Part shown: one piece after another, positions 1 to 32,647 of the stretch
How positions within the stretch are numbered: position 1 is the first letter of the stretch
Layout of the letters: the number at the start of each line of letters is the position of its first letter
Assembly (NCBI GenBank): GCA_025360615.1
Contig: JANYBX010000376.1
Span: 1-32,647, forward strand
Direction of reading: 5' to 3'
Length of the DNA stretch: 32,647 nucleotides
From: Opitutia bacterium
GTDB lineage: Bacteria > Verrucomicrobiota > Verrucomicrobiia > Opitutales > Opitutaceae
Position numbers and translations under genes: made by a program
The notes under the pieces: generated by a model
The model's database searches: none
What the model was told of the DNA's origin: nothing
What the model saw: only the letters and a program-made list of their open reading frames with translations

Positions 1-111
1 TTGGAAGATCACCTCGCCGCGGCCGCCCGACCCTGGTCCACCCCCACCGCCGTCGCCTCTCTCATCCACTCCTGGCTCTCCGATCAGGTAAACTTTGGCG
101 ATCCAGCCTAA
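1..111 (+). CDS. C-terminal fragment of an unidentified protein (5' truncated by window)
   Basis: Frame 1 is open from the first base and ends at TAA 109-111, giving 36 residues that finish with the motif SWLSDQVNFGDPA. The codons are GC-rich at the third position like the neighbouring genes, which favours a real gene tail over chance. No family can be recognised from so short a piece. It ends 32 bases before the tRNA-like repeat at 144, so it marks the left edge of the putative inserted segment. It could be chance open frame. Confidence 0.4.
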   Translation: MEDHLAAAARPWSTPTAVASLIHSWLSDQVNFGDPA

Positions 112-142
112 AGTGTATTAGCTAGGGGTGATTGGTATAAGA

Positions 143-177
143 TTGGCGTCCCCCACGGGATTTGAACCCCGGTTCTC
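143..177 (-). repeat. Decayed 3' end of a tRNA gene (direct-repeat partner of tRNA-Glu, possible att site)
   Basis: On the minus strand this reads as a T arm with loop TTCAAAT, an acceptor strand and GCCA. Positions 143-173 match 3827-3857 of the intact tRNA-Glu almost base for base (TTGGCGTCCCC then ACGGG and GAACCCCGGT). One C is lost from the T stem and one G gained in the acceptor, so the stem no longer pairs well, and no D or anticodon arm follows. A displaced tRNA 3' end in direct orientation is the usual footprint of tRNA-targeted integration. No integrase is visible. The ORF track's ASPTGFEPR peptide at 128 is this tRNA read antisense. Confidence 0.6.
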
Positions 178-343
178 AAAAAAGGTCGGCGCCAGCGACA
201 TCGTCCTGCGTCACGAAGAAAGACCAACCGTCCGCCGCAAAACGAGCGCATCGATTTTTAGGATGCTCAAGCGAATCGTCACAATCCGGAAGCAATCGCG
301 CTCACCTGACATCGCAGAACTCGATTTCAGAATTCTTCAACGC

Positions 344-3300
344 ATGCTCCTCTTGATGCTTTCGTCCAAATCCTGCCACGTTTTCAGAGCATCCGTTCTC
401 GTGGGAGGTCTCATGGCGTTTTTGTTGAACGGTGCCGGTGCCGCACAAACGATCGCCGGTGAACCCCGCGCTTCCGACGATTTGGCTGAAGGCTTTTTCT
501 CTCCGCCGGTCTCGGCCAAGCCCCGGACGTGGTGGTTTTGGGGAGAGTCGGTGATCACTGAGGAAGGGATCACGAAGGACCTTGAGGCACTCAAGCGCGT
601 GGGATTCGGCGGCGTGGTCGTTTATGAGCAAGTTTTCACCGACCGACCGGATGCGTTGAAAAGCCTGTCGCCCGAGTGGCTGAGTCGATTTCGATTCGCC
701 GCCACTGAATGCAACAGGTTGGGCATGACGCTCGAGGTTAACGTGAGCAGCGGTTACGTGGCTGGTGGTCCGTGGATCACGCCCGAATTGGGGATGCAGC
801 GCTTGGTGGCAAGCGATACGATCATCGAAGGAGGGGGTCGCGTGGAGGTATCACTCCCACTGCCGCCTTCACGGCTGGACTTCTACCGCGATGTGGCGGT
901 GCTCGCTTATCCAACACCCGCTGGGGCGGAATCAGACGGAACGAGCCAGGCGGTCATCACCAGCACTCTCGCCGCCCAAAGACGGTGGTTCCGTGTTGAT
1001 CCAATTCGACTATGGCCCGGCTTACACCGCGCGCAGCATCAGCTACTCGCAGCGGCCAAATTGGAAGGCGCTCGTCATCGCGACCCAAGTGCCGACGAGC
1101 TGGGCAGACGACGCCTATGGGGAAAATATGCGCCTCAATCCGCCGATCGGCCAACTAGAAGCCAGCGATGACGGCCACGCATGGCGCGGGCTCTGCAGCT
1201 TGCCCGCGATCGGCCAGCAGCATGACAGCTGGACCCAACAGACGATCTCGTTTCCGGCCACGACCGCGCGTTTCTTTCGCCTGAATCTCAAAGGCTGGGG
1301 TTACAATGACCGCGTGAAAGACAGCGATCTGTTGCTGGCGGCAGTCGTGTTGCGCAATGAGGCGCGCGTGGATCATTGGGAATCCAAGTCGGGGAATGTC
1401 GTCGATTTTTCGAATCCCGATCTGACTCCGGCGTATCAAGGCAATGAAACGATCGATCCTGCTCACGTCGTCGATTTGACCCATCAGCTCGGAGCCGATG
1501 GAAAACTCACGTGGGACGCGCCGCCGGGGCGATGGACGGTGTTGCGGCTCGGCCACACTCCAACGGGCGTGCGCACGAAACACGGACGTCCGGAAACCAT
1601 GGGACTGGAATGCGACAAACTCAGCGCGACGGCCGCACGCGTCCAATTTGAAAACTATGTCGGTGTACTTCTCCGCGAAATTCGCCGCGCTCCCGGCGCC
1701 AAGCTCGCAGGGATCAACATCGATAGCGCCGAACACGGTTCGCAAAACTGGACGTCGGATTTCGAAATGCAGTTTGAAAAACGCCGGGGCTATTCGTTGC
1801 GCCGTTTCCTGCCCGTGATGATGGGACGTATCGTAGGCAGCCGCGAGCAATCGGAGAAATTGTTATTCGATGTGCGGCGCACGATCGCGGATCTGATGAG
1901 CGATGCTTATTTCGGAACGTTTCAGCAGCTCTGTCATGCCGCCGGAATGACTTCGATGGCGCAGGCTCCCGGCATCGCGACGTGCCTGCCCAGCGACAAC
2001 ATTCAGGCGAAAGGACGCACCGATATTCCGATGGGTGAATTCTGGATGACGCAGAAAGACGGGACCATCGATTGCAAGGAGGCGGCTTCGGCCGCGCATG
2101 TCTATGGATTAAGGGTCGCGGCTGCGGAAGCATTTACCGGCAGCGGCGCGGACGTTCAGCCGGCGATGATGAAGCCGTTTGCGGATGCCGCACTCGCCCT
2201 CGGTATCAATCGGTTCGTCGTTCTCGCGAGCATTCACCAGCCTTGGGATGATCGGAAACCTGGCGTCACCGAGGACCGCTTCTACCTGCCTTATCAACGT
2301 CACAACACTTGGTGGGAGGAGTCGGCGGGATTTTGGAATACGCTTGGACGCTCATCGCATCTGCTACAACAGGGGCGCGCCGTCGTGGACGTACTCTACC
2401 ACTTGGGCAACGACACACCGTTGAAGATCGCCACGTCGCGCCTGCGTCCCGCACCGCCCGCGGGATATGACTACGATGTAATGGGCGATGAAGTTTTCCT
2501 TGCTCGTACCCGAGTGGAAGATGGCCGGATCGTTCTGCCTGATGGCATGAGTTATCGCTTGCTCATTCTTGCCGGTGGGCAGCGAATGTCACTCGCGGCT
2601 GCCCGGCACCTGAAGACATTAGTGACTGCGGGTGCGGTCGTGCTCGCCCTTAACAAGCCACTCGAGTCACCGAGTCTCGGAGACGGGACTCGGGGTGACG
2701 AGGAGGTCAGGCAAATCGCCGACGAGTTGTGGGGCTCCGGACCCTCTGCGGTGGCGGGCGAAAAGAAAACCGGCGCCGGGCGGGTCGTTTGGGGCCGCTC
2801 GCCAGCAAACATTTTAGCTGAGTTGAAGATCGGACGCGATTTCGCGCTCGCTGAAGCGCGGCGGGGCGCGTCGGTGCTCTTCGCGCATCGGGCGACTGCG
2901 GACAAAGACATCTACTTCCTCGCGAATCATGGGCCGCACGGCGAAAAAATCACCGCGGCCTTTCGAGTGATGGGCCGGGTTCCGGAATTCTGGGATCCCG
3001 AGACGGGCGCCATCACACGGGCGACGGATTGGCAGATCGTCGGTGAATCAACGCAGGTGAAAATTTCTTTGGAAGCATCCGCCTCTCTCTTTGTTATTTT
3101 CCGCGAGAAATCCTCCAGCAAACAAGGCGTGGAGCCCGCCAAACCCGCTGTGCTCATAAGAGAGTTGCCGGTAGTGAAAACGTTGAAAGGTCCTTGGCAG
3201 GTCCGGTTCACTCCGGGCTGGGGTGCGCCGGAAAAAATTGAAATGCCCACGCTTCAATCCTGGACCGAAGCGGCCGACCCGGGCGTGCGGGCGTACTCGG

Positions 3301-3659
3301 GCTCGGCGGTCTACACGCACGATTTCGATCTCGCGGCCTCCGCGAAAAATGAACGCGTGTGGCTGGATTTGGGTGACGTAGCCGTGGTTGCTTCCGTGAA
3401 CATCAACGGCCACTCGTTGGGAACGGTTTGGAAAGCGCCCTATGCGGTGGACATCACGGATGCGCTTCAGCCTGGTCGCAATCAGCTCGAGGTGCGCGCC
3501 ACCAATCTTTGGAGCAACCGCCTCATTTACGATTCAGGGTTGCCCGAAGCAGAGCGCAAAACGTGGGTGACTTGGAATCCTTATCGCCCGACGGACACAG
3601 CTCCTCCTTCGGGGCTCATTGGGCCGGTGCTCCTCCGGAGCACCGTGTCGCAGCAATAA
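344..3659 (+). pseudogene. GH106-family alpha-L-rhamnosidase-like glycoside hydrolase, frameshifted
   Basis: The product looks like an exported glycoside hydrolase of the GH106 (alpha-L-rhamnosidase) type. The first part (frame of ORF 128-1171) has a signal peptide beginning MLLLMLSSKS at 344, then the family N-terminal motif PRTWWFWGESVITEEGITKD. The rest (frame of ORF 765-3659) has DSAEHGSQNWT, FEKRRGYSLRRFLP, GEFWMTQKD and AAEAFTGSGADVQP, matching the family catalytic domain with its acidic residues. A C-terminal beta-sandwich follows (VWLDLGDVAVVASVNINGHS, ending GLIGPVLLR). The frames join near CGCCCAAAG at 974-981; removing one base there gives a continuous TLAA-KDGGSVLIQFDYG. The gene is therefore about 1100 codons with one extra base. 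This may be true decay or a sequencing error in the CCC run. The start could also be 356 or 413. Confidence 0.75.
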
Positions 3660-3788
3660 CGCGAGTTCCGTCCGGAAGGCCGTGGATTTCCGCCCCGAAA
3701 AAACGCTCTGCGTCATCCAAAAACGTCCCCAAGCCTCGGGGTAATTATTGTCACTTCCATTGTCACTTTGACTACTTTCGTCCACAAT

Positions 3789-3820
3789 AAGCCACGTAAC
3801 TCGCTAAAGTTACGGGGCTT
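3789..3820 (-). terminator. Hairpin just downstream of tRNA-Glu
   Basis: The sequence forms AAGCC and GTAAC stem blocks that pair with GTTAC and GGCTT around an 8-nt loop, with a two-base internal mismatch. It lies 7 bases past the tRNA 3' end in the direction of tRNA transcription, and a run of T residues separates the two. No T run follows the hairpin itself, so it may be a processing or attachment structure instead of a terminator. The rest of 3660-3788 shows no gene. Confidence 0.3.
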
Positions 3821-3827
3821 AAAAAAT

Positions 3828-3904
3828 TGGCGTCCCCACGGGGATTCGAACCCCGGTGCCCACCGTGAAAGGGTGGTGTCCTAACCGGGCTAGACGATGG
3901 GGAC
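3828..3904 (-). tRNA. tRNA-Glu (anticodon TTC)
   Basis: A complete cloverleaf reads on the minus strand. The acceptor GTCCCCA pairs with TGGGGAC, the D stem GTCT with GGAC, the anticodon stem CCACC with GGTGG around the loop CTTTCAC (anticodon TTC), and the T stem CGGGG with CCCCG around TTCGAAT. The discriminator is G and CCA is encoded, giving 77 nt. It is absent from the ORF track because it is not coding. Its 3' half is duplicated in decayed form at 143-177, so it may have served as an integration target. Confidence 0.96.
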
Positions 3905-4020
3905 TAACACGGAACCGGTGAAGCTACGGCGCGACCCACTTCGCGCAAGGACTTTTTTCCGCCCGATTTTCCCCGTGATTTTCTGCTGACTCACACCCTC
4001 GCCCGCCTGAATTCTCCCCC

Positions 4021-4932
4021 ATGACGTTCGCCGCCATCGCCGCCGCGCTCCCTCCCTCCGCCCGCACAGCCATCACGGGCCTGCCCTTCCCCCTCCTCGC
4101 TTCGGGCAAGGTCCGCGAGATCTTCGACCTCGGTGACGCGTTGCTCCTCACCGCCACCGACCGGCTCTCGGCTTTCGACGTCATTCTGCCCGACGGCATT
4201 CCCGGAAAAGGCATCATCCTCACGCAAATGAGCCTCTGGTGGTTCGAGCAAACGCGGGGCCTCATCGCGAATCACCTCCTCCCCGATCAGGCCGGTGAAT
4301 TCTCCCGCCGAGGCATCGCCGACCGCGATCTCCAACTCCGCAGCATGATCGTGCGTAAACTTAAACCCCTTCCCATCGAGTGTGTCGCCCGGGGCTACCT
4401 CATCGGCAGCGGTTGGAGTAGTTACCAAAAAACCGGCGCCGTTTGCGGTCTCCGTCTCCCCGCTGGCCTGCGCCAAGCCGACCGTTTGCCCGCCTCGATT
4501 TTCACCCCGACGACCAAAGCTCCGAAAGGCCAGCACGACGCCCCCATCGACGACGCCCAAGGCGCCGCCGCCATCGGTTCCGCGCTCTACGAAAAAGTGA
4601 AAGCCACCAGCCTCGCCCTCTACCAACTCGGCCATGACCGCGCCCGCGTCGCCGGCATGATTCTCGCCGACACAAAATTCGAGTTCGGCACCGACGCCGC
4701 CGGCAACCTTATCCTCATCGACGAAGTGCTCACGCCCGATTCCTCGCGCTACTGGCCTGCCGACGAATACCGTCCCGACTGCTCACCACCGAGCTATGAC
4801 AAGCAATTCGTCCGCGACCACCTGCTCGCGATCAACTGGAACCAACAGCCTCCCGCGCCCCACCTGCCCGCCGAGGTCATCACTCGCACTCGGGAAAAAT
4901 ATCTGGCCGCGCTGAAAAACCTGCTCAGCTGA
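4021..4932 (+). CDS. purC: Phosphoribosylaminoimidazole-succinocarboxamide synthase (SAICAR synthetase)
   Basis: This is the cytosolic purine-biosynthesis enzyme that joins CAIR and aspartate using ATP. The 303-residue protein has the family's ATP-grasp-like start LLASGKVREIFDLGDALLLTATDRLSAFD, then PIECVARGYLIGSGWSSYQ and LILIDEVLTPDSSRYWPADEY, which carry the nucleotide and substrate contacts. The length fits the roughly 300-residue form seen in yeast-type and many bacterial PurC proteins. The ATG at 4021 gives a short N-terminal helix before the conserved core and is preferred. The gene stands alone, following the tRNA-Glu on the opposite strand and converging on cinA with a REP-like hairpin between the two stop codons. 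No other purine gene is in the window. Confidence 0.95.
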   Translation: MTFAAIAAALPPSARTAITGLPFPLLASGKVREIFDLGDALLLTATDRLSAFDVILPDGIPGKGIILTQMSLWWFEQTRGLIANHLLPDQAGEFSRRGIADRDLQLRSMIVRKLKPLPIECVARGYLIGSGWSSYQKTGAVCGLRLPAGLRQADRLPASIFTPTTKAPKGQHDAPIDDAQGAAAIGSALYEKVKATSLALYQLGHDRARVAGMILADTKFEFGTDAAGNLILIDEVLTPDSSRYWPADEYRPDCSPPSYDKQFVRDHLLAINWNQQPPAPHLPAEVITRTREKYLAALKNLLS

Positions 4933-4949
4933 GCGGGAGCGACGCAACT

Positions 4950-4973
4950 GTAGGAGCGGCTTTACGCCGCGAT
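4950..4973 (+). repeat. REP-like hairpin, family A (GTAG type), single copy
   Basis: A GTAG head is followed by GAGCGGC, a TTTAC loop and GCCGCGAT, so the stem GCGGC pairs with GCCGC. The same 24 bases occur at 32228-32251, and again inverted with one change at 32271-32294. The element sits between the convergent stops of purC and cinA. The GTAG/GTGG head followed by a short palindrome is the known form of bacterial REP elements mobilised by RAYT-type transposases. No RAYT gene is in this window. Confidence 0.85.
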
Positions 4974-4984
4974 TGATTGCTCGT

Positions 4985-6319
4985 TCACTGCATCGCCCCG
5001 AGCCGCCGCGGCGGCAAACTTGCGCCGCTGGCCGCGCGCACGAGTTCGCGGCGGAGCCAGTCGAGCGCTGCGTTCACCGCGCGCACTTTCACCGTCTGGC
5101 GCGGGCCGGGGTAATTGAGTTTTTTCGACCACATGCCGTGCGGCGCGTGGAGCGCGATGTAGATCGTTCCCACCGGATTTTCCTTCGTGCCGCCGCAAGG
5201 GCCCGCAAAGCCCGTGATCGCCATCGCGTAGTCGGCGCCGAGTTTCTCCGCCGCACCCGTCGCCATCGCCACGGCGTTTTCCGCGCTCACCGCGCCGTGC
5301 TGCGCGAGCAGGCACTCGGGCACGTCGAGCAGCTGCATTTTTGATTCGTTCGAGTAACACACGCAGCCGCCGGCAAAAAATTTCGACGCGCCGCAAATAT
5401 CGGTGAACGCATTCGCCAGCAGGCCGCCCGTCGCCGTCTCGGCCAGCGCGAGTTTTTTCTCCTGGGCCCGCAGCAGGTCCGCGCACACTTTCGCGAGCGA
5501 ATCGTGGCCGTAGCAGACGAAGTCTTCGCCGAGCAGCCGCGCGCACTCCGCCGCGATGTCGTGCAGTTCCCCATCGCTCAACTGGTCGCCGGGTGAACTC
5601 ACGCGACAGTCCACGTGGCCCGAGTGCGCGCAAAACGCGATGCTCAGCGCCGGGCCGAAGCGGTCGAAGATCGGCTGCAGTTTCGTCTCCAGCGCACTTT
5701 CGCCGACGCCCGAGGTGCGCAGCTGCACATACGCTTCGCGCTCCATCAGCAAGCCGCGCTCCGCGAGCCGCGGGATCACCTGATCGGTGAACATGGGCTG
5801 CAATTCGTTCGGCGGCCCCGGCAGCATCACGAGAATTTTCCCATCCTGCTCGACCCAGAGCCCGGGGGCGGTGCCGTTCGCATTGGCCAAAACTTCGCCG
5901 CGCTCAAAACAATCGGCCTGCTTCAGGTTGTTATCCGTCATCTTCCGGCCCAGCCGCGTGAAGCGATCGACGATGCACTGCACGATACACGCATCGCGCA
6001 CCAGCTTTTGGCCCAACACCGCCGCCACAGCTTCGCGCGTGCGATCATCGCACGTCGGCCCGAGTCCGCCCGTCGTGATCACCACGTCGGCCCGCGCCCA
6101 ACTCTCGCGAAACTGCGCCACGATCGCATCCGCCTCGTCTGTGATCGTGACGTTGCGGGCGAGGGTCACTCCCCGCCGGCCGAGTTGCGCGCCGACGAAA
6201 GTCAGGTGCCCGTTCGCCGTGAGCCCGAGGAGTAACTCATCGCCGAGCGTGAGCAGCTCATAGCGGATTGGGGCGACGGGCTTGCGCCGCCCCGGGGTGT
6301 TGCTGGAAGGAGAAACCAT
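4985..6319 (-). CDS. cinA: CinA family protein (competence/damage-inducible; NMN amidohydrolase domain)
   Basis: This is a two-domain protein of about 444 residues. The N-terminal MoCF-type domain carries ELLTLGDELLLGLTANGH, VITTGGLGPTCDD and MLPGPPNELQPMF, the COG1058 pyrophosphatase-like fold. The C-terminal domain (LALAETATGG, CYSNESKMQLL, AQHGAVSAENAV, ITGFAGPCGG, ENPVGTIYIAL) is the PncC/CinA nicotinamide-mononucleotide deamidase family, which recycles pyridine nucleotides. In that domain the usual ESCTGG motif reads ETATGG, replacing the motif serine with threonine. The ATG at 6319 is chosen because the conserved core begins about 17 residues later; the longer ORF to 6400 would overlap uvrC. 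The gene is divergent from uvrC, with 36 bases between the start codons. Confidence 0.93.
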   Translation of the reverse strand: MVSPSSNTPGRRKPVAPIRYELLTLGDELLLGLTANGHLTFVGAQLGRRGVTLARNVTITDEADAIVAQFRESWARADVVITTGGLGPTCDDRTREAVAAVLGQKLVRDACIVQCIVDRFTRLGRKMTDNNLKQADCFERGEVLANANGTAPGLWVEQDGKILVMLPGPPNELQPMFTDQVIPRLAERGLLMEREAYVQLRTSGVGESALETKLQPIFDRFGPALSIAFCAHSGHVDCRVSSPGDQLSDGELHDIAAECARLLGEDFVCYGHDSLAKVCADLLRAQEKKLALAETATGGLLANAFTDICGASKFFAGGCVCYSNESKMQLLDVPECLLAQHGAVSAENAVAMATGAAEKLGADYAMAITGFAGPCGGTKENPVGTIYIALHAPHGMWSKKLNYPGPRQTVKVRAVNAALDWLRRELVRAASGASLPPRRLGAMQ

Positions 6320-6355
6320 ACTTGCGAGGAGTAAAATTAGGCGGATTCTGCGAAA

Positions 6356-7858
6356 ATGCCAGCGAGCGATTCGGTCAACCTCAAGGAGAAGGTCCGCCAC
6401 CTCCCCGACAAACCGGGAATCTACTTAATGAAGGACCGGCTCGGTCGCATCATCTACGTCGGGAAGGCTAAAAGCCTGAAAAAGCGCGTGTCCTCCTATT
6501 TCACGCCATCGCGCGCCATGACATGGCATCCGAAAATCCGCGCGCTCATCGAGATGATCGCCGACTTCGACATCCATGAGGTGAAGTCCGAGCCCGAGGC
6601 GCTGCTCCTCGAGGGCAAGCTGATCAAACAGTGGAAACCGAAATACAACACCGACTTCACCGACGACAAACGCTTCCTCCTCGTCCGCGTCGATCCCGGC
6701 GAGGAACTGCCGCGCTTCCGCCTCACGCGTTTTAAAAAAGACGAGCGCTCGCGCCACTTCGGCCCCTTCGCCCACAGCGGCCTGCTGCGTAAAACCCTCG
6801 CGCAGATGCGCCGCCAGTTCGGCATCCTCCTCGGCGATGCCACACCGCAAAAACTCCCCGACGGCACTTGGCAGCTCTACAACGACGTCCGTCAGGAACT
6901 CTACGGTTTTGAAAATATCACGACGCCCGAGGCCTACCGGCGCCGCGTCGCCGACGCCTGCACTTTCCTCGAGGGCAAATCCCGCGAGTGGCTCGAAACG
7001 CTCCGCACCGAAATGCGCGCCGCCGCCGAAAAGCAAAACTTCGAGAAAGCCGCCGAGTTGCGCGACATCGTCTTCGCCCTCGAAAAAACCCTCGCGAAGA
7101 CCCGCAACTTCGAGCGCACCGATCCCACGCTGCCCGACGCCAGCGTCGAAGCCATGCGCGCACTCGGCATCGCGCTCGCGCTCGATCCACCGCCGCGCAC
7201 GATGGAGTGTTTCGATATTTCCCACATCTCCGGCACCTTCGTCGTCGCTTCGATGGTCCGCTTCGCCGAGGGCCGGCCCGACAAGGACAACTACCGCCGT
7301 TTCCAAATCAAAAGCTTCGTCGGCAACGACGACTTCCGCGCGATGGAGGAAGTCGTGGGTCGTCGCTACCGCCGCCTGCGCGATGAGAACAAGCCGATGC
7401 CCGACCTCGTCGTGATCGACGGCGGTCGCGGGCAAATCGGCGCGGCGTTGAAGGCCTTCATCGCGCTCGATCTCACACCGCCGCCGCTCATCGGCCTCGC
7501 GAAGAAACACGAGACGATCATCTTCCCCGATGAACGGCCCCCTCTGAACCTTTCGCTCAACTCGCCCGCGCTCAACCTGCTCCAGCGGATGCGCGACGAG
7601 GCCCACCGCTTCGCCAACACCTACAACGCCGATCTCCGCACGCGCAAAATCCGCGAGAGTGTGCTCGACGATTTCCCCGGCCTCGGCCCCGTGCGCCGCG
7701 CCGCACTGCTCGCGCATTTCGACACCATCGAAAAACTCCGCGCCGCTCCCGTGGAAAAAATCCAGGAAGTCGCCGGTTTCGGCGGGAAACTCGCCGCCGA
7801 GCTGCGCGCGTTTCTCAACCGCCCGGCCGCGACCGCCTCAGCCTCGACTCACGATTGA
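6356..7858 (+). CDS. uvrC: Excinuclease ABC subunit C, compact form
   Basis: UvrC is the nuclease subunit of nucleotide excision repair, making both incisions after UvrA/UvrB damage recognition. The 500-residue protein has a GIY-YIG domain (KPGIYLM at 19-25, IIYVGKAKSLKKR at 32-44), a UVR helical pair for UvrB binding (about 217-252), an RNase H-like nuclease with Asp287 in ECFDIS, Asp355 in VIDGGRGQ and His417 in DEAHRF, and a C-terminal double helix-hairpin-helix (about 437-488). It is about 100 residues shorter than typical UvrC. The four-cysteine segment upstream of UVR is absent (only Cys202 and Cys285 remain), and the stretch between UVR and the RNase H domain is reduced. The start is fixed by an in-frame TAG at 6338. 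Confidence 0.95.
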   Translation: MPASDSVNLKEKVRHLPDKPGIYLMKDRLGRIIYVGKAKSLKKRVSSYFTPSRAMTWHPKIRALIEMIADFDIHEVKSEPEALLLEGKLIKQWKPKYNTDFTDDKRFLLVRVDPGEELPRFRLTRFKKDERSRHFGPFAHSGLLRKTLAQMRRQFGILLGDATPQKLPDGTWQLYNDVRQELYGFENITTPEAYRRRVADACTFLEGKSREWLETLRTEMRAAAEKQNFEKAAELRDIVFALEKTLAKTRNFERTDPTLPDASVEAMRALGIALALDPPPRTMECFDISHISGTFVVASMVRFAEGRPDKDNYRRFQIKSFVGNDDFRAMEEVVGRRYRRLRDENKPMPDLVVIDGGRGQIGAALKAFIALDLTPPPLIGLAKKHETIIFPDERPPLNLSLNSPALNLLQRMRDEAHRFANTYNADLRTRKIRESVLDDFPGLGPVRRAALLAHFDTIEKLRAAPVEKIQEVAGFGGKLAAELRAFLNRPAATASASTHD

Positions 7859-7948
7859 GGTAGGGCGGGTTATCCCTAACCCGCCGCTGCGACTCGGCCG
7901 ACCAGTCTGCTGAGTCCCACCGGCGCGTTAAGGATAACGCGCCCTACC
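7859..7948. repeat. REP-like inverted doublet, family B
   Basis: Two 27-base elements face each other, at 7859-7885 and 7922-7948. Each starts (or, reversed, ends) with GGTAGGGCG and forms a perfect 9-bp stem with a 4-base loop. The left stem is GGCGGGTTA/TAACCCGCC and the right is GGCGCGTTA/TAACGCGCC. The G-C pair that differs between the copies is changed on both sides, so pairing is kept. The doublet follows the uvrC stop directly and overlaps the stop codon of the CE15 gene, so it probably serves as a shared transcript end. Confidence 0.88.
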
Positions 7949-9245
7949 GCTTCAACTGCCGGTCAGCGAAATCGAGATACCGCGCCCAGTCGTAGTCGGT
8001 CATGTCGTGTTTCCCCGTGCGGTCGTGGTAGCCGATCGTCTCGCCCACCGGCGTGTTCAACGCCGGCATCGCCGTCACACCCAACCCCTTTTTCCCGAAT
8101 AACGCATAGACTGGCTCGGCGCCCTGCGCCCCGAGAAATTCGCCGCGTGGGTCGCTCCACTGGTCGCCATCGGCGCTCGCCACATAGAGCGGGCGCGGCG
8201 CGATGAGCGCGAGTAGCTGGTGCTGATCGACGGGCAGGGCGCTTTCGTTGTCGTCGTAACGGCGAAAGTTTTTCGCGAACCAGTACGGGAACTTCCCGTT
8301 GATGATCGCGACCGTCTCCCCGTAGATGCGTTTGCTGAGCGCCGAGCCACCGCAGCCGCTCTCGTTGGTGACAAGCATCGCGAAGCGCTCATCCTGCGCC
8401 GCCGCCCAATCCGCCGCCTTGCCGAGCCGCGAAAAGCCGTGCACCGCCACGCGCTTCGCATCGAGGTCGCCATCGCTCTCGATGTAGTCGAGCGCGCGGC
8501 TCAGGCCCCACGCCCATGCGCCCATCGCACCCCAGGCATCGCCGGCGCGTTCCTCCGCCCCGCCCGTCACAAAAAGCGCCGCGACACTCATCGGATCCTT
8601 CAAGCCGTCGAGACGATCAGGGCAGAGATCGTTACACCACGCAGACGCCGTCGCGTAGCCGCGCGCGATTACTGTTTCGATCTGCCATTTATCCGCGTGG
8701 GCGCCGCGCTGCTCTTCTTTCACAGCGGGCTGCGAATCCGCGGGACGATAGCGCGGCACGTCGTAGACGACGCGCGGCTGCGCGAGCGTGATTCCGGGAT
8801 CGGCGTGGACCGTGTGATTTCCGATAAAATTCAGGCCGAGAAAAACCGGCGGCGGCGTGCTCACGCCGTTCGGCTGGTAAATCAAGAGGTGCATCCGCGG
8901 GCCGTCGGTTTTGCCGGTGAACCACAACGTCACCTCCTTGCGCGTGGCTTTGCCGCCGAGCGCCTCGCGATCCACTGAAGTTACCTCAAAGCGCATCGCC
9001 GCCGGACGGCCCGCGGGCGTGCGGCCGTAGATTTCCCGCGCAAAAATTTCCAGCAGCTCCGGCCGGCGTTTCGCGCGCCACACGGCGACATCGCGCACCG
9101 CCGTGCCGTCGGCGCACACCAGCGGGTCGGGCAACGTGTAGGGCGGCACCTTCGCTTCTTGGGTAATCGCCGGCGCCGGTGCGGCCCATCCCGACGCGAC
9201 CGCCAGCGCACAAGTCATCAAGGATAAACCGATACGCGGGGACAT
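7944..9245 (-). CDS. Secreted CE15 glucuronoyl (4-O-methyl-glucuronate) esterase
   Basis: CE15 enzymes cleave ester links between glucuronic-acid side chains of xylan and lignin alcohols. The 433-residue protein starts with a signal peptide ([22 protein letters not shown]) and belongs to the alpha/beta-hydrolase CE15 family. The nucleophile motif is [12 protein letters not shown] (Ser272). The family segment [13 protein letters not shown] carries Glu295, and His413 lies in [22 protein letters not shown] and [13 protein letters not shown] are typical of bacterial members such as those studied from Opitutus. The ATG at 9245 is chosen because it begins the signal peptide directly; the ORF-track start 36 bases earlier adds no useful sequence. 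The stop codon lies in the family B repeat. The gene is divergent from the SGNH esterase, and the two could share a 108-base control region. Confidence 0.88.
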
Positions 9246-9353
9246 GTCCGCAACTTGGCGCGCATTCGCCGCGGCGCGCAAGCCGGAGCTGCTCCGCAGC
9301 GCTCACTTTGGCGCTCGAAACGACCCTCCGCTCCCTTACGTCTATGCACCTTG

Positions 9354-10886
9354 ATGAAGAATTTGCCCCGCCTGTTCTTGCTCGCGTTCCTCGCCACCAC
9401 CCTGCGCGCCGACGTGAGCCTTGCCCCGCTTTTTACGGATCGCGCCGTGCTCCAGCGGGACAAGCCGCTCCCCGTGTGGGGTCTCGCGGACACCGGCGAG
9501 CACGTGCAGGTAACTTTCCGCGATCAGTCGCGCGGCACCACGACTGGAGCCGACGGACGCTGGATCGTGTTTCTCGATGCGTTGCCCGCCAACATCGAGG
9601 GAGCCGATCTCGTCGTCGCCGGGAAAAATACGCTCACAATCCACGACGTGCTCGTGGGCGAGGTGTGGCTCTGCTCCGGACAGTCGAACATGGAGTTCAT
9701 GGTCAAACAGGGTGACAACGCCGCCGCCGAAATCGCCGCCGCGAACTTTCCGTTTATCCGCCACGTCAAAATTAAGCACACGGTCGGTGCCAGCCCGGCC
9801 GACACGGTCAGCACGGGCGGATGGCAGGCGGCTTCGCCGGAGACGGCGGGCAATTTCACCGCCGCCGGCTATTTTTTCGCCCGCGATATTTTTAAAAAAC
9901 TTAACGTGCCGATCGGCATCGTGAACAGCACGTGGGGCGGCACGCCCGTCGAATCGTGGATGAGCCCGGCAGCCGTCGCGAGCGATCCAGCTTTCGCTTT
10001 CATCGCGGCGCGCTGGCAACAACGCGTGGCGGAGTATCCCGTGAAAAAACCCGCGTGGGACGCCAAGTTTGGCGACTGGCGACCGGCCGAGGCCGCGGCG
10101 AAAGCGCAAGGCACCGCCGCGCACGCCGCGTTTCTCAAACAACGTCCCTGGCAAAGTGCTCCGCGCGGCCCCGGCGATTCGTGGACGCCCACCAGCCTCT
10201 TCGACGGCATGATCAATCCGCTTCTGCCTTACGCGCTCCGCGGCGCACTCTGGTATCAGGGGGAGAGTAATTTCGACCACGCCTCCGAATATCATGCGCT
10301 CTTCGCCGCGATGATCACCGCGTGGCGCGCGCATTTCGGGCAGGGCGATTTCCCCTTCTACTGGGTGAGCCTCGCCAACTACAAAAACACGGGCGAAGAC
10401 AAGACCGGGCTCACGTATGCCTTCCTCCGCGAAGCGCAGGCCCAAACACTCACTCTGCCCAACACGGGCCAGGCCCTCGCGATCGATATCGGCGATCCCG
10501 ACGACATTCATCCGAAGAACAAGCAGGACGTCGGCCGCCGCCTCGCGCTGCTCGCGAAGAACCGCGTTTATGGGATCACGGGCGACGACACCGGCCCGAC
10601 ATTCGTCGGCGCCACGCGCGAAGGCGCCGTGCTGCGCGTGAAATTTATCCACGCCAGCGCGGGCCTCGTCGCGCATGACAAGCCGGTGCAATCGCTCGAG
10701 CTCGCCGGCGCGAACAAAGTTTTTTATCCCGCGACCGCGAAGATCGATCGCGACTCGCTGCTCGTGAGCGCACCCGAGGTGCAGGAGCCGGCGGCGGTGC
10801 GCTACGCGTGGAAAAATTTCCCCGAAGCCAATCTCTATAACGGCGCGGGCCTGCCCGCGGTGCCGTTTCGCTCGGATAGTTGGTGA
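9354..10886 (+). CDS. Secreted sialate O-acetylesterase family (SASA/SGNH) esterase
   Basis: The 510-residue protein belongs to the SGNH-fold SASA family, which removes O-acetyl groups from sugars. In plant-polysaccharide degraders these enzymes often act on acetylated hemicellulose or pectin, so sialate is not necessarily the substrate. It has a signal peptide (MKNLPRLFLLAFLATTLRA), a beta-sandwich start (LFTDRAVLQRDKPLPVWG), the nucleophile block LCSGQSNMEF (Ser111), WYQGESNFDHASEY (about 300-313), and DPDDIHPKNK with Asp384 and His386 completing the catalytic set. The ATG at 9354 is preferred because it starts the signal peptide; the ORF-track start at 9255 would overlap the divergent gene's control region. 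A family C REP doublet lies 14 bases past the stop. Confidence 0.9.
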   Translation: MKNLPRLFLLAFLATTLRADVSLAPLFTDRAVLQRDKPLPVWGLADTGEHVQVTFRDQSRGTTTGADGRWIVFLDALPANIEGADLVVAGKNTLTIHDVLVGEVWLCSGQSNMEFMVKQGDNAAAEIAAANFPFIRHVKIKHTVGASPADTVSTGGWQAASPETAGNFTAAGYFFARDIFKKLNVPIGIVNSTWGGTPVESWMSPAAVASDPAFAFIAARWQQRVAEYPVKKPAWDAKFGDWRPAEAAAKAQGTAAHAAFLKQRPWQSAPRGPGDSWTPTSLFDGMINPLLPYALRGALWYQGESNFDHASEYHALFAAMITAWRAHFGQGDFPFYWVSLANYKNTGEDKTGLTYAFLREAQAQTLTLPNTGQALAIDIGDPDDIHPKNKQDVGRRLALLAKNRVYGITGDDTGPTFVGATREGAVLRVKFIHASAGLVAHDKPVQSLELAGANKVFYPATAKIDRDSLLVSAPEVQEPAAVRYAWKNFPEANLYNGAGLPAVPFRSDSW

Positions 10887-10900
10887 GGCGGCGGTCGTGA

Positions 10901-10985
10901 GGTGGAGCGCGTTGACCTCACCGCGCTTTGGGATGCCGCATGAGGCCGGCCACGATCTAGCGGCTTGAGATCAAGCCGCTCCACC
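10901..10985. repeat. REP-like inverted doublet, family C (GTGG type)
   Basis: Two 27-base elements face each other, at 10901-10927 and 10959-10985. Each begins, on its own strand, with GGTGGAGCG. The right one forms a perfect 10-bp stem AGCGGCTTGA/TCAAGCCGCT. The left forms AGCGCG/CGCGCT with a longer loop. The stem-base differences between partners are compensated on both arms. The doublet lies between the convergent SGNH esterase and delta-60 genes, so it probably insulates their transcripts. Confidence 0.85.
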
Positions 10986-11016
10986 CCGGAGAGCCGTGCT
11001 ACACGGATCTGTTATT

Positions 11017-11037
11017 CAGCTCCACCTTATGGAGCTG
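11017..11037 (-). terminator. Stop-codon hairpin of the delta-60 gene
   Basis: CAGCTCCA pairs with TGGAGCTG around a 5-base loop, an 8-bp perfect stem. The TAA stop codon of the minus-strand delta-60 gene (11029-11027) lies in the loop. No T run follows on the minus strand, so it may act as an mRNA end-protecting structure. The adjacent family C doublet may do the terminating. Confidence 0.45.
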
Positions 11038-14000
11038 CGTAGATGTCGGCGAGGGCTTCGCCGGTCGTGCCGTTAGCTCCGGTGATTTCGAAGGTGTAGC
11101 CGCCGGGTGTGAGCGTCAGGAGGAGCGCGGCGTCCCTGCTGCCGGCGTCGAGGGCGAAGGCACCCGTGGCGGCCGCGGCGGTGGAGACGTCGCTACCGTT
11201 CCAGTTGTCGTTCGTGGCAATGAGCGCGCCCGCGGAGTCGTAAACCTTGAGCACGGGGTCGGCGAGTGCGTTGGTCACGCCGAACTTCGCGATTCCAGGG
11301 CCGACCGCGCGGATGAGGACGTGCTGCGTCGCGGGGGCGCCGTTGGCGGCGGTGATCACGAAGCCGCCGACGAGCGGAGCGCCGGGCGCGACGGGGGCGC
11401 GCGTGGAGAGGTTGCTGAAGCGCGGGGTGACGGTGGCGCCGTTGGCATCGTAAACTTCGGTGAGCACCACGCCGCCGCGGCCGGCGGCATCGGTGACCTG
11501 CGCGGTGTAGCCGCCGGCATCGAGGTTGAGCACGAGGGCGGCGTCTTTGCTGCCAACCGTGAGCGGGAACGCGCCGGTGGCGGCGGCCGTCGTGGAAACG
11601 TTGTTACCGCTCCAATCGTTGTTCTCGGTGATGAGCGCGCCGGTGCTGCTGTAGATTTTGAGCACGGGGTCGGCGAGCGCGCCGCCGACCCCGAAGCCGG
11701 TGAGGCCGGGGCCGATGGCGCGGATGAGCACGGCGCCGCCGGAGCTGTTGAAGCCGGTGATGGCGGTGCCATTGGCGGCGACTTGCGCGCGGGCTGAGAG
11801 GTTGATGAGGCGGATGGAGCCGCCGGCGATCGCGGGGTCGGCGGTGCCGACGCTGAGGGTGAGCGCGGCGCTGACATTGCCGCCGGCGTTGCTGGCGGTG
11901 ATGGTCACGGCGAAGTTGCCCGTCTCGGTGGGCGTGCCGGTGATGAGGCCGGTGGCGGAGTCGATGCTCAGGCCGGCGGGCAGGCCGATGGCGCTGTAAA
12001 CTGCGGCGGTGCCGTCGGCCGTGACGTAGCGGAAGCTTTTGCCGGCGGCGGCGCCGACGGTGCCGCTCGCACCAAGGACGGGCGTGACGGCGAAGTTGAA
12101 GGCTTGCTCGCTGCGGAGGAGGCCGGAGGAAGAGTTTTTCGAGGTGGGGGCGGTGCCGCTGGCGCGCACGTAGAAGGTGGTGCTGGCCGGAAGCGCGAGG
12201 CCGGTGAGTTCCCAGTTCGCGGGCACGGCGGCAACACGGTTCGCGGTGCCAAGCGTGGTCCAGGTGATGGCGTCGGTCGAAAACTCAAAGCGCACGGCGC
12301 TGACTTCGGGGCTGCTGCCGCCGCGCGTCCACGTGAGTTTTTGGCGGTCGGCGGAGGCGGAAACCTTCTGGGTGGCGAAGGTGGTGCCGACGCCGAGGCG
12401 GGCCAGGCGGTAGCGGGCTTGGCCGGTGACGGTGTTGAACAAACCGCCGAGGACCGGGGAACCTTCGCCTTGCAACGCGAGCGCGAGCACGGAGGCATCG
12501 GCGCCGGGATCGAAGGTGGCGTCGAGGGTGCCATCGGCGTTGAGGCGCGCGACGTTATTGCGGCCCGCGCTGCCGACGCTGGTGAACGTGCCGCCGAAGA
12601 TCAGCTTGCCGTCGACCGAGGCGACGAGGGCGACGACGGGGCCGTTGACGTTGGGGTTGAAGGCGGGGTCGAGCGTGCCATCGGAATTGAGGCGGGCGAG
12701 GCGGTTGCGCGCGACTCCGCCGATCGCGGTAAAGGAACCGGCGACGACGATCTTGCCATCGGGACGGAGCAGAAGGGCGCTGACCTGGCCGTTGGTCGCG
12801 GGGCTGAAGGCGGGGTCGAGCGTGCCATCGGAATTGAGGCGGGCGAGGTTGGAGCGCGGGGTGGCGCCGACGTTGTTGAAGGTGCCGCCGACGATGAGTT
12901 TTCCGTCAGCAGGCTGGAGTGCGAGAGCCGAGACGGCGCCGTCGAAATTGGGACTGTAGTTCGTATCGACGGTGCCGTCGGTCGCGAGGCGGGCGAGGCG
13001 GTTGCGGGGCACGCCGATGTTGGTGAAGCTGCCGCCGACGATGAGCTTGGTGTCGGCCTGCTGGACGAGCGCGGCGACGGGGCCGTTGGGATTGGGCGCG
13101 AAGGTAGGCACGACGTTGCCGTTGGCATCGAGCTGCGCGAGGTTGGCGATGGATGAACCGCCGATGTTGGCGAAGCTGCCGCCGACGATCAGGTTGGCGT
13201 CGGCCGCGAGGCTGGTGAAGGAACCGCCCACGAGCACGCTGCCGTCGGCGGGCGCGACCACCGCGAGCACATCGCCAGCGGGACCGGGATTAAAGGCGGT
13301 GCTGAGCGCGCCATCGCTGCCGACGAGGGCGAGGTGGTTCCGGGCGACCGCATTGAAGGCGGTGACGGGTTGGAGCGCGGTGAAGCTGCCGCCGAGCACG
13401 ATGGTGCCGTCGGAGGCGACGGCGATGGCGCGAACGAAGCTGTTGGGCCCGGGATTGAAATTGGAATCGACGCTGCCATCGGTGTTCAGGCGCGCGACGT
13501 AGGGACGGACGAAGGTGCCGCCGTTCGTGGGTTGCAGGACGGTGAAGGCGCCGCCGATGATGGGCTTGCCATCGGCGGGTTGCAGGGTGATCGCGTAAAT
13601 GGGGCCGTTGGCGGTCGGGACAAAGACGGTGTCGAGTTCACCTTTTTCTTTCGTCAGGCGCGCAATGTAGGCGCGTCCGGTGGTCGTCGATGCGCTGTTC
13701 GGCTGGAAGGAAACAAAATCGCCGCCGACGACGAGGTTGCCGTCGGGCTGGATGGCGAGGGCTCGCACGGCGGCGCTGGGCGTGGGATTGTAGGCGGTGT
13801 CGAGCTTACCGTCGGTGTTGAGGCGCGCGAGGTAGGTGCGAGCGGTGGTGGCGGTATCGCCGTTGGGCTGGAAGGTCGTGAACGCGCCGCCGACGATCAC
13901 CTTGTCGTCGTCCTGAATCGCGAGGGTGTAGACGGTGTCGCCGGGATAGGGGTCGTAGCTCGTGTCGAGCTTGCCGTCGGTGTTGAGGCGGGCGAGGCGG

Positions 14001-16897
14001 TAGCGCTTGACGCCGGCGACGGAATCGAAGGAGCCGCCGATGACGAATTTGCCATCGGATTGGCGCACGATGGCGTTGACGGTGCCGGCGGGCTGGGGAT
14101 CGAACGTCGGATCAAAGTTGCCGTCGGTTTTCAGGCGCACGAGGTAGTTGCCCGAGGTGCCGGCCTTGTTGGTGAAGGAGCCGGCGAGGATGATTTTTCC
14201 ATCGGACTGGACGAGGATGGCGTTGATCTGGCCGACGAGTTGGGAGACGGCGATGGCGGCGTTGAACGAGGCGCGCAGGGTGCTGTCGCGGTTGAACCAC
14301 GCGAAGACGTTCGCCTGCGGCACGGTGGTGCGCACGGGTTGCACGAGGACGGTGGCGACCGGGCCGTCGGCATTCGGCAGGAAGCCGGGGTCGGCCTCGC
14401 CGGTGGCGGTGAAACGCGCGAGGTTGGCGCTGCGTGAACCGCCGAAATTGCTGAAGGCGCCGGCGACGACGAGTTTGCCGTCGGGCTGCACGACGATGGT
14501 TTCCACCGAGCCGCCGTTCTTGGTGGTGGCGCTGGGATCGAAGGTCGGGTCAACGGTGCCGTCGGCATTAAGACGAACGTAGCGATTGGGCGTGAGCACG
14601 AGATCGCGACCGGCGGGCTGCAACGCCGTGAAGCCGCCGCCGACCAGAATCTTGCCGGAGGGCTGGACGAGCACGGTCGAGACTTGGCCGGACGAGTGGG
14701 GATCGAACGCGGCGTCGATAGTGCCGTCGGCCTTGATGCGAGCGAGGCGGCTGCGATCGGCGTTCTTGGTCGAATCGTCGCCGGGGCGGAAAAAAGTAAA
14801 CAGGCCGCCGGCGACGATGGCCCCATCGGCTTGGAGCGAGAGGGTGTTGACCATGCCGCCAGCGCGCGGGTTGTAGCCGGTGTCGAGGGAGCTGTCGGAG
14901 TTGAGGCGGGCGATGAAGTAGCGGGTGGCGACGGCGCTTTCCTTCGGCGCGATCAGGCTAAAGCTGCCGGCGATGACGATCTTGCCGTCGCCCTGGATGA
15001 CTTGGGCGACCACGGGGCCGTTGGTGAGCGGATAGTAGGAGGTGTCCACGGTGCCGTCGGGGTTGAGGCGCGCGCCATAGGGCCGGCGAACGGCGGCACC
15101 GGCGTTGGGGGCGAAGGCGGTGAAGCTGCCGCCGAGGAGAATTTTCTGGTCGGTCTGGATCGTGATGACCGCAGCCGCACTGTCGGCATTCGGATTGAAG
15201 GCGGTATCGAGCGTGCCGTCGGTCGCGAAGCGCGCGAAGTGACCGCGCGCGGTGAAGGTGCCGCTGTTGGGCGTGACGCCGGTGAAAGCGCCGGAAATGA
15301 TCACCTTCTGGTCCGCCTGCACGGCGATCGCCGTGACTTGACCGTTGGTGTTGGGATCGAAAGTCGAGTCGAGCGTGCCGTCGGTTTTGAGGCGCGCGAC
15401 GTTGTTGCGGATGACGCCGCCGATGTTCGTGAAGGTGCCGCCGATCAGGATTTTTTGATCGGCCTGAATGGCGACGGTGAAGATCGGGTTGTTGATATTC
15501 GGCGCGAACGTCGTGTCCACGGAGCCGTCGAGATTGAGGCGCGCGATGTAGGTGCGCGTGAGGCCGCCCATGACGGTGAAGCTGCCAACGAGGACGACTT
15601 TGCCATCCGTCTGGACGGCTTGGGCGAGCACGAGGCCGCTCGCCGCAGGATCGAGAGTGGTGTCGGGCGTGCCGTCGGCGTTGAGGCGGGCGACGCGGTT
15701 GCGGTTAACCGGATTGGCGGTCGAGCTGGTGCGGAGCTGGGTGAAATAGCCGCCGGCGACGATCCGGCCGTCGGGCTGCAACGCGATGGTCTGGATCGCG
15801 CCGTTCAAGAAGACGTTGAAGTTGCTGTCCACGGTGCCGTCGACGTTGAGGCGCGCGATGTAGGTGCGACCCGAAGCGCCGGCCGCGCCGCTCGGAAACA
15901 CGGAAGTAAACGCGCCCGCGAGAAGAAGGCGGCCGTCAGGTTGGAGGACGAGGGCGGAGACTTGGCCGCCGGCGTTGGGATTGTAGAAAGCGTCGATCGC
16001 GCCGGTCGAATCGAGCCGCGCGATCCGGCTGCGCGGCGTGGCCGTATCGCTGGCACCGGGCTGGAGGTTGCCAAAAGTGCCGCCAATGACGATCGCACCG
16101 TCGGTCTGCACCGCGATGGCGTGGACGGTGTTATCGGGCCGGGGATCGAAGGTCGAATCGAGGGTGTCGGATTTGAAGCGCGCGAGGTAGCGGCGCGCGG
16201 TCGCCACCGTGTCACCGGTCGGCTGGAAGGTGGTGAAACTGCCGCCGATGAGCAGCGAGCCATCGACTTGGCGGGCGAGGCTGAGCACCGCGCCGTTGGC
16301 GTTGGGATTGAAGGGCTCCAACGCGCCGGTCTTCGCGAGCCGCGCGAGGCGGTTGCGCGTGACGCCGCCCACTGTGGTGAACGAGCCACCGACGACAATG
16401 CGGTCGTCGGGCAACACGAGCAGCGCGTAAACTTCCGGGGCGAGTCCGCCGCCAAGATTGGGATCGAACGTGAGGTCGAGGGAGCCGTTGGTGTTCAGGC
16501 GGGCGATGCGATTGCGCGGGACGCCGCTGATCGTCGTGAAGGCGCCGCCGACGATAATTTTGCCGTCGGACTGCGCGGCCATGGCGAAGATCTGGCCGTT
16601 GGCGTTAGGGTCGAAATCGAAATCGAGCGTGCCATCGGCGTTGACGCGCGCGAGGTAGTTGCGGTCCACGTTGTCCACGGCGTTATTCGGCCGGATCGTG
16701 GTAAACGCGCCGCCTAGGATCACTTTGCCGCCGCTCTGCGGGAGCACGACGTTGACGACGCCGTTGACGTTCGGATCAAATCCTTCGCTCGCGGAAGGCT
16801 GGTTGGACTGGCCGAGGAGCGCGGTGCCCAGCGAAGCCAGGAGCATGACAGCGAGAAGACGAGCTTGCCGGAAACGGGGAGACAATGAGAACGACAT
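11027..16897 (-). CDS. Giant exported delta-60 repeat protein with Ig-like and paired C-terminal domains
   Basis: This 1956-residue protein starts with a signal peptide (MSFSLSPRFRQARLLAVMLL...LGQ) at ATG 16897; the longer ORF to 17122 would overlap the DUF4139 control region. It then has about 28 tandem units of roughly 50-65 residues of the form DGKIIVGGAFT...RNRLARLNTDGTLDxTFDPN, the delta-60 repeat that is predicted to form beta-propeller-like blades. A putative Ig fold follows (GKSFRYV...ITGTPTETGNFAVTITA). Two homologous domains of about 125 residues end the protein, each carrying HVLIRAVGPGIAKFG or AVLIRAIGPGLTGFG and then ADPVLK(I/V)Y. One repeat has lost its GG-x-F core (VLVQPVRTTVPQANVFAWF) and one junction is shortened (FTSLAADANLIVGGSF). 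A surface or secreted role is likely; no enzyme motif or sorting signal is seen. Confidence 0.9.
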   Translation of the reverse strand: MSFSLSPRFRQARLLAVMLLASLGTALLGQSNQPSASEGFDPNVNGVVNVVLPQSGGKVILGGAFTTIRPNNAVDNVDRNYLARVNADGTLDFDFDPNANGQIFAMAAQSDGKIIVGGAFTTISGVPRNRIARLNTNGSLDLTFDPNLGGGLAPEVYALLVLPDDRIVVGGSFTTVGGVTRNRLARLAKTGALEPFNPNANGAVLSLARQVDGSLLIGGSFTTFQPTGDTVATARRYLARFKSDTLDSTFDPRPDNTVHAIAVQTDGAIVIGGTFGNLQPGASDTATPRSRIARLDSTGAIDAFYNPNAGGQVSALVLQPDGRLLLAGAFTSVFPSGAAGASGRTYIARLNVDGTVDSNFNVFLNGAIQTIALQPDGRIVAGGYFTQLRTSSTANPVNRNRVARLNADGTPDTTLDPAASGLVLAQAVQTDGKVVLVGSFTVMGGLTRTYIARLNLDGSVDTTFAPNINNPIFTVAIQADQKILIGGTFTNIGGVIRNNVARLKTDGTLDSTFDPNTNGQVTAIAVQADQKVIISGAFTGVTPNSGTFTARGHFARFATDGTLDTAFNPNADSAAAVITIQTDQKILLGGSFTAFAPNAGAAVRRPYGARLNPDGTVDTSYYPLTNGPVVAQVIQGDGKIVIAGSFSLIAPKESAVATRYFIARLNSDSSLDTGYNPRAGGMVNTLSLQADGAIVAGGLFTFFRPGDDSTKNADRSRLARIKADGTIDAAFDPHSSGQVSTVLVQPSGKILVGGGFTALQPAGRDLVLTPNRYVRLNADGTVDPTFDPSATTKNGGSVETIVVQPDGKLVVAGAFSNFGGSRSANLARFTATGEADPGFLPNADGPVATVLVQPVRTTVPQANVFAWFNRDSTLRASFNAAIAVSQLVGQINAILVQSDGKIILAGSFTNKAGTSGNYLVRLKTDGNFDPTFDPQPAGTVNAIVRQSDGKFVIGGSFDSVAGVKRYRLARLNTDGKLDTSYDPYPGDTVYTLAIQDDDKVIVGGAFTTFQPNGDTATTARTYLARLNTDGKLDTAYNPTPSAAVRALAIQPDGNLVVGGDFVSFQPNSASTTTGRAYIARLTKEKGELDTVFVPTANGPIYAITLQPADGKPIIGGAFTVLQPTNGGTFVRPYVARLNTDGSVDSNFNPGPNSFVRAIAVASDGTIVLGGSFTALQPVTAFNAVARNHLALVGSDGALSTAFNPGPAGDVLAVVAPADGSVLVGGSFTSLAADANLIVGGSFANIGGSSIANLAQLDANGNVVPTFAPNPNGPVAALVQQADTKLIVGGSFTNIGVPRNRLARLATDGTVDTNYSPNFDGAVSALALQPADGKLIVGGTFNNVGATPRSNLARLNSDGTLDPAFSPATNGQVSALLLRPDGKIVVAGSFTAIGGVARNRLARLNSDGTLDPAFNPNVNGPVVALVASVDGKLIFGGTFTSVGSAGRNNVARLNADGTLDATFDPGADASVLALALQGEGSPVLGGLFNTVTGQARYRLARLGVGTTFATQKVSASADRQKLTWTRGGSSPEVSAVRFEFSTDAITWTTLGTANRVAAVPANWELTGLALPASTTFYVRASGTAPTSKNSSSGLLRSEQAFNFAVTPVLGASGTVGAAAGKSFRYVTADGTAAVYSAIGLPAGLSIDSATGLITGTPTETGNFAVTITASNAGGNVSAALTLSVGTADPAIAGGSIRLINLSARAQVAANGTAITGFNSSGGAVLIRAIGPGLTGFGVGGALADPVLKIYSSTGALITENNDWSGNNVSTTAAATGAFPLTVGSKDAALVLNLDAGGYTAQVTDAAGRGGVVLTEVYDANGATVTPRFSNLSTRAPVAPGAPLVGGFVITAANGAPATQHVLIRAVGPGIAKFGVTNALADPVLKVYDSAGALIATNDNWNGSDVSTAAAATGAFALDAGSRDAALLLTLTPGGYTFEITGANGTTGEALADIYAAP

Positions 16898-17161
16898 GAG
16901 GAAAGGCGGCGGGTGGGCGAAAAAAATCGGGAAATGGGTCGAAACCGAGCGAAAGCCGTGGTCGCGAAGAGGCTTGGGGCCCACTCGGCGAGACGACCGT
17001 TGCAACGGCAAGGGCAGACACATTTTAGTCCTCGCGGCCTCGGCGCAAGTTCCGAAAATCTCCCGTCCCGGGCTCCGGCGCGCGCCAGTCTGACGGCTCC
17101 AGCCCAGAAAAATCCCTTCCAAACCGGGTTAGCTCACCCCCTCGCCCCCTCCCCTCTCGCC

Positions 17162-18826
17162 ATGAAAATCCCCCTGCCGTTCGCCTCGCTCGCGCTCCTG
17201 TTTGCCCTCGGCTCCCTCGCCGCCGCACCCGTCGATTCCCGCCTGACCGCCGTCACCGTTTACGCGGATCGCGCCGTCGTCACCCGCACCGCCGCGCTCG
17301 ACCTCGCCCCTGGCGCTGTCGAAATCACCTTCGAAAAATTGCCAGCCACGCTGCTCGACCAATCGCTCCAAGTCTCCGGTCGCGGCACCGCCGAGGCCAC
17401 GATCCTCGATGTGACCGCCCGCACGGCCTACCTCGACTTCACGCCCAACGAGCGGGTGAAAACCCTCGAGGACGAGCTCCGCGGCCTCGGCAAACAGCGC
17501 CGCGCCCTCGATGACCGCGCCAAGCTCCTCGACGCCCAGCGCACCTCCGTCGAGCGCATCGAGGCCTCCCTCGTTTCCCCGCCGACGAAGGACGCCCCCC
17601 GCCCCGCCCTCGCCGATCTCACCACGGCCCTCGCGTTCGTGACCGAGCAACGCGCCAGGATTTCCGCCGAGGTCGCCACCCTCGATGAGCAACGCGCCGC
17701 GCTCGTCGAAAAAATCACGGCCGTCGAGCAGCAGCTCAACCAGCTCCGCGGCGCCGGCGGGCGAAACTACAAAACCGTGACCGTGCGCCTCGACGCCAAG
17801 TCCGCCGGCAAACTCGATCTCGCCCTCAGCTACGCCCTGCCCGGCGCCAGCTGGTCGCCAAGCTACGATGCCCGCGTGCTCAGCGGCGAACACGCCGTCG
17901 AGCTGAGTTATTTTGGCGTCATCCGCCAAAATACCGGCGAAGACTGGAAAGACATCGCCCTCACCCTCTCGACCGCGCGCCCCAGCCTGGGCGGAGCGGC
18001 CCCGCAGCTCGCACCCTGGGCGCTGGATGTTTTTGTGCCGCGACTGATGCGGGCCGATGCGAACGACGCCATCGTGTTGAGCCCGTTCGAGGTGAAAACA
18101 AAAGAGGCCCGCAGCCTCAACGCTCCCGCCGCTGCCGGCGGCAAACTGGCCTTTGCCGAGCCCCGCGAGCGCGACGCCTCCCTCGCCCAAGCCACGGTCG
18201 AGAACGCCTCCACCAGCGCCTCCTTTAAAATCGCCACGACCGCCACCGTGCCCAGCGACAACTCCCCGCAGAAAGTTCCCATCACCTCCGCGCGCCTCGC
18301 GACTGCGCCCGAATATTCGACCGTGCCCAAGCGCCTCGCCGCGGCGTTTCTCACCGCCGACGTCACCAACACCTCCGACTTCCCGCTGCTCGGCGGCGCG
18401 ATGCACGTGTTTCTCGACGGCACCTTCGTCGCGACGAGCTCACTGCGCACCGTGATGCCCGGCGAGAAATTCGACCTCGCCCTCGGCGCCGACGAAGGCC
18501 TCGCCGTGAAACACAAACGCGTGACGCGTTTCACCGAGGACACGGGCCTCACCAACAGCGGCAAACGCATCACCTACGAATACCTCCTCACGATCCAGAA
18601 CAACAAGAAGACCGCCGAGCACGTGATCGTCTCCGATCAGGTGCCCGTTTCGCGGAATGAAAAGATCGTCGTCAAAATCCACGCCCCCGACGCGAAGGAC
18701 GTGAAGCCCGCCGCCGACGGCACGCTCAAGTGGACGCTCGACCTCAAGCCCGCCGAGAAACGCGAGCTCACGGTCAAGTTCTCCGTCGATTATCCCAACG
18801 AGGTAAACGTGACCGGCCTCGATTGA
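17162..18826 (+). CDS. DUF4139 / mucoidy-inhibitor-like protein with a VLSPFEV linker motif
   Basis: The 554-residue protein has a signal peptide (MKIPLPFASLALLFALGSLAAA), an N-terminal DUF4140 domain (VDSRLTAVTVYADRAVVTR), a heptad-rich coiled coil at about 98-197, and the C-terminal DUF4139 domain (YALPGASWSPSYDARV, FGVIRQNTGEDWKDIALTLSTA, then YEYLLTIQNNKKTAEHV). This is the family named after mucoidy inhibitor A; the molecular function is unknown and a periplasmic or surface role is inferred. A linker of about 75 residues between the DUF4139 halves contains DAIVLSPFEVKTKE (about 302-315), a sequence resembling the start of Opitutaceae TonB-dependent receptors. The ATG at 17162 opens the signal peptide; the ORF-track start at 16913 lies in divergent upstream DNA. 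It ends at a strong hairpin. Confidence 0.87.
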   Translation: MKIPLPFASLALLFALGSLAAAPVDSRLTAVTVYADRAVVTRTAALDLAPGAVEITFEKLPATLLDQSLQVSGRGTAEATILDVTARTAYLDFTPNERVKTLEDELRGLGKQRRALDDRAKLLDAQRTSVERIEASLVSPPTKDAPRPALADLTTALAFVTEQRARISAEVATLDEQRAALVEKITAVEQQLNQLRGAGGRNYKTVTVRLDAKSAGKLDLALSYALPGASWSPSYDARVLSGEHAVELSYFGVIRQNTGEDWKDIALTLSTARPSLGGAAPQLAPWALDVFVPRLMRADANDAIVLSPFEVKTKEARSLNAPAAAGGKLAFAEPRERDASLAQATVENASTSASFKIATTATVPSDNSPQKVPITSARLATAPEYSTVPKRLAAAFLTADVTNTSDFPLLGGAMHVFLDGTFVATSSLRTVMPGEKFDLALGADEGLAVKHKRVTRFTEDTGLTNSGKRITYEYLLTIQNNKKTAEHVIVSDQVPVSRNEKIVVKIHAPDAKDVKPAADGTLKWTLDLKPAEKRELTVKFSVDYPNEVNVTGLD

Positions 18827-18830
18827 GAAA

Positions 18831-18858
18831 AGCAGCCATCGAGGTTTCGATGGCTGCT
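18831..18858 (-). terminator. Perfect 12-bp hairpin between convergent genes
   Basis: AGCAGCCATCGA pairs perfectly with TCGATGGCTGCT around the loop GGTT. On the minus strand the stem is followed by TTTTCTC, so it is an intrinsic terminator for the outer-membrane-protein gene, 41 bases past its stop. It begins 4 bases after the DUF4139 stop, so it may also end or protect that transcript. Confidence 0.85.
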
Positions 18859-18899
18859 CGGGAGATCTACCTCCGGCTGCTCGATGATGCGTTCGCCGC

Positions 18900-19547
18900 T
18901 CAGTAGTGGAAATTCACGCCGAGCGCGTATTCCACGTTGTGCTGCTCGTCGAGCTGCACGCCGAATGCACCGCTCCACTGTTTCGTGAAACGGTAGGTCG
19001 CCTTCGCGCCGTAGTTCCACTCGTAAACGCCAAGGTGCTTCGCCCCATTGTAGCTCACGTAGGGCGTGACCACGAGCGCCGGGAGCAGTTGAAACTCCAC
19101 GCCCGTCTTCAGCGTGTAGGCGAACGAATCGCTCCGCGCCTTGCCGGCCTTCTGCCAGATCCAGCCAATGTCACCCTGCAAAAACGGCTTGCCCCAGCTC
19201 TGCGGCCGGTAGCCCGTGAGGCCGAGGCCCACGCCCTGCTGGTGCGACTTCACGCCGAACGCGCTGCCCGTCGTGTAGTCGTAGTTGAAGTTAAAATCCA
19301 CGCCCTCGGGCAGCGGCGTGTTATAGATGAAACCGTAGCGATGCAGCACGCTTGGCGCGCTCTCGACGTGGTGGGTGTAGCCGAACTCCGCGCCGGCGTA
19401 GGTCGTGCCGAGCAGGCCGTAGTTGGTCGTCGGAGACACCGCCTGGTCGGGCGTGGTTACGGTCGCATCCTGCGCCGCGGCGGAGGCCGCGAGGCCGAGC
19501 GCCAGAACGGCGGTTAAAAACAACTGGGTTTTGATGGTAGTTTTCAT
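18900..19547 (-). CDS. Outer-membrane beta-barrel protein
   Basis: The 215-residue protein has a clear signal peptide (MKTTIKTQLFLTAVLALGLAASAAAQ). After it come alternating aromatic and glycine strands (GAEFGYTHHV, YGFIYNTPLP, VDFNFNYDYTTG, GVGLGLTGYR, FLQGDIGWIW, YTLKTGVEFQL, YNYGAKATYRF-like segments). The final strand VEYALGVNFHY ends in an aromatic residue, the usual signal for insertion by the BAM machinery. About eight to ten strands fit the length, like small OmpA/OmpW-type barrels. No ligand or enzymatic motif is visible, so the function is unknown. It is transcribed convergently with the DUF4139 gene and divergently from the peroxiredoxin gene. Confidence 0.85.
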   Translation of the reverse strand: MKTTIKTQLFLTAVLALGLAASAAAQDATVTTPDQAVSPTTNYGLLGTTYAGAEFGYTHHVESAPSVLHRYGFIYNTPLPEGVDFNFNYDYTTGSAFGVKSHQQGVGLGLTGYRPQSWGKPFLQGDIGWIWQKAGKARSDSFAYTLKTGVEFQLLPALVVTPYVSYNGAKHLGVYEWNYGAKATYRFTKQWSGAFGVQLDEQHNVEYALGVNFHY

Positions 19548-19702
19548 GGTTTGGTTTTTTATTTCCTGATTTTTGCCTTAAGCCTGCCGTCGCTTGCGCG
19601 CTGGCAGGGCGAGTTGGAACCGCGGACTGCCACAAGGGTTCCGTGCGAAAAATTGCGCGCCCGGCTTGCACCACCGCCGCGGGCGACACACGGTGCCGCG
19701 CC

Positions 19703-20221
19703 ATGAAACTCCGCCCCCTCCTCCTCCTGCTCACATCCTTCCTCGCCATGTTTTCCCTCGCCTCCGCCGACCCGCTGAAAGTCGGCGACCCAGCCCCCGT
19801 CATCTCCGCCACCACCGACACCGGCACCACGCTGAACCTCGGCGATGTTTACAAAAAAAACTCCTACACCCTCGTGTGGTTTTATCCGCGCGCGCTCACT
19901 GGCGGCTGCACCAAGCAAGGCTGCTCGCTGCGCGACGTGAACGACGAACTCACCAAGAAAGGCGTGGCGATCGTAGGCGTGAGCGTCGACCCCGTCGAAA
20001 AACAAAAGGAGTTTAAGGCCGTGAACCACTTCCCCTTTCCCCTGCTCGCCGATACCGACAAGTCCGTCATGAAAGCCTTCGGCCAGTCCGTCGGCGTGAC
20101 CGGCATGGCCAGCCGCGAAGCCTATCTCATCAAGGACGGAAAAATCGTTTACAAGGACGCCGGCGTCACCACGGAGCAGGGCCAGAACATTCTGCAATAT
20201 CTCGCGTCCGTGAAGAGCTGA
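19703..20221 (+). CDS. Exported BCP/PrxQ-type peroxiredoxin
   Basis: The 172-residue protein has a signal peptide (MKLRPLLLLLTSFLAMFSLASA) and then a thioredoxin-fold peroxiredoxin domain: LKVGDPAPVISATTDTG, the active-site segment WFYPRALTGGCTKQGCSLRD, and FPFPLLADTDKSVMKAFG. The peroxidatic cysteine in GGCT and the second cysteine five residues later (GGCTKQGC) follow the bacterioferritin-comigratory-protein pattern with an intramolecular disulfide. It would reduce peroxides with thiol donors, here outside the cytoplasm. The ATG at 19703 starts the signal peptide directly; the ORF-track start at 19643 adds an Arg- and Cys-rich stretch with no support. An intrinsic terminator follows. Confidence 0.92.
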   Translation: MKLRPLLLLLTSFLAMFSLASADPLKVGDPAPVISATTDTGTTLNLGDVYKKNSYTLVWFYPRALTGGCTKQGCSLRDVNDELTKKGVAIVGVSVDPVEKQKEFKAVNHFPFPLLADTDKSVMKAFGQSVGVTGMASREAYLIKDGKIVYKDAGVTTEQGQNILQYLASVKS

Positions 20222-20254
20222 GCGGTCGTTCCGCCCGCGTGACGCTCCCCGCCC

Positions 20255-20281
20255 AAGCCGGACGCAGTGTCCGGCTTTTTT
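20255..20281 (+). terminator. Intrinsic terminator of the peroxiredoxin gene
   Basis: AAGCCGGAC pairs perfectly with GTCCGGCTT around the loop GCAGT, and a run of six T residues follows. It lies 33 bases after the peroxiredoxin stop and separates that gene from the P1 peptidase gene downstream on the same strand. Confidence 0.93.
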
Positions 20282-20341
20282 GCGCCCACGCTGCGGCGTA
20301 ATTTGGATCGCGGCTGGATCGCCCGGATATTTTCTCACCCC

Positions 20342-21493
20342 ATGCGCCCGCGATTTTTCCTTCGCCCCGCCCTCTTCCTCGCCGGCGTTTTTTTCGCCGC
20401 CGCCTCGCTCGCCGTCGCCAAACCCCGCGCCCGCGATCTCGGTGTGCCCTTCGAGGGAAACCCCGGCCCGCTCAACGCCATCACCGATGTCGCCGGCGTC
20501 ACCGTGGGCCACACCACCCTCGTCCGCGGCGAGGGGAAACTCGTCGTCGGTGAAGGCCCCGTGCGCACTGGCGTGACCGCGATTTTTCCGCGCGGCCGAG
20601 AAAACTCCGCCCCCGTTTTCGCCGGCTGGTTCTCGCTCAACGGCAACGGCGAGATGACCGGCACCGCCTGGCTCGACGAAGCCGGCATCCTCGACGGCCC
20701 CATCGCGCTCACCAACACCCACAGCGTCGGCGTCGTGCGCGACGCGATCATCCAGTGGCAGGTCCGCCACCCGCCGCGCGACGGCGACATCACCTGGTCG
20801 CTCCCCGTCGTCGGCGAAACGTGGGACGGCTGGCTCAGCGACATCAACGGCTTTCACGTGAAACCCGAGCACGTCTTCGCCGCGCTCGCCTCCGCTGCGG
20901 GCGGCCCCGTCGCCGAAGGCAACGTCGGCGGCGGCACCGGCATGATCTGCCACGAGTTCAAGGGCGGCATCGGCACCGCCTCGCGTATCAGCGCCGGTTA
21001 CACGGTCGGCGTGCTCGTGCAGGCCAACTACGGCCTGCGCTCCCAACTCCGCATCGCCGGCGTGCCCGTCGGCCGCGAAATTCCCGACGGCGCGCTCCGC
21101 TCCGCCGTCGAAACCGGGTCGCTCCTCGTCGTAATCGCCACCGACGCGCCGCTCCTCCCCCACGACTTGAAACGCCTCGCCAAACGCGCCGCGCTCGGCC
21201 TCGCGCGCAACGGCGGCGTCTCCGGCAACAGCTCCGGCGATCTCTTCGTCGCCTTCGCGACCGGCAACGCCGTGCCCACCACCCCGCGCCAACCCGGCAC
21301 CGTGAAAATCCTCGCGCCCGCGGATCTCGACCCGCTCTTCGCCGCCGTCGTGCAAGCCACCGAGGAAGCGATCGTCAACGCCCTCGTCGCCGCCGAGACG
21401 ATGACGGGGCGCGACGGGCACACCGCCCTCGCCCTCCCCCACGAAAAACTCCAGGCCGTCCTAAAAAAATACGGCCGGCTGGAGGAGAAATAA
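20342..21493 (+). CDS. P1-family (DmpA/S58) aminopeptidase, exported
   Basis: The 383-residue protein belongs to the DmpA family of N-terminal-nucleophile-like aminopeptidases, which self-cleave and remove N-terminal residues, including D- or beta-amino acids in some members. It has a signal peptide (MRPRFFLRPALFLAGVFFAAASLAVA) and the family start NAITDVAGVTVGHTTL. GAGILDGPIALTNTHSVGVVRDA-type and VGGGTGMICHEFKGGIGTASR segments follow, then the processing region GVSGNSSGDLFVAFATGN with the nucleophile serine of SGD. A C-terminal helix (EEAIVNALVAAETMTGRDGH) completes the family pattern. The ATG at 20342 is preferred because the ORF-track start at 20267 lies inside the upstream terminator. 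It converges on the histidine-kinase gene with only 18 bases between stop codons. Confidence 0.92.
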   Translation: MRPRFFLRPALFLAGVFFAAASLAVAKPRARDLGVPFEGNPGPLNAITDVAGVTVGHTTLVRGEGKLVVGEGPVRTGVTAIFPRGRENSAPVFAGWFSLNGNGEMTGTAWLDEAGILDGPIALTNTHSVGVVRDAIIQWQVRHPPRDGDITWSLPVVGETWDGWLSDINGFHVKPEHVFAALASAAGGPVAEGNVGGGTGMICHEFKGGIGTASRISAGYTVGVLVQANYGLRSQLRIAGVPVGREIPDGALRSAVETGSLLVVIATDAPLLPHDLKRLAKRAALGLARNGGVSGNSSGDLFVAFATGNAVPTTPRQPGTVKILAPADLDPLFAAVVQATEEAIVNALVAAETMTGRDGHTALALPHEKLQAVLKKYGRLEEK

Positions 21494-21511
21494 GTTCGTC
21501 TCGAAATTTCC

Positions 21512-23800
21512 CTAGCGCGCTGGCGCGGGGATGAAGTCGTCCAGTCTTCTCATGCCCAATTTCATCGCCGCCGCATCCCCCCGCGCCGCCGCCCGTTCGA
21601 TCGTTTCCGCCGCCGCCACCCACTCCGCCTCGCCGAGCACCCACGCGGAATTCCGCAGATAGTGCGCCCGCCGGCGCACGTCATCCCAATTACGCGCTTC
21701 CACCGCGCGCCGAATCGTCGCGCATTCCCCCGGCAACTCGGCACGCGCCCGCCGCCGCGCGGCGGCCGCCACATCATCCGTTCGCATCAGCGAAAACAAA
21801 TCGGAGCCCACCGCGGGCTTCCCCTCCAGCGCCGCTCCCAGCTCCGCGCGGCTCACCGGCTTCACCAAAAACGCGTCCATCCCTGCCGCCAACGCCGCCG
21901 CTCGCATTTCCGGCTGCCCATCGGCGGAGCAACCGACAATTCTGGGCCCCGTGTTCCAACCGCGTCGCTTCGCGAGTTCGGCCCCGAGTTGCACGCCATC
22001 CGCGCCCGGCAAATTCACGTCGAGCACCACCGCGTCGAATTCTCCGCCTGCCAGCGCCACCCACATCGTGACCCCATCCGCCGCCGCCGTCGGCGCATGT
22101 CCCAGCGAGCGCAGAAAATCCATCAGCACCTCGCGCGTCGCCGGATGATCCTCGACGACGAGCACCCGCAACCCGCTCCCTTCGCTCGGCCGCACGGCGA
22201 CTATCGCCTCCGCCCCTCGGACCTCGACTGCGAGGGTCGGCACGACCAGTTCCACGGTGAACTCCGCGCCCAACCCGTCGCTGCGATTCAACGCCGTCAC
22301 GGTTCCTCCCATGAGATCGACGAGCCGCTTCACCAACGCCAACCCCACTCCGGCGCCTTCGCGGGCCACGGCCACACCCCCATCGAACCGCGTGAACAAC
22401 GTGAAAAGCTGCGCGATTTTTTCCGGCGGCAGACCGATCCCCGTGTCGCGCACGACCAGTCGCACCCGCGCCGCATCCACCGCATCACCCGCGCCCGCCG
22501 GCTCGCGCGTGACGCCCAACTCCACTCGACCTGCCACCGTGTATTTCACCGCGTTGCCCAGCAGATTCCCCAGCACTTGCCGCCAGCGCGCCTCGTCGCC
22601 CACGATTCCATCCGGCACATCGGGCGCCACCGTGAGTTCAAACTCCAATCCCGTGGCCCGCGCCGCCGCACCATGCGTTCCAGCGATCGCGCCGAGCAAT
22701 GTTCGCAGTGAAAACACCTGCGGCCGCAGTTCGAAGCGCCCCGCCTCGATCGCGCCGAGATCGAGCAGATCGTTCACGAGATTCAGCATCACGCGTCCCT
22801 CCGCCGCGATGGTCGCCACCGCCGCTCCCCGCGCAGCCGGATCGTCGTCGCCCCGCAGCAGCTCGGCCCGACCGAGGATCGCCTGCAACGGCGTGCGCAA
22901 CTCGTGCCCGAGAAACGCCAGAAACTCCGTCTTCGCCCGGCTCGCCGCCTCGCGCCGCGCCGCCGCGAGTTGCTGCGCCATCGCGAGCGCCTGCCACCAC
23001 GCGAACAAAAATCCGGCCTCGCCAAAAACCACCGCCAGCCCGCCGGCCAGCAGGATCGGACGCGCCTCCGCCGGCCCGACCACGCGCATCGCCAGCGGCA
23101 CCGCCAGCGCCACGCCCGCGAGCACCCATGCAAATCCCACTGCGAGCCGCCCATCAGCTCCGACCGCGCGCAAGCTCGCCCATGCGACGCTGCCCGCGAG
23201 CAGCCACGGTACCAGCGGCTGAAGCACGCCCACCAACAGCGGAGTTTCCGTCCACAGCGCCAGCAGGACGCAAACGCCCATATAAACCGCCGCACCCGCC
23301 ATTCCCGCCCAACGCGGCCACCCGCGTTCACCCCGCCCGCCCGCCCACCACGCGAATTGCCGCATCGCATCCGCGCAGATCAGCGGCGGCAAAATCACCA
23401 GCCCGAATTCGCCCAGCCGCACGCCCCAGTCGAAGCGTCCGGGAAATAGCATCCCCACCCCCACCAGCCCGCTCACCACGAGCAATGGCACGTGCGTGAG
23501 CCGCGACCCCATCCGCCCACCGCCCAACCCCCGCGCAAATTCCCTCACAAATCCAAAGCTCGCGAGCTTCGCCAGCGCCAGCCACCCACCCGTCGAGTCG
23601 CCAAACGACAGCACATCGTAGTGAAAAAATCCGCCCATCCCGAAGCTCATCTGCGCCGCGCCAAACATCCCGAGCGCGAGCCCGGCCCGCCGGGGCGGCA
23701 TCCGCGGCACACCCGCCGCCAGCCAGCACACCAGCGTCGCCGCGGCCCAGCCCAGCACACGGAGAAACGTGATATAGTCCGGGAGAAGTGAAGCGGCCAC
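21512..23800 (-). CDS. Membrane hybrid histidine kinase with receiver and HPt domains
   Basis: The 762-residue protein has about eight hydrophobic segments over residues 10-275 (integral-membrane sensor with little periplasmic loop). A HisKA domain with His299 in FLGHELRTP follows, then an ATPase domain (NLLGNAVKYT, RDTGIGLP, GAGVGLALV), a receiver domain with Asp594 in VVLDVNLPGADG and Lys647 in FLVKP, and a C-terminal HPt helix bundle with His713 in RRAHYLRNSAW. All phosphorelay residues are present, so a His-Asp-His relay to an outside response regulator is expected. The start is GTG at 23800. It is the last gene of a minus-strand directon that also contains a NarL-type regulator about 2.5 kb upstream, the obvious candidate partner. 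The signal sensed is unknown. Confidence 0.92.
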   Translation of the reverse strand: MAASLLPDYITFLRVLGWAAATLVCWLAAGVPRMPPRRAGLALGMFGAAQMSFGMGGFFHYDVLSFGDSTGGWLALAKLASFGFVREFARGLGGGRMGSRLTHVPLLVVSGLVGVGMLFPGRFDWGVRLGEFGLVILPPLICADAMRQFAWWAGGRGERGWPRWAGMAGAAVYMGVCVLLALWTETPLLVGVLQPLVPWLLAGSVAWASLRAVGADGRLAVGFAWVLAGVALAVPLAMRVVGPAEARPILLAGGLAVVFGEAGFLFAWWQALAMAQQLAAARREAASRAKTEFLAFLGHELRTPLQAILGRAELLRGDDDPAARGAAVATIAAEGRVMLNLVNDLLDLGAIEAGRFELRPQVFSLRTLLGAIAGTHGAAARATGLEFELTVAPDVPDGIVGDEARWRQVLGNLLGNAVKYTVAGRVELGVTREPAGAGDAVDAARVRLVVRDTGIGLPPEKIAQLFTLFTRFDGGVAVAREGAGVGLALVKRLVDLMGGTVTALNRSDGLGAEFTVELVVPTLAVEVRGAEAIVAVRPSEGSGLRVLVVEDHPATREVLMDFLRSLGHAPTAAADGVTMWVALAGGEFDAVVLDVNLPGADGVQLGAELAKRRGWNTGPRIVGCSADGQPEMRAAALAAGMDAFLVKPVSRAELGAALEGKPAVGSDLFSLMRTDDVAAAARRRARAELPGECATIRRAVEARNWDDVRRRAHYLRNSAWVLGEAEWVAAAETIERAAARGDAAAMKLGMRRLDDFIPAPAR

Positions 23801-23870
23801 GAAGGGAAATCAGTTTAAGCCAACCGGCCGCATCGTTTCCGAATCACGCGTCAAAATCCAGCCGTCCCGT

Positions 23871-24695
23871 TTACCGCTCGGCGGCCGCCGGCGGCACATG
23901 CAGCCCGCGCAGAAAATCCAGCGGCAGCTCCACCGCCCCGCTCTCGGCGCCGCGCCGCCAAAATAATTTCAGCGTGCGCGGATTCGGTCCCATCGGAAAA
24001 AAGAAACACCCCGCCCGCGCCTGTCCGGGAGCAAGCCTCACCGGCAGCGCCAGCCGCCGCAGGCGAAACTCCGCCTCGATGTCCGCGCGATTCTCGCGGT
24101 TGGCGAGCACGCGCTCTGCGATCGCCACCGGCACGAGGGCGTAACCGGCTGCGGTGGAAAATCCGACCGACGCCGGCGCCGGTCCCTCGAAACCGCGCGG
24201 CCCCACTCCCTCACCATCGTAAAACACCGTCTGCACAATCCGCCTCGCCCAGCCCACGTAGGCGGAATACTCCGCGGCGGCCCCGGCCACGAGTCCCGCG
24301 GGCAGCGCCTCCTTCGCGAAGGTCACGCCCGTGCGTTTAAACTCCTTCGCGAGCGCGACGCTTTCGCTTTCGAGTTTCCACGGCTCCGCACCCGCCAATC
24401 GCACCGCACCGGAAAAATCCTCCAGCTCGACCCCGGTCAACATCACCGGCTCGGCCCCGGAATTTTTCAGCCTGACGACATATTCATCCCACAGCGCCTC
24501 GCGCTTCCACGAACCGGGGCCGCCACAAACGATCACCGTCGTGAGCGACGCCTCCACGGGCGCGGGCGAAAAGGGAATGTTGAGCAACCGCGCGACCGGC
24601 ACCCCGCTGGCCGCCGCCTGATATTTCGTCGCCGAGCCGCATCCGCAAAATGCCAGGGTCGCAAAACCGAACAGCCGGATGGCGCGCATCGTCAT
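23871..24695 (-). CDS. Putative lipoprotein, paralogue of the upstream gene
   Basis: This 274-residue protein has no recognised family. The start MTMRAIRLFGFATLAFCGCGSATKY gives a hydrophobic signal ending in cysteines, consistent with a lipoprotein although the lipobox is not ideal. It shares a clear core with the preceding gene: TVIVCGGPGSWKREALWDEY here against TVIVQKGPGSWRKEAYWDEY there. Both also have an EPW motif and a late FFFP-x-GPxPRxLxL segment, so the pair arose by tandem duplication. The ATG at 24695 shares its A with the upstream TGA stop (TGATG), so translation is coupled. The longer ORF to 24881 is antisense-free but lies inside the upstream gene and is rejected. The central part differs from the paralogue and lacks its strong hydrophobic stretch. 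Confidence 0.78.
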   Translation of the reverse strand: MTMRAIRLFGFATLAFCGCGSATKYQAAASGVPVARLLNIPFSPAPVEASLTTVIVCGGPGSWKREALWDEYVVRLKNSGAEPVMLTGVELEDFSGAVRLAGAEPWKLESESVALAKEFKRTGVTFAKEALPAGLVAGAAAEYSAYVGWARRIVQTVFYDGEGVGPRGFEGPAPASVGFSTAAGYALVPVAIAERVLANRENRADIEAEFRLRRLALPVRLAPGQARAGCFFFPMGPNPRTLKLFWRRGAESGAVELPLDFLRGLHVPPAAAER

Positions 24696-25459
24696 CACGG
24701 TTTCGGTCCCGCACCGGGCGCGATCTGTTTCAAAAAGTGCAGCCCCGCCAGCGGCGCGAGATCGAGCACGATCTCCTGGCTCGCCTCCGCGGTCGCGCCG
24801 CGCAGCATCAAACGCTGCGGGCCCGGGGAAATGGGAAAGAAAAAATCCCCGCTCTTCGTCTCTCCCGGTGCGAGCGTGCACGGCAGCGCGAGTTCACGGC
24901 GATGAAACTCGCCCGTCACCCCGCTCCGGGCGACGAGCGTGCGCACCCCGCTGCCGAGGACCCAGACCGGAATCGCGACAAAGGTGATGACGCCCGCGAA
25001 CAACATGGCCGTCGAGCCGCTGGCGACCCCAACCGCAGCCCACCCCGGCGTGGAAAGCCACGTCAGCGTGAGGCCCGCGCCCACCGCGACTTTCCGGCCG
25101 CTGTGCTCAAACTTTTTGATGTTCTCCCGACTGCGTTGTTCCAGTGCCCACGGTTCGTCGCCGGGAGCTTGATCCGCGTCCAGCGCGTCCACGAGCGTGG
25201 CCGACTCGACGGTGAGCGGCGTCGCGCCGCGGTTCGTGATCGAGCAAACATACTCGTCCCAATACGCCTCCTTCCGCCACGAGCCCGGCCCTTTCTGGAC
25301 GATCACCGTGTGCAGCGCCAGCGCGAGGGCTGACTGCTCCGCCGCGAAGTTCAACGCCAGCGGCGGCGGCGTGCTCTTCGGCGCGCGTTTGTATTTCGTG
25401 GACACGCAGCCCGTGCAGGCGAGCAGCAGCGCGGCCGCCAAGACTCCAGTGAAGTTCAT
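24695..25459 (-). CDS. Putative lipoprotein with internal hydrophobic segment
   Basis: This 254-residue protein is unrecognised. It begins with a lipoprotein-type signal, MNFTGVLAAALLLACTGCVSTK, with cysteine after TG. The N-terminal half shares GPGSWRKEAYWDEYVCSITN and DEPWALEQRS with the next gene. A hydrophobic stretch follows (STAMLFAGVITFVAIPVWVLGSG), then a beta-rich end (FFFPISPGPQRLMLRG). The ATG at 25459 overlaps the methyltransferase stop by four bases (ATGA), and its own stop overlaps the next start by one base, so the three genes are translationally coupled. A structural or envelope role is inferred only from the signal and domain shape. Confidence 0.78.
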   Translation of the reverse strand: MNFTGVLAAALLLACTGCVSTKYKRAPKSTPPPLALNFAAEQSALALALHTVIVQKGPGSWRKEAYWDEYVCSITNRGATPLTVESATLVDALDADQAPGDEPWALEQRSRENIKKFEHSGRKVAVGAGLTLTWLSTPGWAAVGVASGSTAMLFAGVITFVAIPVWVLGSGVRTLVARSGVTGEFHRRELALPCTLAPGETKSGDFFFPISPGPQRLMLRGATAEASQEIVLDLAPLAGLHFLKQIAPGAGPKP

Positions 25460-26235
25460 GCCGCGCAAAGTCTCGATCCCGCAGCGCAGACCGACTTCCT
25501 CTGAATCAATACGACCGAGGTGAAGAACTGGCAGACCGAATGGAGGTGAGCGCCAAACCTCGCCGGCAAAAGACACGTGAGCTGGGTGCTGAGCCCGCAC
25601 GCTTTTGAGAGTTCCACGATTTCAGCCAGCGAGCGATAGTGCACCATCCGCTCCAAATACCGGTCAAATTCCTCGACGAACTGCCCGTGGCTGTAGCCCC
25701 TGGTTTTCCGATACGCGGGATATTTTCCCAGAAACGCACCGACACGCAAAAGCCGCCGCCGCCAGGTTTGCGACCAGTGGCAAAAAGGGACGCCCGAATG
25801 CGGATCGATCAAAATGCGCCGCGTGGGGAAATAGTGGATCGCCGTTCCACCGGGCTTGAGGACGCGCTGGATCTCACGAAAAAGCTGACCCAGGTCAGCG
25901 ACGTGCTCCAGCACTTGGATCGAAAGGGCGCCATCCACGCTGGCCGTGTCACGCGGAATGGGCTCTTCACTGCCCACGAATCTCGCGTCCTCCGAGGGAA
26001 TTCCGGCCCGGGTGAGGCGATGGTGAAGCCTGCTGGCTCTCCCACCGTCCAAGCCCGCGTGCTCGTGGATGTCGTAGCCAGAAAAACGCAGTCCGTTCTG
26101 CTTCGCGTAGACCAGGAAGGCCCCTTCCCCGCAGCCGATTTCGAGGAGATTGCCTCCCTCGGGCTGCGTGGATTTGAGCAGCCCGATCAGGGCCGGATAG
26201 TAGGGTTTCATCGGGTCGAAACCCCAAACTATCAC
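25456..26235 (-). CDS. Class I SAM-dependent methyltransferase
   Basis: The 259-residue protein has the Rossmann methyltransferase motifs in order: LLEIGCGEGAFLVYAKQNG (SAM-binding glycine loop), YDIHEHAG after strand 2, SVDGALSIQVLEHVADLGQL (motif with EH before the helix) and REIQRVLKPGGTAIHYFPT. This is the Methyltransf_11/UbiE-like architecture. The C-terminal part (SQTWRRRLLRVGAFLGKYPAYRKTRGYSH) resembles enzymes acting on glycans or lipid-linked sugars, but the substrate cannot be read from sequence. The start is GTG at 26235; an internal ATG at 26211 is possible. Its stop overlaps the following lipoprotein start (ATGA), which suggests a shared pathway or at least coordinated expression. 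Confidence 0.87.
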   Translation of the reverse strand: MIVWGFDPMKPYYPALIGLLKSTQPEGGNLLEIGCGEGAFLVYAKQNGLRFSGYDIHEHAGLDGGRASRLHHRLTRAGIPSEDARFVGSEEPIPRDTASVDGALSIQVLEHVADLGQLFREIQRVLKPGGTAIHYFPTRRILIDPHSGVPFCHWSQTWRRRLLRVGAFLGKYPAYRKTRGYSHGQFVEEFDRYLERMVHYRSLAEIVELSKACGLSTQLTCLLPARFGAHLHSVCQFFTSVVLIQRKSVCAAGSRLCAA

Positions 26236-26304
26236 GCCTGACTCGCCGCCACCTCGGGCCGCGCACCGGAATTTATGCTAAGAGATTTCCCTAGCCGCGA
26301 GCCT

Positions 26305-26982
26305 TCAACCCGACCCGCCGTCGCGCACCCAAAGCGCTGCGCGCGCCACGAGCGCGGGACCGGATTCGAGCCCGAGTTTGTTCTTAATGTTTTCCCGGTG
26401 CGCCTCGATCGTCTTCACGCTCACGCCGAGTTTCTCCGCGATTTGTCGCGAGCCCAACGCGAGACCGGTCAGCCGGAAAACCTGCAATTCCCGATCGGTG
26501 AGCTGCGCGTAGCCGCCCGTGGATTTGCGCGCCGCTCCGCTCACGCTGCCGAGCAACAGCGCCGTGACCCGCGGCGAAAACGCCAGCCCGCCCGCCGCCA
26601 CCGCGCGGATCGCCGCAAACAACGTGTCCACGGGCTCCTGTTTCATCACGTAGCCATGCGCGCCCGCCCGCAGACAGCGTTCCGCGTAAACTTCCTCCCG
26701 TTGCAGCGAAAACACGACGAGCCGCACGGTCGGCGATCGCGCCACCACATCTTTGATCAGCGCGAGCCCATCCTCTTCCCGCAGCATTAAGTCCAACACG
26801 AGCACCTGCGGCGCCTCCCGCTCGACCAGCGCGCGCACCTCCTGCGCCGTGCTCGCGCGCGCGCCCACTTTAAAACCACCGCGATGTTCCAATACCGCGG
26901 CGAGACCTTCCAACACCGCGGGATGATCGTCCGCCACGGCGACCGAGATGGGCGAAACGGAAACAGCGTGGGGCAAACTCAT
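26305..26982 (-). CDS. NarL/FixJ-type response regulator
   Basis: The 225-residue protein has a receiver domain starting SVAVADDHPAVLEGL, with the acidic pair at the start, phospho-acceptor Asp64 in LVLDLMLREEDG and Lys114 in YVMKQEP. A LuxR-type helix-turn-helix follows (LTDRELQVFRLTGLALGSRQIAEKL, then KTIEAHRENIKNKL), which binds DNA as a dimer. It would control transcription when phosphorylated. The start at 26982 is chosen because the ORF-track start at 27021 adds a segment without family match. It lies in a minus-strand directon that ends with a hybrid kinase carrying an HPt domain, and no other regulator is nearby, so these two are likely partners. Confidence 0.93.
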   Translation of the reverse strand: MSLPHAVSVSPISVAVADDHPAVLEGLAAVLEHRGGFKVGARASTAQEVRALVEREAPQVLVLDLMLREEDGLALIKDVVARSPTVRLVVFSLQREEVYAERCLRAGAHGYVMKQEPVDTLFAAIRAVAAGGLAFSPRVTALLLGSVSGAARKSTGGYAQLTDRELQVFRLTGLALGSRQIAEKLGVSVKTIEAHRENIKNKLGLESGPALVARAALWVRDGGSG

Positions 26983-27044
26983 CGCGCCGCGGAAACAACC
27001 CTCCCGCGCTCCGACCGGCAAGCGTCAACCGGCGGACCGGCCTC

Positions 27045-28016
27045 TTATAACTCCTCATCCCGTGCCCCCGGCAGCGCACTCGCCCGGGGATCGCGCCGCA
27101 CGCGCTCCAGCCAGTCCGCCAGCAACGTCTCCCGCGCGGTCATCGCCGCCGGCCACGGCGCTGCGACGAGATCGATCACGTGCAACCCGCCGTCGGCGCC
27201 GCGCACAAAATTCCGCGCATGCAAATCCGCCACCAAATACGGCCGCACCGTCTCGCCACCGTTCACCGCTTCCAGAAAAAATAAACGCGGGTGATCGCGA
27301 TTCGCCCGCAGAAACCGCGAGGGAATCTCGATCAACCCCGCCGGCAATAGCCGCGATACATCGTCGCCCTGCGCGAGCGTTTCCCCGATCACCTGCTTCG
27401 CGACGAGGATGCCCTCGGGCGTTACCGCCACCACCTCCGACGCCATTCCGCCGAGCGCGTGGACGAGCAAAAGTTTTTCCAGCAGCGCGCGATAATCCCC
27501 CAGCCCCGCCTCGGCGCTCAGCGTCGTCTCCTCGCCCCGGCGGAAAACAAACTCGCTCCCGATGTGCGAGCCCTCGCGCGGCAGGTAAAATTTATACACC
27601 GAGCCGTCCGCCTCCGCCGCAAACGCCCACGCTTCCACGCCACCGCCGATGCGCCGCAGCCGCGCGTTGCTTTCCTCGAGTGGGTTTTGGGTTTCCACGT
27701 CGTCTTCCGCGACCGCCGGGAAACCGTAGTCCTCCAGCGTGCGAATCGGCAGCACCGCGCGCAGTTCGCGGATCGCGTCGCCGAGCGCCGCCCAAGCGCC
27801 GCCGGTGCCTTCGAGCAAACTTACTTCGTCGGACGCGAGGAGGACGAGATCGCGGTCCGAATCTGCGCGGAGACCGCATTCGGCCGCCGCCGCGACGAGG
27901 CGAGCGAGCGCCGCCAGTCTTCGCTCGTGATCGTGTTGAAGAGCGCGTCTTTCCTCGGCGCGCGGGAGGAGACTTCCGCGGATGAGAGTGGCTTGGCCGG
28001 TGAAGTGGTCTTGCAT
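27045..28016 (-). CDS. Unknown protein with divergent protein-kinase-like fold
   Basis: This 323-residue protein belongs to no family I can name. Several features recall kinase-like phosphotransferases: a glycine-rich turn LRRIGGGVEAWAFAAE, a lysine after a strand in GSVYKFYLP, a motif PYLVADLHARNFVRGADG with Asp and Asn spaced as in the catalytic D-x-x-x-x-N of APH and choline kinases, and LHVIDLVAAP with an Asp at the position of the DFG metal ligand. The N-terminal 100 residues are helical and charged. The start MQDHFTGQATLIRG at 28016 is chosen; the ORF-track start at 28223 would run through the palindrome cluster. It is separated from the response regulator by 62 bases. Catalytic activity is an inference. 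Confidence 0.65.
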   Translation of the reverse strand: MQDHFTGQATLIRGSLLPRAEERRALQHDHERRLAALARLVAAAAECGLRADSDRDLVLLASDEVSLLEGTGGAWAALGDAIRELRAVLPIRTLEDYGFPAVAEDDVETQNPLEESNARLRRIGGGVEAWAFAAEADGSVYKFYLPREGSHIGSEFVFRRGEETTLSAEAGLGDYRALLEKLLLVHALGGMASEVVAVTPEGILVAKQVIGETLAQGDDVSRLLPAGLIEIPSRFLRANRDHPRLFFLEAVNGGETVRPYLVADLHARNFVRGADGGLHVIDLVAAPWPAAMTARETLLADWLERVRRDPRASALPGARDEEL

Positions 28017-28103
28017 GATTCCGCCATGAGCGAAACGTCCGCGCGCCCGCGCGGATTGGCAAAGGGTTTTTGCCGACAAGTTGTTCGCAGGCGGCAGGCC
28101 GGA

Positions 28104-28304
28104 GGGAGGAACCGCTAATCGGGATTCGCCAACGGGCGAATCCTTAAAATTCCCCTCGGGCTCATCGCCCTCGGAATTCATCATTGGTGGCGGGTGATCC
28201 CCGCCCGCGATCAGCGGGCCCAACCTTTCCAGCGCAGGCGATCAGCCGAAGCCTCCTCCCCAAGATTTCCCCTCTTGGGGAAATCCGATTAGCGGTTTCC
28301 TCCC
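28104..28304. repeat. Palindrome cluster with terminal inverted repeats, family D
   Basis: The ends, 28104-28126 and 28282-28304, are inverted copies of a 23-base sequence (GGGAGGAA...CCGCTAATC...GATT) differing by two single-base indels. Between them lie a perfect 9-bp hairpin (GGATTCGCC/GGCGAATCC, 28122-28143), an interrupted hairpin at about 28148-28178 (AATTCC/GGAATT), a GC hairpin around 28200-28219, and a perfect 8-bp hairpin (CCCCAAGA/TCTTGGGG, 28258-28280). The right terminus forms the last codons and stop of the CNNM gene. No open reading frame is evident inside. It fits a composite REP/BIME or small non-autonomous element. Confidence 0.7.
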
Positions 28305-29629
28305 GGTTCGTTCCCCCGGGTTGCCCCCGCCCGCGTGACCAGCACTTTGTCCACGCGCCGCCGGTCCATGTCGACGACTTCAAACCGCCAGCCGTTCCAA
28401 TCAAAAAGATCCCCCGCGGTCGGGATGCGCCCGAGCTGCGTCACCACGAAACCACCCACCGTCTGAAACTCCGCCTGACCTTCGTGCGGCAACGCCACGT
28501 CGAGACTCAGCAGCGTTTTTAATTCGCCCGTCGCCAGCGTCGCGTCGATCAGCCACGAGCCGTCCTCGCGTTGTTTCGCCTCCGGCTGCACGCGGTCGCC
28601 CGGCGAGGGCAGGTCGCCCACGATCGCCTCCATCACGTCGATCAGCGTCACCAGTCCCTGCACCATGCCGAATTCATCCGTCACCACCGCGATGTGTTTT
28701 CCCGTGCGCTTGAACTGCTCGAGGAGCTGGATCGCGGTGAACGTCTCCGGCACGAGCACCGGCGGCACGAGCAGGTTTTTCAACGTCGTCGGCAGCCCGA
28801 TGGCCGAGTGCGCCCACAACGCTTTCACGGCGACCATGCCCACGATCTGGTCGCGGTTGCTCTGGAAAACCGGGAAATACGAGTGGCCGCTCGTGACGAT
28901 TTTTCGCCAGTTGGCCTCCTCGGGATCGTCGATGTTCAGGAAAACTATTTTCGGCCGCGGCGTCATCAGCCGCGTGATCGGCAGTTGATCGAGCGCGAGC
29001 ACGCCCTCGACCATTTCCTTCTCCGCGCGTTGAAACACGCCCGCGTGCAGCCCCTGCTCCACGAGAGCGCGCACCTCGTCCTCGCTCACGCTGTCCGCCG
29101 CCGTGCGCGCCTTCAGCCCGATGAGCCCGACGAGCGCCTCCGTGCAAAACTCGAAAAATTTCAGCAGTGGCGCCGCCAGCCACGCTAGCCCGCGCATCGA
29201 GCCCGCGAGCAGCGACGCCACCTTTTCCGGCTGCGCGAGGCCCACGCGTTTCGGCACCAGCTCGCCGAAGACGAGCATGAACGAGGTGAGCCCCACCGTC
29301 ACGATCACCATCGCGAGCCCGTCGGCGTGGGTCGCGATCTCCGGCCATCTCGTCGCCAGCCAAGCGCCAAGCTGTGCCGCGAGTTTCGCACCCGCCAGCA
29401 CGCCCGCAATCATGCCCGAAAGCGTGAGCCAAAACTCCACCAGCGCCAAAAACCGCGCCGGCTGCTCCGCGAGCGCGAGCGCCTTGCCCGCGCCGGCGTC
29501 GCCTTTCGCGGCCAGTTTTCTCAGTTTGGTTTTTTTCGCGGAAACGATCGCCGTCTCCGCCATGGCGAGCAGGCCGTTGGCCAGCACCAGCAGTCCCATA
29601 ATCAGCAGCGCAATCGGTAGGCTCAGCAT
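28289..29629 (-). CDS. CNNM/CorC-family membrane protein (hemolysin-like, CBS domains)
   Basis: The 446-residue protein has a DUF21/CNNM transmembrane domain at about 1-190 (LLVLANGLLAMAETAIVSAKKTKL, FMLVFGELVPKRVGL). A pair of CBS domains follows at about 205-335 (ITRLMTPRPKIVFLNIDD, YFPVFQSNRDQIVGMV, HIAVVTDEFGMVQGLVTLIDVMEAIVGD). A C-terminal CorC_HlyC domain ends at about 430 (FQTVGGFVVTQLGRIPTAGD, then WRFEVVDMDRRRVDKVLV). Members export or sense divalent cations such as magnesium, with the CBS pair binding adenine nucleotides. The start ATG at 29629 is the natural beginning of the first membrane segment. The last codons and stop lie inside the family D palindrome, so the C-terminal GNEPGGNR may have been altered by that repeat. 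Confidence 0.93.
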   Translation of the reverse strand: MLSLPIALLIMGLLVLANGLLAMAETAIVSAKKTKLRKLAAKGDAGAGKALALAEQPARFLALVEFWLTLSGMIAGVLAGAKLAAQLGAWLATRWPEIATHADGLAMVIVTVGLTSFMLVFGELVPKRVGLAQPEKVASLLAGSMRGLAWLAAPLLKFFEFCTEALVGLIGLKARTAADSVSEDEVRALVEQGLHAGVFQRAEKEMVEGVLALDQLPITRLMTPRPKIVFLNIDDPEEANWRKIVTSGHSYFPVFQSNRDQIVGMVAVKALWAHSAIGLPTTLKNLLVPPVLVPETFTAIQLLEQFKRTGKHIAVVTDEFGMVQGLVTLIDVMEAIVGDLPSPGDRVQPEAKQREDGSWLIDATLATGELKTLLSLDVALPHEGQAEFQTVGGFVVTQLGRIPTAGDLFDWNGWRFEVVDMDRRRVDKVLVTRAGATRGNEPGGNR

Positions 29630-29727
29630 TGAAGTCGCCGCACCCTAGCTCGCGGCCGTCGCGAGGCAACGCCCCGTTTTTCCCCGCCCTCGCGCCACCC
29701 CCGCCACCGTCAAAATCCCCTCCCTGG

Positions 29728-29764
29728 AAACCCGAGTGTCACGTATTACGTGACACTCGGGTTT
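29728..29764. promoter_or_regulatory. Perfect 37-base inverted repeat upstream of glcD (operator or REP element)
   Basis: The arms 29728-29745 and 29747-29764 are perfect complements of 18 bases around a single T (arm start AAACCCGAGTGTCACGTA). It lies about 80 bases before the likely glcD start and about 100 bases before the divergent CNNM start. Dyad symmetry this long could be an operator for a dimeric regulator, a cruciform, or another repeat family. There is no T run, so it is not a standard terminator. The ORF-track GTG start at 29750 lies inside it and is not favoured. Confidence 0.5.
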
Positions 29765-29845
29765 GCGCGTTTCGCGCCTCATCCCGCGTCGCCGGCCGCT
29801 ACTTCCCGTTGGACACCCCGCCCGCCGCGCGTTGGCTTGGCCGCG

Positions 29846-31264
29846 GTGATTCCCCAACTCCAATCACTCCTCGGCGCGTCGAACGTCCTCACCGCGCGCG
29901 AAGACCTGATTCCCTACGGCTTCGACGGCACCGCCGCGTTGAAACAACTCCCGCGCGCCGTCGTTTTCCCGCGCGACGCCGCCGAGATTTCCGCCGTGCT
30001 CAAGCTCGCCCTTGAACACCGCGCGCCCGTCGTCACCCGCGGCAGCGGCACCGGCCTCAGCGGCGGCAGCGTGCCCGTCGCCGGCTGCCTCGTGCTCTGC
30101 GTCCTGCGGATGGACCGCATCCTCGAGCTCGACGAAAAAAACCTCACGCTCCTCACCGAGACCGGCGTTATCACCCAGAAAATTTTCGAGACCGCCGATG
30201 CCGCCGGCCTGTTTTATCCGCCCGACCCCGGCTCGATGAAAATCTCCACCATCGGTGGCAACGTCGCCGAAAATTCCGGCGGACTCCGCGGCCTCAAATA
30301 CGGCGTCACCCGCGACTACGTCATGGGCCTCGAAGTCGTCCTCGCCGACGGCTCGATTTGCTGGCTCGGCAACAAATGCGTGAAGGACGTCGCCGGCTAC
30401 AACCTCCGCGACCTTTTCATCGGCAGCGAAGGGACGCTCGGCGTCATCACCAAAGTCCTCCTCAAACTCCTTCCGAAACCCGCCGCGCGCCAGACGCTCC
30501 TCGCCACCTACGCGCAGATGGATGCTGCTGCGGAAACCGTTTCCGCGATCATCGCCGCGAAAATCATTCCCTGCACGCTGGAGTTTCTCGACCGCAAAAC
30601 CATTCGCTGCGTCGAGGATTTCGCGCATGTCGGCCTGCCCCTCGACGCCGAGGCCGTGCTCCTCATCGAGACCGACGGCCACCCCGCCGCCGTCGCCGAC
30701 GAGATCGCGAAAATCGAGGAGATCGCCCGCGCCCACGGCGCGACCAACGTCCGCCGCGCGCGCGACGCCGCCGAGGCCGCGCAACTCGCCCTCGCCCGCC
30801 GCAGCGCCTTCAGCGCCCTCGCCCGCGTGAAGCCCACGACGATCCTCGAAGACGCCACCGTCCCCCGCAGCGAACTCGCGAAGATGATCCGCTTCATTCA
30901 GGAAGTCGGCGCGCGCCACCGCCTCGACATCGCCACCTTCGGCCACTTCGGCGACGGCAATCTCCACCCGACTTTTCTCACCGACGAACGCGACACCGCC
31001 GAGATGCACCGCGTCGAGCTGGCGATGAAGGAAATCTTCGAGGAAACGCTGCGCCTCGGCGGCACCATCACCGGCGAGCACGGCGTCGGCTTGGCGAAGA
31101 AAGGTTTTCTAAAACAGCAGCTCGGCCACGAAAGCTACGCGCTGCTGAAAGCGATCAAGCACACGCTCGATCCGGAGGGTATTCTTAATCCGGGGAAAAT
31201 CTTCGACGTCTCCGAACATCCAACTCCCAACATCGAACATCCAACTCCCAATGAAACCCGATAA
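29846..31264 (+). CDS. glcD: Glycolate oxidase subunit GlcD (FAD-linked oxidase)
   Basis: GlcD is the FAD-binding subunit of membrane-associated glycolate (2-hydroxy-acid) dehydrogenase. The protein has the FAD_binding_4 motifs (PVVTRGSGTGLSGGSVP, PPDPGSMKISTIGGNVAENS, IGSEGTLGVITKV) and the FAD-oxidase C-terminal motifs (FGHFGDGNLHPTF, GGTITGEHGVGLAKKGF, DPEGILNPGKIF). The start is uncertain: GTG 29846 (VIPQLQSLLG) matches the family N-terminus best, TTG 29837 is close, and the track's GTG 29750 lies in a palindrome. After the normal end NPGKIF the frame runs on into repeat DNA and adds DVSEHPTPNIEHPTPNETR. The stop overlaps the S23 gene start by 14 bases. The partner gene glcF follows beyond the S23 module; no glcE is seen between them. 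Confidence 0.93.
   Translation: MIPQLQSLLGASNVLTAREDLIPYGFDGTAALKQLPRAVVFPRDAAEISAVLKLALEHRAPVVTRGSGTGLSGGSVPVAGCLVLCVLRMDRILELDEKNLTLLTETGVITQKIFETADAAGLFYPPDPGSMKISTIGGNVAENSGGLRGLKYGVTRDYVMGLEVVLADGSICWLGNKCVKDVAGYNLRDLFIGSEGTLGVITKVLLKLLPKPAARQTLLATYAQMDAAAETVSAIIAAKIIPCTLEFLDRKTIRCVEDFAHVGLPLDAEAVLLIETDGHPAAVADEIAKIEEIARAHGATNVRRARDAAEAAQLALARRSAFSALARVKPTTILEDATVPRSELAKMIRFIQEVGARHRLDIATFGHFGDGNLHPTFLTDERDTAEMHRVELAMKEIFEETLRLGGTITGEHGVGLAKKGFLKQQLGHESYALLKAIKHTLDPEGILNPGKIFDVSEHPTPNIEHPTPNETR
31213..31254 (+). repeat. 21-base tandem repeat forming the GlcD tail and S23 gene start
   Basis: Two consecutive 21-base units (31213-31233 and 31234-31254) share their first 18 bases, CGAACATCCAACTCCCAA. 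In the glcD frame they encode the repeated peptide EHPTPNI/EHPTPNE. The ATG of the S23 gene falls at the end of the second unit. A related sequence in inverted orientation lies after the S23 gene (31641-31674). Confidence 0.85.
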
Positions 31265-31601
31265 GGAACCGAGGAAATACGATCTTGAGGAACGCCTGCT
31301 GGAGTTTTCCGCCCGCATCATTCGACTTTCAGAGAAATTGCCCGGAACCGACGCTGGTCGGCACGTCGGAAATCAAGTGCTGCGCTCCGGGACGTCGCCT
31401 TACGCGAACCACGGGGAAGCCGAGGACGCGGAATCCACCGACGACTTCATTCACAAATTAAAGATCTGTCTCAAAGAAATGCGCGAAACCTGGCGCTGGC
31501 TGCGTCTGATTCGCCACGTGCCCCTCGTCGAAAACCCGCCCTGCTCGATCCGCTCATCGACGAAGCCGACCAACTCATTCGCATTTTCCGTCAAAGCGTG
31601 A
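31251..31601 (+). CDS. S23/IVP-family four-helix-bundle protein, C-terminus frameshifted
   Basis: This belongs to the family first found as proteins encoded in 23S rRNA intervening sequences; the free-standing genes have no established function. The protein shows the typical order YDLEERLLEFSARIIRLSEKLP, AGRHVGNQVLRSGTSPYANHGEAEDAES, DFIHKLKICLKEMRETWRWLRLI, all amphipathic helices. From about 31538 the annotated frame becomes unlike the family (NPPCSIRSSTKP). The next frame continues the expected fourth helix (LLDPLIDEADQLIRIFRQSVITARANR) to a TGA at 31640-31642, so one base appears to be missing near CCCGCCC. The gene sits between glcD and glcF, bordered by related repeats in opposite orientation, and its start overlaps glcD. 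Confidence 0.85.
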   Translation: MKPDKEPRKYDLEERLLEFSARIIRLSEKLPGTDAGRHVGNQVLRSGTSPYANHGEAEDAESTDDFIHKLKICLKEMRETWRWLRLIRHVPLVENPPCSIRSSTKPTNSFAFSVKA

Positions 31602-31640
31602 TCACCGCCCGAGCCAATCGCACCCGGAGGCCCGGCCCTT

Positions 31641-31674
31641 GAGCGTTGGAAGTTCGACGTTGGATGTTGGGCGT
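31641..31674 (-). repeat. Inverted counterpart of the 21-base repeat, right border of the S23 module
   Basis: Read on the minus strand this contains CCCAACATCCAAC and CGAACTTCCAAC, close to the left-border motifs CGAACATCCAAC and CTCCCAACATC. Together with 31213-31254 it brackets the S23 gene as imperfect terminal inverted repeats about 400 bases apart. Read forward it is an open part of the frame leading into glcF. Confidence 0.65.
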
Positions 31675-31675
31675 T

Positions 31676-31722
31676 CTGGAGGACGGAGTAATCTAGCTTT
31701 GCTAGATTACTCCGTCCTCCAG
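31676..31722. repeat. Perfect 22-bp inverted repeat overlapping the glcF start
   Basis: Arms 31676-31697 and 31701-31722 are exact complements around the loop TTT. The right arm encodes the conserved GlcF start LDYSVLQ, so the left arm looks like an inverted copy of the beginning of glcF. The best start codon, TTG 31699, lies in the loop, and the GGAG that could serve as ribosome site (31685-31688) is in the left arm. The folded mRNA would hide both. Confidence 0.9.
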
Positions 31723-32647
31723 CAGTGCATCCACTGCGGCCTCTGCCTCCCGTCCTGCCCGACCTACGCCGAAACCGGCCGCGAAAAAAATTCCCCGCGC
31801 GGCCGCATCGCGCTCATGCGCGCGGTCGCCGATGGCGAACTCGAAACCACCCGCGCCTTCGCCGAAGAGATGAGCTACTGCCTCGGCTGTCTCGCCTGCA
31901 CCACCGCGTGTCCCGCCGGCGTCGATTACACAACACTCCTCGAAACCGCCCGCGCCCACGTCGAGCAAAGCAGCATCGTCGCCACACCCACGCGCAGCAC
32001 CGTCCGTGCGCTCACGCTGCGCTGGCTCTTCGTCCATCCACGCGTCCTCCGCGCCGCCGGCCGCCTGCTTTGGCTCTGCCAAATCTCCGGCCTGCAAACC
32101 CTCTCACGCACCCTCCGCCTCACCGCGCTCCTCCCCCGCGCGCTGCGCGAACTCGAACCTCAGACCCCGCGCATCCAACGCCATTTCTCCGACGCCCTCA
32201 TCGCCGAGCGCGAATCCCCTCCGACCTGTAGGAGCGGCTTTACGCCGCGATCCGAAACCTCCCTCGATCCATCGCGGCATAAAGCCGCTCCTACAACCCA
32301 ATCCCCGCTTCCTCCGTCCTCCGCGTTTCAATCCCCGCAAAAAAAACCGCGCCACCGCGTCGCCCTCCTCACCGGCTGCGTGCAAGACCTCGTGTTCTCC
32401 GACGTCAACCGCGCCACGGCCGACGTGCTCCTCGCCAACGGTTGCGAAGTCATCACGCCCCGCGCGCAGCACTGCTGCGGCTCGCTCCACGCGCACAACG
32501 GCGATCCTGCAACCGCGCGCCACCTCGCCCGCCGCCAGCTCGACACCATCGACCCCTTTGCCTTCGACGCGATCATCTCCAACTCCGCCGGCTGCGGCTC
32601 GCACCTCAAGCACTACGACCACCTGCTACACGACGATCCGCGCTACG
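31699..32647 (+). CDS. glcF: Glycolate oxidase iron-sulfur subunit GlcF (3' truncated by window)
   Basis: The frame is open to the window end, which is why the ORF track lacks it. It has two ferredoxin-like clusters, CIHCGLCLPSCP and CLGCLACTTACP, which pass electrons from GlcD toward quinone. Two CCG-type motifs follow, HCCGSLHAHNGD and SNSAGCGSHLKHY. The order matches GlcF. TTG 31699 is the likeliest start, 10 bases after GGAG, but both are in a strong hairpin; an upstream TTG at 31639 is also in frame. Between the helical linker (RIQRHFSDALIAERES) and the first CCG domain (RHRVALLTGCVQD) an inverted pair of family A REP elements is inserted in frame, adding PPTCRSGFTPRSE and SRHKAAPTTQSP. 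The missing 3' part should hold the end of the second CCG domain. Confidence 0.92.
   Translation, partial: MLDYSVLQQCIHCGLCLPSCPTYAETGREKNSPRGRIALMRAVADGELETTRAFAEEMSYCLGCLACTTACPAGVDYTTLLETARAHVEQSSIVATPTRSTVRALTLRWLFVHPRVLRAAGRLLWLCQISGLQTLSRTLRLTALLPRALRELEPQTPRIQRHFSDALIAERESPPTCRSGFTPRSETSLDPSRHKAAPTTQSPLPPSSAFQSPQKKPRHRVALLTGCVQDLVFSDVNRATADVLLANGCEVITPRAQHCCGSLHAHNGDPATARHLARRQLDTIDPFAFDAIISNSAGCGSHLKHYDHLLHDDPRY
32228..32294. repeat. REP-like inverted doublet, family A, inside glcF
   Basis: The copy at 32228-32251 is identical to 4950-4973. The copy at 32271-32294 is its inverse with one change (TTTAT for TTTAC) in the loop. The 19-base spacer and both elements are read through in the glcF frame without a stop, encoding CRSGFTPR and SRHKAAPT. 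This is a BIME-type pair inside a coding region. Confidence 0.9.

Follow-up and report, generated by a model that had tools for sequence, protein, structure and literature searches.

The window analysed here, 32,647 nt in length, is the whole of contig C113 of the Opitutia bacterium genome G000, whose assembly comprises 557 contigs and is 92.6% complete. ARAGORN found a single tRNA gene in the window, an intact tRNA-Glu(TTC), which has the SAICAR synthetase gene (purC, 4021-4932) on its 5' side. On the other side, a broken GH106-like gene is the only gene between the tRNA and a degenerate copy of its 3' end, and the two core copies are about 3.65 kb apart. The contig itself starts within an IS630-like insertion sequence (IS), the end of which is 5-8 bp away from the distal core, on its outer side. 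The features are compiled in Table 1.

Table 1. Features at the tRNA-Glu end of the window (positions of the whole stretch)
Feature	Position	Strand	Basis
Multicopy IS630-like insertion sequence, right end	1-138	+	Match to other contig ends
Distal attachment core, a degenerate copy of the 3' end of tRNA-Glu	145-173	-	BLAST, alignment
Putative P' arm remnant, TCGGCGCCA-n11-CTGCGTCA	183-213	.	G001 match, HMM
GH106-like alpha-L-rhamnosidase gene, broken; presumed sole cargo	344-3659	+	PF17132 in two frames
TCTGCGTCATCC, P-arm counterpart of the conserved TGACGCAGA motif	3707-3718	+	Similarity to G019, G001 when aligned
Arm-type direct repeat pair GTGACAAT-N4-GTGACAAT (P arm)	3747-3766	-	Motif scan, 38 genomes
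Terminator-like hairpin	3789-3820	-	Sequence and alignment
Attachment core (last 29 bases of tRNA-Glu)	3829-3857	-	Comparison of relatives
tRNA-Glu(TTC), intact	3828-3904	-	ARAGORN

The first-pass annotation had described a direct repeat of the tRNA-Glu 3' end with a mutated distal copy, and this was confirmed by ARAGORN and by a BLAST search of the whole genome with the tRNA region, which returned a copy at 136-173 with 84% identity and a genome-wide E value of 1.2e-4. Relative to the intact core, the distal core contains one inserted C, one deleted G, and one change of C to T. It has the same orientation as tRNA-Glu; for a second tRNA gene, which had also been considered, the 3' end is in place and the 5' part is lacking. 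The genome contains one other match, at C360:1431-1465, which is identical to the tRNA-Glu 3' end at 35 of 35 positions. Beyond these two, no further match of comparable strength was found in the whole-genome search, and therefore the distal copy does not reflect generic T-arm similarity. Outside the core, the distal copy reads on for 6 nt as in the tRNA of other species (TTCTCA), and so does the core on C360, whereas the distal cores of the type found in the relative G019 end at GGT without this continuation. The seven bases between the distal core and the IS read AATCTTA in the tRNA sense; in G137 and G202 the tRNA flank begins similarly (AATCTTC), a resemblance that is suggestive only.

On the tRNA side, the 29-bp core was found at tRNA-Glu(TTC) in 20 relatives, either unchanged or with one to two changes. 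The terminator-like hairpin follows immediately 3' of tRNA-Glu; many relatives have it at the same place, and it also occurs on the outer side of some distal cores. Past the hairpin, 62 nt beyond the core, lie 8-base direct repeats, GTGACAATGGAAGTGACAAT. When 38 related genomes were scanned for exact occurrences of GTGACAATN4GTGACAAT, three sites were obtained, namely that in the window and two in G019, where the motif lies just inside either end of a 64-kb tRNA-Glu island. Motifs with one mismatch in G023 and G032 were rejected, having neither a tRNA nor a core close by. The region of TCTGCGTCATCC can be aligned with G019 and G001 and, more weakly, with G007 and G015, and the top match in the window to a hidden Markov model of the opposite arm (P') was 3707-3771 (E=0.009).

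The inner flank of the distal core yielded a fainter trace. The starts of TCGGCGCCA and CTGCGTCA are 20 bases apart, which is the spacing of the conserved pair in intact P' arms. An ungapped match to the G001 arm comprises 20 of 28 positions and was equalled by 0.4% of shuffles. With the core left out of the model, the P'-arm HMM gave a hit at 183-213; its E value of 5.9, which refers to about 130 kb, becomes about 0.004 when it is rescaled to the 172-bp stretch. Beyond 213, where a repeat pair and the start of an integrase gene would be expected, there is no further similarity; thus the inner motif pair and about 30 bp of arm have been kept, the repeat pair is absent, and a well-preserved arm exists on the tRNA side only. 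Core and arm are separated by 12 nt versus about 57 nt expected, and therefore an extra small deletion is needed. We read 183-213 as a P' arm with two deletions, and this step is the weakest of the argument.

The GH106-like gene bracketed by the cores had already been recognized as frameshifted. This was borne out, as PF17132 is divided over two frames (128-1171 and 765-3659). Alignment to intact relatives of 1102-1106 amino acids showed that about 50 bp are absent near 930-1000, which accounts for the frameshift, and an assembly error near this position may be the source of the missing bases. Intact relatives with 66-75% identity were found in G016, G018, and G014, at other loci. The GC content of the gene is 59.7%, compared to 65.8% for 4021-32647 of the window. 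None of the relatives examined had a GH106 gene at tRNA-Glu, nor was such a gene seen inside the tRNA-Glu islands of relatives. We infer that the gene was once cargo of an island.

The contig start is occupied by the end of an insertion sequence that is present in several copies. The C-terminus of the transposase is encoded at 1-111, and the terminal repeat extends up to about 138. Four other contig ends encode the same peptide as that ending at 111, and a fifth encodes one with 85% identity; at the DNA level, the identities are 98.6-100% at four contig ends and 91% at a fifth. The identity of the DNA runs to about 138-141, after which the sequence differs contig by contig. A full-length relative of the transposase in G010 contains PF13358 (DDE_3) and helix-turn-helix domains, and a transposase of this composition is presumably to be assigned to the IS630 family. 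The first-pass annotation had taken the tail at 1-111 to belong to the native flanking gene and had suggested searching for it next to an uninterrupted tRNA-Glu in relatives. As a flank marker, this tail is void, and the suggested comparison cannot work, because it is the end of the IS, repeated at other contig ends. Two further candidates for the native flank, the amidase gene that lies beyond the distal core in G007 and G001 and the DUF1552-like gene beyond the amidase, were rejected, with no match in G000 at E<=1e-100. A search with the 25-base terminal repeat returned right ends only, so that no contig could be linked across the IS. The IS and the contig end thus cover the native flank beyond the distal core.

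The island in G019 encodes a tyrosine recombinase of 383 residues (PF00589), the gene for which starts about 110 bp inside the distal core. Relatives of this integrase are present in 57 of 250 genomes of the taxonomic family, presumably the Opitutaceae. The distance from a distal tRNA-Glu core to the start of the integrase inside it is about 95-120 bp in 12 genomes, while it is longer in G015 (about 260 bp) and G241 (about 650 bp). A scan of the genome collection with the integrase pair yielded one locus only, a family member beginning at a tRNA-Glu core. The islands of the relatives use the same tRNA-Glu core in the same orientation, and those contained in single contigs span 53 kb (G137), 56 kb (G065), 64 kb (G019), and 74 kb (G015). 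Tandem arrays also exist: in G067, a 32-kb element is stacked behind another, and G137 has an extra core 44 kb out. No integrase was found between the cores of the window (145-3857), and none of the G019 type was detected at E<=1e-30 in the 92.6% complete assembly of G000.

The arm repeats of these islands have fixed positions and variable sequences. On the tRNA side, the repeat pair follows the core by 60-62 nt in 11 of 11 arms measured, that of the window being one of them, and on the distal side it lies 75-85 nt inside the core across the family loci. The arm word is equal at both ends of the elements in G019, G137, G105, G202, G067, and G065; it is GTGACAAT in G019, GTAAGAAT in G137, G105, G202, and G067, and CTAAGAAT in G065, and the G015 word is GTAAGACA-like. 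In G001, GTAAGAAT is found at both ends, in a single copy at the distal end, and G106 and G233 contain mixtures of GTAAGAAT and CTAAGAAT. For G105, G202, G106, G233, and G001, the ends are on separate contigs, and one element per pair was assumed. The tRNA-adjacent element of G082 has a different repeat and probably represents another element.

Conjugation genes were found in four of the five islands examined, in G019, G137, G067, and G015, but not in G065. In the G019 island, the conjugation genes encode a TrwC relaxase, a TraG-type ATPase, and TrbI, a set that recurs in G137, G067, and G015, and the island also has genes for multicopper oxidases and P-type ATPases. The window lacks relaxase and type IV secretion genes. 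The conjugation genes of G019 and G137 are 95-99% identical (one, 74%), while the genera are different and the integrases are 75% identical, and this pattern points to a recent exchange of conjugation modules between the two islands. The G019 island also contains a cluster made up of genes of the C-5 methylase, helicase-like, and NERD-domain types (L045:2192-13475), which looks like a defence system.

Other genes were observed at tRNA-Glu as well. In G000 itself, two different integrase genes, both decayed, meet at the perfect core on C360 (L004, 1-4381), and a Cas3-like gene comes after them; for the type to which one of the two belongs, the intact relative lacks a Pfam match. A second integrase type, of 402-419 amino acids, occurs in G010, G013, and G009 and on G001:C437. 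Between the tRNA-Glu core and the start of its gene, which runs in the direction of the tRNA, there are 36-90 nt, and the one protein of this type that was tested had no Pfam match. G001 has two tandem tyrosine recombinase-like genes that converge on tRNA-Glu (L048:5966-8732). The tRNA-Glu region of G006 and G002 contains an AbiEii-like gene (PF08843 in G006) with a neighbour that resembles its AbiEi partner.

Taken together, 145-3857 is very likely the decayed remnant of an integrative element that belonged to the tRNA-Glu(TTC) island family of the Opitutaceae. This reading starts from the two core copies, the identity and position of the P arm, the sister islands with an integrase at the distal core, the absence of that integrase from the assembly, and the IS end. 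The first-pass annotation had proposed integration at a tRNA 3' end and a remnant island, and the islands of relatives at the same core, together with the P arm, support this. A tyrosine recombinase of the G019 type would have recombined attP with the tRNA-Glu 3' end, restoring the tRNA with core and P arm (3661-3857) on one side, while the opposite end of the element received another copy of the core, inward of which lay the P' arm and the integrase gene. Both ends would thus stem from one integration event. Subsequent losses would have removed the integrase, the outer portion of P', and almost all of the cargo, leaving GH106 at a junction at about 213; the deletion of about 50 bp in GH106 and the drift of the distal core would have followed, and an IS630-like element would have inserted outside the distal core. 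This order of losses is likewise our inference. As no integrase lies inside the distal core, we classified the locus as a decayed remnant and not as a functional member of the family; with one arm incomplete and no integrase, it is probably immobile now.

Several observations count against this explanation. The P' match is weak (about 0.004 locally) and displaced relative to the core, the TTCTCA continuation of the distal copy seems to ally it with C360 and not with the G019-type cores, GH106 is found in no relative's island, and the IS and the contig end mask the native flank. The continuation would be accounted for if two elements were involved, with the P arm left by a G019-type island, the distal core by an older and different element in a tandem array, for instance that on C360, and the DNA in between formed by fusion. 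The distal copy and C360 have TTCTCAA beyond the core in common, the C360 core joins two other integrase types, and arrays are known from G067 and G137. However, the TTCTCA stretch is short, and the TCGGCGCCA-n11-CTGCGTCA pair beside the distal core has the spacing of the G019 family, so that we consider an origin from two elements unlikely.

The short distance between the cores and the single gene within it would also suit a non-autonomous cassette, with GH106 between att sites, that was moved as such by an integrase from elsewhere and is not a shrunken island. The first-pass annotation had offered such a cassette as an option; it lost ground with the absence of the distal repeat pair and of any G019-type integrase in the genome, and no second copy of the GH106 cassette was seen in relatives. 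We give it a slim chance. Still less credence, in fact hardly any, is given to a chance match or a stray tRNA fragment next to an ordinary chromosomal GH106 gene. The distal copy is indeed degenerate, but its genome-wide E value is matched in strength by one other copy only, GH106 is not beside tRNA-Glu in relatives, and the P arm is unambiguous.

The remnant in itself is ordinary genome decay, and the island family behind it is more interesting. We lean towards the view that the window is the fossil end of an undescribed conjugative island family in the Opitutaceae, all members of which reside at tRNA-Glu(TTC), each subtype having its own 8-base arm word (GTGACAAT, GTAAGAAT, CTAAGAAT, or GTAAGACA) at fixed distances on both sides. 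The specificity of the integrase and the arm word would apparently have changed together, and the conjugation modules would have passed between genera (TrwC of G019 and that of G137 share 99% identity), against a difference of 25% between the integrases. A limited open-access literature search returned no paper with a title on mobile elements of the Opitutaceae, about which little seems to have been described; because the check was limited in this way, the term undescribed is provisional. The remnant points to tRNA-Glu as a hotspot across the Opitutaceae, with insertions by several integrase families that stack in tandem, and the natural series of integrases with paired arm sites could show which residues set arm-site specificity.

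In comparison with known systems, the IS at the contig start resembles the IS630 family in the DDE_3 domain of the transposase relative and in its multicopy ends, which stop at about 138; it differs in that it merely flanks the remnant here, with the other half of the IS beyond the contig. The 64-kb island of G019 has the same core as the window and the same P-arm word at the same distance from the core, whereas it has kept the integrase, the TrwC, TraG-type, and TrbI genes, and cargo genes for multicopper oxidases and P-type ATPases, and lacks GH106. Like integrative and conjugative elements and genomic islands that are inserted at tRNA 3' ends by tyrosine recombinases, the locus has a direct repeat, a tRNA restored on one side, arm repeats flanking the core, and, in its intact relatives, an integrase beside one core. 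In contrast to these elements, the segment between the cores has neither an integrase nor transfer genes, one of its arms is partly deleted, and a broken GH106 gene is left.
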